A stretch of DNA of 64,000 nucleotides from Pseudobdellovibrionaceae bacterium (lineage in GTDB: Bacteria > Bdellovibrionota > Bdellovibrionia > Bdellovibrionales > UBA1609), in contig CANEZP010000004.1 in NCBI GenBank assembly GCA_947444305.1, forward strand, positions 1 to 64,000, given 5' to 3'. The position numbers and the translations under genes were made by a program. Positions 1 to 64,000 of the stretch are shown piece after piece. Within the stretch, counting starts at the first letter, position 1, and the number at the start of each line of letters is the position of its first letter. The notes under the pieces are model-generated. The model was given only the letters and a program-made list of their open reading frames with translations, was not told the origin of the DNA and made no database searches.

Positions 1-1
1 A

Positions 2-1060
2 GATTTGAATGTTGATCAATCCATTCGTCTTTATATTTCGGAAACCCAAACTCAAAAAGATCATCTCAATATGGGGGATGGCGTACTGCTGGCATCGGGT
101 GCCACCAGCGGCGGGAATTCGGGTGGGCCGGTCTTTTACGAAGAAAAAGGCCAACTTTATTACGTCGGAATTCACGTAAATGGATACGAGAAAACCCTAA
201 AAAAATACGATCCTAGTTTTGCTAATGGGTACGTCGCGGGATGGACAATCTGGGCGGCGAACTCCGCCGTAATCAAAGAAGACTTTGATAAACATTCGGA
301 GTGGCTGGTTCGTCACAAGCTTTCTTCGGAACCCGGGGCTGATCCGCGCCGCTATCAAGCGTACGAAGCCGTAAATTCAAAATATGCGCCGATCGGTAGG
401 GTTATCAATAATCAAAAGTCTTTCAAGGCTGAAGATAGCGGCACGGGATTTCTTGTCTCCCCATGCTATTTTGTTACAAATTACCGGAGCGTATTTGGTG
501 ATTCTAAAAGACCTACCGCGAACGATTTCTCGGTCACGTTTCGATCTACGAGGACAGCCGTTGGCCTACCGGTCCTGTGGGGTCCTTTCGACAAAACAAC
601 GGCGCCTGGAGATGACTGGGTTCTTTTGCAATTTGAACCGAAAAGCTGCATCGGAGACGAGGTCGGCTGGTTAGACACAGGATTAATGATCGGACCGGTT
701 GATCGAACTGAAGCTAAGCTCAAAATCGCTGGCTTTCCGATCGATAAAAATAAGTTGGCTGAAAATAACGATCTATACGTCAACGATAACGTGCAGATTA
801 TCAATCCCGCAGACATTCACCCCTCCTATTTTTTAACGACGGGGGCCGGCCGCCCTAATAGTCCGGGCAGCCCTATTTATTTCGAGGAGGGTGGACGTCT
901 AAGATATGTTGGAATGTACTCGGGCGTGACTCTGGCGTACCCCACGATCTTTGGTCCCGATAATTTTAAATTCGCAAACGTCGGGGTGGATTATATGAGC
1001 TTCCTTTCGGGGCCGAGTTTTAAACTTATTTTTGCGGACTGGAAGAAAGCTAAAAAGTGA
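2..1060 (+). CDS. Trypsin-like serine protease, double domain with inactive second domain (5' partial)
   Basis: This is probably a secreted chymotrypsin-fold protease cut by the window edge: the frame is open to base 2, and the TTG at base 5 is only a formal start. The visible part holds the end of one protease domain with an intact nucleophile motif (GNSGGP, Ser about 39 counted from base 5). A complete second domain covers about residues 110-350. That second domain aligns well with the next gene, but Arg161 replaces the catalytic His and Pro287 replaces the catalytic Ser (NSPGSP instead of GQSGGP). The Asp (GDDW, 203/204) remains. The second domain therefore looks like a pseudo-protease, perhaps for binding. 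The stop overlaps the next start as GTGA, suggesting translational coupling. The substrate is unknown. Confidence 0.75.
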   Translation, partial: DLNVDQSIRLYISETQTQKDHLNMGDGVLLASGATSGGNSGGPVFYEEKGQLYYVGIHVNGYEKTLKKYDPSFANGYVAGWTIWAANSAVIKEDFDKHSEWLVRHKLSSEPGADPRRYQAYEAVNSKYAPIGRVINNQKSFKAEDSGTGFLVSPCYFVTNYRSVFGDSKRPTANDFSVTFRSTRTAVGLPVLWGPFDKTTAPGDDWVLLQFEPKSCIGDEVGWLDTGLMIGPVDRTEAKLKIAGFPIDKNKLAENNDLYVNDNVQIINPADIHPSYFLTTGAGRPNSPGSPIYFEEGGRLRYVGMYSGVTLAYPTIFGPDNFKFANVGVDYMSFLSGPSFKLIFADWKKAKK

Positions 1061-1965
1061 ATCTACTCTTCCTAGCTTTACTATTTATGGTGCCGTTAAA
1101 TAACAGCTACGCAGCGCCATCCACGCCGGATCCGCAACTTTTTTCCGGCCAACGACCCAGTGTTGTACATGACGCCACCATCTTCTCGGCCAACGGCAAG
1201 GACCCTCGCCGCTACCAAAGCTTTGAAGGCGCGGGCAAGAAGTACGCGATGATTGGGCGGATCTATCCCAATCAGCCTATTCCAATAAAAAATACTCAGA
1301 CCGGCGCGATAGAGATGATTCAAGACACGGCCGGTACGGGATTTATGGTTTCGCCGTGCATCTTCGCGACGACATACCACACGGTGTTTGGCTCTTCTAA
1401 AAATCCTAATACTAAAGAATTTTCAGTTACCTTTCGATCCTCAAAGACCGCGATAGGTCGCCCAATTTCATGGGGCCCAAGGGATAAAACTAGTGAGGCC
1501 GCCGATGATTGGGCGCTCGTCGCTTTAGAGCCTGACAACTGCATAGGTTTAAAGACCGGGTTTATGACTCCATCAATTTCAAATAAAGAAATGCTAAAGC
1601 AAAGAAAAATATTTAGCGCCGGCTACCCGGCCGAAAAGAACGATGTGGACACGAGTCTCCTGTACGTCTCGCAAACCCCGATTAGGCAGACGTACAGGCG
1701 CGAGCATAAAGATATTTTACTCTTGCTTGCGGGTGCGCTGACGAAGGGTCAATCGGGCGGTCCCATCTTTTATGAGGATGAAGAAGGATTGTTGAATGTA
1801 GTGGGCATGGTTGTGGCCTCCTGGAATCCAACCGAAAGAATCGTCAGCAAATACAGCGATGCATCCGCAAACATTGGGGTCCCTAACAATGCTTTTTTTA
1901 ATTACGATTTGATCCTCGAAGACATCAAGAACCATCCGGATTGGAAAAAAACAATCGAGAGATGA
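1057..1965 (+). CDS. Secreted trypsin-like serine protease
   Basis: A 302-residue single-domain chymotrypsin-fold protease, expected to be exported by Sec. The GTG start lies inside the stop of the upstream gene (GTGA overlap). It gives a hydrophobic signal peptide ending near AYAA, at residues 1-20. The catalytic triad is complete: His108 in TTYHTVFG, Asp150/151 in ADDW, and Ser233 in GQSGGP. It shares long blocks with the second domain of the preceding gene, including DPRRYQ and SVTFRS, so the two are duplicates. This copy kept activity residues that the neighbour lost. The target is unknown; extracellular protein degradation is likely from the family. Confidence 0.85.
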   Translation: MNLLFLALLFMVPLNNSYAAPSTPDPQLFSGQRPSVVHDATIFSANGKDPRRYQSFEGAGKKYAMIGRIYPNQPIPIKNTQTGAIEMIQDTAGTGFMVSPCIFATTYHTVFGSSKNPNTKEFSVTFRSSKTAIGRPISWGPRDKTSEAADDWALVALEPDNCIGLKTGFMTPSISNKEMLKQRKIFSAGYPAEKNDVDTSLLYVSQTPIRQTYRREHKDILLLLAGALTKGQSGGPIFYEDEEGLLNVVGMVVASWNPTERIVSKYSDASANIGVPNNAFFNYDLILEDIKNHPDWKKTIER

Positions 1966-1980
1966 TTCTTAAATAACATA

Positions 1981-2733
1981 CTATTTTGTGACCGCTTTTC
2001 TCGCGACCGACGATCCGAGCTTTAGTGAACCGTTTACGATCTCCAATGAACTCGGTAACTTTCCTTTTTCTTGCGCAAAGGTGGTTGAGACGACCTTCGT
2101 GACTCCCTCAAAGGATAAGCGATAAGTCGAGTAGCTATCGGAGGGGACGAGCCGGCGCGCGTGGATATCGAGCAAAAGTTTATTGCCGGAGTCTGCATCG
2201 AAAAATTTAAAGCCCGTGAAATCTTCCGCCGTGATATCCGGACACGGCAAAGTGGTGCTTTCGTAGGCAAGAACGATGATCCGGCGTTTGGCGGACTTCG
2301 GTTCATGCCCCGTCAGCTCGAAGACTAATGGCGCGTGAACGGTGCGCACCGGCGCTTCGCAGTACGGGTCATCGTAAAAGTTTGAATCGAAGAGCACGCC
2401 CTGATTTTTGGGTCCGGTTACCGCAACGATGTCCCGCTGAGCAATGCAAGACGGCGGGCCCATTTTATGATCGGTCCGGGCGCGATTCATTTCGAGGTGG
2501 ACGGATTCGAACGTCATGCCTTGCGTTCGCGTCGTGATGGAGCGACGAACCTCCATTTTAGCGGGCCCCGCAAACGGGCCAAGATCCGCGCAAAACTTTT
2601 CGAATTCCCCCGCGGTTTTCGGTGTGTCGATTTCTTTTTTGATCCAATCTGCAGCCTCGGCGAGCGCAGTCGAGGAGATCAGCATCAGGTAAATCAAGCT
2701 TAAGCATCTGGGGAGAGAAGTGTTCTTCATCAT
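1981..2733 (-). CDS. Secreted protein of unknown function
   Basis: About 250 residues with a clear Sec signal peptide (hydrophobic stretch ending near STALAEA). I do not recognise a family. The mature part has a few cysteines (FCADLG, PSCIAQ, DPYCEAP, LPCPDI) that could form disulfides after export. The start is taken at the first of two adjacent ATG codons; a TTG lies one codon earlier. It converges with the protease gene, only 15 bp from its stop, and no terminator is visible between them. Confidence 0.6.
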   Translation of the reverse strand: MMKNTSLPRCLSLIYLMLISSTALAEAADWIKKEIDTPKTAGEFEKFCADLGPFAGPAKMEVRRSITTRTQGMTFESVHLEMNRARTDHKMGPPSCIAQRDIVAVTGPKNQGVLFDSNFYDDPYCEAPVRTVHAPLVFELTGHEPKSAKRRIIVLAYESTTLPCPDITAEDFTGFKFFDADSGNKLLLDIHARRLVPSDSYSTYRLSFEGVTKVVSTTFAQEKGKLPSSLEIVNGSLKLGSSVARKAVTK

Positions 2734-2790
2734 CAAAGGATCTAGAGTCCCACCCGGTTTGGCAATAAAATTGGGGTGGCCATTTATCCG

Positions 2791-2813
2791 AAAAGCCCGG
2801 TCTCAGTCCGGGC
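2791..2813 (-). terminator. Rho-independent terminator overlapping a stop codon
   Basis: Read on the minus strand this is GCCCGG, a 7-base loop, CCGGGC and then TTTTC. The loop contains the stop codon of the SH3-like gene that ends at 2803, so termination and the end of translation overlap. The six GC-rich pairs and four T residues make it plausible but short. Confidence 0.55.
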
Positions 2814-3156
2814 ACGAGCCTTCCGTTAAGAACTGCGATTTCGCCCAGCCTTTTTGACCTTTGTAGATAACTTTCGACCACCTTGATTTACGCATGGTCG
2901 CCCGGTCGGCTTCCGACATTTGTAAACCCTTGCCGTCCGAGACTTCCGGGTAATCGCCTTGATTGGTGAGGCCGTCGGCGTCGTGCGGGATGTCGGCCAG
3001 CTTCTTGGATTTGAAATCATGATCGGCCCGCAACGCGAGCGTGTCGGTCTTCGCGACGCCGGTCACGCGGTAGCAGTCGGGCCCGTCCGCGTGGCCGGTC
3101 GAGCTGATCAGCATGAGTGGAGCGATGAGGAGCAAACTGAAGATGGTTGTTTTCAT
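2803..3156 (-). CDS. Small secreted SH3-like domain protein
   Basis: 117 residues starting at the ATG at 3156, which puts a signal peptide (MKTTIFSLLLIAPLMLISS, cleavage near GHADG) at the very N-terminus. A longer reading from 3189 would bury it. The mature part reads like a bacterial SH3 domain: a Tyr-Arg-Val-Thr start, a LALRAD segment typical of the first strands, and a late G-Q-K-G-W-A-K motif. Such domains usually bind peptidoglycan or peptides in the envelope. Three Cys residues may form disulfides. The function is inferred only from the fold. Confidence 0.6.
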   Translation of the reverse strand: MKTTIFSLLLIAPLMLISSTGHADGPDCYRVTGVAKTDTLALRADHDFKSKKLADIPHDADGLTNQGDYPEVSDGKGLQMSEADRATMRKSRWSKVIYKGQKGWAKSQFLTEGSCPD

Positions 3157-3248
3157 GAGCGAAATCCTACCAAAGCCCCGACGCGGCAACCAAGCGAAAT
3201 GGTAAAAGGTCGCCTACCGCAAGCGAAAATTAGCGGCTATGGAAGGGC

Positions 3249-4058
3249 ATGCGTGCTTTAGGTTTATTCGCTATTCACCTTCTGATCTTTTCGTTTAACG
3301 ACGCGCACGCCGTGGCTGAGCCGGCTCTGTCGCGAAGAAACTTTTTGGCCGGGCTAAGTGCTTGTTCAAGTATGGCAGGAGCGTCACCCGCATTTCTACT
3401 CAGCAATTCGATCGGTCAGGTAACAGTTCAGTCGCTGGTGGACGAGCAGTTCGCTAAAATCCTGAGCGACGGATTTTTCAGACATCATTTCTCGGGAGTC
3501 CTCGGTTTGAATCCCTACGAGGAGGGGCCGATGCCCGCGGCACTTGCGTCAAGGCTGCGTGAAGTCGCCCTCAACTTTGTTTCGGTGAACTGTCAGGTTG
3601 CCGCTGAATTTAAAATTAGTCTTGAGCAAGTCCAAGAGGAAGCGGCTTTTATCATGAAACCCGGATCAGATATTCGCCACCTTTATCCACCCGATATTCC
3701 GGTTAAGTACGCAAAGGAGCGGAAATTTGCGCCGCTCGGTATCGACTTTCAGGAGCGCTATCTCGATGTGCTGCGGGATTCGGAATTGGATCTTTCGGCC
3801 TGGTGGCGTACGCAATTGGATTTTAATCGCAAATGGCAAAACCTTTATCGCTATTTCGACGGCGTCGATCGGCGTTTTTTGCGCGTGAACGCGGCGGGTG
3901 AGCCGCGGATTCACGACGAAGGACTTCGGCAAGAGAGCGGCGAGCCGGCCGGCGAAAATCAGCCGCGGTTAGAATCACCGCTTGAGCGCGACGCCGCGCG
4001 GTTGCGCCTTTTGCGGGCGGTGCATTTCCGGGCGAATTGCTTGCGCCTGCTTCGTTAA
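3249..4058 (+). CDS. Exported protein of unknown function with a Tat-like motif
   Basis: 269 residues from the ATG at 3249, which has an AAGG just upstream. Residues 1-21 look like a Sec signal ending in AHA. They are followed at once by a twin-arginine motif (SRRNFLAG, residues 28-35) and a second hydrophobic stretch. An in-frame GTG at 3312 would give a classical Tat signal with the motif near the start, so the true start is undecided. The body has no family I recognise. The last 50 residues are Arg/Glu/Leu-rich and low in complexity, which could mean a frameshift near 3900, although neither alternative frame continues far. Confidence 0.45.
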   Translation: MRALGLFAIHLLIFSFNDAHAVAEPALSRRNFLAGLSACSSMAGASPAFLLSNSIGQVTVQSLVDEQFAKILSDGFFRHHFSGVLGLNPYEEGPMPAALASRLREVALNFVSVNCQVAAEFKISLEQVQEEAAFIMKPGSDIRHLYPPDIPVKYAKERKFAPLGIDFQERYLDVLRDSELDLSAWWRTQLDFNRKWQNLYRYFDGVDRRFLRVNAAGEPRIHDEGLRQESGEPAGENQPRLESPLERDAARLRLLRAVHFRANCLRLLR

Positions 4059-4076
4059 GGTGCGATTCCACTTCCC

Positions 4077-4940
4077 ATGCGCAAAGTCCTTTTATACTTT
4101 AGTTTTCTGATGGCACACTTTCCCGCACACTCCATTGAACTTCCGGTTTTCATCGGCGACCCCTGTATCAAAGATCTCACCGCGCAAGGATCGCCGCGCG
4201 AAATTTTATACGCGAAAGTTCTGGCGGATGAGCCGGGACGACTGAACTCGTCCTCCATCGTTGAATTTCTTTACGAGCATCCGCAACTCTCGGATTTAGG
4301 AATTCGTGAAGCCTACGACGGTTCGGCGGGCGTGACCGAAGGCTACACTTTGCGGGAGCACACGCGCATGGTGCTGACCGTGTTTCGCGAGCAGGCGAAG
4401 TTCTACCGGTTTGCGCCGGAGGATTACCGCGGCGTGAACGTCGGCAAGCTTTTGCAGTTCGTGATCGCGATTCATGATTTGGGCAAGGGGCTTTCGCTAC
4501 AAGCCTACGAAGACCAACTCGGTCGCGCGGCCGAAACGAAAGCCGAATTTAAAGCCGCGTCCGCTCGGCAAAGTGAATACACGATGCCGCTGGTGCGAAA
4601 ACTTTTGCAGATCTTCGAATTCCCCGAAGCCGAATCTGCGCTCGCGATAACTCTGATCGACGGCGACATCATGGGGGCGGTCGTTACGGGCAAGATCAAA
4701 GCCGAAGAAGGTCACCGCCAAATTACCGAGGCCGCCGAAAAACTGGGCGTGACGCCCGCGGCGTTGTTCAATCTTAAATTACTTTATTTTGTGAGCGATG
4801 CGGCTTCGTACCCCGGCTTGCGCTACGGCCGTGGCTTGTCGGCCCGCGCGCTGCCGCCCGTGTTCGTTGAGCAGGCGGGTGGCCAACTTCTTCCGCGAGC
4901 GCAGGCGTTTCAAGATCTGCTCGAGATGTTCCGGCGCTAG
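4077..4940 (+). CDS. Exported HD-domain protein
   Basis: 287 residues with an N-terminal hydrophobic signal (residues 1-18). It has a full set of HD-superfamily metal ligands in order: His95 (LREHTRMV), His133-Asp134 (AIHDLGKG) and Asp240 (VSDAAS). HD proteins are usually cytoplasmic phosphohydrolases of nucleotides or phosphodiesters. A signal peptide on one is unusual and suggests a periplasmic substrate or an inner-membrane tether. The gene follows the previous one with an 18 bp gap. The substrate cannot be told from the sequence. Confidence 0.6.
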   Translation: MRKVLLYFSFLMAHFPAHSIELPVFIGDPCIKDLTAQGSPREILYAKVLADEPGRLNSSSIVEFLYEHPQLSDLGIREAYDGSAGVTEGYTLREHTRMVLTVFREQAKFYRFAPEDYRGVNVGKLLQFVIAIHDLGKGLSLQAYEDQLGRAAETKAEFKAASARQSEYTMPLVRKLLQIFEFPEAESALAITLIDGDIMGAVVTGKIKAEEGHRQITEAAEKLGVTPAALFNLKLLYFVSDAASYPGLRYGRGLSARALPPVFVEQAGGQLLPRAQAFQDLLEMFRR

Positions 4941-4947
4941 CGGCGCT

Positions 4948-5286
4948 TCAAAAGTTCTTAACTAGTTCGCACTTCTTATCTTTGCAGCGCGTGACGTTCA
5001 CTTCACGGTTTGGGTCCGATTCGGGCGAACCGCAGGTCATGGAAGTCACCTGGCAACGGTTGTATTCTTCGATTTTACCTAGAAAATCTGAGTTAAAAGC
5101 GGCCTTCATCCCGCAGGCGTCGTAGGCCGCCGTGCAATCTTCCGTCTTCTCGCAAGCGACCCATTGGTCTTCGAAGTCGATGCACGCTTTACCTTCAGCG
5201 GATACCGATGACGCTGAATCGGACGAGGGAGCGTGCGTACAAGAAAGTGACAACATAACGATTGAGCATGCGATGATTTTGATCAT
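4948..5286 (-). CDS. Small Cys-rich lipoprotein
   Basis: 112 residues from the ATG at 5286; a TTG two codons upstream is the alternative. The N-terminus is a lipoprotein signal ending LSLSC, so Cys16 should be lipidated. The mature chain has about eight further cysteines in short spacing (ACIDF, VACEKTEDC, DACG, RCQVTSMTC, RCKDKKC), which suggests a disulfide-stabilised envelope domain. No known family is recognised. It converges with the HD gene across 7 bp. Confidence 0.6.
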   Translation of the reverse strand: MIKIIACSIVMLSLSCTHAPSSDSASSVSAEGKACIDFEDQWVACEKTEDCTAAYDACGMKAAFNSDFLGKIEEYNRCQVTSMTCGSPESDPNREVNVTRCKDKKCELVKNF

Positions 5287-5340
5287 GCTCAATTGTTCAA
5301 TAAAAGCCGCGGAAAGGTCAACCTATCCGCGTGCCGTAAT

Positions 5341-5670
5341 TTATCGTACCAGTTTGAAAGTGACGGTTACGCAGAGGGTGTTCGCATCGGGTGAGGTGGG
5401 TGCCGAGACGATGATTTCCTGATAATATGTCGACGCTTTGAGAAGACCAAGCGTGTAGCGGAGCGAGCTTGCCGCCGACGTTCCGGCGATCCCGTAACCG
5501 CAGACCGGCACGGCGGCTAGATGGTTAAGAACAGCCTTTGCCTCGGCCACTTCCGTCTCGGCACGATCTTTCACCTCGTTGGGTGTTTTCGTGGGCCAGC
5601 TAGAGCGGAAGTCCGCGTGCACGAGGGACGAGGTGGACAGCAACAGAGCGGCGAGTACCGATTTAAACAT
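5341..5670 (-). CDS. Small secreted protein of unknown function
   Basis: 109 residues with a clear Sec signal (MFKSVLAALLLSTSSLVHA). The mature part has two cysteines (PVCGYG and TLCVTV) that could pair. No domain is recognised. It is divergent from the 2H phosphoesterase gene at 5753 and may share its 80 bp upstream region. Confidence 0.55.
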   Translation of the reverse strand: MFKSVLAALLLSTSSLVHADFRSSWPTKTPNEVKDRAETEVAEAKAVLNHLAAVPVCGYGIAGTSAASSLRYTLGLLKASTYYQEIIVSAPTSPDANTLCVTVTFKLVR

Positions 5671-5752
5671 AGATTGCTCCTGAAGGATTTATGGGCGACA
5701 CGTATCTTGCATTACGCTCAACGTCAATTGGGCAAAAATTCAAAGTGCGCCG

Positions 5753-6265
5753 ATGAGGTTTAGTTTGATCGTGACGTTAAAAATGGAAGAGGACGTAGCC
5801 CAAACGCTGACCGAATACCGGCTTAAGTATTTCCCGGCCGAGCGCAATTACCTCGATGCGCATATCACGCTCTTCCATAAGTTACCCGAAGAGTCGCGTG
5901 AGGTTTGGCAGGCGGAGCTCGTACGAGTCGCGGCGAGCACTATCCCTTTTGAGTTTAGTTTGTCTTCGGTGTTTTCGCTCGGGGGCGGCTTCGCGGTTAA
6001 GGTCGAGAGTCCCGCATTAGTTACTTTGAAAGAAAAGCTGGTGAAGTCCTGGTCCGAATTCCTCACGCCGCAAGACCGGCAGAAGTTTAATCCCCATTGC
6101 ACCATTCAAAACAAAGTCGCCCCGGCCCGGGCCCGCGAAGATTTACGCAAGTTTCAGCTCGAGTGGGAACCGCGCACCGCCACCGCCCAAGGCCTCCAGC
6201 TATGGAATTACCTGAACGGACCATGGCAACTCGAACGCGAACTTTTGTTCTCCGGCAGAGATTAA
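5753..6265 (+). CDS. 2'-5' RNA ligase-like 2H phosphoesterase
   Basis: 170 residues, the usual size for LigT/2H phosphoesterases. Both defining HxT/S motifs are present: His37-Ile-Thr39 (DAHITLF) and His115-Cys-Thr117 (PHCTIQ). The family acts on 2',3'-cyclic or 2',5'-linked phosphodiesters of RNA, tRNA or nucleotides. The exact substrate cannot be assigned. There is no signal peptide, so it should be cytoplasmic, unlike its neighbours. The start at the ATG is forced by the proximity of the HIT motif. Confidence 0.75.
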   Translation: MRFSLIVTLKMEEDVAQTLTEYRLKYFPAERNYLDAHITLFHKLPEESREVWQAELVRVAASTIPFEFSLSSVFSLGGGFAVKVESPALVTLKEKLVKSWSEFLTPQDRQKFNPHCTIQNKVAPARAREDLRKFQLEWEPRTATAQGLQLWNYLNGPWQLERELLFSGRD

Positions 6266-6405
6266 GTCCCGCCCCCAAACACACGATGGCGCAGCGTCTC
6301 TTTTCCAGAATTTAAACACTGAGTCAGGGCCGGGCGTACGATAGGTGAGGGGCCGCTGGAGCCTTTCCGCTCCAATGCCAAGGGATTCTACGGTATAGCT
6401 GGGCG

Positions 6406-7752
6406 ATGGAAATTAATTACGATGGATTAGTCGGGCCTTCACACAATTACGCCGGTTTGTCTTACGGCAATGTCGCGTCGATGAGCCACAAGGCGCAGGT
6501 CTCGAATCCGCGCGAAGCCGCGCTTCAAGGTTTGAGTAAAATGAAAGCGTTGATGGAGCTAGGGTTGGCGCAGGGCGTGTTCGCGCCGCAAGAACGTCCC
6601 GACGTTTTGGCGCTGCGCTCGCTGGGGTTCGCCGGTTCGGATTCCGAAATCTTGAACGCCGCTTTCAAGAAAGCACCCGAATTGCTCGCGGCTTGTTCGT
6701 CGGCCTCGAGCATGTGGACCGCCAATGCCGCAACGACTTGCGCCAGCGCCGATAGCGAAGACGGCAAGGTTCATTTCAGCGCGGCAAATCTCGAAAACAA
6801 ATTTCACCGCGCGATCGAACATCCGACCACATCACGGGTGCTCAAAGCGATGTTTGCCGACGGCCAATATTTCGCGCACCACCCGGCGCTGACTTCAAGC
6901 GGTGTCACCGGTGACGAAGGGGCGGCCAATCATACCCGTTTCGAAAATTCCGACGGCGAACGTGGCTTCCATTTCTTTGCCTACGGGCAAGTCGCTCTGC
7001 AAACGAACGGCGTGGTACCAAAGAAATTTCCGGCAAGGCAATCGCTCGAAGCTTCGAAAGCCATCGCGCGCCGCCATAAGCTTCCCGAAAAGAATTGTTT
7101 TTTCGTTCAGCAAAATCCCGTCGCGATCGACGCGGGCGCTTTTCACAATGACGTCGTGGCGGTCGGGCACAAGCGCGTGCTTTTCTATCACGAGCTGGCT
7201 TACCTAGACGGCGATCAATTTTGGGATCAACTGCGCGAATCGTTTAGCGACGCGTGCGGTGGCGACTTGATCCGCGTGAAGGTGAGTGATCAAGAAGTGC
7301 CGTTAGCCGACGCCGTGAAATCCTACTTGTTCAACTCGCAATTGGTGACGTTACCGGGCGGCGAAATATGTTTGATCGCGCCGACCGAATGCCAAGAGAC
7401 CGCGTCGGTCAAAGATTTCCTCGGCCGTTTGCTCGGCGATGCAAACTCGCCCATTCGGCAAGTCCGCTACTTCGACCTCCGGCAAAGTATGCATAACGGA
7501 GGCGGCCCGGCCTGTTTGCGGTTTCGGGTTGAGTTGACGGCTGCAGAAATGAAAGCTGCTAACCCACGTTGCTTGCTTACGCCCGCTCTTTACGGCGAGC
7601 TCGTCGCTTGGGTGAACAAACATTACCGCGACCGTTTGACCATCGAAGATCTCGGTGACATAAAATTTTTGAACGAATGCCGCACGGCTCTGGATGAACT
7701 AACGCAATTACTCAATCTTGGTTCGGTTTATCCGTTTCAGTTGCGCGCTTAA
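6406..7752 (+). CDS. astB: N-succinylarginine dihydrolase
   Basis: AstB hydrolyses N2-succinylarginine to succinylornithine, CO2 and ammonia in the arginine succinyltransferase pathway. The 448-residue length fits. The N-terminus matches the family (NYDGLVGPSHNYAGLSYGN). The active-site regions include ANHTRFE, the HNDVVAVGH block and the nucleophile Cys370 in SMHNGGGPACLRFR. The fold is that of guanidino-modifying (deiminase-like) enzymes. The other ast genes (astC, astA, astD, astE) are not in this window, so astB is isolated here. The beta-amylase gene begins 31 bp downstream on the same strand. Confidence 0.92.
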   Translation: MEINYDGLVGPSHNYAGLSYGNVASMSHKAQVSNPREAALQGLSKMKALMELGLAQGVFAPQERPDVLALRSLGFAGSDSEILNAAFKKAPELLAACSSASSMWTANAATTCASADSEDGKVHFSAANLENKFHRAIEHPTTSRVLKAMFADGQYFAHHPALTSSGVTGDEGAANHTRFENSDGERGFHFFAYGQVALQTNGVVPKKFPARQSLEASKAIARRHKLPEKNCFFVQQNPVAIDAGAFHNDVVAVGHKRVLFYHELAYLDGDQFWDQLRESFSDACGGDLIRVKVSDQEVPLADAVKSYLFNSQLVTLPGGEICLIAPTECQETASVKDFLGRLLGDANSPIRQVRYFDLRQSMHNGGGPACLRFRVELTAAEMKAANPRCLLTPALYGELVAWVNKHYRDRLTIEDLGDIKFLNECRTALDELTQLLNLGSVYPFQLRA

Positions 7753-7783
7753 CACTGGCACACGCTTTGTAGTTCCGTTACCT

Positions 7784-9718
7784 ATGAAACTTATTTTGCT
7801 CGTTGCACGCGTCATCTTGGTCGCTTCACGCTCTATCTTCGTCTCTTCACTTTTTGCGTTCGGTTGCTTTTGCGAGGCGCAGCCTTTCGTGAATCCTATT
7901 CCGCCGCTTGGACGGCCGGCGCTTCAGCAGTTCGTGATGATGCCGCTCGAGCCGATCACGAACTGGGAAGCTTTTCGCGCGGGAATCCGGCACCTGAAGC
8001 AAATCGGCGTGTCCGGAGTCACTACAGATATTTGCTGGGGCCTGGTTGAGAAACGCGCCGGCGACTATGACTGGGTGTATTACCAAAAATTAGGCGCGCT
8101 CCTGGCCGAAGAAAAAATGCCATGGGTTACGATACTTTCTACCCACGCGATCGGCGGCAACGTCGGCGACAACGTGGATATTCCGCTGTCGGATGAAGTG
8201 CTCGATCGCATTCCCGGCGCGGAATACGTTTACCAAAACGGCCTGCGCAATCGCGAAACCATTTCTTATTTCGCGAGCGAACCGGAAGCTTCGGCTGCGC
8301 TTCAATCTTTTTACGCGTCTTTCAAAGCCAACATCTTCGACCGTTTTCACGCAAACATCGCGAAAATTTACGTCGGCATGGGGCCCGCCTCCGAAGCGCG
8401 CTATCCTTCGTACGGCGAGCACCTCGGCTACCCGTACCCGAGTGAGGGAGGTCTTCCGGTTTATTCGACCGCGGCCTTAAGCAGTTTTCGCGCTTACCTT
8501 CGAGACCGTTACCGTTCGGTCGAAGCGCTCAACGAAGCGTGGAATTTGAATTTCAAATCCTTCGACGGTGAGCTCGCTCCGCAGATGCCGCAAGAACCGG
8601 CTTCGGTCTTTTTGCAAAACGCGCGCGGCTCACGCTACTACCGCGATTTTATGGATTGGTACTCAGCGACGCTCGTCACAGGCGTCAATCGAGGACTCAA
8701 AGCCTTATCGTTAGCGTGGACGGGACGCATCGAAGCAATTGGGCCTTTGTTCGCGATCAAAGTGGCGGGCCTGCATTGGCAACGCCTGAATCCCTCCTCA
8801 CCAAGGGCGACCGAAATCGCGGCCGGTTACGAACGCTACGAACCGCTGTTCTTCGCCGCGCGCGAGTGGCAGGTCGGGATAACATTCACCTGTTTGGAAA
8901 TGGAGAAAACGAACGATGCCGGCTACCCGCGCTACAGCGATCCACCGGGGCTCGTGAACGAGATCATCGACGTGGCGAAAAGAATGAACGTCAAAATCAG
9001 CGGGGAGAACGCGCTCGAATTCGGGCACCCGGCGCCGCTGCGAACGGTTCGGAGAATCGTCGAAGCACAAAATGCCTTAGGGGGATTTCACGGATTCACT
9101 TTTCTTAGGTGGCATCAGCTCGTGAGCGAGTCCGGTGCGTTGACGGATTTCGCGAGGGAATACCAAGAAATTCTCGTTCAGCCGGCCACGCTGAAGATTC
9201 AGTACTTCGCGTTCCGCACTCAAGGAGAGATCGACGCCCTCGGGCTAGAGATATTTCTAGTGCCGGTCGATCCGCAAACGCTTGAGTATCAATGGGCGGG
9301 CCGGGTTCCGCTCCGGGCCCGCGGCGCAAACGCGGACGTGTTTCACGGCGAGTTGCGCGTCGTCGATCGCGAAGCGCAGCTCTTCGCGGTGGGCGCCGTT
9401 GCTAAAAAATCGGGCGTTCGAATTCAGCTGACTTCGGCGCAACCTTTAAGCGCCGTATCCCATTCACTGGGCACGCTTGCCTTAAATCCACTCATGCCGC
9501 GGGCAATCTGGCCGAGGCTTGATCGCGACTTAAGTTACGGAGACGTCGCGACCTTTAAATCGGCGGTTGAATCGTGCGAGAAGTTGTTGGATGCTCCGGC
9601 GGAAGTCGTGACCAATACGATCCACCGTTCACTCCGCCGGCAACGACGGTTAGACGGTCTCGAGAGCGCGCAGTTGCAGAAGCTGCCGTTTGGTCCGGCG
9701 ATTGCTAAACCTCAGTAA
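7784..9718 (+). CDS. Secreted GH14 beta-amylase
   Basis: A glycoside hydrolase family 14 enzyme releasing maltose from starch-like glucans. The ATG at 7784 gives a signal peptide (residues 1-32). Upstream in-frame codons lie inside astB. Family signatures are clear: VTTDICWGLVE near residue 79, the general-acid region GPASEARYPSY with Glu204, and the general-base region GENAL with Glu408. The protein is about 644 residues. The last 170 or so do not look like a known starch-binding domain to me. Family 14 is sparse in bacteria outside Gram-positive groups, so transfer is possible. A role in degrading host or prey storage glucan is inferred. Confidence 0.85.
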   Translation: MKLILLVARVILVASRSIFVSSLFAFGCFCEAQPFVNPIPPLGRPALQQFVMMPLEPITNWEAFRAGIRHLKQIGVSGVTTDICWGLVEKRAGDYDWVYYQKLGALLAEEKMPWVTILSTHAIGGNVGDNVDIPLSDEVLDRIPGAEYVYQNGLRNRETISYFASEPEASAALQSFYASFKANIFDRFHANIAKIYVGMGPASEARYPSYGEHLGYPYPSEGGLPVYSTAALSSFRAYLRDRYRSVEALNEAWNLNFKSFDGELAPQMPQEPASVFLQNARGSRYYRDFMDWYSATLVTGVNRGLKALSLAWTGRIEAIGPLFAIKVAGLHWQRLNPSSPRATEIAAGYERYEPLFFAAREWQVGITFTCLEMEKTNDAGYPRYSDPPGLVNEIIDVAKRMNVKISGENALEFGHPAPLRTVRRIVEAQNALGGFHGFTFLRWHQLVSESGALTDFAREYQEILVQPATLKIQYFAFRTQGEIDALGLEIFLVPVDPQTLEYQWAGRVPLRARGANADVFHGELRVVDREAQLFAVGAVAKKSGVRIQLTSAQPLSAVSHSLGTLALNPLMPRAIWPRLDRDLSYGDVATFKSAVESCEKLLDAPAEVVTNTIHRSLRRQRRLDGLESAQLQKLPFGPAIAKPQ

Positions 9719-9750
9719 ACCCTAATCTGGTCACTTTTAAGGAGCGTCCC

Positions 9751-10095
9751 TTGAGAAAATTATTTATTGTTGCTTTGTTATTTGCCGGTACTTCCGCTTT
9801 CGCATTGAAAGACACCGAAGATCGTTACGGGAAAAGCGACGTCGTTATCGTGGCCGCCGAATGCTCAAATCATGGTTCGTCCCTTTTGATCATGGACGAG
9901 GGTGAGCGCAAGCGTTTGGACACCGACGACGCCGTTTGCGCCGAATTAGAACAGAAATTTCAGGCCGCCTTACAATGCAATCACGTCACCGCCGATCTCA
10001 CTTTATCCAACGGCGAGCACCTCTTCGGAATGATCACAACGATCAAAGTCATCGGTATCGCCAACGCCGCCGGCGGCCGCGGTCCTTGTCTGTAG
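9751..10095 (+). CDS. Small secreted protein
   Basis: 114 residues starting at a TTG that is well supported: AAGGAG ends 6 bases before it, and it opens a good signal peptide (cleavage near SAFA). The mature part carries four cysteines (AECSNH, AVCAEL, LQCNHV, GPCL), probably two disulfides. No family is recognised. It sits 32 bp after the beta-amylase and 5 bp before the next gene, so it may belong to one transcript. Confidence 0.6.
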   Translation: MRKLFIVALLFAGTSAFALKDTEDRYGKSDVVIVAAECSNHGSSLLIMDEGERKRLDTDDAVCAELEQKFQAALQCNHVTADLTLSNGEHLFGMITTIKVIGIANAAGGRGPCL

Positions 10096-10100
10096 GTTGA

Positions 10101-11342
10101 ATGCGAAAATTTGCCGCGGGTTTTCTATTCGTCTTTAGTATCGTTGCGGGGGCTTCGGCTCCTCATCGACTAGACGAAGTATTAGCCCGCAGTTTGTTCG
10201 TTTCCGAGACACCGCCGGATTTCCGATTGAACGATGCCGTCATCGCTTACGATCCGATCCTCGTGTCGGTCGTCGCGTCGCTTCGATCGCGATCGCCGGC
10301 CAAGGTAAAAACATGGGAGACGGTGAGCCTTCCCGCGCTCGATAGGACCGCGCCCTGTGCCGGACCGATCACCGCGTTCGTACGCAAATCGCGGACCGGT
10401 GACCCGCGGACTTTTGTTTTACTGCCGGGCAGCTTTGCCTCGGCTTCGCGCGGTTCTTTTACGAATCAGACCGCGGCGGCGCTTGATCAAGCCTTCGGCG
10501 ATCCCACGCTGATGACCTTCGCCGGATACATGTCGACCGAATTTTTAAAAGGCGCCTGCTTCAAAATTCCGTGGGACGGGATCGGGATCGGACGCGATTT
10601 ATTCGCGCGCCTGAACGTGTGGTTTAAAGAAAATGAATCCGTCGGGGCAAAACGTGGTCTCGTCGGCTATTCGGGGGGCGGATTGCTTACGCTCGCGATG
10701 CTCGCCGCCGACGCCGCTAAAGTGAAACAAGGCAGCGCGCGCGTTTTTCCCGTGGGAGGAATGGTTTTTAGTCCGGTGCTGCACGGGCGCAAAGCCTTCG
10801 CCATTTTAGATTCGCGCCACCGGCAGAGTACGATAGCCAAAGATCTCACGCTCACGACGATGGATTACAAAAACGTATTCGCGATTTCCAAAAATCTCGG
10901 CACGCCCGCGTGGTGGCAGATTCCCGGCCTCTATCAAAAAAATCCGCGTGAGTTTATTGACCGCGCCTACAACGAATTTACGGTGTCGGACCTTTCCGCG
11001 ACCCTGCGCGCGGTCGGCGCCTCGGCCCCGCGTGCCTTCGAAAGCTTTTACGAGGCCCACGTGCTTGAAGGTTTCGCCAACGAGAACCCCGGGCCTAGTG
11101 AATCGATCGACGCGCGCTACGACGCCGCCACCGACGTCGGCGCATTATTCAACCAAATCGATGCGCCTCTATTTTTGTATTCGTCACAAGACGATCCGGT
11201 CCTAGGCGACGTACCGGAAGTCCTCGCGCAAGCTTACGCGAATTCAAACGTGAAAGTTTTCAACCCGAAGTTCGGTGCGCATACGGGCTCGCTACTTGAC
11301 TCTATATTCAACGAACTGATCGCCAAATTCTTTGGAGAATGA
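10101..11342 (+). CDS. Secreted alpha/beta-hydrolase-like protein
   Basis: 413 residues with a Sec signal (residues 1-20). A nucleophile elbow is visible at GYSGG with Ser191. A late Asp (SSQDDP) and His (GAHTGS) lie in the order expected for an alpha/beta-hydrolase triad. The family includes lipases, esterases and peptidases, and the substrate cannot be chosen. Its stop is directly followed by the ATG of the next gene with no spacer, which implies coupled translation. Confidence 0.65.
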   Translation: MRKFAAGFLFVFSIVAGASAPHRLDEVLARSLFVSETPPDFRLNDAVIAYDPILVSVVASLRSRSPAKVKTWETVSLPALDRTAPCAGPITAFVRKSRTGDPRTFVLLPGSFASASRGSFTNQTAAALDQAFGDPTLMTFAGYMSTEFLKGACFKIPWDGIGIGRDLFARLNVWFKENESVGAKRGLVGYSGGGLLTLAMLAADAAKVKQGSARVFPVGGMVFSPVLHGRKAFAILDSRHRQSTIAKDLTLTTMDYKNVFAISKNLGTPAWWQIPGLYQKNPREFIDRAYNEFTVSDLSATLRAVGASAPRAFESFYEAHVLEGFANENPGPSESIDARYDAATDVGALFNQIDAPLFLYSSQDDPVLGDVPEVLAQAYANSNVKVFNPKFGAHTGSLLDSIFNELIAKFFGE

Positions 11343-11771
11343 ATGAGACTAAGTTTTGTTATGTTATTTACGTTGAGTGTATTGGTTTATCACCAGGTCC
11401 ATGCCCAATCGCAACAGTTCGTGGACATAGGCTTTCGTGGTGCCGACAAATTCATCGCGATCGAGCTTTTAACCTCAGACGGACAAGAGGCTTTGAAATT
11501 TACCTTAGCCAGTACGGTCAATCCCGGCAAAGCGGTCGCACTGAGCGCATGCGCTTACCCACAACAGGATCTCGAGCGTGAAGTTTCGCGCATCGAAGAC
11601 GCCCAAGTCAGGTCAGACTTTAAATGGATCTTTGTTCGGTCAAATTACTCAAGTCGCCCGCTCGATCTGTTTTATCCGCAATTTCGGGCGCTGTTGGAAA
11701 GATCCCGGCCCGATTGCCCGGTTCAGGATCTACAAAAAATAATCGATCAGTTAGAATCCCAGAAAGGCTAG
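11343..11771 (+). CDS. Small secreted protein downstream of the hydrolase
   Basis: 142 residues with a signal peptide (residues 1-22, cleavage near VHAQ). It begins at the base after the stop of the alpha/beta-hydrolase, so the two are very likely co-translated. Two cysteines (SACAYP, PDCPVQ) may pair. No family is recognised. A role as partner of the hydrolase is only a guess from position. Confidence 0.5.
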   Translation: MRLSFVMLFTLSVLVYHQVHAQSQQFVDIGFRGADKFIAIELLTSDGQEALKFTLASTVNPGKAVALSACAYPQQDLEREVSRIEDAQVRSDFKWIFVRSNYSSRPLDLFYPQFRALLERSRPDCPVQDLQKIIDQLESQKG

Positions 11772-11772
11772 A

Positions 11773-12042
11773 CTATGCTTTTCCGCGGCCGGTCTTCGTC
11801 TGCAAAGAGTCGATCAGTTCCGAAGCCTCGGCCTTCGTTAGCTCGGGATTAAACTCCTGCTCACCTTCTTCACATAAGGTTTTCAGGTAACTCGCCTGCG
11901 CGCCGGTCATCGGTTCGTCTTTGGTGACCCAATCCTGTGGATCTTTGACGGCGTTCCCAACCGGGTTCGTCTTCGGATTTTGCGCGTCCGGATGTTGCGC
12001 TTCAGTATTCAAATGCGTGTTCGTATCGCTCGTGCCGTTCAT
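11773..12042 (-). CDS. DUF3072 family protein
   Basis: 89 residues with a strong ribosome site (AAAGGAG, short spacer) before the ATG. The second half matches the DUF3072 pattern: DPQDWVTKDEPMTGAQ, then SYLKTLCEE, then LTKAEASELIDSLQ. The function of the family is unknown. The N-terminal 35 residues are polar and disordered-looking. It converges with the previous gene across one base. There is no signal peptide, so it should be cytoplasmic. Confidence 0.75.
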   Translation of the reverse strand: MNGTSDTNTHLNTEAQHPDAQNPKTNPVGNAVKDPQDWVTKDEPMTGAQASYLKTLCEEGEQEFNPELTKAEASELIDSLQTKTGRGKA

Positions 12043-12220
12043 TTCGCTCCTTTATATATTGCCCTTATATTCGTTCTGCCCGCGAAAGTCGCACGGTGGG
12101 CTTGAGGAGTAAACGGGGGCGTACCCTACGATTTTGTTCAAACGGTGGGCCGACCCCTTGTGGTCCCACGGGGTTTGAAGTAGTTTGCGGTATCAAGTTT
12201 CAATCAACCCGGAGTCTGTC

Positions 12221-12637
12221 TTGAGATCCTTTAATCTCTTGTTCTTGCTGCTCTTTGCGCCCCAAACGTTCGCGAATATAATTTGCTCGGGCCAAGTCAT
12301 CGTCGAAAACACGTGGACCCCACGGCCCATCGTCCGTGAAGTGATTTTGGAGCTGAACGGATGCGAACGTGACCTGAGGCGGAATAGCAACGTGCGGGTC
12401 ACGATCGAAATCGTGGGCGGCGATCCGATGCACTACCGGGGTCTCGTCTTTACCGACGGCACCCGAGAGCAGAAAATGGTCTTTTCAGCCGGCGAGGTCA
12501 CGATGTTTCGGCTGACCCAAATGCCCGGCGAGCAATTTTTATTTGAACTAAATATGTTTGATAACCGCAAAGAGCGATTAGGTGGAATCCAACCCACGAT
12601 TTTGCGTTGTGAGCCGATGGCGATCGGCGCGCGCTGA
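12221..12637 (+). CDS. Small secreted protein
   Basis: The start is set at the TTG at 12221 because GGAG lies 6 bases upstream and it opens a clean signal peptide (MRSFNLLFLLLFAPQTFAN). The longer reading from 12185 would put 12 polar residues ahead of it. The product is 138 residues with three cysteines (IICSG, NGCERD, LRCEP). No family is recognised. A same-strand secreted gene follows after 56 bp. Confidence 0.55.
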   Translation: MRSFNLLFLLLFAPQTFANIICSGQVIVENTWTPRPIVREVILELNGCERDLRRNSNVRVTIEIVGGDPMHYRGLVFTDGTREQKMVFSAGEVTMFRLTQMPGEQFLFELNMFDNRKERLGGIQPTILRCEPMAIGAR

Positions 12638-12693
12638 AAAGCGCTTGACCCCGAACGTGGGCGGCGATAACCCGGTTCGCGAACGGAGACTGT

Positions 12694-13119
12694 ATGAAAC
12701 TAATGTTGTTTATTTTGTTAATGGTGCCAAATTTGGTTTTGGCGGCGCCATCCCACCTCAAATGTTCTGATGACATCGAGATCGATTTCCAAAACAACTG
12801 GCTGTTCGCAAGTTACATCGGCGTAGATAACGGCGACGACGTCGACTGGTACGATTGGACGGGCGGTGAACCCCTAGTCGACGTCGTGGATCTAGACGGG
12901 TCGACGCCGCTCCTGCAGATCCCGAACAATACGTTTTTCACGCGGTTTGAAAGAACGGCCGGTGAAAACCATGTTTCGGTTTTAGCGCCGTCCGCGAGTT
13001 CGCGGCTTTTCATCGAGACGGGCTTACTCGGCAATTCGCCTAAGGGTAAGGTGCTTCTGCAAGAGCCCTCAGAGGAAAACAACAAGCGCCTCCGCGTCCT
13101 TGACTGCGTCGCGCCTTAA
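12694..13119 (+). CDS. Small secreted acidic protein
   Basis: 141 residues with a signal peptide (MKLMLFILLMVPNLVLAA) and a GGAG ribosome site. The mature part is rich in Asp near residues 45-65 (DNGDDVDWYDW, DVVDLDG), which could bind calcium, though no exact EF-hand is seen. Cys residues near both ends (LKCSD, LDCVA) may pair. The function is unknown. It converges with the glycosyltransferase gene across one base. Confidence 0.5.
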   Translation: MKLMLFILLMVPNLVLAAPSHLKCSDDIEIDFQNNWLFASYIGVDNGDDVDWYDWTGGEPLVDVVDLDGSTPLLQIPNNTFFTRFERTAGENHVSVLAPSASSRLFIETGLLGNSPKGKVLLQEPSEENNKRLRVLDCVAP

Positions 13120-13120
13120 T

Positions 13121-14440
13121 CTAAAGATTCCTTGTTTCAACTAAATCCCATATCGCCCGGCCCGCTCGAGCGTGGCCGTCGACCTTCGTAAAATCCCCGG
13201 CCAGGCGCCGGGCCTTCAACCGGTACGAGGGATCGTTCAGAACCTTGTCCAGCGCCGCGGTAATTCGGGAGGCCTGCCAAAAGCCGCGCGCGATGCGAAG
13301 ACCCGCGCCGTGACTCGCGAGATTATCAAGATTCGCCTGTTGTTCGGCTTGCATCGCGACGCCGACGAACGGTGTGCCCGAAGAGCACGCCGTTTGCACC
13401 GTGCCCTGGCCGCCATGGATAATCACGGCGTCGGCCAGCGGGTTCACCTGGTGCGCGGGAACGAACGAGTCGGTAAGATAAACGTTCGCCGGCACTTGAA
13501 TCTGGCTCGTCACTTCCGACAGCGCGCAAATCGTTTTTTGCACGACCACCACGGCGTGAAAATCACTCCGGCATACGGCCCGGATGGCCTCCATTAAAAA
13601 TCGTTTTTCACCGCTGCTGCCCATCGTGACGAAAACTTTGTTCCTCTTTTCGGGACTGAACATCGCGAGGATGCGCGGATCAATGACCTTATCCGGTGGC
13701 CGGGAGAACAGCGGTCCCGTGATTTGTGCGCGCGGGCCGGTCTCTTGATCTTCGTAAAAGCCGGACCAATCGGTCACGAGTTCGACGTCACCTTTGAGCA
13801 TGGTAAATAAATTCGGTTCATCTTCGAGCCAGCCAAGTTCCTTACCCGCCCGGGCGAGGGTCGGTTGCGTAAAGAACGACTTACGCACGGCGAGCCGCGA
13901 AATCGTGCCGACCAAGCCCTTGCGCAACGATTTCGGTAAAGCGAGCGTGAACCGATTCTCCATTTCGTCGGGCAGATCTTTGAGCAAGTTCGCTTTGATC
14001 CAATTCTTGTGCGCGGGAAACGGCAGGTACGTCACCGTCGGCAGATTCAAAATGCGCGCGGCCACACCGGCCGGCGGCATGCAACCGTAAATGACTAGAT
14101 CGGGCTTTCTCGCGCGCAGGTCCTCGATGTACTTAGCGACGTAAAGTTTGGCGCGCTCAAAGTCAGGAACAAATTCGGTGCCGGTCCGGTCGGCCGTCAT
14201 GAAATCATCGATGTGTTTTTGATCTAGCGGCACGGCGGTGTGGCCGATTTTGAAACCACTCTCCACGATGAGGGATTCGAAGTTAAAGCCCGCAATCGGC
14301 GGGCAGACGAAGGTGAAATCAACAGCGCGTCCCTTACGGACGGCTTCCGCAGAAAGAGCTTTAGCCACCTCGATGCCGCGGGTGGTGTCGCCGGCGTTGA
14401 AGGTCGGAACGTAAATAACAATCTTAAGGGCTTGTTTCAT
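13121..14440 (-). CDS. GT1-type (UGT/MGT-like) glycosyltransferase
   Basis: 439 residues with a GT-B layout. An N-terminal Rossmann half starts at IVIYVPTFNAGDTTRG. A C-terminal donor-binding half carries the family signature starting at His342 (HGGQGTVQTA) and then GTPFVGVAMQAEQQANL. In this family the HGG-G block binds the nucleotide sugar, and the enzymes glycosylate small hydrophobic molecules such as macrolides, sterols or flavonoids. There is no signal peptide. The acceptor is unknown and no biosynthetic cluster surrounds it. Confidence 0.8.
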   Translation of the reverse strand: MKQALKIVIYVPTFNAGDTTRGIEVAKALSAEAVRKGRAVDFTFVCPPIAGFNFESLIVESGFKIGHTAVPLDQKHIDDFMTADRTGTEFVPDFERAKLYVAKYIEDLRARKPDLVIYGCMPPAGVAARILNLPTVTYLPFPAHKNWIKANLLKDLPDEMENRFTLALPKSLRKGLVGTISRLAVRKSFFTQPTLARAGKELGWLEDEPNLFTMLKGDVELVTDWSGFYEDQETGPRAQITGPLFSRPPDKVIDPRILAMFSPEKRNKVFVTMGSSGEKRFLMEAIRAVCRSDFHAVVVVQKTICALSEVTSQIQVPANVYLTDSFVPAHQVNPLADAVIIHGGQGTVQTACSSGTPFVGVAMQAEQQANLDNLASHGAGLRIARGFWQASRITAALDKVLNDPSYRLKARRLAGDFTKVDGHARAGRAIWDLVETRNL

Positions 14441-14564
14441 CGGAAAATCTTAAGAACGAGCCGTCCCGTTGTCGAGCGCTAAGATGTCCGGACGATGGTA
14501 TGGGGTGGGATTAATTTTCTGTGCCCGGTTTTTACCGATGCTCTATGCTGAAGCGGGAGATCCA

Positions 14565-16637
14565 ATGAAAACTACTTCGCTATTGCTTTCACTTCTTTTA
14601 ACGGCGTCGTGCTTGACTCCTTCTCTTACAACGCAGGATGGATCACGCCGTCCCGCTTCGACGGAAGAATTGTCCGGCGATAAAATCCTGAAGATGGCTA
14701 ACTTTCTTCTTAAAATTCGCGAGGAAACTAAGCTCAAAAAGTTTAAGGCCATTGCTTTTCCGATAAGGAATGCCGAGGCCGTTTCACCCCGAACCATAGA
14801 GACTGATATGGCGGAGCTCGATGGTCGTGCCGAAACTAACGAAGCCGATAAGGCGCTCGAGCCGTTACGAGAATGGGCGATGGACACATGGGGAGTGTAC
14901 GCGGATAAACGTAAGTATGTGCAGGACACCCTGACCGGGGGTCTATCTTTGAATCAACGCGATCAACTTTTAGACCTCTGTTTCGGGAGTCCGGCGGGCG
15001 TCGGTGATACGTTTACCCTTGCGGAGTTTAAGGCAAAAGAGCAGCTATGTAAGGCCTCGGGGCTCTTGCACACGGACGCGGAGCTTGCCGAAGCCTTGGT
15101 CAACTTTCCCGCCGTACCTTCGGGCGTGCGCTACGACGGGCGCCGGGGTTTTCATGTTTACGACAACCCTGCACTCGAGAAGCAAGCTCGGTTGATCACG
15201 GCCGCGGTGAACACTCATCTCCACCGTTTTTATGAAATTTTCTTGTCGCAAGAAGACGCGGTCAAAGAAAAATTCCGTATCAACAAAGACGGCTCGGCGG
15301 AAGCGGATAAAGTAGAGCCTTTCGATTTGATTTCGACCTTAGCCGTGCGGGAGATGATGGCTAAAAATATGGGTTATGACCCGTTATCCGGGGTTGAACT
15401 TAATAAAATTCAGATAAGCAAACTGACTCAGAAAGCCCTAGCGCGGATGCTTCATACAAAAAATATTTATTCTCCCCAGTGGCGGGCCTTGCCGAATATC
15501 ATCGTCTCTAAGGCGGACAACGCATTAAGCGTGATGTGCGCCAACGGATTACCCGACAGCCGTGTTCAACAGGATCCGCAAGGTTTTGAGTGGCTAAAAG
15601 TCGAAGTGGGTACGGAGCTGCTCGAAACGTGGCAATCGTGGACCAAACTCAGCGATCAGTTTGAGCGTGGAACTTCGCGAACCGAACTCTCTTGTAACGG
15701 AGTGAATTATAAGTTTGTCCTTGAAAAAGTGAATGCCGAAGCGATTCCTGCGCCCGCGCCGATCAAATTTAAGAAAGGTCAAGAGCTGTACGCCTTGATG
15801 ACGGTTTCTTTAGTAAGTGAGATTGATCGCGGTGCCGTGGAACAAGCCCGCAAATTAGTGAGCTTGCTCGCCGGCTGGCAGCCCGTCAGTGAAGTCATCC
15901 AGGTAAAGACCCGTGAATTCTTGCGCACCGAGCTCATCAAAGCCGATGCCTATTTTCCCGTGATGCACGCAATGGATACGAATTACTTTAATATTGGAAC
16001 CGAGAAAGGGCTTGCGCTGCGGTTGCGCAAAGTCGTGAAAGACGAAACAGGAGCGGACCGCGTGATCAATCTTGCCTTGCTATTGCCGGACGGTGCGCAA
16101 GGTTTTGATTCCGTAATATTGAAGCCGAACGATCTAGCTAAACTCTTGCACGAACGCTTTCTTAAGAAACCGACCTCGCTGTTTTTGATGAATAATTCGT
16201 GCTCTTCGGAACGCACTTTGTTCGCGTGGACTCTTGTTTTTCGTGAAGCGCTGGAGCTCCGGAAAGCCGATGGAAAGTTTGGCGGGCTTACCACCGTCAA
16301 TGATTTTCCCTACATCATCGGCTCGAAGCGCAACTTTGGTACCGCAAGTTTGGTCGAAATCTTTTCGCACGCCGAGTTTCCGTTACGCTCACTCGAAATG
16401 CTCGGGCAGGGTAAATCCGTGCCGCAGATTGTTGATTACCTGAAGGCGCCGGTAAGCCAAGGTTTCATCGGTCAGCTCGGCAATCTTTTCGGCGGTTCGA
16501 AAAATGTCGTGAATAAGGAGGAGGGGTCATCAAGCTTCGAGCCGGTCTTCGTGCTCGACCATCCGGAGCTGTTGTCTCTCGGTGGATTTCACATCACCGT
16601 AACCGGCGATCACATTCAAGGACGTGATCGCTACTAA
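14565..16637 (+). CDS. Large lipoprotein of unknown function
   Basis: 690 residues. The ATG at 14565 is chosen because GGGAGA precedes it and it opens a lipoprotein signal ending LLTASC (Cys16 lipidated). An upstream reading from 14469 would add 32 residues before the signal. I recognise no domain. The chain is mixed in composition with few cysteines and no membrane segments after the signal, so it is probably a periplasmic or surface globular protein. It converges with the flavoenzyme gene with a 4 bp stop-to-stop overlap. Confidence 0.55.
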   Translation: MKTTSLLLSLLLTASCLTPSLTTQDGSRRPASTEELSGDKILKMANFLLKIREETKLKKFKAIAFPIRNAEAVSPRTIETDMAELDGRAETNEADKALEPLREWAMDTWGVYADKRKYVQDTLTGGLSLNQRDQLLDLCFGSPAGVGDTFTLAEFKAKEQLCKASGLLHTDAELAEALVNFPAVPSGVRYDGRRGFHVYDNPALEKQARLITAAVNTHLHRFYEIFLSQEDAVKEKFRINKDGSAEADKVEPFDLISTLAVREMMAKNMGYDPLSGVELNKIQISKLTQKALARMLHTKNIYSPQWRALPNIIVSKADNALSVMCANGLPDSRVQQDPQGFEWLKVEVGTELLETWQSWTKLSDQFERGTSRTELSCNGVNYKFVLEKVNAEAIPAPAPIKFKKGQELYALMTVSLVSEIDRGAVEQARKLVSLLAGWQPVSEVIQVKTREFLRTELIKADAYFPVMHAMDTNYFNIGTEKGLALRLRKVVKDETGADRVINLALLLPDGAQGFDSVILKPNDLAKLLHERFLKKPTSLFLMNNSCSSERTLFAWTLVFREALELRKADGKFGGLTTVNDFPYIIGSKRNFGTASLVEIFSHAEFPLRSLEMLGQGKSVPQIVDYLKAPVSQGFIGQLGNLFGGSKNVVNKEEGSSSFEPVFVLDHPELLSLGGFHITVTGDHIQGRDRY

Positions 16638-17782
16638 GGCACGAAGCGGTAGGGGTCGAAGAGCGAAATATCTTGGCCAACTCGTCCGGTAACGAAGTCG
16701 TTCGCAATCTCACCGATGACGGGCGCGAATTTAAAGCCATGGCCCGAAAAGCCCGCGGCGAGGAAGACTTGCTTCTGCATTCCGCGGAGCGGGCCTAGCG
16801 CGAAATGTTCGTCGGGCGTCATGGTGTACATGCAAGTTTTAGCGCGCACGAATTCGCCCGCCATGGGCAGCAATTGTTTGAACGGCCTTTCGATCGTGCG
16901 GACTTCTTGCACATTCACCATGCGTTCGACATGATCGGGATCGCAATCGCCGAGCACATTGTGAAAAGCGACCTTCATCGTGCGACCGATCTGCGGGAAT
17001 CCGTAGATCCATCGCCCGTCGGACAATTCTTGAAAGTAAACCGGGAGATTTCGGAGCGCGTTCCGGGAGCCGGCAACCGCATCCGCATCGGCATCGGTGT
17101 CGAACCAGTACTGGACCACGCGTTTGGGCGACAACGTGAGTGGCGCGGGGCTCAAGAACCGGGCCGACCAGGCGCCTAGGCAGAGCACCAGTTTGCGACC
17201 GCCAAAAGTTCCCTGGTCCGTACGAACTTCAACTTCGCCGCCGGAAAGAATATTCCAACCTAAAAGTTTGTGATCGAAAAGAAGTTCGGCGCCATTTTTT
17301 CGGGCCCGATTTTGAAACGCCTCGACGCACTCTTCGACGAGAAGATAACCGCCGTCACTTTCGAAAAATCCAACGGCGTTTGCCGGCGCGTGAAATCCAA
17401 ATTTATCGAGCAAAGTTTTTGAATCAAGAATCTGGTGGGGCAGTGCGTGCGCACGCGCGGCGGCCACGCTCCCGCGAATGACTTGGCTTTCGGCGGAGCC
17501 GATCAACACGCAGCCCGTTTTGTAAAACAACTTCAAAGGCGTAGTTTGTTCTAGTTCATCCCAAAGCTCAAAAGCGCGGATCAACAACGGCACGTAACGT
17601 TCGTCTTCGAAATACGCCTTGCGAATCACGCGGCTCTCGCCGTGCGAAGACCCTCGGTCGTGCACGGGCGCGAACTGCTCTAGCCCAAGGACTTTATGTC
17701 CGGCACGTGAGAGGTTCTCGGCGACGGCACTGCCGATGCCGCCTAATCCCAGTACAATAACGTCGTAAAGAGTGTTCCCCAC
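16634..17782 (-). CDS. Sarcosine oxidase-like FAD-dependent amine oxidase
   Basis: 382 residues, the length of monomeric sarcosine oxidase and N-methyltryptophan oxidase. The N-terminal FAD motif is GLGGIG (residues 12-17) followed by an acidic residue in LGLEQF. Next comes the family block RGSSHGESRVIRKAYFEDERYVPL. Cys317 (TCMYTMTPDEHF) is where these enzymes bind FAD covalently, and the C-terminal AAGFSGHGFKFAP is also conserved. The reaction would be oxidative demethylation of an N-methyl amino acid, giving formaldehyde and H2O2. The substrate is not fixed by sequence. The start is GTG. Confidence 0.85.
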   Translation of the reverse strand: MGNTLYDVIVLGLGGIGSAVAENLSRAGHKVLGLEQFAPVHDRGSSHGESRVIRKAYFEDERYVPLLIRAFELWDELEQTTPLKLFYKTGCVLIGSAESQVIRGSVAAARAHALPHQILDSKTLLDKFGFHAPANAVGFFESDGGYLLVEECVEAFQNRARKNGAELLFDHKLLGWNILSGGEVEVRTDQGTFGGRKLVLCLGAWSARFLSPAPLTLSPKRVVQYWFDTDADADAVAGSRNALRNLPVYFQELSDGRWIYGFPQIGRTMKVAFHNVLGDCDPDHVERMVNVQEVRTIERPFKQLLPMAGEFVRAKTCMYTMTPDEHFALGPLRGMQKQVFLAAGFSGHGFKFAPVIGEIANDFVTGRVGQDISLFDPYRFVP

Positions 17783-17860
17783 CGTTAAAAGATACGTGTC
17801 GATGAGCGCCGTGTCAGCGGTTTTACTTCGGCCCGGGCCGTTTTGGCCCTACACTTGGAT

Positions 17861-19153
17861 ATGGATTCACGGCTTCAGAAGAAAACGCGGCTGTTCATCG
17901 GATTGATCGTCTTCCTGGTCGTGTGCTCGTGCTTCGGCATCTATTACTACTCGAGTGAGCAGGCTCCGTACTTCGAGCCTGAAGCGGCGATCGAGCCGCA
18001 CATCGAAACGCCGCGGTTGCCGGTCGAACAACTCTATCCACAAACAATTCCCAACCAATCCACCTTTTACACCGTCTTGCGCGGGCTTAACGTAGATGCG
18101 CAAAGCATTCATCAGATCGTAACGGCGACCAAACCGGTGATGGATCTGGGGCGTTTAAGTTCGGGCACACGGTTTCGTTTGAAGTACGAGGGGAGTGATC
18201 TCACCGGTATAGATTTTCGGTTTTCCGCGATCGAAAAATTAGAACTTAAAAAAGTGAACGGCACTTGGTCGGCGCAAAAGATCAGCGAGAAGGTCGATAC
18301 CAAAATCATTTCCTTTAAGGGCATCGTCTCGAGCAGTTTGTGGGAATCCTCCGAAGCGGCCGACATGGATCCATACTTGGTCGTGCAATTAGCCGAGATC
18401 TTCGGATGGCAGGTGGATTTTGCGCGCGAAGTCCGCGTCAACGACCGGTGGCGTTTAACGGTCGAGCAGAAGTACGTCGGTGCCGAGCCGGTCGGGTGGG
18501 GCAATATCCTTGCGGCAAATTACGAGAACGCCGGCCAGGTTCACAGCGCCGTCTTTTTCCAAGCCGAAGGGCAGCCGCCCGGATACTTTGCCGCCAACGG
18601 CGATAGTTTACGGCGAATGTTTCTGAAAAGTCCCATCCAGTACGGCAAAGTGACCTCGCGCTTTAATCGCCGCCGCTTTCATCCAATTTTAAAAATTGCG
18701 CGGCCCCATCTGGGGGTTGATTACGGCGCGCCTACGGGAACGCCCATCCGCGCGGTCGGCGGGGGCACGGTCTCCCTCGCGGCGTGGAGCGGTGGGGGCG
18801 GGCGGACTGTAAAAATCAATCACAACAGCTACTACCGAACGTCCTATCTTCACATGAGTCGTTTCGGTTCCGGCATCCGCGCCGGCGCAAAAGTGCAACA
18901 AGGGCAAATCATCGGTTACGTAGGGACGAGTGGTTTATCAACCGGTCCTCACTTGCACTTCGAATTCTGGTCGGGAGGAAAAGTGGTGGATCCGCTCGGA
19001 CAAAAATTTCCGACCGCCGACCCGGTTCCACCGAAATTTATGGCCGAATTCAGACAAGTATCTGAAAAGCAACTCGCGGCGCTGCCTGGCTGGGAGAGCG
19101 TCGTGCCTAACGTTCAGGCGTTAAGTTCAAGTTCTACCTCGCCTGAGGATTAA
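17861..19153 (+). CDS. M23 family metallopeptidase with N-terminal membrane anchor
   Basis: 430 residues from the ATG at 17861, giving an N-terminal anchor at about residues 12-30; a TTG six codons upstream is possible. The C-terminal M23 (lysostaphin-type) domain has its zinc ligands: His283 and Asp287 (PHLGVDYG), and His364 with His366 (GPHLHFEFW). The middle region resembles the linker and OapA-like part of periplasmic murein DD-endopeptidases. It should cut peptidoglycan cross-links in the periplasm. No regulator is adjacent. Confidence 0.85.
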   Translation: MDSRLQKKTRLFIGLIVFLVVCSCFGIYYYSSEQAPYFEPEAAIEPHIETPRLPVEQLYPQTIPNQSTFYTVLRGLNVDAQSIHQIVTATKPVMDLGRLSSGTRFRLKYEGSDLTGIDFRFSAIEKLELKKVNGTWSAQKISEKVDTKIISFKGIVSSSLWESSEAADMDPYLVVQLAEIFGWQVDFAREVRVNDRWRLTVEQKYVGAEPVGWGNILAANYENAGQVHSAVFFQAEGQPPGYFAANGDSLRRMFLKSPIQYGKVTSRFNRRRFHPILKIARPHLGVDYGAPTGTPIRAVGGGTVSLAAWSGGGGRTVKINHNSYYRTSYLHMSRFGSGIRAGAKVQQGQIIGYVGTSGLSTGPHLHFEFWSGGKVVDPLGQKFPTADPVPPKFMAEFRQVSEKQLAALPGWESVVPNVQALSSSSTSPED

Positions 19154-19262
19154 AGTCCCGCGCTCAAACCTCAACATGGCTTCTTACCATTCCCGGGCTG
19201 GCCCGATGCTTGCTCTATTTAGTTGGGTTCGCTCACGGCAACTTCAAACCTAGGAGATTTCC

Positions 19263-19742
19263 ATGGCTAAGATGAAAAACAAAAAAAATCAAACTTCCAG
19301 CAGCCGCAATGAAAAACCCAGTCGTGGTCTCGCGCAAAGTGCGAGCGTCGAAGAATACGACACCGACGATGTAAGCGACGACACGGATTCTGAGTCCGAC
19401 GCCGAGGAAACGAATTTTCAGGCCGCGGGCTCGCGCCAGACTTCAATGCGTTCGTCGCAGGAATCTACGCGCTCATCGAAGAAGCAGGCCGCTGGTCTGC
19501 CGGAAATCGATCCGGGCCAGCTCTTAGATACCGCGCGCAATTTTATCGAAGGTCATCCCGGCCGTGCGACTCTGATCGGTGCGCTCGTCGGCGGTGCGGT
19601 AGCGGGACTCTTCGCGACCGAGAAGGGGCGTTCCCTTGTTTCGGCCGCGTACTCTTACGCACGTCCGATGATCGCCGATTACGCACGCAACTTTATCAAT
19701 GCGCAGTCGCAAAACGCGGTCGAAGCCGCTTTGCCGCAGTAA
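19263..19742 (+). CDS. Glycine-zipper membrane-associated protein
   Basis: 159 residues with a good AGGAG site. The first 85 residues are polar, acidic and serine-rich and probably disordered. Near residue 100 the segment HPGRATLIGALVGGAVAGLF is a glycine-zipper-like helix of the type seen in DUF883/ElaB-like proteins, followed by an amphipathic tail. It may sit at the inner membrane. A role in stress or ribosome tethering, as known for ElaB-like proteins, is only an analogy. Confidence 0.45.
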   Translation: MAKMKNKKNQTSSSRNEKPSRGLAQSASVEEYDTDDVSDDTDSESDAEETNFQAAGSRQTSMRSSQESTRSSKKQAAGLPEIDPGQLLDTARNFIEGHPGRATLIGALVGGAVAGLFATEKGRSLVSAAYSYARPMIADYARNFINAQSQNAVEAALPQ

Positions 19743-19757
19743 AAACGCTTCCGCTGA

Positions 19758-20351
19758 TTATTTAGCTAAAAATTTTCGCTCGACGGCTTCACCGCTCAGG
19801 GGAGCCGTCCCGCGGATCGTGACCGCCACCAATTTTCGAAACGGCGGCAAGAATATCTTTTTGCTTTCACTGTAAATTGAATTCACCAAAATTTCGCGGC
19901 CGGAGTCCTTCGCGTCCGGGAAATAGCTGCGGACCGAGCAAACTCCATTTTTCTTTTCAACTTTGACGGTCAAATTGGTGTTCCCGCCGACCTCTTTCAG
20001 GTCGTTCAGATCATTTACGCGTAGTTCAAATTGCGCATCACGGGCGTTGATTAATTCGAGCCGGCCGCGAACCGCTTCTTTGATCAAAGGGTTGACCGGT
20101 TTAAACTTGCGTCCGTCCATTAACCAATAAAAATCAATCAAAGGTTTACCGTCACGTTTGACGAGCTGGCATTGCCGGTCGAGTTGCGTATAGACGATCA
20201 TGATGTTTTGCGGATTTTCATTCTTTTCAAAAGCTAATATTTTATAGTGCTCGCCGATTTCCGGAACGTTTAACATTTTGGCTTCTCCGCCTGGGGTGAT
20301 GATCAAGAAGAAAGCGAGAGAGAACAGTTTCGTAAGTTCAGATAGCCGCAA
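19758..20351 (-). CDS. Secreted protein, DUF4833-like
   Basis: 197 residues with a signal peptide (residues 1-23, cleavage near GGEAK). The mature part has the pattern I associate with DUF4833: an IMIVYTQLDR strand, DGKPLIDFYWLMDGRKFKP, then short beta strands. The family function is unknown. It overlaps the upstream DUF1304 gene by 14 bp, so the two are co-transcribed and probably coupled. The family assignment is from memory of the pattern and is moderate. Confidence 0.45.
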   Translation of the reverse strand: MRLSELTKLFSLAFFLIITPGGEAKMLNVPEIGEHYKILAFEKNENPQNIMIVYTQLDRQCQLVKRDGKPLIDFYWLMDGRKFKPVNPLIKEAVRGRLELINARDAQFELRVNDLNDLKEVGGNTNLTVKVEKKNGVCSVRSYFPDAKDSGREILVNSIYSESKKIFLPPFRKLVAVTIRGTAPLSGEAVERKFLAK

Positions 20352-20697
20352 AAACGGCCGCCATTCCCAAAACGGCCGGAAAAGCCTGCACCCAGAAGAT
20401 GCGGCGATTTACGGTCAACGCGCCGTAAACGCCGGCCACGATCACGCTCAGCAAGAAAAAGATTTGCGCCTGACGGGCCCAAGCCGCCGGCTCAAGGGTG
20501 AGTGACCAGAATAGACCGGCGGCCAAGATGCCGTTGTAGAGACCTTGATTCGAAGCCAATATCGCGCTCGCGAGCGCTTGCTCGCGGCTCTGTCGGAAAA
20601 TTTTTAGACCGAGCGGTTTGCTCCAGAGCACCATTTCTAAAAACAAAAACACTACATGTAAAATTCCGCAAGTAGCGACCAGAAGCTGCGCGATCAT
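20338..20697 (-). CDS. DUF1304 family integral membrane protein
   Basis: 119 residues from the ATG at 20697; a TTG lies two codons upstream. Four hydrophobic helices are visible. The family marks are present: a helix-1 HVVFLFLEMVLW block, then SREQALASAILASNQGLYNG, and a final GxYGALTVNRR segment. DUF1304 proteins are small inner-membrane proteins of unknown function. It is first in a two-gene unit with the secreted protein downstream. Confidence 0.75.
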   Translation of the reverse strand: MIAQLLVATCGILHVVFLFLEMVLWSKPLGLKIFRQSREQALASAILASNQGLYNGILAAGLFWSLTLEPAAWARQAQIFFLLSVIVAGVYGALTVNRRIFWVQAFPAVLGMAAVFAAI

Positions 20698-20834
20698 CCC
20701 CAAACTTTAATTGATTTCATAAAAAGATCAATCATTTGGCAGTAGGGCAGGGACTTTGCAGTGACTAGTCTTTAGGTGGGGGGATCGGCGTTACATTAGC
20801 CTCCGCCAAAACTGAGGTCTCGTGGAGAGGAAAA

Positions 20835-22475
20835 ATGCCACAAGAAAATCCTTCTTGTCAGCGACTATTGATCGTTGCTGACCCATCTCGCGAGGCGCCT
20901 CTCCTCGAAACTATGCTGACCCAACATGGGCACGACGCGGTTTTATGTCCGAGTATTGCCGACGCAGGAAATGAAATTACGGCCGGGGTGGGCGTCCTCA
21001 TCCTGGCGCGCGCGGTTCTAGACGATGCGGGCATCGCGCAGGTACAGAAGATTTTGGCCGCTCAGCCTTCATGGTCGCGGATTCCGATTCTCGTCGTCCT
21101 ACCCAAGGGCCAAAAGATTTTCGCCGAAATAAACGTATTCGGTGTGCTTGAGAAAACGACGACGGTTGACCTCGTCGAATCGCCCGTCGAAGCGCCACGT
21201 TTAGTCCGCGCCGTCCGCATGGCGCTGGCTTACCGCTCGCAACAATACAGAAATCGCGACCTATTGACCGAGCTCGAGCACTCGAAACACGATGTGATCG
21301 AGGCTAATCAAGCGAAGAGCGACTTCCTAGCGAACATTAGCCACGAGATTCGCACGCCGCTCGGCGCGATCCTTGGATTCGCCGAACTGCTCATGGATTC
21401 CGGTTGCTCACGGATTGAAAAACAAAATTATATGGTGGCGGCAAAACGGAACGGGCAAATGCTCTCCGCCTTGATCGACGATATTTTAGATCTTTCGCGG
21501 GTGGAAGCCGGCCGAATCGAGTTGGCTAAAATCGATTTTTCCCTTCGTGAATTGATCGCCGACGTCGTCAGTAAACTCGAGCCGCTCGCGTCGAAAAAAG
21601 GCTTAGCCTTCGTCGTCGAACGGGACCCCGGTCTGGATCACATCATCGCCGATCCGATCCGCCTTAAACAAATCTTGATCAACATCGCCGGTAACGCCAT
21701 TAAGTTTACCGGTCATGGTTCAGTTTACGTAAAAGTTAGGGTCGATAAATCGGCGGGTAAACCGATCCTTACGATCGAAGTTGAAGACACCGGGATCGGA
21801 ATTTCGTCACCGCAAGCCGCGCATTTATTTAGGCCTTTCACGCAAGTAGATACGTCCACGACGCGGGCATTCGGCGGCACCGGTTTAGGCTTAGTACTTT
21901 CGCAAAAATTATCGCGTGCGATGGGTGGTGACCTCGAGTTGAAGTGGAGCATTCCCGGTGGCGGAAGCAACTTTACCGTAACGCTCCCGGTGCAAATTTC
22001 TGAAGTCGTACCTGCGCCCCGCCTCGATTGTCTAGCGAAGGCCGATTCGAAGTTGCCGCTCAGTGGATCGACGATTTTGCTCGTCGACGATTCATTAGAT
22101 AATCAAATGTTGATTAGTCGGATTTTGATGTTATTAGGTGCGAAAGTCGAATTAGCGAATGACGGAATCGAAGGCATCGATAAAGCCCTCGCGCACGATT
22201 TCGATGTCGTACTCATGGATCTGCAAATGCCTCGCTTAGGCGGAGTCGAAGCTACCCGCAAACTTCGCGCGAAGGGTTACGAGCGACCGATCGTCGCGTT
22301 AACCGCTCACTCCTTACAGGAAGACCGCCAGCGTTGTATCAACGTGGGATGCTCAGACTACCTTACGAAGCCGATTCAGCGCTCGCATCTGGTCCAGGTT
22401 ATCGAACGCCTCGCGCAGCGTCGTTTGGGTCCTCCGGTCACGCCGGCCGCCCAGTTCGAAAGTAAACATATCTAA
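20835..22475 (+). CDS. Hybrid sensor histidine kinase with C-terminal receiver
   Basis: 546 residues, soluble. Residues 1-135 look like a degenerate receiver (LLIVADPS start, but no clear phospho-Asp). HisKA follows with phospho-His170 (NISHEIRTP). HATPase_c has the N-box near NAIKFT and G-boxes at EDTGIGIS and GGTGLGL. A complete receiver follows, with acidic pair VDDS and Asp462 (VLMDLQMP). No output domain is visible, so phosphotransfer to a separate protein is expected. The input may be protein-protein through the N-terminal module. The gene stands alone, preceded by a GGAGAGG site. Confidence 0.9.
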   Translation: MPQENPSCQRLLIVADPSREAPLLETMLTQHGHDAVLCPSIADAGNEITAGVGVLILARAVLDDAGIAQVQKILAAQPSWSRIPILVVLPKGQKIFAEINVFGVLEKTTTVDLVESPVEAPRLVRAVRMALAYRSQQYRNRDLLTELEHSKHDVIEANQAKSDFLANISHEIRTPLGAILGFAELLMDSGCSRIEKQNYMVAAKRNGQMLSALIDDILDLSRVEAGRIELAKIDFSLRELIADVVSKLEPLASKKGLAFVVERDPGLDHIIADPIRLKQILINIAGNAIKFTGHGSVYVKVRVDKSAGKPILTIEVEDTGIGISSPQAAHLFRPFTQVDTSTTRAFGGTGLGLVLSQKLSRAMGGDLELKWSIPGGGSNFTVTLPVQISEVVPAPRLDCLAKADSKLPLSGSTILLVDDSLDNQMLISRILMLLGAKVELANDGIEGIDKALAHDFDVVLMDLQMPRLGGVEATRKLRAKGYERPIVALTAHSLQEDRQRCINVGCSDYLTKPIQRSHLVQVIERLAQRRLGPPVTPAAQFESKHI

Positions 22476-22626
22476 ATCTTTCCGCCCCGACCTTCGTCCC
22501 TAGACCCGTTCTTCGCGCGAAGCTAAATCACTAGAATTCCATACAATATCGACCTTGGTCTCATATATTCCGGCGTAATCCCGGCCGATAAATCCATTAG
22601 GTATATATAGATAGGAATTTTCTCGT

Positions 22627-25236
22627 TTGAGCAAACGCCAAGATCGTGCAGATCGATTGTTAATAGTTGTCGCTCTAGTCATATTGTTTATGGCTGGCGC
22701 GGCTTACTATTTTGACAATTGGATGTGGGGCGGAAAGAAAGTTCGCGGCGCGAGAATCGGAAATATCTCCTCGAAGAGCGGCGATGTACGCGTAAAATTC
22801 GAAGGCGATCTCAAGTGGGGTAAGGCCGCGCGCGGACAAGATCTCGTTTACAACGATTCTATTTACGCGGGTGGGGAATCGACGGCGGAATTGGCGCTTG
22901 GCAATTCGCAAATGACCGTACAAGAAAATACGTTGATCGTTCTTCGCCGTGAAAGGGACGTTAACTTCCTGAATCTCGATTACGGCACCTTGTTCGCAAA
23001 AGTCGGTAAAGACGAAAAGATCATGATCGATTCGGGCGTCGGAAAGCCGATCGAGTTCTCCGCAACCAGCAATTCACAAATCGTTTTACGTAAGATCGCC
23101 GGCGGTAAAACAGAACTGAACGTTGTGTCGGGTGACACGAACGTGATCATCAACGGTAAGAAAAAACATCTCGCGACTTCGGCAAAACTGATTTTGGACG
23201 AACCCGTCGCTCCCGCGGCACCCGCACCGGTTCAAGCGACCGCGATCATCGCGACTAAGCCGCTAAGAAACGAAGTGATTTACTCGAACAAAGCGGAAGA
23301 CGTTGCGTTTCAGTGGGAATGGAACAACAAATCTGCCGCCAAACCGGAGCAAAACTATACGCTCGAATTTTCGGCCGATCAGACCTTCAATAAAATTCAC
23401 GCAACGAAGTCCGTGACGGGCCGTTTGAACGCTTCGATGCACGCGTCGAAATCGTTAAGCTTGTACTACCGTGTCCGTGGGCCGCGCGGCGAGACCAGCC
23501 AAACGGAACGCGTGAACTTCGTTAGAATGATGCCGCCCCTGATCGTGCAGCCGATGGCCGCCCAAGAAATCTTCACGCCCGCGGGCAAAAAAGCGGACGC
23601 GCAACTTGAATTCCGCAAAGATCACGGCAGTGTTTGGTACCAAATCGCCGCCGATGCCGATTTCAACCGCGTGATCAAAAACGAAAATACGCCAGCAACG
23701 ACCGATTTGGCTTCACTCGACGTCGGCAACTACTTCATCCGCGCGCGCCACGACTACGGTCAAAGCCGTTTAAGTGAGTGGAGCCCGACCGTACCGTTCA
23801 AAGTCTCACCTAAGCTGGAAGCGCTCCGTTTATCGCAAGCCGCGCCCGCAAAGCAGATTTTGATTCCGAATAAACCGTACCCGGCGACGCTATATAAGAT
23901 GTCCGCCGCGAAAGTGCGCGAATACCTAAATAAGAACGGTTTTTTAGCGAATTACTTCCCGATGAAAGCCGGAACCTTCGACGAACTTAAAGTGGCGGTC
24001 GAAGGTCATAGCGAAACGGTAAGCCAGACCGCGCCGAACTGGCCCAAAGCGCTGCTCGCGCCCGGCCACTATATATATAAGTACCAAGCGACGAAGGCCG
24101 GTTTCGAGCCTTCGGCAATCGCCGGTCCGAACACGCTCGATATCGCGATGGAACCGCCGCGCGCCGTCGGTGCACCCACCTTCGCCGAACCGCTCGAAGA
24201 CGGCAGCCGCGAAGCGCAGTGGGCCTTCACGCCCTTGTTGTTCGCGCGCTCTTACGATGTTGAAGTGGCGCGCGATCCCTCCTTCCGTGGATCGAAGCAA
24301 TTGAAAGTGGAAGCGCCGGTTGCGCTTGCGCAGTTGAATCCCGGTGAACATTACTGGCGCGTACGCGCGCGCGACGCCCAAGGGCGGATCATCAGCGATT
24401 TCTCCGCGCCGGGTAAAGTTTCGGTACCGCAACTCGTGCCGTCTTCACTCGCGGCCAACGACGTTCCCGATCGCAAGCCCGCGGCGACGCAATCCTCCGT
24501 TTTGAATCTTGACGATAAACCCGCCGAGCCGTGGGTACGCAACGGTTGGTGGGCGTGGGCCGGATCGGGCGCGAACTACGTCGATACCCGTCAGTCCATT
24601 CCCGGTCGCGGAACGGCCACCTCGCACGGTCAGTACTACGGAAGCCGTTATTTCGAGGGTGGCTACAACGGATCGACAGGCTGGGGCGGCGTATTCTCTT
24701 ACAAATCGACGCCCGGAAAAATCGAAACCGAAAACGCCGTCATCAACGAAACGGCTTACACTTGGTCTACCGTCGGCCTCGAAGCGTACCGCCGCTCACT
24801 TGCGCGCTTACCGTTCACGAACGTGCCGATGGTCTATGGCTTCCGCGTAGGGTTACAGCAGCATAAAACTCCGTTCGTTTTCTTGGATTCGGATACGAAT
24901 TTGATCCTCAAAGAAAATAAGATGAACATGGGCTCGTTCGGTCTGATCGCCGAAGTTCAGCGCCATAAGTGGAACTTCTATTTCATGACCCGCTATCAGT
25001 ATCCGTTCTCAAGCGAAGCGGAAGGCTCGAGCCAATTCACCATCAAGCCGACCTTGGCCTTCGACGGTTCCGTCGGGACTAGCTACAATCTGACCGACCG
25101 TTTGAAACTGGGCTTGTTCTGGTACGGGCAGTGGCACCAGTACAATTTCACGTACGGCGACGGCAATGTGACCAACGTGGGCTTCCAGTCCTTGTTCTAT
25201 TCCAACGTCGACTTACGCCTCGGCTTCGAGTTCTAA
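22627..25236 (+). CDS. FecR-domain protein fused to a C-terminal outer-membrane barrel
   Basis: 869 residues from a TTG (AGGA ten bases upstream). Residues 10-32 are one hydrophobic helix. Residues 60-165 match the FecR/LysM-linked sensor fold (SGDVRVKFEG, LALGNSQMTVQENT, LDYGTLFAKV). Residues 200-620 are Ala/Pro-rich with repeated fibronectin-III-like beta segments (SLSLYYRVRGPRGETS, GEHYWRVRARDAQG). The last 230 residues alternate aromatic strands and end in F-E-F, typical of an outer-membrane barrel. FecR-FnIII-barrel proteins are known in predatory and delta-type bacteria but their function is not established. Confidence 0.65.
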   Translation: MSKRQDRADRLLIVVALVILFMAGAAYYFDNWMWGGKKVRGARIGNISSKSGDVRVKFEGDLKWGKAARGQDLVYNDSIYAGGESTAELALGNSQMTVQENTLIVLRRERDVNFLNLDYGTLFAKVGKDEKIMIDSGVGKPIEFSATSNSQIVLRKIAGGKTELNVVSGDTNVIINGKKKHLATSAKLILDEPVAPAAPAPVQATAIIATKPLRNEVIYSNKAEDVAFQWEWNNKSAAKPEQNYTLEFSADQTFNKIHATKSVTGRLNASMHASKSLSLYYRVRGPRGETSQTERVNFVRMMPPLIVQPMAAQEIFTPAGKKADAQLEFRKDHGSVWYQIAADADFNRVIKNENTPATTDLASLDVGNYFIRARHDYGQSRLSEWSPTVPFKVSPKLEALRLSQAAPAKQILIPNKPYPATLYKMSAAKVREYLNKNGFLANYFPMKAGTFDELKVAVEGHSETVSQTAPNWPKALLAPGHYIYKYQATKAGFEPSAIAGPNTLDIAMEPPRAVGAPTFAEPLEDGSREAQWAFTPLLFARSYDVEVARDPSFRGSKQLKVEAPVALAQLNPGEHYWRVRARDAQGRIISDFSAPGKVSVPQLVPSSLAANDVPDRKPAATQSSVLNLDDKPAEPWVRNGWWAWAGSGANYVDTRQSIPGRGTATSHGQYYGSRYFEGGYNGSTGWGGVFSYKSTPGKIETENAVINETAYTWSTVGLEAYRRSLARLPFTNVPMVYGFRVGLQQHKTPFVFLDSDTNLILKENKMNMGSFGLIAEVQRHKWNFYFMTRYQYPFSSEAEGSSQFTIKPTLAFDGSVGTSYNLTDRLKLGLFWYGQWHQYNFTYGDGNVTNVGFQSLFYSNVDLRLGFEF

Positions 25237-25387
25237 AAGCGCCGTTTCTCGTCACCGCCCTCACTAAAATTCAACTAAAATTCAATACAACGCCTCGCCC
25301 GCTGTTCACGCTGGTTTAACCGCTGGCACGAATTTCGATATAGGGAATCCCATTACGAAGGCATGGATGCTTTCGGGGGATACACGG

Positions 25388-26656
25388 ATGTTACGGACTC
25401 AGTCGGTTTTTAAAACCGTATTGTCGCTGTTACTGAGCACCATGATGGTGCTCCCGACAGGGGCATACGCTAAAGCTTCAGACACCTTAAAGCCGGGCGC
25501 CACGGATGACGTCCCGGTTATTTTTGAAAATGTGGTGTTTAACGGCCAACCGGCAACCATGCTGATGATGCCGATCGACGCGACCATCGAAGAGTCATTT
25601 GTCTTCGATTGGGCCAAGCAGCGGGCAGAGAACTCCGCGCTCATGGTCTCGGGACCCGGCGATAAAGTCCTTGCCGCCGCCGCGAGCTCCGGCAATTTGG
25701 GTAAACTCAATGTCTATACCGCCGCCGACATCGAGCAATCCGCGATCATTAACCGCGGAGATCTTTCTAATTCATTCAAACAAAAAATAGTCGATCAAGT
25801 TAAAAAAATCACGAAGGCCGCCAAGTCCGAAAGGGCGGTCGGAATTTACTTTGCCCTCGCATACTCGGGCATCATGGGCAGCTTTGCTTATTACCAATCC
25901 TCTTCGCTGACCGCCGGCCTCGCGGTCTTCGGTATGTACGCCATGTGGAATAGCTTTACGCTTTCAAGACCCGATCTGCTCGGTAAAGTTATCGACGGGG
26001 GCGGGGATCTGTCGGTCGCGCTCGGCAAGAAGGTTGCGGGCATGATCGGTAAAGAACTTTCTCCGCGCGACAAACAACTCTGGGAAGTCGGCGGAAAGTT
26101 CGCCGCTTCGTGGGGCATCAACACGGTTCAGTCGAGTTACGTAAAAGGCTGGACGGGTGAATTCGCTTCTTTAAGCGGACTCGCGGGCTTCGCCGAAGGT
26201 TTCTTTAGTACTTCGCTAACGGGCGCGCAGAACAACTACAATATCTGGGATGCGGTCGTACTTAAAAGCCAAGCCGACGGCGGGTGGTTCACCGAAAAGC
26301 GCGTGAAGTGGTATATGCGAATCGCATTGATCGCGGGAGCGATCGCCGAGGGTCTTGCCATGGGCGATGCGCCTGGGGTCGGGCCGGCACTGATGGCCGT
26401 AACCGCCTCGGGAACGATGTACCTCGCTCTGAATCCGCAGATGCAATCGGCCCTTAATAGAAACGTTGTAAAAGCCGGCGTGTCTTTACGCTCCGGAGTG
26501 ACGAGCGTCGTGCGGCCCTCAACTTACCAGCAACTGAAACCGGTCCGAAAGGTTGCGAGCGGCGCCCGCTTCGTTAAGCGCGCTTGTTCGGAAATCCTAG
26601 CGAGTCCTAAAGCCCCTTACGTTCATCAACGCGTTTCTTACCAGGATATGGATTAG
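25388..26656 (+). CDS. Exported protein with internal hydrophobic segments, unknown function
   Basis: 422 residues from the ATG at 25388 (GGGGGA just upstream), which opens a signal peptide ending TGAYAKA. A helical hydrophobic part lies at about residues 150-190 and another at 305-335, with glycine-rich stretches between, so it may be inserted in a membrane. No family is recognised. The next gene begins 2 bp after the stop, so the two form an operon. Confidence 0.5.
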   Translation: MLRTQSVFKTVLSLLLSTMMVLPTGAYAKASDTLKPGATDDVPVIFENVVFNGQPATMLMMPIDATIEESFVFDWAKQRAENSALMVSGPGDKVLAAAASSGNLGKLNVYTAADIEQSAIINRGDLSNSFKQKIVDQVKKITKAAKSERAVGIYFALAYSGIMGSFAYYQSSSLTAGLAVFGMYAMWNSFTLSRPDLLGKVIDGGGDLSVALGKKVAGMIGKELSPRDKQLWEVGGKFAASWGINTVQSSYVKGWTGEFASLSGLAGFAEGFFSTSLTGAQNNYNIWDAVVLKSQADGGWFTEKRVKWYMRIALIAGAIAEGLAMGDAPGVGPALMAVTASGTMYLALNPQMQSALNRNVVKAGVSLRSGVTSVVRPSTYQQLKPVRKVASGARFVKRACSEILASPKAPYVHQRVSYQDMD

Positions 26657-26658
26657 AT

Positions 26659-27306
26659 ATGAAACTAGCGCTGCTCTTCAAACGTATCCTGACTTCGATT
26701 TTTATTTCGGCCGCGATCCTAGCGATCGCAAACGTCGATACGCTTAAGAATGAAGAGAGCCATCGCGCCGATTTCGGTCGCGAACGCTTACGTGAAGCAA
26801 AAGTGCGCTTGCGCCAAAGCTTCGCGGTGAGCGAACAAAAAACCACGAAGCCGCGCGGTCTCGTCAACATGCTCCGCGATTCACTCGCGCAAGATGAATT
26901 CTTAGAAACGCTTCCCTTCGCCAATCTCTCGACGCTTGATCCGTTAAACCGTGTTTTCGAAAAAGGCGTCGCGCATTTTGAACGCACCGTTTTTCGTAGC
27001 CCCGATTACCAAGGCGAAAGCGGTTACGACCTTGTTCAATACGAGATCGAACACTCCGACGGAAAACGTTCAACGATCCTCGCTTACTTAGATCGTCCGA
27101 TGTTAACGGCCTCGCGAAACGTCGGCACTCCCGACGCCCGGATCCCGGTCGTTATGATCATGGATGCGCAAGGGGAGAACGCTTCGTACTCGCATTACCG
27201 CGGCGGAAATTTGGTTGAGCAAACGCAGATTCCGGCCGGCGATGTATCTGGTTTAGTCGCTCAGCGAATCGCTTTGAGCATCCCGTTCCTGTCCGTGTCG
27301 CGATAG
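26659..27306 (+). CDS. Unknown protein with an N-terminal membrane anchor
   Basis: 215 residues with an N-terminal hydrophobic segment (residues 8-26) that could be an uncleaved anchor. A charged helical region follows (RADFGRERLREAKVRLRQSF), then a mixed beta domain. No known domain is recognised. It starts 2 bp after the preceding gene, so a joint role in the envelope is likely but not shown. Confidence 0.45.
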   Translation: MKLALLFKRILTSIFISAAILAIANVDTLKNEESHRADFGRERLREAKVRLRQSFAVSEQKTTKPRGLVNMLRDSLAQDEFLETLPFANLSTLDPLNRVFEKGVAHFERTVFRSPDYQGESGYDLVQYEIEHSDGKRSTILAYLDRPMLTASRNVGTPDARIPVVMIMDAQGENASYSHYRGGNLVEQTQIPAGDVSGLVAQRIALSIPFLSVSR

Positions 27307-27411
27307 TTCGCGAAAATCCCCCGTTAGGATTATCACCGGACGTGAAAGCTTTACAGATGCCTCCGCAATGAGGCGCTTCCCACACTCTCAAAAATCACTC
27401 CATTTAACCCC

Positions 27412-27441
27412 TTGACCAAAAAAGACGCGGCGATGCATAAC
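27412..27441 (+). promoter_or_regulatory. Sigma-70-like promoter of the outer-membrane protein gene
   Basis: TTGACC and CATAAC are separated by 18 bases, four to five matches to the -35 and -10 consensus at near-standard spacing. It lies in the 250 bp gap before the outer-membrane protein gene and predicts a leader of about 110 bases. Confidence 0.45.
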
Positions 27442-27557
27442 AGCTAACGCATCAGCTCTGATTACTGCTCCTCGTGCTGGGTTGAATAAGCCCACCAAAG
27501 ATAGCGCGATTGTTCGGTTAAGAAGAGAAACTAATTACACGAGAAGAGGATCCCCAC

Positions 27558-28550
27558 ATGAATAAGATGTTGCTATCCGCGGTTGCTCTGAGCATGTCGT
27601 TTACGGCATTCGCTCAAGATCAGACCCCGGCGACAAACACAGACAGCCAAACAAAAATGAAGATCGAAGAAGCGGCCGACCGCAAAAACAAAGTCGACGG
27701 CGATATCGATCAAGAAATCACCAACGCAAAATTGCGTGCAGAGAGCGGATCGAAATCACGTTACTCGCTTTCGTTCACCGCGAACTACGCCGGTGGATCC
27801 CTTCGTGAACCCTTCTCGAAAAATCGTCCTAACTTAACGAACGATCCCGTCATTCCGAAAGTGACCATGGGTGGTGAGTTCGGTGGTCGTTACAGAATCG
27901 ACAAAAACCAATCTTTGTCTTTAGGCATCGGTTACGCTCTTGAGCGTCCCTTCCACGAAGCACAACGCGGTCAGATCAGCAATCCCTCGCTCAGCTACAA
28001 TTACGTCGCTAAGTTGGGTCCCGTTCAAAACGTATCGTCGGCAAGCGTCGGCGTGACCACGAACTCTGATCAAGTCACGATCGGTGACGTCGGTGGTCTT
28101 GGTTTGAGCAATACTGTCATCTATGATTTCGGTGGTTCGAAAACTTCCGTCGGTCTCGCGGCCGAAGTTGGTTACACGCACTTCAACAAAAAGAACGAAA
28201 TCGTTGAGCCCAAAGGTCAACCCCGCACTCGCGCGATTCGTTTCCAAGAAGATTACTCGGTTGCCGCTTACCCCTTCGCCGAATACGCATTCAGCGATAA
28301 AGTAAACTTGCGCACGGTATTCCGTCCCTGGATTTTCACGCACAGACGTGTAAAAGACGGTCAAGAATTCAACCACCGCCCCTGGACCCAGTCCTTCGGC
28401 GTCGGTTTCGCGGTGACCCGCGACGTTTTCGTCTACCCGAACTTCCAGTGGGATTGGGAACGTTGGAGACGCGACGACTTCAACTGGTTCAAAGGTCAAA
28501 CGGCGCGTAGCGCGACGGTTGCTTTGAGCGTAACGGCCAACGTTTTCTAA
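27558..28550 (+). CDS. Outer-membrane beta-barrel protein
   Basis: 330 residues with a Sec signal ending FAQD. A short charged helical linker (residues 30-70, TKMKIEEAADRKNK) precedes about 260 residues of alternating strands with many aromatic and glycine residues. The C-terminus ends in V-F, the usual assembly signal for the BAM complex. It is a single-gene unit with a promoter and terminator around it. Its neatness suggests an abundant protein. Whether it is a porin or a structural barrel cannot be told. Confidence 0.65.
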   Translation: MNKMLLSAVALSMSFTAFAQDQTPATNTDSQTKMKIEEAADRKNKVDGDIDQEITNAKLRAESGSKSRYSLSFTANYAGGSLREPFSKNRPNLTNDPVIPKVTMGGEFGGRYRIDKNQSLSLGIGYALERPFHEAQRGQISNPSLSYNYVAKLGPVQNVSSASVGVTTNSDQVTIGDVGGLGLSNTVIYDFGGSKTSVGLAAEVGYTHFNKKNEIVEPKGQPRTRAIRFQEDYSVAAYPFAEYAFSDKVNLRTVFRPWIFTHRRVKDGQEFNHRPWTQSFGVGFAVTRDVFVYPNFQWDWERWRRDDFNWFKGQTARSATVALSVTANVF

Positions 28551-28604
28551 GGTCGTTTGATAATCAAAATTTTCGACGGCAGCGCAAGCTGCTTGCGAAT
28601 AAAG

Positions 28605-28633
28605 AAAAGGCAGCGAAAGCTGTCTTTTTTTTT
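28605..28633 (+). terminator. Rho-independent terminator of the outer-membrane protein gene
   Basis: AAAA, then GGCAGC, a GAAA tetraloop and GCTGTC are followed by nine T residues. It is a strong hairpin 55 bases after the stop of the barrel gene. Confidence 0.85.
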
Positions 28634-28741
28634 GGTCACGTCGTGCCCCGGCTTCGTAAATTGAGCGGCGGACTAGGCTGCCTTCTTTGCGTCTTGACCT
28701 ACCAAAAGAAGTTTTCGATTCTTAATGGGTAGGGGTAACCA

Positions 28742-29689
28742 TTGAAACATAAGAGTTTTTCGTTCTTCGCACTCGCGCTTGTCGTCACCGCCGGCTGCAA
28801 ATCCAATCCTCCCAAAACTGAAGCGATCCAAACCGAAGTCGCACGGACCGATGTCGCAAAAACCGAAGTCACTCCGACGCAAGAGATCAGCGGTCCTCCT
28901 TCCGTGCCTGTGCAAGATGAGGAGTTGATCGCGGTCGACAAAACGCCGGTCACCGAACGATTGCGTGATTTGCAAAACAGCGTCTACGCGCTGGAAGACC
29001 GGGTTTACGGCACGCGCAAACTCGGTGGTCTCGGGCTCTACGGAGAATTAAAATCTTGTCTGCGAAAAATGGCGTCGGCGCAATACGGCGGGACCGGTTC
29101 GATGATCTGGAGCGAGCCGCTAGATCGCGTGACCGATAAGGAAGAAGAAATTAAAGCGGGTCCCGGCGAGGGCCCGAAAGACCGCCTTCAGCGATTTCAA
29201 AGTTACCGCTCGATTTTACGGAGACGTAGTGATGAGTTCAGCGCGCGGATCGAAGCGTGCAACAACGAGCTCGCCGGCAAAACGATGGATGCCGAGCAAC
29301 CGACAAAAGTTATGGTCAGCGAAGTTCCGAAGACGAGCCTCGAGCGGGCGGCCATTAACAAATATTTGTGCGGCTTTGTTCAACCCGGTGCTTCGCTCCG
29401 TGCGTTTATGCTGAATGCTTTCGCGCAAGGTTGGCTTTCGTTGAGTGATTACAAACTGTCGCAAAATCTAATCGCTTACTCACTCAAAGATGCGAAGGAT
29501 GTCAGTCGCGACAACGCCCTTCTGTTCAACGGCTGGCGTCTGGCTTTTGATCGCAAGCAAGTGACCATCGGCGAACTCTTCAACGACGGCAAAGACGCAA
29601 AACTCACGCACTGGGCCTTCGACCGCAAATCAGATATCGAAGATCCTGCTTCCTGCCTAAAAAATCCCGATGGTCACTGGAATCCGTAA
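28742..29689 (+). CDS. Lipoprotein of unknown function
   Basis: 315 residues from a TTG, with a lipoprotein signal ending TAGC (Cys19). Residues 20-60 are a Thr/Glu/Val-rich low-complexity linker with an imperfect repeat of the type T-E-V-x-x-T. A helical domain with coiled-coil character follows (VTERLRDLQNSVYALEDRVYG) and then a mixed domain with four cysteines. No family is recognised. It should sit on a membrane facing the periplasm or the outside. Confidence 0.55.
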   Translation: MKHKSFSFFALALVVTAGCKSNPPKTEAIQTEVARTDVAKTEVTPTQEISGPPSVPVQDEELIAVDKTPVTERLRDLQNSVYALEDRVYGTRKLGGLGLYGELKSCLRKMASAQYGGTGSMIWSEPLDRVTDKEEEIKAGPGEGPKDRLQRFQSYRSILRRRSDEFSARIEACNNELAGKTMDAEQPTKVMVSEVPKTSLERAAINKYLCGFVQPGASLRAFMLNAFAQGWLSLSDYKLSQNLIAYSLKDAKDVSRDNALLFNGWRLAFDRKQVTIGELFNDGKDAKLTHWAFDRKSDIEDPASCLKNPDGHWNP

Positions 29690-30090
29690 TTGTTTTGCAT
29701 CGGTGACTATCGCGCGCGGGTTTCCCGGATTGGCCAGCCGCAGTCTCCGCACTCGGCCAGCCGACCGTGATACGCGAAGGCCCATCCGTCCGTGCGAAGG
29801 CTTTTCGAACCGCCATCCAGGCGGTCCGATTTAAAAAGTTGAAGAGAGTTTCCTTTAAAAAAATTAAAACTCCCTACGAGAGAACTAAAAACTACTTAGC
29901 ATTCACTTTCCCTCCCCGAGTAAAAAATCGAAACCTCCTCCAAAATTCAATTTCCTCCGCCGCGGACGGCGGAGGAAGGCTACTGTCAGGACGCTAGATC
30001 CCTGCGCCAAAAAGATGAGGCCATCGAAGCACGGATTGCGCAACGCCAAAGATCCCAAGATACATAATATTTGTTTGTTCGTAGGGAGCG
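29690..30090 (+). repeat. Non-coding 400 bp region with inverted and direct repeats
   Basis: No gene is seen here. It contains an 11 bp perfect inverted repeat with a 4-base loop (arms TTCCTCCGCCG and CGGCGGAGGAA, 29952-29977). It also has a shorter ACCGCC/GGCGGT hairpin near 29810-29830 and a 9 bp direct repeat GGCCAGCCG at 29732 and 29755. The large palindrome lies about 115 bp before the RAYT-like gene and could be its REP-like partner sequence. An AT-rich stretch at 29830-29950 separates them. Confidence 0.5.
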
Positions 30091-30639
30091 ATGGTCTATA
30101 AACAACTCATGTCGAGAAGAAGAATGCAGCAAGAATTTAAAGGTGCAGGGTTCGAGAAACAGCCGGACTCTTTCGGCGGTGAATCACTGAAGGGAAATGC
30201 GAAGAGCGCGCGGCCTTTAGACTCCAAATTGCCGATCCATCTTACGTTGCGGGCTTCGCGGAGTGTATTGAGGGTTCCCAAGTACTTCGGCAAGGTTGAG
30301 GAAATCATTAGGGCTGTCTCGCTCAAACACGGAGTGAAGATCTACTCCCGCGCGAACGTCGGGAACCATTTGCATATGGCGATCAAGATTGTGCACGTAC
30401 GGAGATGGGCGGCGTTCATTCGAGAGTTGACCGGGCGGTTGGGTTTGCTGATGCGCGGTTTGATGGACGGGGAGAAGCTTTGGCTTTATCGGCCGCATAC
30501 GCGAATCGTGCGTGGTTGGAAGAAGGCTTTTGAAATCTTGCTGGATTACATTGAGCTCAACCGCTGGGAGGCGGAAGGCTTTATCTCGCGTAAGGATATT
30601 AAAACGCTGAAGGACCTTAGGTTTTTCTTCGGTGGATAA
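30091..30639 (+). CDS. REP-associated Y1 transposase-like protein
   Basis: 182 residues related to the Y1/HUH transposase family in its RAYT form. The HUH motif is His93-Leu-His95 (GNHLHMAI). A Tyr153 in LLDYIELNRWEAEG matches the late helix that holds the nucleophile region in this family. Such proteins process single-stranded REP hairpins. They are often domesticated and do not move themselves. An AGGGAG site precedes the ATG. No terminal repeats of an insertion sequence were found, so this is a lone gene near a hairpin. Confidence 0.65.
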   Translation: MVYKQLMSRRRMQQEFKGAGFEKQPDSFGGESLKGNAKSARPLDSKLPIHLTLRASRSVLRVPKYFGKVEEIIRAVSLKHGVKIYSRANVGNHLHMAIKIVHVRRWAAFIRELTGRLGLLMRGLMDGEKLWLYRPHTRIVRGWKKAFEILLDYIELNRWEAEGFISRKDIKTLKDLRFFFGG

Positions 30640-30662
30640 AACCTAAAGGCCGCTCACGATGA

Positions 30663-31034
30663 TTATTGCTGTCCCGATTCCGATTCGCCGGGGATGACGA
30701 TGCGGCCTTTAAGCAGAGACAATGAGCAGTGGGACGTGCCGTATTGAATGTTGCGTGAGCAGGTCATCCCGCCGTTCACGAAAATCTCGTCGACGATTTT
30801 ACCGTACGGACCGCGGCCGCCGAAGCTTTGCGAGGTCGGGTCATCTTTCAATTTAAGAAAAATTACTTTTGCGGCATCACCCGAAATGTCGACGGCGGTG
30901 TGGTCATCGCCGGTCGCCGTGGCGGTTATGTGACCTTGCGCCACTTCGCTCAGATCGAGGCCTTGCCCGTGAGCCGAAATTGGTAAGAGCACTGTCAAAA
31001 AGATGGACAAAGTAAGGTTGCGAGCTGAGTTCAT
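30663..31034 (-). CDS. Small secreted protein
   Basis: 123 residues with a Sec signal (cleavage near AHGQG). The mature part has two cysteines (MTCSRN, SHCSLS) and a predicted beta-rich core. No family is recognised. The first codons of its 3' half and the end of the RAYT gene contain a 9 bp inverted pair (AAAGGCCGC at 30645, GCGGCCTTT at 30702) that could act in termination, although it lacks a long T tract. Confidence 0.5.
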   Translation of the reverse strand: MNSARNLTLSIFLTVLLPISAHGQGLDLSEVAQGHITATATGDDHTAVDISGDAAKVIFLKLKDDPTSQSFGGRGPYGKIVDEIFVNGGMTCSRNIQYGTSHCSLSLLKGRIVIPGESESGQQ

Positions 31035-31085
31035 GGCGATCTCCCATTGGTTGAGATAACCAATTGCGAAGACGGGGCCAGGTGA

Positions 31086-32333
31086 TTACGACGGCGGTAG
31101 CGTTTTTAAAGCCGCCGCGAGGTCCGCCACGCGAACCTTTTTCTGTTCGCCGGTATCCATGGCCTTAAGGGTGACCTCGCCCTGGGCGAGTTCGTCGGGG
31201 CCCACGAGGACCGCCGCCCAACTGCCTTTGTCGGCCGCGCGTTTCATACGCTTGGACATGTTCCCGGTAAAACCGATGTCGGCGGCAAAGCCTTGCGCGC
31301 GCAGCTGGTAAGCAATCTGAAACGCTTTGCCTTCGACCGAAGCGTGCACGGGGACCACGGCGACCGCGCGGGTCTTCGGCACTTCGAGCGGTGAGAGCAT
31401 GACCAAACGTTCGAGTCCCGCGGCCCAGCCGACGCTTGGGGTGGCGGGGCCGCCCATCGTCTTGACCAAGTTGTCGTAGCGGCCGCCGGAAAGGATCGCG
31501 TCCTGCGCGCCGAGCGCCTGGGTTTTGAATTCGAAGACCGAGTGGCAATAGTAATCGAGACCACGGACCAAGAATGGATTCAGTTTAAAGGGGATGCCGA
31601 AGTCGACGAGCGCATCGGTCACCGCGCCGAAAAAGGTTCGCGAAACGGTATTGTAAAAGTCGGAGATGACGGGCGCATTTTGGAGCAGAGCTTGGTCGCC
31701 GGCGTCTTTCGAATCCAAGATTCGCATGGGATTAATCGCGAGACGTTTTTGGCTGTCGGGCGAGAGTTGACTTTGTTTCTCGTTAAGGAATTCAACCAGC
31801 GCTTTGAGGTAGGCCGCGCGGCTTTCTTCGTCGCCGATCGAATTGATTTCGAGTTGCGAGAGCGTGTCGACCTTGAGGCTTTTCAAAATTTCGTAGCCTA
31901 GCGCTAAGCATTCCACATCGGCAAACGGGGAGGGGCTGCCGAGTAGCTCGACCCCGAACTGGTGGAACTGGCGTTGCCGGCCTTTTTGCGGGCGTTCGTA
32001 GCGAAACATCGGACCGTTATAAAAAATTTTGAACGGCGTACGTTGGCTTAAACCCTCGGAAATAAAACTGCGGGCGATGCCGGCGGTGCCTTCGGGTCTG
32101 AGAGTGAGTTCTTCGCCGTTGCGGTCGTTAAACGTGTACATCTCTTTATTGACGATGTCGGAAGCTTCGCCCAGGGTGCGCTTGAAGACGTCGGAAAACT
32201 CGAAGATGGGCGTCGACATTTCTTGGAAGCCGAAGCGCTCACTTAATAGGCGAGCGGTCTCGCTGATCATGTTATGCTTAGCCTGCACTTCGGGCAGAAG
32301 ATCGTGGGTACCGCGGACGCTCTGTAAATTCAT
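31086..32333 (-). CDS. hisS: Histidine--tRNA ligase
   Basis: Charges tRNA-His with histidine. 415 residues from the ATG at 32333, matching the family start (MNLQSVRGTHDLLPE); an upstream reading to 32384 adds a non-family leader. Class II motifs are visible: the RPEGTAG segment, the motif-2 loop near MFRYERPQKGRQRQFHQFG, the histidine-binding LVRGLDYYCHSVFEF, and motif 3 near VGWAAGLERL. A C-terminal anticodon-binding domain follows (VAVVPVHAS onward). It diverges from kynB with 25 bp between the two start codons. Confidence 0.95.
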   Translation of the reverse strand: MNLQSVRGTHDLLPEVQAKHNMISETARLLSERFGFQEMSTPIFEFSDVFKRTLGEASDIVNKEMYTFNDRNGEELTLRPEGTAGIARSFISEGLSQRTPFKIFYNGPMFRYERPQKGRQRQFHQFGVELLGSPSPFADVECLALGYEILKSLKVDTLSQLEINSIGDEESRAAYLKALVEFLNEKQSQLSPDSQKRLAINPMRILDSKDAGDQALLQNAPVISDFYNTVSRTFFGAVTDALVDFGIPFKLNPFLVRGLDYYCHSVFEFKTQALGAQDAILSGGRYDNLVKTMGGPATPSVGWAAGLERLVMLSPLEVPKTRAVAVVPVHASVEGKAFQIAYQLRAQGFAADIGFTGNMSKRMKRAADKGSWAAVLVGPDELAQGEVTLKAMDTGEQKKVRVADLAAALKTLPPS

Positions 32334-32358
32334 GTCGTGCAGTCTAAAGGATGAGGGA

Positions 32359-33012
32359 ATGAAAACAAAGATTTTTGATCTCACGCCGAAGATTTCGCCA
32401 CGTCTCGGGGTGTTTCCCGGCGATCAGCCGTTTAAGCGCGAAGTTGCGCTGTCGATGAAAGACGGTGCGAATCTCGAGCTTTCGCGCATCGTTTCGACCG
32501 TCCACCTCGGCGCGCATGCCGACGCCCCTAGTCACTATAACGCTCACGGGGCGGCCATCAGCGAGCGACCGGTTACCCGCTACATGGGCAAGTGCCAGGT
32601 CTTACGCGTTTCGGGTTTGAGGCCGAAGGAGCGCGTGCGCATTGAGCATATCCGCGGCGTGGTGAGCGCGCCGCGCGTGCTTGTCGACACGCAAACATTC
32701 CCGGACCCGGAAAATTGGAATTCCGATTTCTCGTCGTTCGAGCCGGAGTTGCTTGAATGGTTCGTCTCGCAAAAGGTCACCCTCGTCGGTATCGATACGC
32801 CGTCGGTAGATCCGGAAGATTCGAAGGCGCTCGAAGCGCACCAAATTCTTTGGAAAAACGATCTCGCGGTTTTAGAAGGTTTAATTTTAAAAAACGTGCC
32901 CGAAGGAATTTACACCCTGATCGCGCTGCCGTTGCCCATTGAGGACGGTGACGCTTCGCCGGTGCGCGCGATTCTTATCCCGTACGTGCCGGCGCTGGAT
33001 GATCTTGCCTAG
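32359..33012 (+). CDS. kynB: Kynurenine formamidase (cyclase family)
   Basis: Hydrolyses N-formyl-L-kynurenine to kynurenine and formate, the second step of tryptophan breakdown. It is 217 residues long. The metal-binding motif HxGxHxDxPxH is complete: His49, Gly51, His53, Asp55 and His59 (VHLGAHADAPSH). The start at 32359 gives the usual short N-terminus (MKTKIFDLTPKISPRLGVFPGD). It converges with tryptophan 2,3-dioxygenase, overlapping by 4 bp at the stops, which supports the pathway assignment over other members of the cyclase family. Confidence 0.85.
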   Translation: MKTKIFDLTPKISPRLGVFPGDQPFKREVALSMKDGANLELSRIVSTVHLGAHADAPSHYNAHGAAISERPVTRYMGKCQVLRVSGLRPKERVRIEHIRGVVSAPRVLVDTQTFPDPENWNSDFSSFEPELLEWFVSQKVTLVGIDTPSVDPEDSKALEAHQILWKNDLAVLEGLILKNVPEGIYTLIALPLPIEDGDASPVRAILIPYVPALDDLA

Positions 33013-34097
33013 TCTTGCGCGAACTTGAAGCCGAGTTCGCGTTCAACGTCCTTCGGCAGCTTCGGTAATTTCGAACGCGGCACGAAGAACGTCGTGAGTT
33101 GAAAGAAATCAGAAAATATTTTGTGTTTATCAGCCGCATCTTTCAAATACTGCGCGCCGCTTGACCCGCCGGTGCCGACTTTTGCGCCGAGCATGCGTTT
33201 GGCCATCAGCGCGTGTCTTTGCCGCCACGAAGTAAAACCCTCGTCCATGTCTTGCAGCGCGGTCAAAAGACGGAAGGGGAGTTGCAAGACGGGTTGGTCG
33301 CGGTAGAGCTGAATCAACAGCGCCGCGTGGATGGATTTGTAAGACATGCGCCATTCGCCGTTGGCGCGGGCTTCCTCGTATTGTTTCTCTTCAAATAACT
33401 TACCGAAGCTCGCGAGCGTTTGGTGCACGATCGTCTCGTTGCGGATGCGATCGTCGGGCGCGAGGCTTGGGTTACTTTGGATGATTTTAAGATCGGCCTG
33501 AAGCGTGTCTTCAACCGTGTCTTTGTAGCTCTGCCAGAAATCGAAACCCTGCATTTTAAGAAACGGCGTGCGTTCGAGCCACTTCTCGACGCAATCGAAA
33601 AGACTCGGCTCTTTCTCGATGGCGGCCATGAGTGGGCGCTGTTCGGGGCGCAGGGACTGATCGTAATCGGCGGCGTTGTACTTTAAGCGGGCGTCGCGGC
33701 GCAAACCCAGGCGCGCTTCCAAGATGCGAAACTGAAAACTTTGAAAACCGCTTGCCGGGATAAGTAGATCGCGAAATTCAAGGAAGTCGAGCGGGGTCAT
33801 CGTCTCCATTACGTTGATTTGGTCGATGAGCAAACGCTGGATGGTCACCACACGTTGGATACGCGCGACGATCAAGTCCATGTGCTTTTCGTCGACGCGG
33901 TCTTGGCTGAAGATTTTTACGACCGATTCGATTTCGGTCGCGATTTGCTTGAACCACAACTCGTAAACTTGGTGAACGATGATGAAGAGCATTTCGTCAT
34001 GCGCGTGATTGCCCTGAACGTCGCTTTCGAGTTTTTGCGCGCCCAGAAGTTTATCGATTTGTAGGTAGTCGTGATAGTTCATGCGGCCGGAAAACAT
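33009..34097 (-). CDS. kynA: Tryptophan 2,3-dioxygenase
   Basis: Heme enzyme opening the indole ring of tryptophan to N-formylkynurenine. Signatures are clear: DEMLFIIVHQVYELWFKQ near residues 34-51, and the heme-ligand region with His295 (RQRHALMAKRMLG) followed by GTGGSSG. 362 residues is somewhat longer than the typical bacterial enzyme. The ATG at 34097 is chosen over the one at 34082 because GGGAGGT lies just upstream of it, inside the preceding gene. The coding overlap with the aldolase-like gene is 19 bp, so expression is coupled. Confidence 0.93.
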   Translation of the reverse strand: MFSGRMNYHDYLQIDKLLGAQKLESDVQGNHAHDEMLFIIVHQVYELWFKQIATEIESVVKIFSQDRVDEKHMDLIVARIQRVVTIQRLLIDQINVMETMTPLDFLEFRDLLIPASGFQSFQFRILEARLGLRRDARLKYNAADYDQSLRPEQRPLMAAIEKEPSLFDCVEKWLERTPFLKMQGFDFWQSYKDTVEDTLQADLKIIQSNPSLAPDDRIRNETIVHQTLASFGKLFEEKQYEEARANGEWRMSYKSIHAALLIQLYRDQPVLQLPFRLLTALQDMDEGFTSWRQRHALMAKRMLGAKVGTGGSSGAQYLKDAADKHKIFSDFFQLTTFFVPRSKLPKLPKDVERELGFKFAQD

Positions 34098-35134
34098 TTT
34101 CGGACCTCCCGTATTTCTTCGAGCAGTTTGTTCGTCAATTCATCGGTCCAATCGAAACTTATCATCCACCGGCAAAGGTTTTCGCCGCCCGGCCAAACGT
34201 AGAAAAAATATTTTTTACGTAAGGGTGCGATCCACGCTTTAGGCAGGTGCACGAAGAGCGCGTTGCTTTGTACCGGATGCGCCAGGCGGATTTCACTGAA
34301 TTCATTAAGCGCATGGCTGAGCCGGGTCGCGTGCGATGTCGAGTGCCGCGCAATCTCTAACCAAAGATCGTCTTTTAAGAAAGCGTAAAACTGCGCCGCC
34401 AGAAAGCGTGTCTTGCTTGAAAGCTGCATCGCTTGTTTGCGGTAGAATTTGAAATTTTCTTTCGCGGGCTTAGTGAAGAGCAAGCAGACCTCGGCACCCA
34501 TGAGGCCGTTCTTAGTGCCTCCGAACGAAACCACGTCGACGCCGATCCCTGACGTTAATTCTTTAAGCGAAACATTCAGGTGTGCGGCCGCGTTCACTAA
34601 TCGCGCACCATCTAAGTGCAACATAAGATTTTTCTCGGTGGTGAATCTTCGCCATTCACGCAATTCATCCAGGGTGTAACAAAGCCCGAGCTCGGTCGGT
34701 TGGGTTAACGAGACGGCGCGCGGTTGCGAGAAGTGTTGATCCCCACCGCGGCTAAGCGCCGGGCCGCACTGGGCCGGCGTGATTTTGCCGTCGCGCGTGG
34801 GCACGGTCCAGAGCTTAGCGCCCAAGAACTTTTCGGGCGCTCCGCACTCGTCGACGTGTATGTGCGCTTCCTCAGAACAGATGACGGCTTCGAAACTTTT
34901 TAAGCTGCTTAAACACAAGACATTCGCGGCCGTGCCGGTGAACACGTAATGCGGCTCAACCTCCGGGCCGAACACGCGCCGGAATTCTTCAAGCGTTAGC
35001 CTACAAAGCTCGTCCATTCCGTAAGCGTGCGCGTGTCCGCGGTTGGCGGCGGACAAGACCTCCATCACGCGCGGGTGAACGCCCGAATGGTTGTCGCTAC
35101 CGAGGGAGTAGTTAAACCCCAGCTCTTCAAACAT
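34079..35134 (-). CDS. Threonine aldolase-family PLP enzyme
   Basis: A fold-type I PLP enzyme related to low-specificity L-threonine aldolase. The 351-residue chain carries LGSDNHSGVHP near the start, THIHVDE-like cofactor stacking (EEAHIHVDE), Asp175 (HLDGARL) and the Schiff-base Lys208 (SFGGTKNG). The family cleaves beta-hydroxy amino acids to glycine and an aldehyde. It sits between TDO and an arginase-family gene with overlaps on both sides, so a role in tryptophan or kynurenine breakdown is suggested. Kynureninase is another fold-type I enzyme, but nothing here shows that activity. Confidence 0.75.
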   Translation of the reverse strand: MFEELGFNYSLGSDNHSGVHPRVMEVLSAANRGHAHAYGMDELCRLTLEEFRRVFGPEVEPHYVFTGTAANVLCLSSLKSFEAVICSEEAHIHVDECGAPEKFLGAKLWTVPTRDGKITPAQCGPALSRGGDQHFSQPRAVSLTQPTELGLCYTLDELREWRRFTTEKNLMLHLDGARLVNAAAHLNVSLKELTSGIGVDVVSFGGTKNGLMGAEVCLLFTKPAKENFKFYRKQAMQLSSKTRFLAAQFYAFLKDDLWLEIARHSTSHATRLSHALNEFSEIRLAHPVQSNALFVHLPKAWIAPLRKKYFFYVWPGGENLCRWMISFDWTDELTNKLLEEIREVRKCFPAA

Positions 35135-36071
35135 GGTGCAAATATCCGTGCGCGAATTGCGCGGCTAAGCGCGCCGTACCGCCGCCTTGATCGAGCGGCG
35201 GCGAAGTTTCGTAAAGGCCGTAAACCAAAACGTTCAAGCGGCGAAACAGCAATTGCGCGAGCGCGTGGTACTGGACCGGATCGAGGCCGAGCGGCCACGC
35301 GGCGCTCGTGCCTTGCGCGAACGGCCAGGCGAACGCATCCATATCCACGGCGAGAAAAGTCGGGCGGGCGCGCAGCAACCAGTCGCCGGCGCCGCGGACG
35401 ACGAAGTCACTGAGCGTGAGCCCCGAATCGACCCACTCGTCGAACGAAAGGATTTTTCCGCCTTTGCTTTCAACGTAGTCCCAATGATTTTGTGAATTGC
35501 ATTGGCCTTGAATCCCGATCTCTAAAAAATCGAACGGCACCCCGGATTCGAGTAACCGGAAAAACGGCGTACCGCTCGTTAGGCCTTTCGAAAGGTCTCG
35601 CACGTCGAGATGCGCGTCGATGTTAATAATCAAAGGTTTCTGTTCGAATTTCTGATCAAGAAAACCCATGCCGTCGGGATAAGCGTAATCGTTGCCGCCG
35701 CCGAGCGTGAGCAGTTGGCTGCCCGAGCGCAAAACTTCGGCCGCGTGCTGACGGGCGTGTTCATGACGTTCACCGATTTTTTCGCGCGCCGTCCAATCGC
35801 CAAGGTCACGAAACGCTTTGAGCGTGCGCCGGGCGTGGGGAGTCATCCGGTAAAGCCAACGCCGGATTTCAGCGGGACCGAGATCCGCACCGGGACGGCC
35901 TCCGTTAAGGCGTACGCCTTCATCATCCGGGTAGCCGACGATCGCAACGCCGCCTTCCGACGATTCACCCTCGGCTTTCGCGAGCTCGGCAAGGCGAGGA
36001 TCGGTGGGATCGGGTGCGCGCGACAAGAAGGATATTGGTTTTATTTGTTGGAGTGATGACATATGGGTCAT
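35127..36071 (-). CDS. Arginase/formimidoylglutamase-family protein with an altered metal ligand
   Basis: About 314 residues of the ureohydrolase fold. DAHLD (Asp152, His154, Asp156) and VDMDAFA (Asp242, Asp244) are intact. The first metal-ligand motif reads GGGNDYAYPDG with Asn127 where most members have His. That change is seen in some atypical members and may alter metal use or activity. Substrates in the family include arginine, agmatine and formimidoylglutamate. The start at 36071 is preferred because GGTGAG precedes it; other ATGs lie nearby. The stop overlaps the aldolase-like gene by 8 bp. Confidence 0.7.
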   Translation of the reverse strand: MTHMSSLQQIKPISFLSRAPDPTDPRLAELAKAEGESSEGGVAIVGYPDDEGVRLNGGRPGADLGPAEIRRWLYRMTPHARRTLKAFRDLGDWTAREKIGERHEHARQHAAEVLRSGSQLLTLGGGNDYAYPDGMGFLDQKFEQKPLIINIDAHLDVRDLSKGLTSGTPFFRLLESGVPFDFLEIGIQGQCNSQNHWDYVESKGGKILSFDEWVDSGLTLSDFVVRGAGDWLLRARPTFLAVDMDAFAWPFAQGTSAAWPLGLDPVQYHALAQLLFRRLNVLVYGLYETSPPLDQGGGTARLAAQFAHGYLHHV

Positions 36072-36123
36072 TAAACTCACCAATTTCAGTGACAAAAGCA
36101 AGGATTTGAGTCAATTCAGATTC

Positions 36124-36576
36124 ATGGCGCATCTTCAGATTTCAGAGATTATTCCCGCAAGCCGGATGGAAGTTTTCGATTACCTCACGGACCCGACGAA
36201 TTTACCCGAACTGCTCAGGGGTTCGGTCGATGTGCGCGTCGTCACGCCCGAAGTTGCGCTCAAACGCGGCAACGAAGTTCATTTCATGATGAGCCGCTTC
36301 GGACTCAGTCAGAGTATTCGTTTTCGCGTCGAAGATTTGTTGCGCGGCTCTCGTTTAAGTTACCGGCAGAGCGAAGGTGTTTTTGCCGCCTGGAACCACA
36401 CGATCAAGTTCGACGAGCACGGCGACAGCGGCACCCTGGTCACCGATTTGGTCGATTACGAAGTGCCGATGGGATTTTTCGGGCACCTGGCCGACGATCT
36501 CATTTTGAAAAAAGACATGAGCCGTCTTCTGGCTCACCGCCTGCTCAAGGCTAAAGAATACTTCGAGCAAAACTAA
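36124..36576 (+). CDS. SRPBCC (START-like) family protein
   Basis: 150 residues from the ATG at 36124; longer in-frame readings run into the upstream divergent gene. The pattern is that of a SRPBCC ligand-binding fold: a HLQISEIIPASRMEVFDYLTDPTNLPELL start, a central GNEVHFMMSRFGLSQSIRFRV strand block, and a final long helix (DMSRLLAHRLLKAKEYF). These bind hydrophobic ligands or act as cyclases or dehydratases. The ligand is unknown. It converges with the HD-GYP gene. Confidence 0.7.
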   Translation: MAHLQISEIIPASRMEVFDYLTDPTNLPELLRGSVDVRVVTPEVALKRGNEVHFMMSRFGLSQSIRFRVEDLLRGSRLSYRQSEGVFAAWNHTIKFDEHGDSGTLVTDLVDYEVPMGFFGHLADDLILKKDMSRLLAHRLLKAKEYFEQN

Positions 36577-36590
36577 AAATTGAGTTCAGT

Positions 36591-37538
36591 TTAAATTATA
36601 TTCAGCGACCGGATGATCGACGTAAGATTTTTCATGTGCTCGAGCGGATATAATCCGAGCTTGTCGATCATCAGCGTCTTCTGCGCTTCTTTGGGTGACA
36701 ACCGTTGGAAACTAACTAAACGATCGTAGGCGTTCGCCACCGCCGCGAGCAAAACAACCGGCTCGATCTCTTTGCCGACGAGGCCTTTCGGAAAGCCGCT
36801 GCCGTCGATGTATTCTTCATGCTGCGTGATCACGTTCATTACGATCTGATCGATGAAACCGACATTTTGCAATCGCCCGGCGCCTAGCTTCGGGTGCAGT
36901 TTGTAAGCGGCAAGTTCTGCGGGTGAGAGTTGATCGACCGGCTTGCCGTAATCCTGCCAGGTGTGAAAAAGGTCGATGTCATGCATCATGCAGCCGAGAC
37001 CCAATAAATGAAGTTTAGTTGAGTTTTTGAATTCGGAGTTCAACGCCATGAGGATCGTCAGCACCGCGACGTTAACGCTGTGGTGGGTGATCGACATGTC
37101 CGTATTCTCGATCGCCAAGATGGGCTTGGCGGCGTCGGGTTCGCGAGAAACGAATTCGACGAAGCGCTGGGCCGTGCTGCTGAGGTGGTGATATAAAGAC
37201 TCGCTCTGCGGGTTTTCCATGAAGGCTTCGGCCGTGGCCTGCTGAAAGCCTTGGATGACTTGCGCCCGGACTTCGAGCGTTTTGCGCGATTTGCTGTCGA
37301 AGGCTTGTTCTACGCTTTGCTCGAGGTATTGATCGTAAGGAATTTGGTCATCCGTTTTGATGAACATTTTCTTAAGTTTTTTCGCGCGCAAGCGTTCGAG
37401 GCGTGTGCCTTCAAACGATTCGCCCGAGCGGCAGTATAGAATATATTTACCGGCGACCCGCACGTAGATGTCGAACGGGATTTTGTTATCGCCCCTAAGC
37501 GTAGCTACGCGAATAGAATGGAAATCTGAATCGGCCAT
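36591..37538 (-). CDS. HD-GYP domain protein with a degenerate motif
   Basis: 315 residues. The N-terminal 75 are a small beta domain often found before HD-GYP in delta-type bacteria. The C-terminal domain has THHSVNVAVL, His186-Asp187 (MMHDI), HPKLGAG and QHEEYIDGSGFP. The canonical HHExxDGxGYP is altered: Gln239 replaces the first His, and Phe249 the Tyr. HD-GYP proteins hydrolyse cyclic di-GMP or similar nucleotides. The altered ligand could weaken catalysis, so a binding role is possible. Start 37538 is used, 9 bp after the queG stop; 37571 is an alternative. Confidence 0.75.
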   Translation of the reverse strand: MADSDFHSIRVATLRGDNKIPFDIYVRVAGKYILYCRSGESFEGTRLERLRAKKLKKMFIKTDDQIPYDQYLEQSVEQAFDSKSRKTLEVRAQVIQGFQQATAEAFMENPQSESLYHHLSSTAQRFVEFVSREPDAAKPILAIENTDMSITHHSVNVAVLTILMALNSEFKNSTKLHLLGLGCMMHDIDLFHTWQDYGKPVDQLSPAELAAYKLHPKLGAGRLQNVGFIDQIVMNVITQHEEYIDGSGFPKGLVGKEIEPVVLLAAVANAYDRLVSFQRLSPKEAQKTLMIDKLGLYPLEHMKNLTSIIRSLNII

Positions 37539-37546
37539 CGGTTCTA

Positions 37547-38587
37547 TCAGGGTAACTGAGCGAGGGCCCATCTTGCAATCGCGCTTAGATGCGGGTCGTC
37601 TAGGTGACGCTCGACCTCGCCTTTCAGCTCGCTCATCTTTAGGTTACCGACGATTTGCAAAGCGTTCCTCTTTAAGCCGCGGGGCCGGGCGCGGTAAACC
37701 GGCGTGCGGAAGAACGCTTTCTGTAAAGTTTTGTTTGAGCTACTTAAAACCCAACGCAAATCTTCTACCGCGGGCGCGGGTTGTTCAGCGCTGAGTGAAC
37801 GCAAAAGATCCCGGCCGTAAGCTTTTTCGTTCCACGGACAAACGGTTTGGCAAATGTCGCAGCCGAAGAACCAGTCACCGATCTTCGGCTTTAGCGCTTC
37901 GGGCGCGGGGCCCGGTGCTTCGATCGTCCAGTAGGCGATGCACTTCGTAGCGTCGAGTTTGCGCGGCTCGATGATCGCGCCGGTGGGACACGCGCGGATG
38001 CAACGGTCGCATGAACCGCAAAAATCTTTGATCGGTTCAACCGCGTTTTGTGCGGGCAGCGAAGTTAGAATTTGGCCGATAAAAAACAGACTGCCTTTCT
38101 CCGGGTGAATCAAACAGGTGTTCTTGCCGACCCAACCAAGGCCCGCGCGGTACGCAAGGTCCCGCTCGAGAATCGGTCCCGAATCCGTGAAACATAAGAA
38201 TTCTTCGTCGGGATATTTCACCCGAAGAACACCCGCGATCTTCTCGAGTTCATTTTTAAATTTGAAATGATAGTCATCGCCTTGAGCGTAGAGGGCCGTT
38301 CGCAAAGAAGATGCTTTGTTCTGCTGCGCCGATGGGTAGGGGTGCGGGTAATAAGGTTTGGCGATCGCGATCGCGCTGAGAGCGCGGGGCGCTAATTTTT
38401 TCGGATCCGCTTTCATCTCGAGATGCTCGGCCAGGTAGTCCATCGAACCGTGATGCCCGGCTTCGATCCACGTGCGGTAGAAATCCATCGAAATGGGTTT
38501 TTCGAGCGCGGTGAGGCCGAAATGATCGAAGCCCGCGGCCTTAAGTTGTTGTTGAACGGTAGCGACAAAATCCACGCCCCAAGGCAT
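37547..38587 (-). CDS. queG: Epoxyqueuosine reductase
   Basis: Last step of queuosine synthesis on tRNA: reduces epoxyqueuosine using cobalamin and iron-sulfur clusters. About 346 residues. Two 4Fe-4S motifs are present (CGSCDRCIRACP and CDICQTVCPW), and the family's RDLAYRAGLGWVGKNTC block is clear. A C-terminal HEAT-like helical end follows (RGLKRNALQIVGNL). Its start is 9 bp from the divergent start of the CCA-adding enzyme. PTPS-family genes at 51.4-52.2 kb could feed the same pathway. Confidence 0.93.
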   Translation of the reverse strand: MPWGVDFVATVQQQLKAAGFDHFGLTALEKPISMDFYRTWIEAGHHGSMDYLAEHLEMKADPKKLAPRALSAIAIAKPYYPHPYPSAQQNKASSLRTALYAQGDDYHFKFKNELEKIAGVLRVKYPDEEFLCFTDSGPILERDLAYRAGLGWVGKNTCLIHPEKGSLFFIGQILTSLPAQNAVEPIKDFCGSCDRCIRACPTGAIIEPRKLDATKCIAYWTIEAPGPAPEALKPKIGDWFFGCDICQTVCPWNEKAYGRDLLRSLSAEQPAPAVEDLRWVLSSSNKTLQKAFFRTPVYRARPRGLKRNALQIVGNLKMSELKGEVERHLDDPHLSAIARWALAQLP

Positions 38588-38596
38588 AATCGGGTC

Positions 38597-39820
38597 ATGA
38601 GTGATGGTCAAAGACTCCCGCTTTTAGAAGGGCATCCCCAGTACGCCCGCGCGAAGGCAATCATCGAGCGCCTACGGCGTGACGGTCACCAGACCGTATT
38701 GGCAGGAGGCTGCGTGCGCGACGGGCTCCTCGGGCTCTCTCCCAAAGATTTGGACCTGGCGACCGCGGCGGCGCCCGACGTCGTCGAAAGTTCTTTTCCG
38801 AAAACCTTGGCGGTCGGTAAAGCGTTCGGCACGATCGTCGTAGTTGAGGATGGACACAATTTCGAAGTGACGACCTTTCGCCGCGACGGCGCTTACCTGA
38901 ACGGTAGGCATCCTTCGGCCGTTGAGTTCACCGACATCGTTGAAGATGCAAAACGTCGTGATTTTACCGTGAACGCTTTGTTTTACGATCCGTTCGCGGG
39001 CCGTGTGCTTGACTACGTCGGCGGCCAAGACGATCTCGCGCGCGGAATCTTGCGCGCGGTCGGTGAACCGGCTGAGCGTTTCGCGGAAGACCGCCTGCGC
39101 ATGTTGCGCGCGGTGAGATTCGTCGGTCAGTTAGGTTTTGTCTTAGATTCCGGGGCGATGGCCGCTATTCAAGAGGGCTACCTCGAGCTGTCGAAAGTGT
39201 CGGTCGAGCGGATATTCAATGAAATGCGTCGGCTGCTGGAATCGGATTATTTCGTTAAAGGCCTCGCGGCGTTGATTGAGTCCGAACAGCACAAAGTTTT
39301 TTGGCCCGAACTCATCGGTTTAGATCTCGATCAGATCTCGGTTTTCCCGAAATTTGTGAACTGGGAAAATGCTTTCGCGGCCATTTGCTTCTTAAGAAAA
39401 CATCATGATCCGACGGCTCGTTTGACCGCTTGGAAGGTTTCTCGGGATTCAATCCGCCGCGTGCAGGCGCAGCTCGCGGCGCTCAAAGTTTTCGCCGATT
39501 CACGTTCGACCCGCGCCGCGCGCGCTAGGGTTTTCGGCGGCGAAGTTTATGCCGAAGTCGTCGTGCTCGCCCAAGGTTTATTCGACGAGCGGCGGTTGAA
39601 CAAGTGGATCGCCGATTACTTGGAAGTGGCTGACGGCGAAGGCCAATTGCCCAAGCCGTTCATTACCGGCGAAGATCTCGTGGCGATGGGAATTAAGCCC
39701 GGGCAAGAAATGGGCGCTTTGATCAAGGCCCTCTTCGACGCGCAACTCGAAGCGCGTGTCCGCTCAAGACCCGAAGCCTTAAGCGAACTCAAACGCCTGC
39801 GTGCGCTCACTTCTACATAG
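38597..39820 (+). CDS. CCA-adding tRNA nucleotidyltransferase
   Basis: Class II nucleotidyltransferase that adds or repairs the 3' CCA of tRNA. 407 residues from the ATG at 38597. Upstream in-frame sequence is inside the divergent queG. Motifs are GGCVRD (37-42), the DxD pair Asp51/Asp53 (KDLDLAT), RRDFTVNAL (121-129) and the nucleotide-recognition ERFAEDRLRMLRAVRF block. The family also includes poly(A) polymerase; the separate roles cannot be told fully by sequence. It converges with the next gene with an 8 bp overlap. Confidence 0.88.
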   Translation: MSDGQRLPLLEGHPQYARAKAIIERLRRDGHQTVLAGGCVRDGLLGLSPKDLDLATAAAPDVVESSFPKTLAVGKAFGTIVVVEDGHNFEVTTFRRDGAYLNGRHPSAVEFTDIVEDAKRRDFTVNALFYDPFAGRVLDYVGGQDDLARGILRAVGEPAERFAEDRLRMLRAVRFVGQLGFVLDSGAMAAIQEGYLELSKVSVERIFNEMRRLLESDYFVKGLAALIESEQHKVFWPELIGLDLDQISVFPKFVNWENAFAAICFLRKHHDPTARLTAWKVSRDSIRRVQAQLAALKVFADSRSTRAARARVFGGEVYAEVVVLAQGLFDERRLNKWIADYLEVADGEGQLPKPFITGEDLVAMGIKPGQEMGALIKALFDAQLEARVRSRPEALSELKRLRALTST

Positions 39821-40328
39821 TGTGGTAGATGCTTTGAAATTTGTCGGCGACGAATTGACGGCCGCCGATTGTGCCGCTCATCTTGTTGTAGTTGGCGCGT
39901 CCGTGTTGAATTTTGACTTTGCCGGTGACGAAACCGGTGGAGACTTTTTGCTGGTAGCGGCCGTTCGCGTCGCGGTAGCCGATTTCGGTCACCTCAACGG
40001 TTGAACCTTTTGCCGCCGGTACGCGTTTCGTAATTTCCCAGACGGTGCTTTGCTGTTCCATTCCCGCTCGGGTCGCCCGGGATTCTTGCACAACGAGATA
40101 GGTTTTACCGGCTCCGCCCACCGTTGCTTCGCCGTTTATTTTTGCTTCACCGGTTATGGTTGCTTCGCACACTCTCGTCATAACGTAACCGCCTAAGCGT
40201 GGATTTTTTTCGCGGGCTTGGCCGCATTGGGATTCGAGGATGGTGCCCGGCATCTTCACTTCGGCGTGCGCGAGGTTAAGAAATACGGCGGCGAGTAAAT
40301 ACAAAGCGGAAGCCACAAGAGTCTGCAT
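39813..40328 (-). CDS. Secreted protein of unknown function
   Basis: 171 residues. The ATG at 40328 is chosen because GGGAGGG lies about 7 bases upstream and it opens a signal peptide (MQTLVASALYLLAAVFLNLAHA). The ATG at 40355 is the alternative. The mature part has two cysteines (ESQCGQ, RVCEAT) and a beta-rich core with repeated short strands (ATITGEAKINGEATVGG). No family is recognised. Confidence 0.55.
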   Translation of the reverse strand: MQTLVASALYLLAAVFLNLAHAEVKMPGTILESQCGQAREKNPRLGGYVMTRVCEATITGEAKINGEATVGGAGKTYLVVQESRATRAGMEQQSTVWEITKRVPAAKGSTVEVTEIGYRDANGRYQQKVSTGFVTGKVKIQHGRANYNKMSGTIGGRQFVADKFQSIYHTM

Positions 40329-40462
40329 ATTATTGATCCCTCCCAGGATATTCATTCGTCGGGAAGGTTAGCGAAAGTGCGCCGGCGGGTCGCGCACCGA
40401 AGCGCTTTTGTAAAAACCGGGTTCACATTGCGAACCCGGATCAAACCGGCGTGAAGGAAGTT

Positions 40463-41332
40463 CTAAGGTTTGTACCAGCAAAGGGGGCGCACGCCCTCGC
40501 TCTGCCCGGCCGAGACGTTGCACGTTCCGACGGTGGCGTCGCTGTTGCTCAATTCGACGTTCATATCGTGACGGCACAAGCCGCCCTGGTAGTAGGTGTC
40601 TAAGCGGCACTGCGGTTCGGGGTGATCGTCGTACATGCGTGACACGACGTTTTGGTCGGGCGTCGTGAAACTCAGCGCGTTCGGATTTTCGTGCAGCGTT
40701 TGGAACAGCATCGCCCCGGTGTAGCCGGCCATGGCGATACGCATGCAAAGATTTTCTTCGCTTTGCGTGTCGTAAATTTGCTCACATTTTCTTTGCACGC
40801 TCGCGTCCACGCCGCCGGCGAGCACGAAAGCGACGTTATCCGTTTCTTGGAACATAGCGCGCAAGCAACGGAGGGAAGCGAAGTAATCCGCGCCACCCTC
40901 GTTCGTTGCCCACGCTCCGCCCGGCCACCAGCTTGCGATCTTAGGTGCGCCGCCGATGTGATGTCCGATCTCGTGGCAAGCGACGAGCATGAAACCGTCT
41001 TTGTTCATTGAAGGATGGCGCGCGAGACCGCCGTACATATTAAGGAACCAAGTGCGGCCCGACTGATTTGCCGAAGCGTTGACCGTACCGTCGCTCCACT
41101 TACGATTGACGACTAACGAGCCACCCTTGGCGGCAATTACGGGCGTGTAGTACTTTTCGATTTCATCGAGCACGGAGTTAAAATCTTGTTCTTTCATCGG
41201 CCCCGCGGCGGGATCGAAGACCGAAATATTTAACTTATTCTCGGGTAAAAACCCTTCGCATAAAACTTGGTTTTTGGAAGAAGGCGCGGATAATAGCAGG
41301 GCAAATGCCCCTAAGATAAGAGCACGAAGCAT
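40463..41332 (-). CDS. Secreted zinc metallopeptidase-like protein
   Basis: 289 residues with a signal peptide (residues 1-16). A zincin motif HExxH is intact: His120-Glu121 and His124 (ACHEIGHHIGG). A downstream acidic block NEGGADYFA holds Glu145 and Asp149, either of which could be the third ligand, the order seen in M48-like gluzincins. Eight or more cysteines in the last 130 residues suggest disulfides outside the cytoplasm. The substrate is unknown. An inverted repeat about 95 bp upstream (41425-41445) may be a control site. Confidence 0.75.
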   Translation of the reverse strand: MLRALILGAFALLLSAPSSKNQVLCEGFLPENKLNISVFDPAAGPMKEQDFNSVLDEIEKYYTPVIAAKGGSLVVNRKWSDGTVNASANQSGRTWFLNMYGGLARHPSMNKDGFMLVACHEIGHHIGGAPKIASWWPGGAWATNEGGADYFASLRCLRAMFQETDNVAFVLAGGVDASVQRKCEQIYDTQSEENLCMRIAMAGYTGAMLFQTLHENPNALSFTTPDQNVVSRMYDDHPEPQCRLDTYYQGGLCRHDMNVELSNSDATVGTCNVSAGQSEGVRPLCWYKP

Positions 41333-41424
41333 GTTGGAGTCCTTTCCTTGAGCTTGTCGAGGAAAGTCTAGTGCCGAATTGGAACCTTGCGTACGAGATA
41401 GGCAAATAGAGAGCTTAATCTAGA

Positions 41425-41445
41425 CTATAGACGGGAAATCTATAG
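41425..41445. promoter_or_regulatory. 7 bp inverted repeat upstream of the metallopeptidase gene
   Basis: CTATAGA and TCTATAG are separated by 7 bases, a perfect dyad without a T tract, so an operator is more likely than a terminator. It begins right after a TTAATCTAGA segment that also occurs at 52308, beside another dyad. Confidence 0.3.
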
Positions 41446-41468
41446 CGAAAGAAACTCAGCGAACGTCT

Positions 41469-41660
41469 TTAAGATTTTTTAGGCGGATTGATTTTACGTT
41501 CGGTGCCGCGGTGATGGCGCCAGTCGTACTCGTTCTTTTTCTCAAAACGATCGCGCCACGATTTCCATTTTTCGGGCGGGAGCTTGTGAAGCACGTTGCC
41601 GTTCGAATCGAAGATGTCGGGCGATTTTCCGAATAAAAAGTCGAGCACTTTTGAAATCAT
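41469..41660 (-). CDS. Small cytoplasmic protein of unknown function
   Basis: 63 residues, basic, with many Trp and Lys (PPEKWKSWRDRFEKKNEYDWRHHRGTE). The first half has an amphipathic start (MISKVLDFLFGKSPDIFD). No signal and no known family. It is placed between a terminator and the metallopeptidase gene on the same strand. Codon use looks like its neighbours, so it is taken as real with moderate confidence. Confidence 0.45.
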   Translation of the reverse strand: MISKVLDFLFGKSPDIFDSNGNVLHKLPPEKWKSWRDRFEKKNEYDWRHHRGTERKINPPKKS

Positions 41661-41675
41661 GCTTGGACGATAACG

Positions 41676-41706
41676 AAAAAGCCGGTTTCAAACAACCGGC
41701 TTTTTT
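41676..41706 (-). terminator. Strong rho-independent terminator
   Basis: AAAAAGCCGGTT, a 6-base loop and AACCGGCTTTTTT form a perfect 12 bp stem with T tracts on both strands. It directly follows the stop of the lipoprotein gene on the minus strand and separates it from the 63-residue gene. Confidence 0.85.
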
Positions 41707-41707
41707 C

Positions 41708-42001
41708 TTAACTACATTCTAAATTGATGCAGGCTAATTCAAGCTCCGCGTCGGGGTCGATCTTGCCGCGGCGGGCGTAATAATCATCGATGAGTTTGCT
41801 GCCGCAGATTTCCATCGCGGCTTCTTTCGCTTTGAGCTTTGAGCTACCGCGTCCGATCGCCGTACCGTAGCCGGTAACAAGACGGCAGGTGAAACCGCTG
41901 CTCGGTTCGCGATCCGAAGCGGGGGAGCGGGTCGTCGATACGCGCTCACCACACACCATCATCACCGTTAAAATTCCTAAAATCATCGCTAAGCCACGCA
42001 T
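41708..42001 (-). CDS. Small lipoprotein-like protein
   Basis: 97 residues from the ATG at 42001, chosen because AGGAGA lies 6 bases upstream. A longer reading to 42193 begins in non-coding-like sequence. Residues 1-17 are hydrophobic and end LTVMMVC, a possible lipobox (Cys17). The mature part has four cysteines (FTCRLV, EICGSK, LACINLECS). Its GRGSSKLKAKEAAMEICG segment recalls double-stranded-RNA-binding-type helices, but this is too short to assign. The transcript ends at the adjacent strong terminator. Confidence 0.5.
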   Translation of the reverse strand: MRGLAMILGILTVMMVCGERVSTTRSPASDREPSSGFTCRLVTGYGTAIGRGSSKLKAKEAAMEICGSKLIDDYYARRGKIDPDAELELACINLECS

Positions 42002-42189
42002 GAGCGTCTCCTGGTTACAGAACAGTAGAGCAAGGGGAGGACCAAGCCGGACTTCCGCTAGGCCGCGTAAGCCATCGAAATGATTGGGTTTGCGTGGGGG
42101 CTTCGGGCGAGTATCCGCGCCATTTCGATTTGGCGTAGACGGTGCCGGAATTGCGTTGGGCACCTGTCGTAAGCTTAGACAGGAGCGCT

Positions 42190-43586
42190 TCACTTGCCGA
42201 CGGTCAGGTCCGAGCGGCAGTCGGCGAGGTTTTTCGCGTAGAGATCGAGGATATTGAGGCCTTGGCCGACGGTAATCGCGTTCACCCCGAGGGAGCCGGA
42301 GAAGTGCGCCATCGCCTTGTTTTTATTCTGCAGAATGTCCACTAGCACGAGGTACGTGTCGGCGGTTCGCTTTGCGTTGCGCCGCGCTTCCGGGGTTAGA
42401 ACCAATCGCGCCAGCTCGGATATGTCCTTCACGTTGAGATCACGCAAACGCACGTGAGTGAGTCGAGCGTCACTGTCTAACATAGCCCACTGCGCGTCGG
42501 TGACGAGCAATTCGAAAATGGACGGACCGATGGCCCGGATCGAATCGGCATTGAGCAGCAGGTAATCATTGCCGGCGTAATGCGGAAGTTCGTCGTGCTT
42601 TGGTGCCGCTAAGATCCAGGCGATGTTTTCTTGATTAAGTTTTCGCGCGTACTTCAAATTGATTTGCGCGAGGAAAAGTTCGGCCTCGCGCCGGGCTTTC
42701 ACGATTTGGGTTTTTGTTTGGCCCTTCGCGATGAGCACGCGATCGAGTTGCGCATCAGAGTTCACGGCGGCCGAAAAAGCCGCGGCGTTTTCTTGCCAAC
42801 GAAGATTTAATTTTAAGCGGTCGAACATCTCGCGCGCGTTATGGATCATCGCCTCGCGCGCGAAGGCTTGGTGCTGGAAAGTGTCCGAGGCTTTGAGTTC
42901 TTTGCCGTCGCCCCAGAGCCATTTGTAAAGCGGATTGGTGCGCGCATCGCCGTCGGCAAAGGTTCTAAACAAACCGTCGAGTTTGTTTAAGACCTGCGTG
43001 CGCTGGGCCGTCGTGCGGAAGGCCCACTTCGGATCGGCTTCGAAGCGCCGGCCAAAATTTTCGGGCTCGAAGAGGCGGCGGCGAATGTCGAGATGGCAGC
43101 GGATGCATACTTTCTCGGCGTAGCGGCTCGTGCGTTGGACAAGCTCATTCACCGGCATCGCGCGGACCACGGCGGGCGACAGCTCGTGATCAGGGGCCGG
43201 GACCGGACTCGCGGAATTTTTAAAGGTAAAGGCGTTGATCGAGATGCTACCGTCGTCGCGTTCGACGAACTGGAATTGCACGGTTTCTTTGCGACGGCGA
43301 ACAACGCTTCGGCGTAAGTTTTCGGTGAATACGCGACCATCGCGTTTTCCCAACTCAAAATGACCTGCGGTCTTTCGGGCGTGATCACCAAATCGTTATG
43401 CTGACCGAAGAAGCTGCCCACTTTGCGGGGCGGGTACCGGGTGGTCAGACGCTCGATAAAGTCGGGGTAATTCTTCGCTCCCTCAACGACGTCCATGAGG
43501 CCCGCGATCGTCAAGTTTTGGGCTGCCGGTTTAGGCGCCGCCATGGCCGGCAACGCCAGCATGAGGAGAGATATAAATATGGTCAT
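42190..43586 (-). pseudogene. Secreted CxxCH (cytochrome c-like) protein, frameshifted
   Basis: One gene is split over two frames. The 5' part (from 43586) opens with a signal peptide (MTIFISLLMLALPAMAA) and runs for about 100 residues to ALFAVAKK. The rest continues in another frame from KETVQFQFVERDDG to the stop at 42190. Adding one A to the short A run at about 43287-43291 would join them (AVAKETVQF). The long second part has a heme-c motif CIRCH and no other recognised domain. It could be a real pseudogene, a phase-variable tract, or a sequencing error. Together the parts make about 465 residues. Confidence 0.65.
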
Positions 43587-43726
43587 GAGGAAATTTATTT
43601 ACAATGCCCGTGCCGCGTTGAACGATCGCGGGATCGCTTGAAGACCGTACGTAGTGCCCGGCGGTCGTCGATGGTTTCGACACCGCGCCGAGGAACGTCA
43701 CCCTTGGCCGAATATTATTCGGTATA

Positions 43727-44203
43727 TTATTTGAAAACGATCTTCATGATTTCGGCGTAGAGGACGCCCGCGGGCCGGTCGATTTCGATCTCGTCGCCGG
43801 CCGATTTTCCGAGCAGAGCTTTCGCCATCGGGGATTTCCAAGAGATGCGGTTTTTGGCGGGATCGATTTCGTCTTCCCCGACGATTTGGTAAATCTTTTT
43901 GCCGCCTTCTTCTTGCTCGATGGTGACGGTCGCGCCGAACACGACTTTATCGCCGGTCAAAGTTTTCGGATCAACGACTTGCGCGCTTTCGATACGGTCG
44001 CGCAAGAACAGCAAGCGGCTGTCGATTTCGCGCAAGCGTTTTTTACCGTAAATGTAATCGCCGTTCTCGCTGCGGTCGCCGTTGCCCGCGGCCCACGCCA
44101 CCGTCTCTACAAGTTTCGGGCGCTCTTCGTTGAAGAGAACACGAAATTCCTCTTGCAACTTGTTAAAACCTTCGGGAGTGATGTAGTTCACGGTGTCTGC
44201 CAT
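43727..44203 (-). CDS. greB: Transcription elongation factor GreB
   Basis: Rescues backtracked RNA polymerase by stimulating transcript cleavage. 158 residues with the two-domain Gre layout: an N-terminal coiled coil carrying NGDRSENGDYIYGKKRLREID, whose YGKKRLREID is typical of GreB rather than GreA, and a C-terminal FKBP-like domain (GATVTIEQEEGG to SPMAKALLGKSAGDEIEI). Its start overlaps the start of the divergent Cys-rich gene by 2 bp. Confidence 0.9.
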   Translation of the reverse strand: MADTVNYITPEGFNKLQEEFRVLFNEERPKLVETVAWAAGNGDRSENGDYIYGKKRLREIDSRLLFLRDRIESAQVVDPKTLTGDKVVFGATVTIEQEEGGKKIYQIVGEDEIDPAKNRISWKSPMAKALLGKSAGDEIEIDRPAGVLYAEIMKIVFK

Positions 44204-44825
44204 GAATGAAGTCTACCCGAATTCTTTTTTGAACACTACCTTAGCGCGTTGGCTGGGGCCTTCGGCCTTGCGCGCCCCGCAATTGGATTGCTCCGGTTGC
44301 ATGAAGCCCGCGAAATGTTGCGCGTTCCAGCCGTTCGTACCTAACTTTTTGCTCGGGGCTTGGCTGCGGGATGCCGTCGAAGTACCCGTGATCGCGAACG
44401 TTTACTTCACGCCGGCCGGCGCGATCGCTTTGCCGTCTTACCGTGCGCGGCACGCCGAGGTTGCCGACCCCGGCACCGATCTACTCTGCGGTTTTTTCAA
44501 CCGCGAAACGCGTGCTTGCGGCTTGTGGAGTTTCCGTCCCGGCGAGTGCAGCACCTTCTATTGCGACGACCTCCAAACCGGCGAGCCGCGGCAAGCTCTG
44601 CGACAAAAAACTTTCGACGTTGAACTCGCGGTTACGCAGATGGCTTTGGTCGAACTTGGGTTTTCACCACGTGAAATCGGTGAGCAGATCGACCTAGTGA
44701 ACGGAGCCGAATCTAACAAGATTTACCCTGGTCCCGATTTATTAATCATGTATAAGAAGGCATGGAATTGGTGCCAAACTTTGAAACCGCAAACGGTGAT
44801 GGCGTGGATACCGGAGAAGACGTGA
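44202..44825 (+). CDS. Cysteine-rich putative metal-cluster protein (YkgJ-like)
   Basis: About 207 residues. Cysteines lie in a pattern typical of zinc- or iron-chelating YkgJ-like proteins: CSGCMKPAKCC (Cys30, 33, 39, 40) and later Cys96, 106, 116 and 121 (LLCGFFN, RACGLWS, PGECSTFYC). The function is unknown; a metal or Fe-S site is likely. The stop overlaps the GTG start of sufE, which supports an Fe-S link. The start is uncertain: the ATG at 44202 abuts greB head to head, a GTG lies at 44193 and a TTG at 44229. Confidence 0.65.
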   Translation: MNEVYPNSFLNTTLARWLGPSALRAPQLDCSGCMKPAKCCAFQPFVPNFLLGAWLRDAVEVPVIANVYFTPAGAIALPSYRARHAEVADPGTDLLCGFFNRETRACGLWSFRPGECSTFYCDDLQTGEPRQALRQKTFDVELAVTQMALVELGFSPREIGEQIDLVNGAESNKIYPGPDLLIMYKKAWNWCQTLKPQTVMAWIPEKT

Positions 44826-45247
44826 TCCTCGACAGACAAAAACAAATCATCGCCGAGTTCGCGGGCCTCTCCGATTGGGAAGCGCGCTACAAGAAGTTGA
44901 TCGAAATCGGCAAACTTTTGCCCGAGCTGCCCGAGACGAAGCGAACCGAAGATTACAAAGTTAAAGGCTGCCAATCGCAAGTTTGGATACACGCTTCCGT
45001 TCATGACGGCCGCGTGATTTTTGAAGCCGACAGCGATGCGCTGTTGGTGCGTGGACTGGTGGCGTTGCTTTTGCGCGTTTACTCAGGAGCGACACCCAAA
45101 GATATTCTGGATACCCCGCCGGATTTCGTTAAAGAGATCGGTCTTGAAAGCAAACTCAGCCCAAGCCGCGCGAACGGTTTGTTCTCGATGATCAAACAAA
45201 TGAAATACTACGCGATGGCCTTCCAGGCCCTTCAAGGGTCACGCTAA
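44822..45247 (+). CDS. sufE: SufE-like cysteine desulfuration protein
   Basis: Takes sulfur from the cysteine desulfurase SufS for Fe-S cluster assembly. The GTG at 44822 is chosen: GGAG lies 5 bases upstream, and the start overlaps the previous stop as GTGA. This gives 141 residues, the family's normal length, with the active Cys50 in YKVKGCQSQVW, close to Cys51 of the E. coli protein. An ATG at 44762 would add 20 atypical residues and overlap the previous gene by 64 bp. The C-terminus (FSMIKQMKYYA) fits the family. Confidence 0.88.
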   Translation: MILDRQKQIIAEFAGLSDWEARYKKLIEIGKLLPELPETKRTEDYKVKGCQSQVWIHASVHDGRVIFEADSDALLVRGLVALLLRVYSGATPKDILDTPPDFVKEIGLESKLSPSRANGLFSMIKQMKYYAMAFQALQGSR

Positions 45248-45325
45248 GCACGCCACTTGCAAAATCCATAATGAATAAACGTTTTTGAAATGAACGCAGC
45301 CCAATGGGGTTGCGACGGAGAACTC

Positions 45326-46432
45326 GTGTTGAACTTCTGTGCAGCGCACGGCATTTTGCGTCTTGCCGCGCGGCTGGCGTGTATAGTGCTGTTTGTGTCC
45401 TTTAGTCAGGCGCAGGCCCGCGACTCGAATGAGTCTTGCCTTAAGGACCTTGGCGTTACCGCGGGCGTGACCGAACTCAAGGATTGGAACGATTTGCAGG
45501 TCATCAGCGACGCCGGTCTGTCCGCTAGGACCAGCGCCTTGATCGAAGCGCATCCGTTGACGGCGCAACTTCGCCAGCGGTTTGGATCGGGCAAAAAGCT
45601 CGCGTTTCAATCCGAAGTCGGCGAAAAAGCGGGCGGCTGGTTGATCCAAGGTCACTTCTTGCTCAAGCTTCTTAAAACTGTTTTCCCCGAAGCGGAAATC
45701 CTCCGGCCGATGTTAGATGAACGCTTGCTCATAAAGATCGAGGATTCGACGTTCGGTGTGATCGGTAATAAATCGGCTTTCGATATGGTCGATTTGAAAA
45801 TGCTGAACTCAAGCACGCCCTCGCTCAGTAAAGCGCAGCTGCGCACTCAGCTTGGTTTGCCGCAGACCGCGCGCGTGGCTTCGGTTTACGATGCGCTCAA
45901 AACCTCACTCGACAAAGGCGACATCGTACGTGCGTTGTTCGATAAGAAATTGGCCGACATCGTTATTTTGTCCGCGCAGGTAGAGGTGAATACCCAGCGC
46001 CACGCCTGGCATGGCGAGGTTCCGCTCGTGAGCGTGCGCGAATGGCTCACGACCAATCCCGCGGAACGGCCGCGCCGCGCGATCATCTACAACAATACCT
46101 ACCAGCGACTGCCGTACATGCACGCCGCGGCCGATTTCGTCGTGGTCACGGGCGAAGCCAATATGTTCGAACCGATTCACGCCGGGCGGCCGACCTATTT
46201 CGATAAGTTCGGTTGGGGCGAAGCCCGCGGGGCCGTCGCTTGGAAAAGGATCACCGGTGCCGCTTTTAGATCGGGGCTCGGGTATCCGATCGCCGGCGAA
46301 AAAGATCTCGTGACTCACCGGGCGGCGCACGCGAATGAGCAGGCCGTCGGCGCGATGAACAGTGTGGATCAAGAAGCGGCGCTCACGAATGTTTTGCGAG
46401 CTTTAGTTGAAATGACGGCGTCGGAACGATGA
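45326..46432 (+). CDS. Secreted protein, first of three tandem paralogs with a GT30-like C-terminal half
   Basis: About 368 residues. The start is placed at the GTG at 45326, or the TTG one codon on, because GGAG lies 5 bases upstream; an ATG at 45290 has no such site. A signal ends near AQARDS. Shared marks in all three copies are a post-signal SCL.DL, GGWLIQ, FDMVDLK, and the block HAAADFVVVTGEANMFEPIH. That block resembles the donor-binding part of Kdo transferase (GT30), with its E-P pair and G-R/K-P. The export signal is odd for such an enzyme. The function is unknown. Confidence 0.6.
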   Translation: MLNFCAAHGILRLAARLACIVLFVSFSQAQARDSNESCLKDLGVTAGVTELKDWNDLQVISDAGLSARTSALIEAHPLTAQLRQRFGSGKKLAFQSEVGEKAGGWLIQGHFLLKLLKTVFPEAEILRPMLDERLLIKIEDSTFGVIGNKSAFDMVDLKMLNSSTPSLSKAQLRTQLGLPQTARVASVYDALKTSLDKGDIVRALFDKKLADIVILSAQVEVNTQRHAWHGEVPLVSVREWLTTNPAERPRRAIIYNNTYQRLPYMHAAADFVVVTGEANMFEPIHAGRPTYFDKFGWGEARGAVAWKRITGAAFRSGLGYPIAGEKDLVTHRAAHANEQAVGAMNSVDQEAALTNVLRALVEMTASER

Positions 46433-47529
46433 GGCTAATTTGCTCGCGACCTTCGTGGCGTCTCTTTTTGCTCGCGTCCGTCTTCGGCCTCTTCGCCGGG
46501 GCCGCGAACGCGCGTGAAGAAAAGGAAAGCTGTCTCGGCGACTTGACCGTCGGTGCCGCGGCCTTTCAGCCGTTGGTCGCGTGGGGCGATTTGCCGGCCG
46601 TCACCGGGACACCGCTCGCGGCGGATCTTCGGGCTTTGATCGATGCGCACCCGCTCTACGCGAAATTAAAAACGCGCTTCGGATCGGGGCACGGTTTACG
46701 TTTCCAAAATGATGTCGCGGCCTCGCGCGGCGGCTGGTTGATTCAAGGACTTCTGCTCGAAGGAATCATCAAGCACGTGTTTCCCGGCGCGACGTTCGTA
46801 TCGCAATGCCGGGAGAACTGCTTGAATCTACGCCTCGAAGATTCGACGTGGAGGGTGACCGGCAACCGTTCCGCCTTCGATATGGTCGACCTTAAAATCT
46901 TGAACGCCGGTCCGGTGGTTCCCGGTGCGGAGCAAGTACGGAAGCTGCTCAGCCTACCGCCGCGGGCCCGGATCGCTTCGGTCTACGACGCGATCAAAAC
47001 CTCACTGGACGCCCGGGCGATCGTGCGGTCGCTTTTTGACGATCAGCTCGTGGATATCGTGATTCTCTCTTCTCAAACAAGGGAAGCGCGGCACGAGAAA
47101 TTTGGATGGCACAACGAAGTTCCGCTATTCACGAGTGCGGAATGGGTCGCGATGGAACCTTCGATGCGTCCCGCACGTGCGATCATTTATAACGACACCC
47201 GCAATCGCATGCCCTTCATTCACGCCGCGTCCGATTTCGTCATCGTTACGGGCGAGGCCAACATCTTTGAGCCGATCTTCGTGGGTCGTCCTGTTTTCTT
47301 CGACGGTAAAGGCGGCAACGTTACGCGCAGCGGATCGGGCTGGAAGAGGATCGGGGACGTGGCGAAGCGTTCCGGCTTCGGGTTTTCAATCGCGAATACC
47401 GCGGATTTTAAAGCTCAGTTGTTAGATTTAGAAACACGAAACGGTCCTGGCGTGCTTTCCCCCTCAGACCGAAAACTGGCTTTGAATAACGTGCTCAAGG
47501 CCTTAACCGAACTCACGGAATCGCCATGA
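46429..47529 (+). CDS. Secreted protein, second tandem paralog
   Basis: 366 residues. The ATG start lies inside the preceding stop (ATGA), so the copies are translationally coupled. A signal ends near AANARE. It shares AHPLYAKLKTRFGSG, GGWLIQGLLLEGI, NRSAFDMVDLKILNAGP, ASVYDAIKTSLD and HAASDFVIVTGEANIFEPIF with its neighbours. Two extra cysteines sit at CRENC. It probably arose by duplication. Each copy may act on a different substrate or as part of one complex; neither is shown. Confidence 0.6.
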   Translation: MRLICSRPSWRLFLLASVFGLFAGAANAREEKESCLGDLTVGAAAFQPLVAWGDLPAVTGTPLAADLRALIDAHPLYAKLKTRFGSGHGLRFQNDVAASRGGWLIQGLLLEGIIKHVFPGATFVSQCRENCLNLRLEDSTWRVTGNRSAFDMVDLKILNAGPVVPGAEQVRKLLSLPPRARIASVYDAIKTSLDARAIVRSLFDDQLVDIVILSSQTREARHEKFGWHNEVPLFTSAEWVAMEPSMRPARAIIYNDTRNRMPFIHAASDFVIVTGEANIFEPIFVGRPVFFDGKGGNVTRSGSGWKRIGDVAKRSGFGFSIANTADFKAQLLDLETRNGPGVLSPSDRKLALNNVLKALTELTESP

Positions 47530-48656
47530 TAAAAGCGTCATTTCTAAGGAGATTTTCGTCGGCCTTTCTTTTCGTAACGCTGTTTGCGTTCGCGCAGGCG
47601 AACGCACGCGATACGAATGGAAGCTGCCTCGGCGATCTTAGTTCGCCGGGTGGTACGCCGTCGGCGTTAGAGGATTGGGATGATCTGCCGCCGGTCACGG
47701 AAGGTCCACTCTCAAGTGATTTACGCAACCAGATCGATGCGCACCCGCTGGCCGCAAGTCTGAGAGCACGATTCGGTGCGGGCAAGGGCTTACACTTCCA
47801 CTCGAACCTATTGCAGGCGCACGGCGGGTGGCTTATCCAAAAGACTCTGCTCAGAAAAATGATTCAGCATCTATTTCCGAAAGCGAATATTTCGGATTCG
47901 GTGCAAGAAAATAGCGTCACTTTAAAACTTCACGACTCGACGATGAGGGATAAAACGCAACCAAACCAATTCGATATGGTGGATCTAAAAATTCTGAACG
48001 CGGGGCCCGCTCTGCCCGACCGTGCACGGGTGAGGGCACTGCTTGATCTCCCGGCCGAAGCCCGTATCGCATCGGTGTACGACGCCATCAAAAGATCGCT
48101 CAATAGCTGGGAGCTGGTGCGTTCACTCTTCGATCAAGACTTAGTGGATATCATCGTGCTCTCGTCGCAAACCGCCGGCGCCCGGCACATGAAATTCGGC
48201 TGGCATGATAAGGTGCCGCTCTTTACGAGTGAGCAGTGGATCGATTTACGCCCGGCCGAACGCCCTTCGCGCGCGATTATTTTTAACGACACCCGCAATC
48301 GGTTGCCTTACATGCACGCCGCGGCCGACTTCGTGGTGGTGACGGGTGAAGCCAATTTTTTCGAGGGCATTCACGCCGGCCGACCGACTTATTTCGATAA
48401 GTGGGGCGGCAGGAACAGTACGGTGGCTTGGCAAAGAATCGGCGCCGTAGCCGAACGCTCAGGTTTTGGCTTTGCTCTCGACGGCGCGGCGGATTTAGTC
48501 GCGCATCGCTCGCGCTTCCCGAAAGCGGCGCCCGCTACGGCGGATGCGCCGGGGTCGGGGTCGGTGTCGGCTGAAGATCAGCGATTGGCTTTAACAAATA
48601 TCTTGCAGGCGCTGACCGAGCTGACGGGCCCGGTTGCCGGGGAAAACAAAAACTAA
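47526..48656 (+). CDS. Secreted protein, third tandem paralog
   Basis: 376 residues, again with ATGA coupling to the previous copy. A signal ends near ANARDT. It keeps AHPLAASLRARFGAGKGL, GGWLIQKTLLR, NQFDMVDLKILNAGP and HAAADFVVVTGEANFFEGIHAGRPTYFDKWG. The Pro after Glu in the EPI block is replaced by Gly. The last 35 residues add an Ala/Gly/Ser-rich tail. It converges with yebC, overlapping by 4 bp at the stops. Confidence 0.6.
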   Translation: MIKASFLRRFSSAFLFVTLFAFAQANARDTNGSCLGDLSSPGGTPSALEDWDDLPPVTEGPLSSDLRNQIDAHPLAASLRARFGAGKGLHFHSNLLQAHGGWLIQKTLLRKMIQHLFPKANISDSVQENSVTLKLHDSTMRDKTQPNQFDMVDLKILNAGPALPDRARVRALLDLPAEARIASVYDAIKRSLNSWELVRSLFDQDLVDIIVLSSQTAGARHMKFGWHDKVPLFTSEQWIDLRPAERPSRAIIFNDTRNRLPYMHAAADFVVVTGEANFFEGIHAGRPTYFDKWGGRNSTVAWQRIGAVAERSGFGFALDGAADLVAHRSRFPKAAPATADAPGSGSVSAEDQRLALTNILQALTELTGPVAGENKN

Positions 48657-49354
48657 ACGGTCGCGTACACGCGGTGCGAATCGTCGTTGTCGTCGAGTTC
48701 GCCGAGGAGTTCGTAGACTTCTTTTTTTTGTTCCTCGGTGACGGTTGCGTGTTCTTTGGCTTTGAAAGAAAGCTCGGCCACTTTGATTTCCCAGCCGCGG
48801 CCCTGAAGCGCGGTGCGGATCGAGCCTAAGTCTTCAACCGCGCCGTAAAAGCTGTAAAGATCGCCTTCTTCTTTTTCGACTTCGTTCGCACCGACCTCGA
48901 TGGCTTCTTCGTCGGCGTCATTGATGCCGGCCTTCACACCTTGGATTAAACAAACGCGTTCGAACATCCACGCGACCGCGCCGGATTCGCCCAAGTTTCC
49001 ACCGTGAGCTTTAAATAAATTGCGCATTTCGGAAACGGTGCGGGTGCGGTTGTCGGTTTGCGTTTCGACGATGATGCCGACGCCGTGGGGGCCGTAGCCT
49101 TCGTACACAATCTCTTCGATTTGCGCACCGTCTTCGAGCTGGCCCGTGCCTTTTTTAATCGCGCGTTCGATCGTGTCTTTCGGCACCGATTGCGCTTTGG
49201 CCGCGAGGATGGCGAGGTTCAATCGTGAATTCGATGCGGGATCACCGCCGCCGAGTTTGGCCGCGACCGCGATCTCGCGTGCGAACTTTGTAAATTGAGC
49301 GCCTTTTTTCTGCGCGGCTTCGAGTTTCCCCGCCGCTTTCCAACCTTTACCCAT
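48653..49354 (-). CDS. YebC/PmpR family protein
   Basis: 233 residues of the YebC/TACO1 family, which binds DNA or aids translation of proline-rich stretches. Signatures are the start MGKGWKAAGKLEAAQKKGAQFTKFAREIAVAAKLGGGDPASNSRLNLAI, then ERAIKKGTG, YEGYGPHGVGIIVETQTDNRTRTVSEMR and the SGAVAWMFERVCLI region. Here the N-terminus carries a few extra residues before KFAREI compared with the usual GHSKWANI start. An AGGTGG site precedes the ATG. It diverges from the DUF455 gene. Confidence 0.88.
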   Translation of the reverse strand: MGKGWKAAGKLEAAQKKGAQFTKFAREIAVAAKLGGGDPASNSRLNLAILAAKAQSVPKDTIERAIKKGTGQLEDGAQIEEIVYEGYGPHGVGIIVETQTDNRTRTVSEMRNLFKAHGGNLGESGAVAWMFERVCLIQGVKAGINDADEEAIEVGANEVEKEEGDLYSFYGAVEDLGSIRTALQGRGWEIKVAELSFKAKEHATVTEEQKKEVYELLGELDDNDDSHRVYATV

Positions 49355-49381
49355 GCTTTACCACCTGCTAGATAGACTAAA

Positions 49382-50203
49382 ATGAATGCCGCTTCGGGAG
49401 TAAAAACGCAAGTCCTTCTCGAGACCTCCGCGCTGGGGAAACTCGCCGCGCTTGACGGAAACCTTGAGCAGCTTTTGAAAGGCGGCGAATGGACGGTGCC
49501 GGCGCAGCCTGGACGCGATGTGCAAATTCTAGCGCTCCGTGATCTTCCTCCTAAAAAAGGTTTGTCGACGCGCGAAGGGCAAGCGCGTTTGGTGCACGAT
49601 CTGGCAAGTATCGAGTTGCAGGCCGTCGAACTGGGATTGCGCACGCTGATCGAATTTCCCGATGCGCCCCGCGCGTTTCGCGAGGAGCTGGCCGGCGTGA
49701 CCCGGGAAGAGGGTAAGCATTTTCGGCTTTGTCTGGAAGCGCTCGATAATCTGGGCATGCCTTGGGGAACGTTTCCGACCCACGCCACCTTATGGGCCTC
49801 GGTCAGCGCGTCCGACTCGTTGCTTGACCGGATTTTGATCGTCCATCGCTACCTTGAAGGTAGCGGGCTCGATGCGACCGACACGATTCTGCGGCGCTTG
49901 AGCGGTGTTCGTGCGCCCGAGGCCGTCGGCGCGATCGAAGTGATCCGCCGCGATGAGGTCGGGCACGTTTTATTCGGCTCGCGTTGGTATCATAATATTT
50001 TAAAGGCCGAGGGTCTCTGCTCCGCCGACGACTTCGAACCGCGTTTGATGAGACTGTTCAAAAACATTCCGCGGAGGGTGGAGCCGATCATCCATTCGCT
50101 GCGTTTGCAGGCGGGTTTTTTGCAATCTGAGATCGACGTGTTGGAAGCGACCCGCGAGCGCTGGTTAAAACCGGGAGCGGCGCGCGTGCACGCGGGCGGG
50201 TGA
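49382..50203 (+). CDS. DUF455 ferritin-like protein
   Basis: 273 residues of the ferritin-like DUF455 family. Helices carry the expected di-metal ligands: a Glu in SIELQAVELG, E-E-x-K-H in REEGKHFRLC, and a later DEVGHVLFG. The family is related to MiaE-type hydroxylases, but its reaction is not settled. There is no signal peptide. It may share its control region with divergent yebC. Confidence 0.8.
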   Translation: MNAASGVKTQVLLETSALGKLAALDGNLEQLLKGGEWTVPAQPGRDVQILALRDLPPKKGLSTREGQARLVHDLASIELQAVELGLRTLIEFPDAPRAFREELAGVTREEGKHFRLCLEALDNLGMPWGTFPTHATLWASVSASDSLLDRILIVHRYLEGSGLDATDTILRRLSGVRAPEAVGAIEVIRRDEVGHVLFGSRWYHNILKAEGLCSADDFEPRLMRLFKNIPRRVEPIIHSLRLQAGFLQSEIDVLEATRERWLKPGAARVHAGG

Positions 50204-50383
50204 GTACGGCTAGCCCGGGTCGCCCGAATTTCGGAAGGCGCATCCGGAAATTTACCCGGCCCGGCGCGGGTAATAAAAGTTGTTTAGTTCGGCCGGTGAG
50301 CGGCAATGCGGTGCGCTGCCGCGGCGGAAGCGCGATGCGTTGAATCTCTGGACATCGGGGCCGGGGCTGGGCATGGTCCACCC

Positions 50384-50668
50384 ATGAACGAAAATAAGAC
50401 CGAAGACGCGAAGAGGCTTTTGCTTCAACTGAAGCAAATTTTGAAACTGCATAATGACCGTAATTGGATGCCGGGCGTGGAAGCCGCGTTGGCGGCCATT
50501 TTTGCGGGTAAATTCAAAGAGGCCGCGTCCGCGTATAAAGGCTTGAAGCATAACAAGAAGTCGTTCGGGCAATGGTCGATCCATAAGGTCGATCCACGCC
50601 AAAGAACCGAAGTGAACAAGCCGCTCGACGACGTCCGCAACAAACTCGCGGAGATCTTCGGCGAGTAA
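50384..50668 (+). CDS. Small cytoplasmic protein of unknown function
   Basis: 94 residues from the ATG at 50384. The gene has a helical start (DAKRLLLQLKQILKLHNDRNWMPGVEAALAA) and a basic middle (GLKHNKKSFGQW). The helical part loosely resembles DUF6966-type proteins but the match is weak. The 180 bp upstream is GC-rich and holds no other gene. It converges with the pseudouridine synthase across 8 bp. Confidence 0.45.
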   Translation: MNENKTEDAKRLLLQLKQILKLHNDRNWMPGVEAALAAIFAGKFKEAASAYKGLKHNKKSFGQWSIHKVDPRQRTEVNKPLDDVRNKLAEIFGE

Positions 50669-50675
50669 CGGTGAA

Positions 50676-51407
50676 TTAGAAGCTTTCGTCTTCGCGCAGG
50701 AAGCGCCAGTGGCCTTCGGGCAGTTTCCCCAAAACGACTTTACCGATGCGAACGCGTTTCAGACCCGCCACGCGGAGACCGCAGGCTTCGCACATCTTAC
50801 GGATTTGTCGTTTCATTCCTTCTTTGAGAACAAAACGCAGTTGATCCTCGTTGATCCATTCGACCTTCGCCGGCCGTAGGGTGCGGCCTTCGATGATCAT
50901 GCCGCCGCGGTTGAGTAGCGCGAGATTTTCGCGTGAAAGTAAGCCTTCAACACGAACGATATATTCTTTTTCGATCTCAGAGTTTTCGCCGATCAAAGTT
51001 TTCGCGACGACGCCGTCTTGGGTGAAGACCAGAAGTCCTTGTGAATCAATGTCCAGGCGACCGGCGGTGGCCAGGCCGCGCATGTGTTTCGGGTCGAGCG
51101 CGCGGGTTTCGAGCGGATCTTTATTCACCGTAAGGATCAATTCCACCGCGGCTTTGTAGCCGTCTTCGGGTTGCGAAGACACGTAGCCGATGGGTTTATT
51201 CACCAGGATCGTGACTTTATCGGCGAGTTCTTTTCGCGCGCGGCCCACGATTTCAATTTCGGCGTCGGGATCGATTCGGGTCCCGAGCTGGGAAACGATA
51301 ACGCCGCCTACTTTCACGAGTCCGCGTTCGATGAGATCGTCGGCCTCGCGGCGCGAGCAAAGACCGCGTTGGGACATCACTTTACTTAAGCGGACGGGAT
51401 CAGACAT
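50676..51407 (-). CDS. RsuA/RluB/RluF-family pseudouridine synthase
   Basis: 243 residues that isomerise uridine to pseudouridine in rRNA. An N-terminal S4 domain ([21 protein letters not shown]) precedes the catalytic domain, whose active Asp lies in [20 protein letters not shown] later [14 protein letters not shown] block is conserved. The set of motifs is closest to RluF/RluB, but the target base is not certain. The ATG at 51407 has GAGG 6 bases upstream and overlaps the PTPS gene by 8 bp, making a three-gene unit. Confidence 0.85.
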
Positions 51408-51741
51408 AGCGAACCTCACTCAAGGCACTGACGAATCTGTTTTTGCGGGTTTCTTGTAGGGCGACCGCCTTCAAGCGCGGCGCGAGAATCGTTTTGCCGA
51501 GCCGCTCGTGAATCCAGTCGACGAGATGTTCGCCGGTGGAAGGATTCAGCGCCGCCAGTTCGCGGCCGTGCAGTTGATCTAAAATTTCGGTTTGGATGAC
51601 CCCGTCGATCTCATCTACCGCGCGGCCGGCGCAAGTGACTTCGAGAAAGTACTGATGACCGTGGGTGCGTTCACGCAAGACGGTCGAATCCAGCGAATGT
51701 ACGCTGCGGAATGAGTAGCGCCGGGTCCAGGTCAGATCCAT
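51400..51741 (-). CDS. PTPS-family protein with an EX2HGH motif (PTPS-III-like)
   Basis: 113 residues of the COG0720 pterin synthase family. The catalytic motif reads Glu24-Arg-Thr-His27-Gly-His29, i.e. EX2HGH, with Glu in place of Cys. In this family that pattern marks PTPS-III, which makes 6-hydroxymethyl-7,8-dihydropterin and can replace FolB in folate synthesis. A first metal His lies near SVHSLD and a pterin-binding Glu in LQETRKNR. It overlaps both neighbours by 8-10 bp, so it is the middle gene of an operon. The role is inferred from the motif and is not proven. Confidence 0.75.
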
Positions 51742-52154
51742 AAGTCCACCCACAGGTCTTCGTACTCATACAAACGGATTTTGAGCAGTCGAACTTCGCC
51801 GTTTTTGCCGGGCGTGAATTCGGGCGCCAAGCGGCCCGCGAGATAGTGGGCCAGACGTTCGGTCGTGGGCACCGTGCCGGTGAGTTCGGGCACTTCGAGG
51901 TTCACGTGTTTGCCGTCGAGAGGTTCGACCGCCGCTTTAAGGATCGCGTCCACGTCGGCGAGGTTCATGACCATACCGCTGACGGGATCCATTGGACCCT
52001 CGAGGTAGATTTCTAGCTCGTAGTTGTGGCCGTGACCGTGGGGCGTGAAGCACGCGCCGAAGGCACTCGAATTGGCCGAATCGGTCCATTCGGGCACGAC
52101 GTATTTATGTAAGCATTGGAATCCGCGGCGGCGGGCGAGTCGGGTCGAAGCCAT
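51732..52154 (-). CDS. 6-pyruvoyltetrahydropterin synthase-like protein (CX5HGH)
   Basis: 140 residues of the same family. Cys35 is followed by F-T-P-H-G-H-G-H, which satisfies CX5HGH of PTPS-II. CX3HGH (QueD) can also be read because of the repeated His. The HGHGHNYELEIYLEG and GMVMNLADVD blocks match the PTPS-II form most closely. The product is a pterin used for tetrahydrobiopterin, or carboxytetrahydropterin for queuosine. QueG at 37.5 kb makes the second use possible. It is first in the operon. Confidence 0.8.
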   Translation of the reverse strand: MASTRLARRRGFQCLHKYVVPEWTDSANSSAFGACFTPHGHGHNYELEIYLEGPMDPVSGMVMNLADVDAILKAAVEPLDGKHVNLEVPELTGTVPTTERLAHYLAGRLAPEFTPGKNGEVRLLKIRLYEYEDLWVDLWI

Positions 52155-52207
52155 TGAGCGGGGACCCTAACAAAGGACCAGGGTAAAGTGAAGGGCTCAA
52201 AAAGACG

Positions 52208-52232
52208 AAAGGAGAAGCATGCCGCTTCTCCT
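52208..52232 (+). promoter_or_regulatory. Hairpin that buries the ribosome site of the micro-ORF
   Basis: AGGAGAAGC (52210-52218) can pair with GCTTCTCCT (52224-52232), with ATGCC as the loop, so the ribosome site is in a 9 bp stem and the start codon in the loop. The stem extends by four more pairs past a bulge. Such burying would keep translation low unless the RNA is opened. Confidence 0.5.
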
Positions 52233-52296
52233 CTTCGCTATAAAAACATTCCTCATCTCTTTCGCACTTTTTATGGCGCTCCAAGCGAGTCTATAA
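52219..52296 (+). CDS. 25-residue hydrophobic micro-ORF (candidate small membrane peptide)
   Basis: ATG at 52219 follows AAAGGAG at good spacing and reads 25 codons to TAA. The peptide starts MPLLLFAIK and is almost wholly hydrophobic, about one membrane span (Phe/Leu/Ile-rich), with only one Lys. Small toxins of type I systems and small regulatory membrane peptides look like this. Nothing antisense is visible by eye that would make it a toxin system. It lies alone between divergent queD-like and zinc-finger units, with no other gene in the 290 bp. Expression is unproven. Confidence 0.35.
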   Translation: MPLLLFAIKTFLISFALFMALQASL

Positions 52297-52354
52297 GCCT
52301 CTCAAATTAATCTAGATTGAGCGTCTAGCTTCCGAGGCCGGGGCACGGAATTAA

Positions 52355-52446
52355 AAGACCCAAGCCTGGGTCGCGGAATATGAACAAAGCTGCCCAAACT
52401 TGGGCAGCGAGATACTAAGCGACCCAAGCCTGGGTCGCGCGATATT
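52355..52446 (-). repeat. Tandem array of three palindromes in the 3' region of a small gene
   Basis: Three copies of a roughly 30 bp unit are centred near 52364, 52398 and 52428, each with the core CCCAARCYTGGG. Copies 2 and 3 are exactly 30 bp long and the first about 32. The last unit overlaps the stop codon of the zinc-finger gene. The outer copies have GACCCA/TGGGTC stems. The middle one has GCTGCCC/GGGCAGC instead of GCGACCC/GGGTCGC: paired bases changed together, keeping the stem. Read on the minus strand the final hairpin ends in TTTTAATT, so it may also terminate transcription. Confidence 0.75.
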
Positions 52447-52645
52447 AAGCGGCCTTTTTCATCTGGAAAGCTTGGAACTTTTTATCGAAGTCCAAGGGGC
52501 GTTGGCCCTTCTTGTTAACCAAACCTTCTTTGAACCACATGTAGTGCTCAGGGCAGAAGCTGAGGCGATCGCCTTTTTTACCGCATTTTTCTACGCAGCA
52601 AGTGGACGTGGGAAGCGAGACAACGTTGTTTTTCTGGTCAGACAT
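52445..52645 (-). CDS. Small zinc-finger-like protein
   Basis: 66 residues with a very good AAGGAGAA site. Cys16/17, Cys21, Cys31 and His34 (TCCVEKCGKKGDRLSFCPEHYMWF) form a compact zinc-binding pattern, followed by a basic helical tail. Small proteins of this kind recur in predatory bacteria, but I know no set function. The 5' region holds a tandem GGACTA motif (52692-52715), perhaps an operator, and the 3' region is the palindrome array. Confidence 0.65.
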   Translation of the reverse strand: MSDQKNNVVSLPTSTCCVEKCGKKGDRLSFCPEHYMWFKEGLVNKKGQRPLDFDKKFQAFQMKKAA

Positions 52646-52726
52646 GTAGTTCTCCTTAGGCCTTTAGTTAGGCAGCTAAACTACTCTTCGGACCGGACTA
52701 GATCGGACTAAAGCATACTAGACCTC

Positions 52727-52743
52727 AAACCCGCGGGCGCGGG
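52727..52743 (-). terminator. Possible terminator of the solute-binding protein gene
   Basis: Read on the minus strand CCCGCG, CC and CGCGGG are followed by TTTG, directly after the stop of the peptide-binding gene. The stem is GC-rich but the T tract is only three bases. Confidence 0.35.
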
Positions 52744-54258
52744 CTAGAGCGCCGTTAAATGACTCAAATCGAGCTGATTCAGCTCATTTAGCTCCCAACC
52801 CTTAAACTTTTGTGAAGCGAGCACGGTGAAATGGATCTCGCCAAGCGGGATCAGGCGGTTGAGCGATGTGAGGTAATCTACCGCTTCCCTGCAGGCTTTT
52901 TTGCGGGCGGGGAGGGACAAAGGTTTGGTCAGACGCGCGACCAACTTTTCGTACTTCGGATCGTCGAGGCCGATGAAGTTTTCCGGGTTGCCCTTCAAAA
53001 AGATTTCGAGCGCGGCCAGGCAGGTCGGCCGGTCGAGGCTCAGACCTTTACGAAAAATGGCCGGTGGTTTTTCTCGCAGCATCGCCACGTAAGAGGTTTG
53101 TTCTTGGCTCTTCAGTTCGACGGTCCAGCCGAGGTTTTTCTTCCATTGCCCTTGCAGCCATTCGACCGCGCGTAAGATGTCGTCGCCGCCCATCTTGCTA
53201 AAATACATTTCTAATTTCGGAGTCTCCCCGGCGAAAGCGGCTTTCTTTGCCGCCGCGAAATCGGGTTTCAAGCAGTTCACGCGGTCCATGTAATCCGACG
53301 GCAGGGACGGGCAACCCGCGGGGCTCAGCGAGTCGAACAAACGCATAAAGTCGCCGAATTCGATCCCGCGCGCGAGGGCAAAGCGTGCCTTGGGCTGATC
53401 TCGCAGCGCGGGCCCGAAACCGACGTAATCAAAACGCGCCATGGGAATTTGCCGAAACTCCGGCGTCCCACGGAAACGCGGAAATTCCGAGGCCACGAGG
53501 CGCCGCAGGAAGTTCAACTTCCCGCTTTCGAAAAGCCGCAAAGCCGTTGAATCTTCGTCGATAAAATAAGCTTCGGCCGCAGGCCGTGCCGGATTACCAC
53601 CCGTATACTTGTCGTTCGGCTGAAGTTTCACGCGCACGCCGCGTTTCCACTCCGCGATTTTGTACGGGCCGTTCACGGGCATGAGCGCCGAAGCTTCTCT
53701 CTCAAGAAAACCTCCCGGCGGAAGCGGGCTCAACGCCGAATGAATTAACCGGTATTCAAACTCAGGATCTTCGTGCGCGAAAATAAAAACCAAAGTGTTC
53801 GGCGAGGGACTCTCGATTCCGAGTTGCGCCGGTTTCATCTTTCCCGCCCAGATCGCGCGCGCATTTCGTAAAGCAAAAATCACGTCCGCTTGCGGACTTT
53901 TGTTGGTGGGATCGATCAGCCGCCGGAATGACGAAACGTAATCTTGCGCGGTCACGGCCGTGCCGTTGCTCCACAAAATCTTTCGGAGCGTGCAGGTTAA
54001 TTTCAGGGCTGAACGTTTACAAGATTCCGCGCCTTCGGGCCGCAAACCTTTCTCGCGCGAGTAGGTGAACAGGCCCCGGTAGATACTGTGAAAAAGATAA
54101 TTGCCCGATGCCGCTCCGGAAGTTTGCGGATCAAGATTGTGCGGCTCGCTGAGGAGGTGAAATTTGAAGATCTCGGGCGCGACCGGAATCGCGGCGTCCG
54201 CCACCGTGGAGCGGAAACTCCAGAGAAGCGTAAACGCGAGATAAAGGCGAAAAATCAT
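52744..54258 (-). CDS. ABC-type peptide solute-binding protein (family 5)
   Basis: 504 residues with a signal peptide (cleavage near VADAAI). Typical family-5 segments are present: SEPHNLDPQTSGAASGNYLFHSIYRGL, RKILWSNGTAVTAQDYVSSFRR, and NGPYKIAEWKRG. It would bind oligopeptides or similar ligands in the periplasm for an ABC importer. No permease or ATPase genes are in the window, so it is an orphan. The mature chain has several paired cysteines. Confidence 0.85.
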   Translation of the reverse strand: MIFRLYLAFTLLWSFRSTVADAAIPVAPEIFKFHLLSEPHNLDPQTSGAASGNYLFHSIYRGLFTYSREKGLRPEGAESCKRSALKLTCTLRKILWSNGTAVTAQDYVSSFRRLIDPTNKSPQADVIFALRNARAIWAGKMKPAQLGIESPSPNTLVFIFAHEDPEFEYRLIHSALSPLPPGGFLEREASALMPVNGPYKIAEWKRGVRVKLQPNDKYTGGNPARPAAEAYFIDEDSTALRLFESGKLNFLRRLVASEFPRFRGTPEFRQIPMARFDYVGFGPALRDQPKARFALARGIEFGDFMRLFDSLSPAGCPSLPSDYMDRVNCLKPDFAAAKKAAFAGETPKLEMYFSKMGGDDILRAVEWLQGQWKKNLGWTVELKSQEQTSYVAMLREKPPAIFRKGLSLDRPTCLAALEIFLKGNPENFIGLDDPKYEKLVARLTKPLSLPARKKACREAVDYLTSLNRLIPLGEIHFTVLASQKFKGWELNELNQLDLSHLTAL

Positions 54259-54395
54259 AGTGGCGGAGTTTGGCCAACAACCGTGCCCCCGTCAATGTCT
54301 CAAACTGAAACGAACACTTCGAAAATCGCGACGGGCGCCTTAAGTTTACCTAGACTCAAGTCGATACATTAAATGAACTCGTTCGAGGTGTTTTA

Positions 54396-54980
54396 ATGTC
54401 CCAGTCGACTCTCATTCGTGGCTTACTCGCCTTAGGCATTACCGGCCTGATGGTGGCGCCGTTCACGAATTGCGGTCAGTACGCCGACCCCGCCAGCGAA
54501 GAGCTTTTCAATCAATCCATAGACGATTGTGACGACGACTGTATCGCACCCAAAACGGAAAACCTCGCGGTCAAAGCGAACGTCGGGAGCGGAACCGATT
54601 ACAGCGTACCCGCCGGTCTGACCGACTGGAACCTGGGTGGCGATTGTAACGAGGGCGGCTATCCCGCCAACATCATTCGCTGGGAATTATTCTTAAACGG
54701 TGTTCGCGTTAGGCACTCGGGCATGACCGGCATGGACGCGCGCAATCCAAACTCCGCGGTGGATAGCCGCTGCATCAACGGGCGTTTTCTTCTGTACATT
54801 AATTTATCTGCGATCCCGCAAGATCAAGTGAACCGCACGGGCTTGATGAACGGCGCGGGCACCGCGCGCTCCGCCTACGATCTCTACATCGAGATCTACG
54901 GCCAAAAAGCCATCAACGATCCGGCGCCGCTGCGCAACCCGGGCAAGGGCCGTTCGCGTTTATCGCTTAGCGCGATCTGA
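54396..54980 (+). CDS. Lipoprotein of unknown function
   Basis: 194 residues with a lipoprotein signal ending APFTNC (Cys26). Further cysteines (DDCDDDC, GGDCNEGG, SRCING) lie in the mature part, and a beta-rich domain follows (WELFLNGVRVRHSG). The T-N-C-G lipobox is a style I associate with Bdellovibrio-like genomes. No family is recognised. It overlaps the convergent solute-binding gene by 21 bp. Confidence 0.6.
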   Translation: MSQSTLIRGLLALGITGLMVAPFTNCGQYADPASEELFNQSIDDCDDDCIAPKTENLAVKANVGSGTDYSVPAGLTDWNLGGDCNEGGYPANIIRWELFLNGVRVRHSGMTGMDARNPNSAVDSRCINGRFLLYINLSAIPQDQVNRTGLMNGAGTARSAYDLYIEIYGQKAINDPAPLRNPGKGRSRLSLSAI

Positions 54981-56057
54981 CGCGAAGGTTTCGTCGAAGA
55001 TCTTTTGAAAACGCGGCAAAGCCTCCACGCTTAAATCAGGAAATGAGAAACGATTGAGCGGAAAGCCACGCAGGGCCTCGGCACGCTGTAGAGGCGCGAT
55101 CGAAGTCAGACCGTTCAACGTGGAATGCACCACGCTCCCGCCCAAACGCTTGTGAGATTCGAGCGCGTGTTCGGTCGATAGAAGGGCGTTTATAAGCTCT
55201 TTAGCCAACGCCGGCTGCTCCGACTTCGAGCCGATGGTCAGAAGCCCGACTTCCACCGCGCCGCCGTCCTCGGGCAGCCAGAAGCGGTAAGGCGAGCCGG
55301 CACCGATCACCTTCGCGACCCGGCTCAGCGGCAGCATGATCCAATCCGTTTTCGCAACCAGGGCCTCGGCAACGATCGGCGCCGGAACCGGCTTAAGAAC
55401 CTGCGCGGCCCGCGAAACGAAGCCGTGAATGTCATCCTCGAGGCCTTTGCTCTGCTCGTCCATCAGGCGCTCTTCAACCTTCACCCCGCTGCGGGTCATC
55501 GCGAAGAGGATGTTGAGCTCGTCACCCCAAAGCGTCACGCGTTTATTGGCCCAAGTCTGTTTCCAGGTCGGAACGCGCGCGCCGCTTTCCTCCGCCCCTT
55601 TGCCGAAAAAGCCATAGAGATTCCAAAACAGCGGCACCGAATACTCGGAAGCGGGATCGTAGGGCAGGTGGAGAAAATCGACCGACACCGACTGCAAGTT
55701 CGTAAGCTCACTAAAATCCGTTTTTTGTACCCAGTGACTTTGGATCAAACTTTTAAGCAGCAGTGAGCTTGTGCAGATCACGTCAACTTTACCGTCGGAG
55801 TTGGCGAGTTGCCGCAAGAATTCGCTCGGGCGTGAATAGGTGTAAAGTTGAACGGGAACATTGTGTTCGCGCGAAAACGCTTGGAGGACCGCTTCGGAAA
55901 TCCATTGCTCACCGCACAGGACGCGCAAGGGATTGGCGGCGGCTAAGGCTTGGCGTTGATTCTTGGCGGACCACATTCCCCAGCCGATACCGGCGATGAA
56001 AAAACCGGCGGTACAGGCGAGGAGGAAGGGTAATAATCGGGCGAGGTATTGTCTCAC
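54960..56057 (-). CDS. PotD/PotF-like periplasmic solute-binding protein
   Basis: 365 residues. Residues 5-30 are a membrane anchor or signal (LLPFLLACTAGFFIAGIGWGMW). The body has the type II binding-protein layout of the polyamine/iron family: LRVLCGEQWISEAVLQAFSREHNVPVQLYTYS, a DVICTSSLLLKSLI loop, and the strand VPLFWNLYGFFG. The ligand is not assignable. No transporter genes are adjacent, so it may serve sensing or be recruited by a distant importer. Confidence 0.65.
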   Translation of the reverse strand: MRQYLARLLPFLLACTAGFFIAGIGWGMWSAKNQRQALAAANPLRVLCGEQWISEAVLQAFSREHNVPVQLYTYSRPSEFLRQLANSDGKVDVICTSSLLLKSLIQSHWVQKTDFSELTNLQSVSVDFLHLPYDPASEYSVPLFWNLYGFFGKGAEESGARVPTWKQTWANKRVTLWGDELNILFAMTRSGVKVEERLMDEQSKGLEDDIHGFVSRAAQVLKPVPAPIVAEALVAKTDWIMLPLSRVAKVIGAGSPYRFWLPEDGGAVEVGLLTIGSKSEQPALAKELINALLSTEHALESHKRLGGSVVHSTLNGLTSIAPLQRAEALRGFPLNRFSFPDLSVEALPRFQKIFDETFASDRAKR

Positions 56058-56066
56058 CCGTTCATA

Positions 56067-57167
56067 CTAGAAATTAATGCTGGCCGGGTCAAAGGTGACT
56101 TGGATGTTCGCGCTTTGCGGGGGGATGTATTCGCCCTGGAAAATGATGCTATTCGCGGTTTCGTTGTACGCGAAGCCACCGTTGCCGGCCGCATTCGCGC
56201 TCGAGCGGGGAATCTCGGCGCCGTCGACGTAAACGCGGATGCTCGACGGTACGGGATCACCTTCGATGTAGAATTGCGTCGACAACTCGACGATCGACTT
56301 GGAGATGATTTGCAATTCGTTGGCGAAATCGCCGCAGAGATTGCCCTTGATGCCGCCGGTCGCATCGGCCAATTGACCTACACGCACACCGATCTTTTGC
56401 GCACCGTTGAAGATCGAATCTAAACAGCTTTGGCTGTTGATCGAGATCGTGTTCACGCTGTGACGGCGGGCCGCGGGAGTTGATTTCGTGATGCCATCAA
56501 GGAATGAAACATAAGACTCGATCGTGTGAAGGGGACGATCGTACCGCTCGTACTGAGCCGTGCCGTCATGCGAGAAATCATCTTCGTCGGTGACCAAAAC
56601 AACGGCCAAGAAAGCGTTATCGCGAACGAAGCCGGCATTGCCCGTGCTCTCGAGCGCGGTACGCATCGACTGGAGCGAGCGTTCGTCGCCGCGGCCGTTG
56701 ATTCCCTGCATGACGTTCTTCACGAACACCGAGTTCAGGTTGGGCGTGTTCAAATTCAATAACCGGAAGCCCGAGGGATCGTTCCAAGTGCCGTCACGCA
56801 AACGCGCGATTTCAGATTGCGCGCGGCCGCCGTAGTAAGTAGGCATCGGGCTCGACTGATAATAAGGAGTGTAAGCGGGGAGTGCCAAGTAAGCGTCGCT
56901 GGTGACGACACCCATTTGGAAGTCGTAAGCTTTCTCGGTGAATTTCGAGATGAACGAGGGAAAGTTGTTCGCCAAGTTCTGTTGCGAAGTCGCCATCGAG
57001 CCCGAGTTATCAACCACCCAGAGGACGTCGATCTTAGTGACCTGCATCGCCGAGTTTTGCCGGAAGGTCTGTCCTTCGGAGAGCAAAGAGTAAGAGGTTG
57101 ATCCACCTCCGCAAGCGGTCAGCATCGACACGGCGGCGAGAGACAGAATTAGATTCGTGGCCTTCAT
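56067..57167 (-). CDS. VWA-domain lipoprotein
   Basis: 366 residues with a lipobox MLTAC (Cys19). A von Willebrand A domain follows with an intact MIDAS start, Asp53-Asn-Ser55-Gly-Ser57 (WVVDNSGSM), and a later metal residue in VTDEDDFS. VWA proteins bind other proteins through a metal ion. Here it should be anchored in the envelope and could work in adhesion or assembly. The last 80 residues form a beta-rich domain of unknown type. A hairpin lies in its leader, 17 bases above the start. Confidence 0.75.
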   Translation of the reverse strand: MKATNLILSLAAVSMLTACGGGSTSYSLLSEGQTFRQNSAMQVTKIDVLWVVDNSGSMATSQQNLANNFPSFISKFTEKAYDFQMGVVTSDAYLALPAYTPYYQSSPMPTYYGGRAQSEIARLRDGTWNDPSGFRLLNLNTPNLNSVFVKNVMQGINGRGDERSLQSMRTALESTGNAGFVRDNAFLAVVLVTDEDDFSHDGTAQYERYDRPLHTIESYVSFLDGITKSTPAARRHSVNTISINSQSCLDSIFNGAQKIGVRVGQLADATGGIKGNLCGDFANELQIISKSIVELSTQFYIEGDPVPSSIRVYVDGAEIPRSSANAAGNGGFAYNETANSIIFQGEYIPPQSANIQVTFDPASINF

Positions 57168-57183
57168 ATATAAACTCCTGTTT

Positions 57184-57205
57184 GAAAGAACGTCTTCGTT
57201 CTTTC
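57184..57205 (-). promoter_or_regulatory. Perfect 9 bp hairpin in the leader of the VWA gene
   Basis: GAAAGAACG and CGTTCTTTC enclose TCTT, 17 bases before the start and just upstream of the ribosome site (GGAG). Without a T tract it is more likely an operator or an RNA stabiliser than a terminator. Confidence 0.4.
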
Positions 57206-57419
57206 ATTACGTACTGGTTAGGAGCTTACATACCGCAGGCGAACACTTAACTTATCGACCATGGTCGGGGAAACTTTACGAAAGTGCTTAAAAAGGCCTC
57301 GCCGCACCCGAAGTTGGCGAAAACTGTCTGATCATTCGACATTATACAATCCATCAAATCTTACTTCTGGTCAGAGCGCGGGCCGCATTTTACATTGGAT
57401 TCAGGTTCTACATAGGGCC

Positions 57420-57563
57420 GTGGAAGGGGGTGATAGCGTGAACATAAGTCACAGTTACATGCTTAAGTCGGGGGTGGTGATCTCTTAGTTTACTAAGATG
57501 ATCATTGGTCTCCGACTTATACAAACGAAGGGCCAGGGGCATTCCCTCTGGCCTTTTCCTTTT
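57420..57563 (+). ncRNA. Candidate structured RNA with a long hairpin and terminator
   Basis: The window from 57206 to here has no convincing gene. From 57464 to 57519 an almost continuous hairpin of about 25 pairs forms, with arms TTAAGTCGG and CCGACTTA at its base, TCTTAG/CTAAGA at its tip, a TTTA loop and two single bulges. Eleven bases later GGCCAG...CTGGCC is followed by TTTTCCTTTT (57531-57563), a rho-independent terminator. A loose -10 (TACATA, 57409) lies upstream. The 5' end shown is a guess. No known RNA family fits: 6S RNA, tmRNA and SRP RNA were considered and do not match. Confidence 0.45.
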
Positions 57564-57946
57564 CTGGATCCCCTCATTTACATCAAAGTTGCCCACCGAT
57601 TAAGCATTGCTCACACTTTAAGCGACCATGTTGATGCGTCGCGGCCCAATTTCCTAAGCTTTTGTAAACGACGAGTTCCAACGCCGAGGCCGATCCGCCG
57701 GCAGGGCTATAAAATGTGTCGATAAATATATTTAGTTTGTAAAGAGATTCGGCTAAGTCCCGCGCGGGCGTAGGACTTGAAGACGCGGCGGCGATTGGCG
57801 AGGGCGAAACAAGTTTACGCCACCAAATCTCCGCGGCGATGTGACCGCGGCACTGGCCCGAAGTCGTGTTCACGCGCGCGTGGCGGCCCGCTGAAATTTT
57901 TTCTTGTCATCGGGCACGCAACTGTTCACGATCTTAAATGTGGGGG
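57564..57946. other. Gap with no supported gene
   Basis: About 380 bases between the two RNA candidates. The only open frame of any size is on the minus strand (57583-57873, 96 residues with one CxxC). It has no good ribosome site and no family, so it is not called. An AT-rich stretch lies near 57715-57745. I see nothing else. Confidence 0.5.
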
Positions 57947-58006
57947 GGCGATGGAAGGCAGGATACCTGGTTCTCGAAGCAAGGAAGCTTCACATCGCCT
58001 TTTTTA
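57947..58006 (+). ncRNA. Candidate compact three-way-junction RNA with T tract
   Basis: GGCGATG (57947) pairs with CATCGCC (57993-57999) and is followed by six T residues. Inside lie two hairpins: GAA/CAGG with CCTG/TTC around an ATA loop, and GAAGC/GCTTC around AAGGAA. Only two bases (TC) and one base (A) join the helices. This is more structured than an ordinary terminator and resembles a small regulatory RNA or leader end. The transcript start is unknown. It faces the convergent gene that ends at 58050. Confidence 0.4.
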
Positions 58007-58049
58007 AGTCTCGGAATTTCTAAAGTCCCTCCGCTACCAAAAAAACTTA

Positions 58050-59429
58050 TCAATAAAAATCAGAAAACAATAAGTCTTCCGACGGAGCTTGGCGCAAGCG
58101 CACTTCCGGCCGGAGGCGAACGTTTTGCGAATCCACTTCGACGACCTTTCCGAAGCCGGCCGTCTCGTGAATGAGCGTGTTCAAGCGGTGCACGCTCATG
58201 CGTAGACGATGATAATGCTCAGGACTAAATTCACTTTGCCAAAGCAGCTGAATCGCTTCGTCGACCGTGATGCTGGATTTGGAAACTAAGCGCTCGAGTA
58301 ACTGTAAACCGATTTTCTTCTTTGAAAGATCGAGCGTTTTACCCTGGATGATCACCGAGCGCGTACGCGCCGAGAAGTCGATGCGGATTTCCTGCGTTTG
58401 CAGAGCCTGTTTCAAACGATTCGTCCAAAGCGCTTGGCTGCGTGGATCGAGCGCGCGAATAATCAATTGGATTTTGCGGTGAAGCTCGTGGCGCACGACC
58501 GTGTTTTGCTCAAGATTGGCGCTGATGCACAAGAGTCTGAGGTGCGAAGCCCAAGGCAGCTTCGGCGCGAGGCTGGCGAGTTCTTGCAACAGAGCTTGCT
58601 GGCCGAAGGCCCCGGTCACGATCTGGTGCAAAAATTGTTCGTAGGGATCGAGCTCCCTGAATTGACTCGCTTTCTGCAAAACGGCAGCGTTGATCTCTAA
58701 ATCTTGGCTGAGGCAACCCTCGATAAAATCAAAAACCAGGAGCCTTTGTTCTATCTCATCAATACCGGTGTCGACCAATCGCCGGAGCCTTTGCCAAGCG
58801 TGATCGCTGCCGATGAGGCGCAATTCGATAAGCATCAATCCGTGTTCGAGTTCGATGCGCAGGTCTTTAGTTATCTTGTCTTGGGAAACGCTGATCAATT
58901 CGCGGTAATAACCACTCAACTCAGGCAAAGGTTCGAACAAGGCCTGCCAGCGTGATTTCTGAATCAACGCGCGTAAACGGTGAGACGGCTTTTCGGCCCG
59001 CGCGAGGGCGCGATCGTAAAACTGCACGGCGGGAGCGAGCCGTGCTTCTTCTTCGAGAAATTTGCCCACCATGACTTCGCATTCGATCAACGAGTAAGAA
59101 CAAAGCGAAGATTCGAGTTCGACAAGCTTCGCTTCAAGTTTGCCCAAATTCGAGCGGAAGCCTTGCATATCTTGCATCTGGAACTGACAAGCGACGATGT
59201 CCCTGAGCAGATTGACGTTTTCGCCGTACCGCTCGATCGCCGTCTGCATAATTTGGTAGCCGCCGACAACGTTGCCGCGAAAATATTCAATGATCCCTTG
59301 AAAATGCGCCTTCATCCGTAGTTCATGATTCTCGGTCGGATGAATAAGTTTAAGCGCATCCCCGGCTTCATCGAGCCGGCCGTTAAGGATCAATTGATTT
59401 ACGGCAGTGAGCAATTCTTTTACGTTCAT
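58050..59429 (-). CDS. TPR-repeat protein with C-terminal winged helix (regulator)
   Basis: 459 residues without a signal. Residues 1-340 are helical pairs of the TPR/solenoid type (AGDALKLIHPTENHELRMKAHFQGIIEYFRG and onward). The last 100 residues read like an OmpR/PhoB winged helix: TVDEAIQLLWQSEFSPEHYHRLRMSVHRLNTLIHE for the DNA-reading helices, with a beta wing near VVEVDSQNVRLRP. It lacks a receiver domain, so its signal likely comes through the solenoid. It overlaps the upstream secreted-protein gene by 4 bp (ATGA). Confidence 0.7.
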   Translation of the reverse strand: MNVKELLTAVNQLILNGRLDEAGDALKLIHPTENHELRMKAHFQGIIEYFRGNVVGGYQIMQTAIERYGENVNLLRDIVACQFQMQDMQGFRSNLGKLEAKLVELESSLCSYSLIECEVMVGKFLEEEARLAPAVQFYDRALARAEKPSHRLRALIQKSRWQALFEPLPELSGYYRELISVSQDKITKDLRIELEHGLMLIELRLIGSDHAWQRLRRLVDTGIDEIEQRLLVFDFIEGCLSQDLEINAAVLQKASQFRELDPYEQFLHQIVTGAFGQQALLQELASLAPKLPWASHLRLLCISANLEQNTVVRHELHRKIQLIIRALDPRSQALWTNRLKQALQTQEIRIDFSARTRSVIIQGKTLDLSKKKIGLQLLERLVSKSSITVDEAIQLLWQSEFSPEHYHRLRMSVHRLNTLIHETAGFGKVVEVDSQNVRLRPEVRLRQAPSEDLLFSDFY

Positions 59430-60604
59430 TCCATATTCCCCGTACGGACGCGCACACGCGGGCCGCTGGCCAAAGAAATATTGTAGCCGCTGAGTAACGG
59501 CCGCTTCATAAATTCCAACAAACTAAGTCCGAGCGGAAAGCGGCTTTGCTCGAGCGATTTTTTCTCGAGCGGCCAGAGTTCATTGTTCAAAAACTGTCCG
59601 ACGGTTACGTAGGCCGCGAGTTGAGACGCATCCTTAAAGAAAAACCGGCTCAAGTCGGCAACGACGTCGCCGTTGAATTGATTCTTCATGAACTGCACCG
59701 GCATTTCGCTTAAGACCTGCTGGGCCGTGTACCATTTCTCGATACCCCAAGCGATTCGCATGCGCGGCAACTCCTGTAGCACAACCGCGCGGTAATGCGG
59801 TGAGAATGCTAGAAGCGGTAAACTGATCGGCATGTAAATCGCGCGCGTGTTCTCGATTAACTCTTCGATGCAAGCCTGCAGGCAGCGGTCGCTAACTAAA
59901 TACCGCAAGTACGGATCATCTAAATCGGCGGGCCGGCTGATCTCTTCGCGGTTGACCAGTTCGTTTAATATCGCAAACTCCACCTGCAGCGCGCGCAGGT
60001 AAGTGAGCGTATGCGCTTGCAACGGATTGCTCAGGGCCACGAGCGGATCCATCAATCCATCGGTGCGCAAATCTAGATCACGCAAGTGCGGGATATCTTG
60101 CGCGCCCGCGTGAAGCGGATGCGATTTGCTATCAAAGTAAACCGCGGTTTCGTGCGCGAGGATTTGCACCATGCGCGACAAGGAAACAGTTTTAGTTTGT
60201 ACGAGAATCGTCGTTACGTTGCTGATCGAATCGGTCCAGCTCTCAATCGGAAACATTTGGTCCGACTGAACGAGTTTATAGCGGCGCGGTTTATTCGTCA
60301 CGTTTACGGAGAGCTTACGGATATCGGCGGGTGAGGTCGGATAAATCCATTCCGAAGCTTCGCTACCCCCGCAACCGGCGGCAAGGCTTGAGGCTTTATC
60401 ACGTGAGATACCTAAGTGAAGTTCGAGCGCGCGCGGGTCGGCGCCGAGAATGTCGCGGCAGATCGCTTGTCCTACTTGTGTGCGCAAAATCAAATCAAAG
60501 GCCCGGTCGACTTCTTGTTGCACCGGCATTTCGGTGGCGGTGGCGTGCGCGTGCACACCGGTCATCGCGATGAGAACCGCGAAGAGTATTTGAAATACAA
60601 ACAC
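59426..60604 (-). CDS. Secreted protein of unknown function, first gene of a regulator operon
   Basis: 392 residues with a signal peptide (residues 1-20, cleavage near HAHA). It has a segment LAHETAVYFDSK that resembles the start of a metallopeptidase HExxx motif but lacks the second His, so activity is doubtful. Four cysteines (AICRDI, AGCGGS, DRCLQACI) lie in the mature part. No family is recognised. The stop overlaps the start of the TPR-winged-helix gene, so the two are made together. Confidence 0.55.
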   Translation of the reverse strand: MFVFQILFAVLIAMTGVHAHATATEMPVQQEVDRAFDLILRTQVGQAICRDILGADPRALELHLGISRDKASSLAAGCGGSEASEWIYPTSPADIRKLSVNVTNKPRRYKLVQSDQMFPIESWTDSISNVTTILVQTKTVSLSRMVQILAHETAVYFDSKSHPLHAGAQDIPHLRDLDLRTDGLMDPLVALSNPLQAHTLTYLRALQVEFAILNELVNREEISRPADLDDPYLRYLVSDRCLQACIEELIENTRAIYMPISLPLLAFSPHYRAVVLQELPRMRIAWGIEKWYTAQQVLSEMPVQFMKNQFNGDVVADLSRFFFKDASQLAAYVTVGQFLNNELWPLEKKSLEQSRFPLGLSLLEFMKRPLLSGYNISLASGPRVRVRTGNME

Positions 60605-60737
60605 TTAGGTTTTCTCCCGTCCCTGAATTGAAGTGTCGTATCTAGCACATAAAGCGCCGGTGCAGAAATGTTCACATTTGTTTCTTCCTCTTTTTAGATG
60701 CGCTGGATAATTTTTGTTCATCTTTGGTCTTCCTTTC

Positions 60738-60799
60738 TTGACACGGGGAGGCTGAGTTTCATCTGGGGGGATCCAGGGGTAAGCTCAGCTTCCCATTTT
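60738..60799 (+). promoter_or_regulatory. TTGACA box and an 11 bp hairpin ending in ATTTTT
   Basis: A perfect -35-like TTGACA (60738) is followed at once by a hairpin: GGGAGGCTGAG and CTCAGCTTCCC (60746-60794, one G.T pair), with a small CTGG/CCAG stem inside. ATTTTTG follows. It is either a terminator or leader element before the endopeptidase gene, or a short RNA gene. I cannot decide; a clear -10 box is missing. Confidence 0.35.
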
Positions 60800-60805
60800 T
60801 GCCAA

Positions 60806-60943
60806 AAACTGAATTCAGTATTCAGAACCCAGTATCCAGATCCGAATTCAGTACCCCGAACCCAGAACCGAATTCAGAATTCCAAATTCTGAATTCCGAA
60901 TTCAGGATCGTATCCAGAATCCCGCTCCAGAATTCCGTGATTA
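60806..60943. repeat. Degenerate short tandem repeat rich in GAATTC
   Basis: About 135 bases made of imperfect copies of a 12-15 base unit like CAGAAYYCAGTATC. GAATTC occurs seven times (60811, 60844, 60870, 60877, 60891, 60898, 60930), far above chance. An open frame through it is an effect of the repeat. It lies in the 426 bp gap between the regulator operon and the endopeptidase lipoprotein; the rest of that gap shows only the hairpin above. Confidence 0.7.
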
Positions 60944-61031
60944 GGCGCGAAAAGGTCACTCTGCTTAGAAAATCGACAGCGTGAGTGGGGCGTCCTTCGT
61001 TTTACGCGGGGCTTGGTTTTGCACCTATCTG

Positions 61032-62885
61032 ATGAACATGAACGCGCAAAAAATTGGACTGATCTTTACGCTCCTTCTCGCCACGGCCCTTAGCGGTTGC
61101 GGCGAAGCTCGTTCACGTGGCCGCACGGGCACCCGAACCTTTGATCACGAACGCCCCGACAAGCCCGCCGCGCCGAAAGAAAATCAGGGCGACGTAACGC
61201 CTGAGCAAAAAAACGATCAAGAAGCCGAGCAAGCCGCGCCGTTCATCTTAAAGGGTGAAGTTCGCAACGCGCTGCCCGCGTACCAAGTGCCCGAACGCTT
61301 GCGTACACGTCTCGAGGAGAGTCACCCCGAATTGGTGGCCCCGCAGAGCAAGAGTTTTGAAGTTTTCAACCAGCATCTTTTGATCCGCGCTAAAGACTCC
61401 TCGATGACTTTCAGCGCCGTGTTGCGCATCCCTGGCAAACAAGAAGAGCCGATCGAGCTGACTTGCAATTTCGATCAAGCGTCCGCCCCGTGGTCTTGCG
61501 ATCAGATGTATCCGGTCGACGCAAAAGTCGGAGCCGAGCGCCGTTTGCAAGCGACGGTCAATTGTCTCGATACCTATAAGTGCGAGCGCGTGGGCGTTGA
61601 ATTGTTCGTCGTGATCAACGGCAAAACGGAATCCCAGCTTTTCCAGAACCAACAGTTCTACGCACGCCGCGCCGAATCCGGCGACGTCGAAGAAGCCGAA
61701 GACGCGGTGAAGCCGCTTAAAGAACCCGTTCCCGTCGGTCCCGTGACCCCGCGCACGCGTGTACTTGAAAAGCCGACGCGTACGCCGGCGCCCGAAAAAG
61801 CGCTCGATAGCCCGCAAGATCCGGGTGGCAAAACGCCCACGCAAAAATCTCCCCCCGCGAAACAAAATACGCGGCCGTCACCGGCTCCTACTCCTACTCC
61901 CGCGCCGTCGCGTACGCCGACTCCCGCGCCGGCACCTTCGCGCACGCCGGCTCCAACTCCGGCTCCCGCGGCCCCGGTTGTTCAAGCTCCCGAACCCGCG
62001 GAAGAAGCCGAGACGGAACCGGAAACGGGAACCGCGACGCCGTCTACGGGCACCGCGCCCGAAATTACGATCAAACCGCCGCCGAACTTGTCCGAGACCG
62101 AGCTTCAAGAAGTGATGGATGATCCGAACGCGGCGATCGAAATCAGCGCGCCGATGCCGATGCCGCAGCCCGGCCGCGGTAAATACTCGATCCCCGGGAT
62201 CGAAAAACTCCGCCCCGAAACCGGGTCGGGGGTCAAAGCGCAAGCCACCGGCTTTCATAACGGCGGAACGCTGCGCTCGGGCACCATCCTCAGCGCTTCG
62301 GGTCCCGGCTTCATTTGCCGCGGGCGCGCTAACCGGAACTACGGCACCGACATGACGATCAAATTGCTCGAAGGCGCTTCGGCCGCGGTCGAGCGGGCGT
62401 ACCCGAACAAATCACCGATCGTGATCGCCAATATTTCGAAACAAGGCGGCGGACGCTTGTGCAACGGCGGAAGCTGTCACGCGAGCCACCAAACCGGTCT
62501 CGACGTCGACGTGGCCTTCCCCTCGGAGAAGCGCAATAACGACATGTGGTCGTTGTGCGGCGCGGGCCGTTGCGCAAACGGTTCGAAGATTTCGGATAAT
62601 TTCGATGAAGGCCGCTTTTTTGTGTTCGTAAAAACGCTCGTCGGGGCGGAAAACAAACCCGTGATCGCGCTTTTCATCGACACCCAGATTAAACGGCACA
62701 TGTGCCAATGGGCCCGCAACAACGGCGAGAACCTTTCGGATCCTAGCTCTCCCGCGTTTCGTGCGCTACAAGCCATGAAGCATTCGAGCGGTCACCACAA
62801 TCACGTGCATGTCCGCTTCAAGTGCCCCGGTAACCGCGATTGTCGCGATGCCACCGTCAGTTTAGGACGCGGAACCGGCTGCTGA
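61032..62885 (+). CDS. M74-type murein endopeptidase lipoprotein with Pro-rich linker
   Basis: About 617 residues from the ATG at 61032 (or 61038), giving a lipoprotein signal ending ALSGC. A globular N-terminal domain is followed by a Pro/Thr/Ala linker (about residues 240-330, repeated PAPxP). A C-terminal LAS metallopeptidase domain like MepA follows: His483, His486 and Asp491 (CHASHQTGLDVDV), and the H-rich zinc site His588-His593 (HHNHVHV), ending in FKCP. The enzyme should cut peptidoglycan cross-links. The linker could reach through the cell wall from the membrane. Several extra cysteines suggest disulfides. Confidence 0.85.
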   Translation: MNMNAQKIGLIFTLLLATALSGCGEARSRGRTGTRTFDHERPDKPAAPKENQGDVTPEQKNDQEAEQAAPFILKGEVRNALPAYQVPERLRTRLEESHPELVAPQSKSFEVFNQHLLIRAKDSSMTFSAVLRIPGKQEEPIELTCNFDQASAPWSCDQMYPVDAKVGAERRLQATVNCLDTYKCERVGVELFVVINGKTESQLFQNQQFYARRAESGDVEEAEDAVKPLKEPVPVGPVTPRTRVLEKPTRTPAPEKALDSPQDPGGKTPTQKSPPAKQNTRPSPAPTPTPAPSRTPTPAPAPSRTPAPTPAPAAPVVQAPEPAEEAETEPETGTATPSTGTAPEITIKPPPNLSETELQEVMDDPNAAIEISAPMPMPQPGRGKYSIPGIEKLRPETGSGVKAQATGFHNGGTLRSGTILSASGPGFICRGRANRNYGTDMTIKLLEGASAAVERAYPNKSPIVIANISKQGGGRLCNGGSCHASHQTGLDVDVAFPSEKRNNDMWSLCGAGRCANGSKISDNFDEGRFFVFVKTLVGAENKPVIALFIDTQIKRHMCQWARNNGENLSDPSSPAFRALQAMKHSSGHHNHVHVRFKCPGNRDCRDATVSLGRGTGC

Positions 62886-63009
62886 GCCGGTTGGCCCCCC
62901 ATATTCCCGCTTGACGAGCCTCAAGGAAACCTTTAACTCTTTGTTTCGACGAGAGATTATATGTTGCGGGTCTCCATTTGATTGGCGACCCTAATGAGGA
63001 AACACCTGA

Positions 63010-63315
63010 ATGGCAAAATTAAGTTCAGTTCTTAAGAACAACCGCAAGAAAGCCTTGTCCGCTAAGTATGGCCGTTATCGCACGGAATTGCGCGACAAAG
63101 CCAACAATCCGAACGTGCCCGAAGATGATCGTATCGCGGCTCGTTTGAAACTGGCGAAATTGCCCCGCGATACTTCGCCCATCCGCACTACCGTTCGTTG
63201 TTCGGTCACCGGCCGCGCACGCGGTAACTTCCGCAAGTTCGGTCTCTCGCGTATGGTTTTCCGCTCCTTAGCGCACCGTGGACTCCTCCCGGGCGTCACT
63301 AAAGCGAGCTGGTAG
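63010..63315 (+). CDS. rpsN: 30S ribosomal protein S14 (zinc-independent form)
   Basis: 101 residues, the long form of S14 without zinc ligands: only one Cys (TTVRCSVTGR) remains where zinc forms have CxxC pairs. The rest is typical (LLPGVTKASW end, RPRGNFRKFGLSR-like block). It stands alone, away from the large ribosomal operon. A GAGGAA site precedes the ATG. In many bacteria such a copy replaces the zinc form under low zinc. Whether this organism has a second copy cannot be seen here, nor is a clear Zur site. Confidence 0.9.
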   Translation: MAKLSSVLKNNRKKALSAKYGRYRTELRDKANNPNVPEDDRIAARLKLAKLPRDTSPIRTTVRCSVTGRARGNFRKFGLSRMVFRSLAHRGLLPGVTKASW

Positions 63316-63343
63316 TCCGACTTTCCCTGCTTGGGGATTTTCC

Positions 63344-64000
63344 ATGAAAAATTTGAATTTCGCCCTGACGCTTTTCGTATGCGCGGCCCTTAGCGGGCTC
63401 AGCGCTTGCGTCAGTGGCTCAAAACGTCTTGCGCAGCTTGAATTAGCCGCAACCCAACCCTCCGAACTCGACACTTTATGCCGTGAAGGCCTCGGCGGCG
63501 CGTGCGCCCTCATGGGCAAAACGGTTGTTTTGGGCACGCCGCTCTCGATTCTTCAGGGCGTAACCTCGGCCACGCAAGCGCGCTTCACCGTCATGACTCC
63601 CAAAAAAGAAAAGCGCACGTATTACGCCCGCGGCTCACGGGGCAACGTGAAGCTTAACTTCGAGCGTACGCAAAGAGATTCCTCGCCGATGGCGGTCGAT
63701 CACGTTGATGCGTTCGATCTCGACGTAAAAGAATCCTACGAACTGATCGTGCTTGATGGTGACGGCCAGCTAAGTGACCGGCGTATTTTTCGCGCGCTCG
63801 ATACGGCCAACAAAAAACCGCGCTTCGCCATCGCGAGCTGCATGGATGACTCGCTCAAAGTCGAGCAGGTCGTTATGTGGAAGCAGTTGGTAAGTGATAA
63901 ACCCGATGTCCTTCTAATGATCGGCGATAACGTTTACGCGGATCGCATTCCGAACGGCTGGCAGGTCGCGAGCGCCGAACAGCTTTGGGATCGCTACGTC
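63344..64000 (+). CDS. PhoD-like metallophosphatase lipoprotein (3' partial)
   Basis: The frame is open from the ATG at 63344 to the end of the window, 219 codons. The start is a lipoprotein signal ending GLSAC (Cys22). An N-terminal beta domain runs to about residue 155, then RFAIASCMDD leads into a phosphatase-type block VLLMIGDNVYADRI, the Asp-Asn metal motif of PhoD alkaline phosphatases. The family cleaves phosphodiesters and phosphomonoesters with Ca and Fe. The active domain continues beyond the window. It begins 28 bp after rpsN. Confidence 0.75.
   Translation, partial: MKNLNFALTLFVCAALSGLSACVSGSKRLAQLELAATQPSELDTLCREGLGGACALMGKTVVLGTPLSILQGVTSATQARFTVMTPKKEKRTYYARGSRGNVKLNFERTQRDSSPMAVDHVDAFDLDVKESYELIVLDGDGQLSDRRIFRALDTANKKPRFAIASCMDDSLKVEQVVMWKQLVSDKPDVLLMIGDNVYADRIPNGWQVASAEQLWDRYV

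Follow-up and report, generated by a model that had tools for sequence, protein, structure and literature searches.

What kind of RNA, if any, is produced from a gene-free-looking interval that carries a long hairpin and a terminator is the question raised by positions 57420-57563 of the window (the whole stretch of 64,000 nt of DNA that was analyzed). The original prediction placed here a stand-alone RNA with a 25-pair hairpin and a terminator, with no gene on either strand and no role as a leader. The interval folds far more stably than expected: its minimum free energy (MFE) was -61.8 kcal/mol, in comparison to -38.5 ± 3.8 kcal/mol for dinucleotide shuffles (z = -6.1; 0 of 200), and folding with the predicted 5' end included gave z = -5.35. 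The hairpin is at the predicted place, albeit with 24 rather than 25 pairs in the MFE structure, and the terminator was confirmed. The absence of a gene did not hold, as a conserved micro-ORF with an extended Shine-Dalgarno sequence overlaps the hairpin. The features of the locus, whose predicted transcript is referred to as RNA1, are the following:

57368-57396, plus strand: probable promoter, TGGTCA (57368-57373), 17 nt, TACATT (57391-57396)
57402-57562, plus strand: predicted transcript RNA1, ~160 nt, based on homology with APsRNA2 and on the promoter and terminator positions
57404-57419, plus strand: P1, hairpin at the 5' end (GGUUCU-ACAU-AGGGCC), with covariation
57423-57434, plus strand: SD1, extended Shine-Dalgarno sequence GAAGGGGGTGAT, 12 nt complementary to the 16S rRNA 3' end with G.U pairs allowed
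57438-57488, plus strand: micro-ORF of 16 codons, GTG start, peptide MNISHSYMLKSGVVIS, TAG stop; overlaps P2; frame conserved in relatives
57464-57519, plus strand: P2, 24-pair hairpin in the MFE structure, enclosing SD2 and the stop codon
57470-57474, plus strand: SD2, Shine-Dalgarno-like core GGGGG within the micro-ORF, 11 nt before the stop codon
57527-57563, plus strand: intrinsic terminator, 13-pair stem (57527-57557) followed by a T-rich tail

Transcription of RNA1 probably starts at about 57402, slightly 5' of the interval of the original prediction; the assignment of TGGTCA as the -35 element was made by eye and is weak (4 of 6 positions). The core of SD1 lies 7 nt 5' of the start codon, and SD1 is the sole match to the 12-nt pattern on both strands of the 64 kb. 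RNA1 is flanked by a minus-strand VWA-like lipoprotein gene (56067-57167), which is divergent from it and has many paralogs in relatives, and by a convergent SARP-like gene (58050-59429); both names are our own reading of the sequences, and Pfam gave no match for either neighbor. A search against Rfam covariance models, suggested along with the original prediction, revealed no family at the gathering score in the whole window, including 6S RNA and riboswitches, and a riboswitch identity of RNA1 was rejected on this basis. The low-threshold matches to mir-753 and MicC look like chance. A repeat or mobile-element hairpin was also rejected, as RNA1 is single copy in its own genome and in relatives.

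A plain BLASTN search of the region against 59 relatives returned only noise, and the first homologs were located by synteny, with the VWA-like gene, the SARP-like gene and a second RNA (RNA2) as neighbors. The flanking proteins led to syntenic intergenic regions with the same arrangement in genomes G003 and G007, and looking 5' of RNA2 yielded further RNA1 homologs, which were used for a covariance model limited to the 5' part. This model recovered unseen homologs in other genomes, several of which (G006, G008, and G010) have the homolog beside this VWA-like gene even though the query did not contain it. With a covariance model of 22 sequences, RNA1 was found in 87 of the 141 genomes of the order, in single copy in nearly every positive genome, and phylum-wide in 107 of 369 genomes at E ≤ 1e-3, these E-values being rough due to shortened calibration. 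On inspection, 14 of the 20 matches outside the order, other classes of the phylum included, show the full arrangement; the weak matches in G064 (second match), G231, G356, G298, G327, G360, and G363 were judged false or doubtful. Curation left 101 homologs, which share ancestry, so that the counts given below are not independent tests. The window copy is the only match in its genome (E = 2.1e-9) with model R3, whose training set included the window sequence, but not that of Bdellovibrio bacteriovorus HD100. Since the promoter, the 3' half of P2 and the terminator were left out of the models, they serve as independent checks. Besides the genome of the window, its genus is represented by three genomes, and in two of them (G001 and G002) the covariance search gave no RNA1; genomes without a match may be incomplete or divergent. 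G002 (L067:3790-3840) retains a terminator-like end as well as CCATCGAATCTTACTTCTGGTC, the sequence 5' of RNA1, but RNA1 and the VWA-like gene are missing, apparently by deletion.

In HD100, model R3 matched the plus strand at G072:C1:535189-535270. This position corresponds to APsRNA2, a plus-strand RNA of 134 nt (535,188-535,321) with a transcription start site mapped at 535,188 and an RPKM of 8,869 in the attack phase vs. 204 in the growth phase, a 43-fold difference (Table 2 in Karunker et al., 2013; PMC3627812). The 5' ends of the match and of APsRNA2 agree within 1 nt, the strand is identical, the terminator lies near the mapped end, and the mapped start is 1 nt before P1. By position, strand and covariance score, RNA1 and APsRNA2 belong to one orthologous family; transcription is well supported in HD100 and is presumed by homology for the window copy. 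APsRNA2 has so far been one table row labeled as an attack-phase non-coding RNA, and the available portion of that publication describes for it no ORF, second Shine-Dalgarno sequence, covariation or wider conservation (PMC3627812). Our literature search found no further paper that names it. HD100 also carries a c-di-GMP-I aptamer at the published coordinates of merRNA, which, like APsRNA2, is a stand-alone attack-phase RNA, but unlike merRNA, RNA1 holds no such aptamer according to the Rfam search. Overall, the stand-alone character proposed in the original prediction was borne out: the promoter, the 5' hairpin, the long hairpin and the terminator are kept in relatives, and the HD100 homolog is a transcript mapped by RNA-seq and by its start site.

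The search of relatives for compensatory changes, proposed as a check of the original prediction, showed that the stems are kept and that such changes are present. Upstream of the RNA, a -10-like TAnnnT was found in 89 of 101 homologs, mostly 4-8 nt 5' of P1, vs. 97 of 404 control windows. In P1, 98% of the pair cells in 22 sequences are standard and 19 cells show double changes. The covariation of 0.61 (0.28 ± 0.04 in shuffles, 0 of 500 of which reached it) is destroyed by sliding one column, with the reservation that the alignment used had been fitted to the model and that the first eight sequences alone gave no significant covariation. The apical pairs of P2 around the stop codon also covary (3 of 1000 between-sequence shuffles), and other registers do not exceed the shuffles. 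A simple automatic rule recognized the terminator in 67 of the 87 homologs from the order; several Bdellovibrio copies that fail this rule carry longer, branched terminators. The terminator stem of the Bdellovibrio copies L159, L142, L131, and L153 has a recurring insert like CGATGAGCACCGGAAACGGATCCAGTCGA.

The two Shine-Dalgarno sites differ in their accessibility. SD1 consists of 12 contiguous nt complementary, with G.U pairs, to AUCACCUCCUUU (the 16S rRNA end as read in HD100 and G274) in 90 of 100 homologs, and lies 7-8 nt from the start codon in 85 of 100. Its core is GGGGG in 25 of 100 homologs, the window included, so that pairing to the ribosome is kept and GGA is lost. The predicted pairing probability was 0.86 for SD2, vs. 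0.69 with shuffled downstream sequence (Wilcoxon p = 6e-9), and 0.53 for SD1, vs. 0.69 with shuffled downstream sequence; in the folding model, SD2 is therefore sequestered and SD1 is freer.

The ORF comprises 12-18 codons in nearly all homologs. The SD2 core falls in one frame in 88 of the 93 homologs that have it and lies exactly 11 nt from the stop codon in 81 of them (other spacings in 12); no recognizable SD2 was found in 8 homologs. The distance from the start codon to SD2 varies from 7 to 14 codons and changes by whole codons, and among the order homologs with a GAG GTG-type SD2, 69 of 70 have exactly three codons from the valine to the stop. SD2 is not an ordinary initiation site, since the codon 8 nt downstream is mostly a serine codon (TCT/TCA) and not a start codon. 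Third positions near SD2 are almost frozen (ATA in 44/44 for isoleucine at codon -4, GCG in 52/52, GAG in 65/65), and ATA is a rare codon, used for 3 of 111 isoleucines in five neighboring HD100 genes. In the last codons, the residue changes while the P2 pairs stay. The peptides differ between families (e.g., MNISHSYMLKSGVVIS, MLCEILKPEVIAT, and MQNTLDSTEVKFS), save for a nearly universal E-V-x-x-x-stop ending; DITKAEV is common in family f8. These patterns suggest that selection acts mainly on the nucleotides and the frame, and they fit a requirement for translation of the RNA more than one for the peptide itself, although threonine codons do vary synonymously (ACC/ACA/ACT). From comparison of the homologs, the reading frame and the anatomy are well supported, and the predicted translation of the ORF has strong comparative backing. 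A start-codon hairpin (UGGUUA/UAACCA) was considered as a cause of the frozen codons and was rejected; it explains only a part of them, and inspection of G117 and G083 showed that it is missing there. In three copies that miss the usual SD2 (L119, L120, and L121 in G005, G018, and G025), a segment of the ORF judged by eye is complementary to SD1 (GCATCACC, GGCACC, and GGGCGCC), perhaps another route to the same switch.

The original interpretation is partly supported, in its stand-alone RNA but not in its lack of a gene. The last codons and the stop of a conserved, translated-looking micro-ORF lie inside the hairpin, which points to a tiny mRNA or an RNA of dual function and not simply to a non-coding one. 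Our preferred reading, to which we assign a probability of roughly 45%, is that RNA1 is a stand-alone tiny mRNA with its own promoter and terminator, whose fold depends on whether a ribosome is held at the stop codon, and that it acts as an attack-phase regulator. In this scheme, behind P1 at the 5' end, SD1 would load ribosomes strongly and the 12-18 codons would be translated. When the stop codon is in the A site, the P site would contain the final sense codon, and the anti-Shine-Dalgarno sequence of the 16S rRNA could pair with SD2. The geometry would then equal that of initiation: SD2 precedes the final sense codon by 8 nt and the stop by 11 nt, and SD1 precedes the start codon by 7-8 nt. 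A terminating ribosome held by SD2 would keep P2 open, and once it has gone, P2 would close over SD2 and the stop codon. SD1 is almost a copy of SD2, and the 3' arm of P2 might therefore bind SD1 as well, which could feed back on the following round. RNA1 would thereby switch its fold, stability or exposed surface by its own translation and have a regulatory role in the attack phase, when the cells are free-living. Translation of the ORF, the hold of the ribosome, the switch and any target are what we infer from the conserved arrangement. The fixed spacing of SD2 and the stop could also have arisen from the geometry of the hairpin rather than that of the ribosome, but copies without the apical stem (e.g., G355) keep the 11 nt.

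Several other explanations account for part of this evidence. RNA1 might act in trans as a small RNA, by base pairing with target mRNAs, its ORF being secondary or the RNA being dual-function like SgrS and Spot 42. A stand-alone, structured, terminator-ended, single-copy RNA with an attack-phase induced homolog in HD100 agrees with this, and the conserved SD1 segment, which is rich in purines, and the anti-Shine-Dalgarno-like arm of P2 could both pair with mRNAs; we nevertheless find it doubtful, as the strongest conserved features are those of translation (the Shine-Dalgarno sequence, the frame, and the SD2-stop spacing) and no unpaired conserved seed was noticed outside the Shine-Dalgarno region. 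That RNA1 is a small mRNA made for its micropeptide seems unlikely: the shared DITKAEV and E-V-x-x-x-stop motifs and the synonymous threonine codons speak for it, but the peptides are otherwise unalike between families, and both the frozen third positions and the residue changes that preserve hairpin pairs indicate selection at the nucleotide level. A sponge that sequesters CsrA through GGA motifs is the most improbable explanation, even though CsrA is present in 7 of 7 genomes tested and GGAGG occurs twice in most homologs, since the quarter of homologs with a GGGGG core, among them the window copy, has no GGA in SD1. Likewise, an identity as a CsrA-titrating RNA of the CsrB/RsmZ type was rejected; such RNAs have several conserved GGA motifs in loops, and the GGA of SD1 is not conserved among the homologs.

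The order of elements (a Shine-Dalgarno sequence, a short ORF, a hairpin, and a terminator) also recalls a ribosome-mediated leader or attenuator like those of TnaC or SpeFL, and in HD100 a cheA-like gene on the same strand begins 158 nt downstream of the stop codon of the micro-ORF. We regard such a role as very unlikely. The next gene varies by lineage, being cheA-like in Bdellovibrio and aldehyde-dehydrogenase-like in other genera of f8 (both named by eye), and where a gene was called it is convergent in 6 of 6 genomes of f14, 4 of 5 of f26 and 12 of 21 of f1. No conserved regulated gene lies directly downstream of the homologs, on which ground the attenuator identity was rejected; the original prediction that RNA1 is not a leader agrees with this, and the next large gene in the window is convergent. 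Furthermore, Karunker et al. (2013) had removed candidates whose expression was connected to that of a downstream gene (PMC3627812).

A tiny mRNA whose fold is set by a ribosome held at its stop codon, our preferred reading, can be compared with known systems. SgrS/SgrT, Spot 42/SpfP and RNAIII are dual-function bacterial small RNAs and, like RNA1, are short stand-alone structured transcripts with a small ORF and a terminator; RNA1 shares with this class its own promoter, with a start site mapped in HD100, and an intrinsic terminator. To our knowledge, none of these three systems has been described as having an SD2 placed at a constant distance from the stop. In TnaC, SpeFL and prfB, RNA structure or, in prfB, an internal Shine-Dalgarno site influences a ribosome positioned at a stop codon or close to it. 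Unlike the TnaC and SpeFL leaders, RNA1 has no constant downstream gene, and unlike prfB, its SD2 is at an initiation-like spacing, not at the short spacing of the +1 shift, and no long second frame follows. We know of no other tiny ORF whose start and stop each have a Shine-Dalgarno site in matching geometry.

In a broader form, RNA1 might represent a phylum-wide riboregulator in which the terminating ribosome is caught again by a copy of the Shine-Dalgarno sequence before the stop, and in which occupancy by ribosomes, or the capacity for termination, would itself be the signal that sets fold and activity at the switch between free-living and growth phases; we put this forward only tentatively. 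RNA1 raises a testable question: whether a Shine-Dalgarno sequence can hold a terminating ribosome as a switch. An RNA that had been one row of a table is here a single-copy RNA kept across the order and in other classes of a phylum containing predatory bacteria, and in the model predator HD100 its homolog is far more abundant in the attack phase than in the growth phase.

Downstream of RNA1, RNA2 (57939-58012, plus strand) consists of the near-invariant GTGGGGGGGCGATG, a hairpin with an ANGGA loop and a terminator. Its covariance model found it in single copy in 27 of 47 genomes of the family and 30 of 140 of the order. RNA2 is a candidate CsrA-binding RNA, since it has a CsrA-type loop (GCANGGANGC) and CsrA is present. 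A promoter-like conserved block 5' of RNA2 (57892-57938 of the window; TTTTTTCTTG ... TTCACGATCTTAA) is common to G000, G002, and G003.
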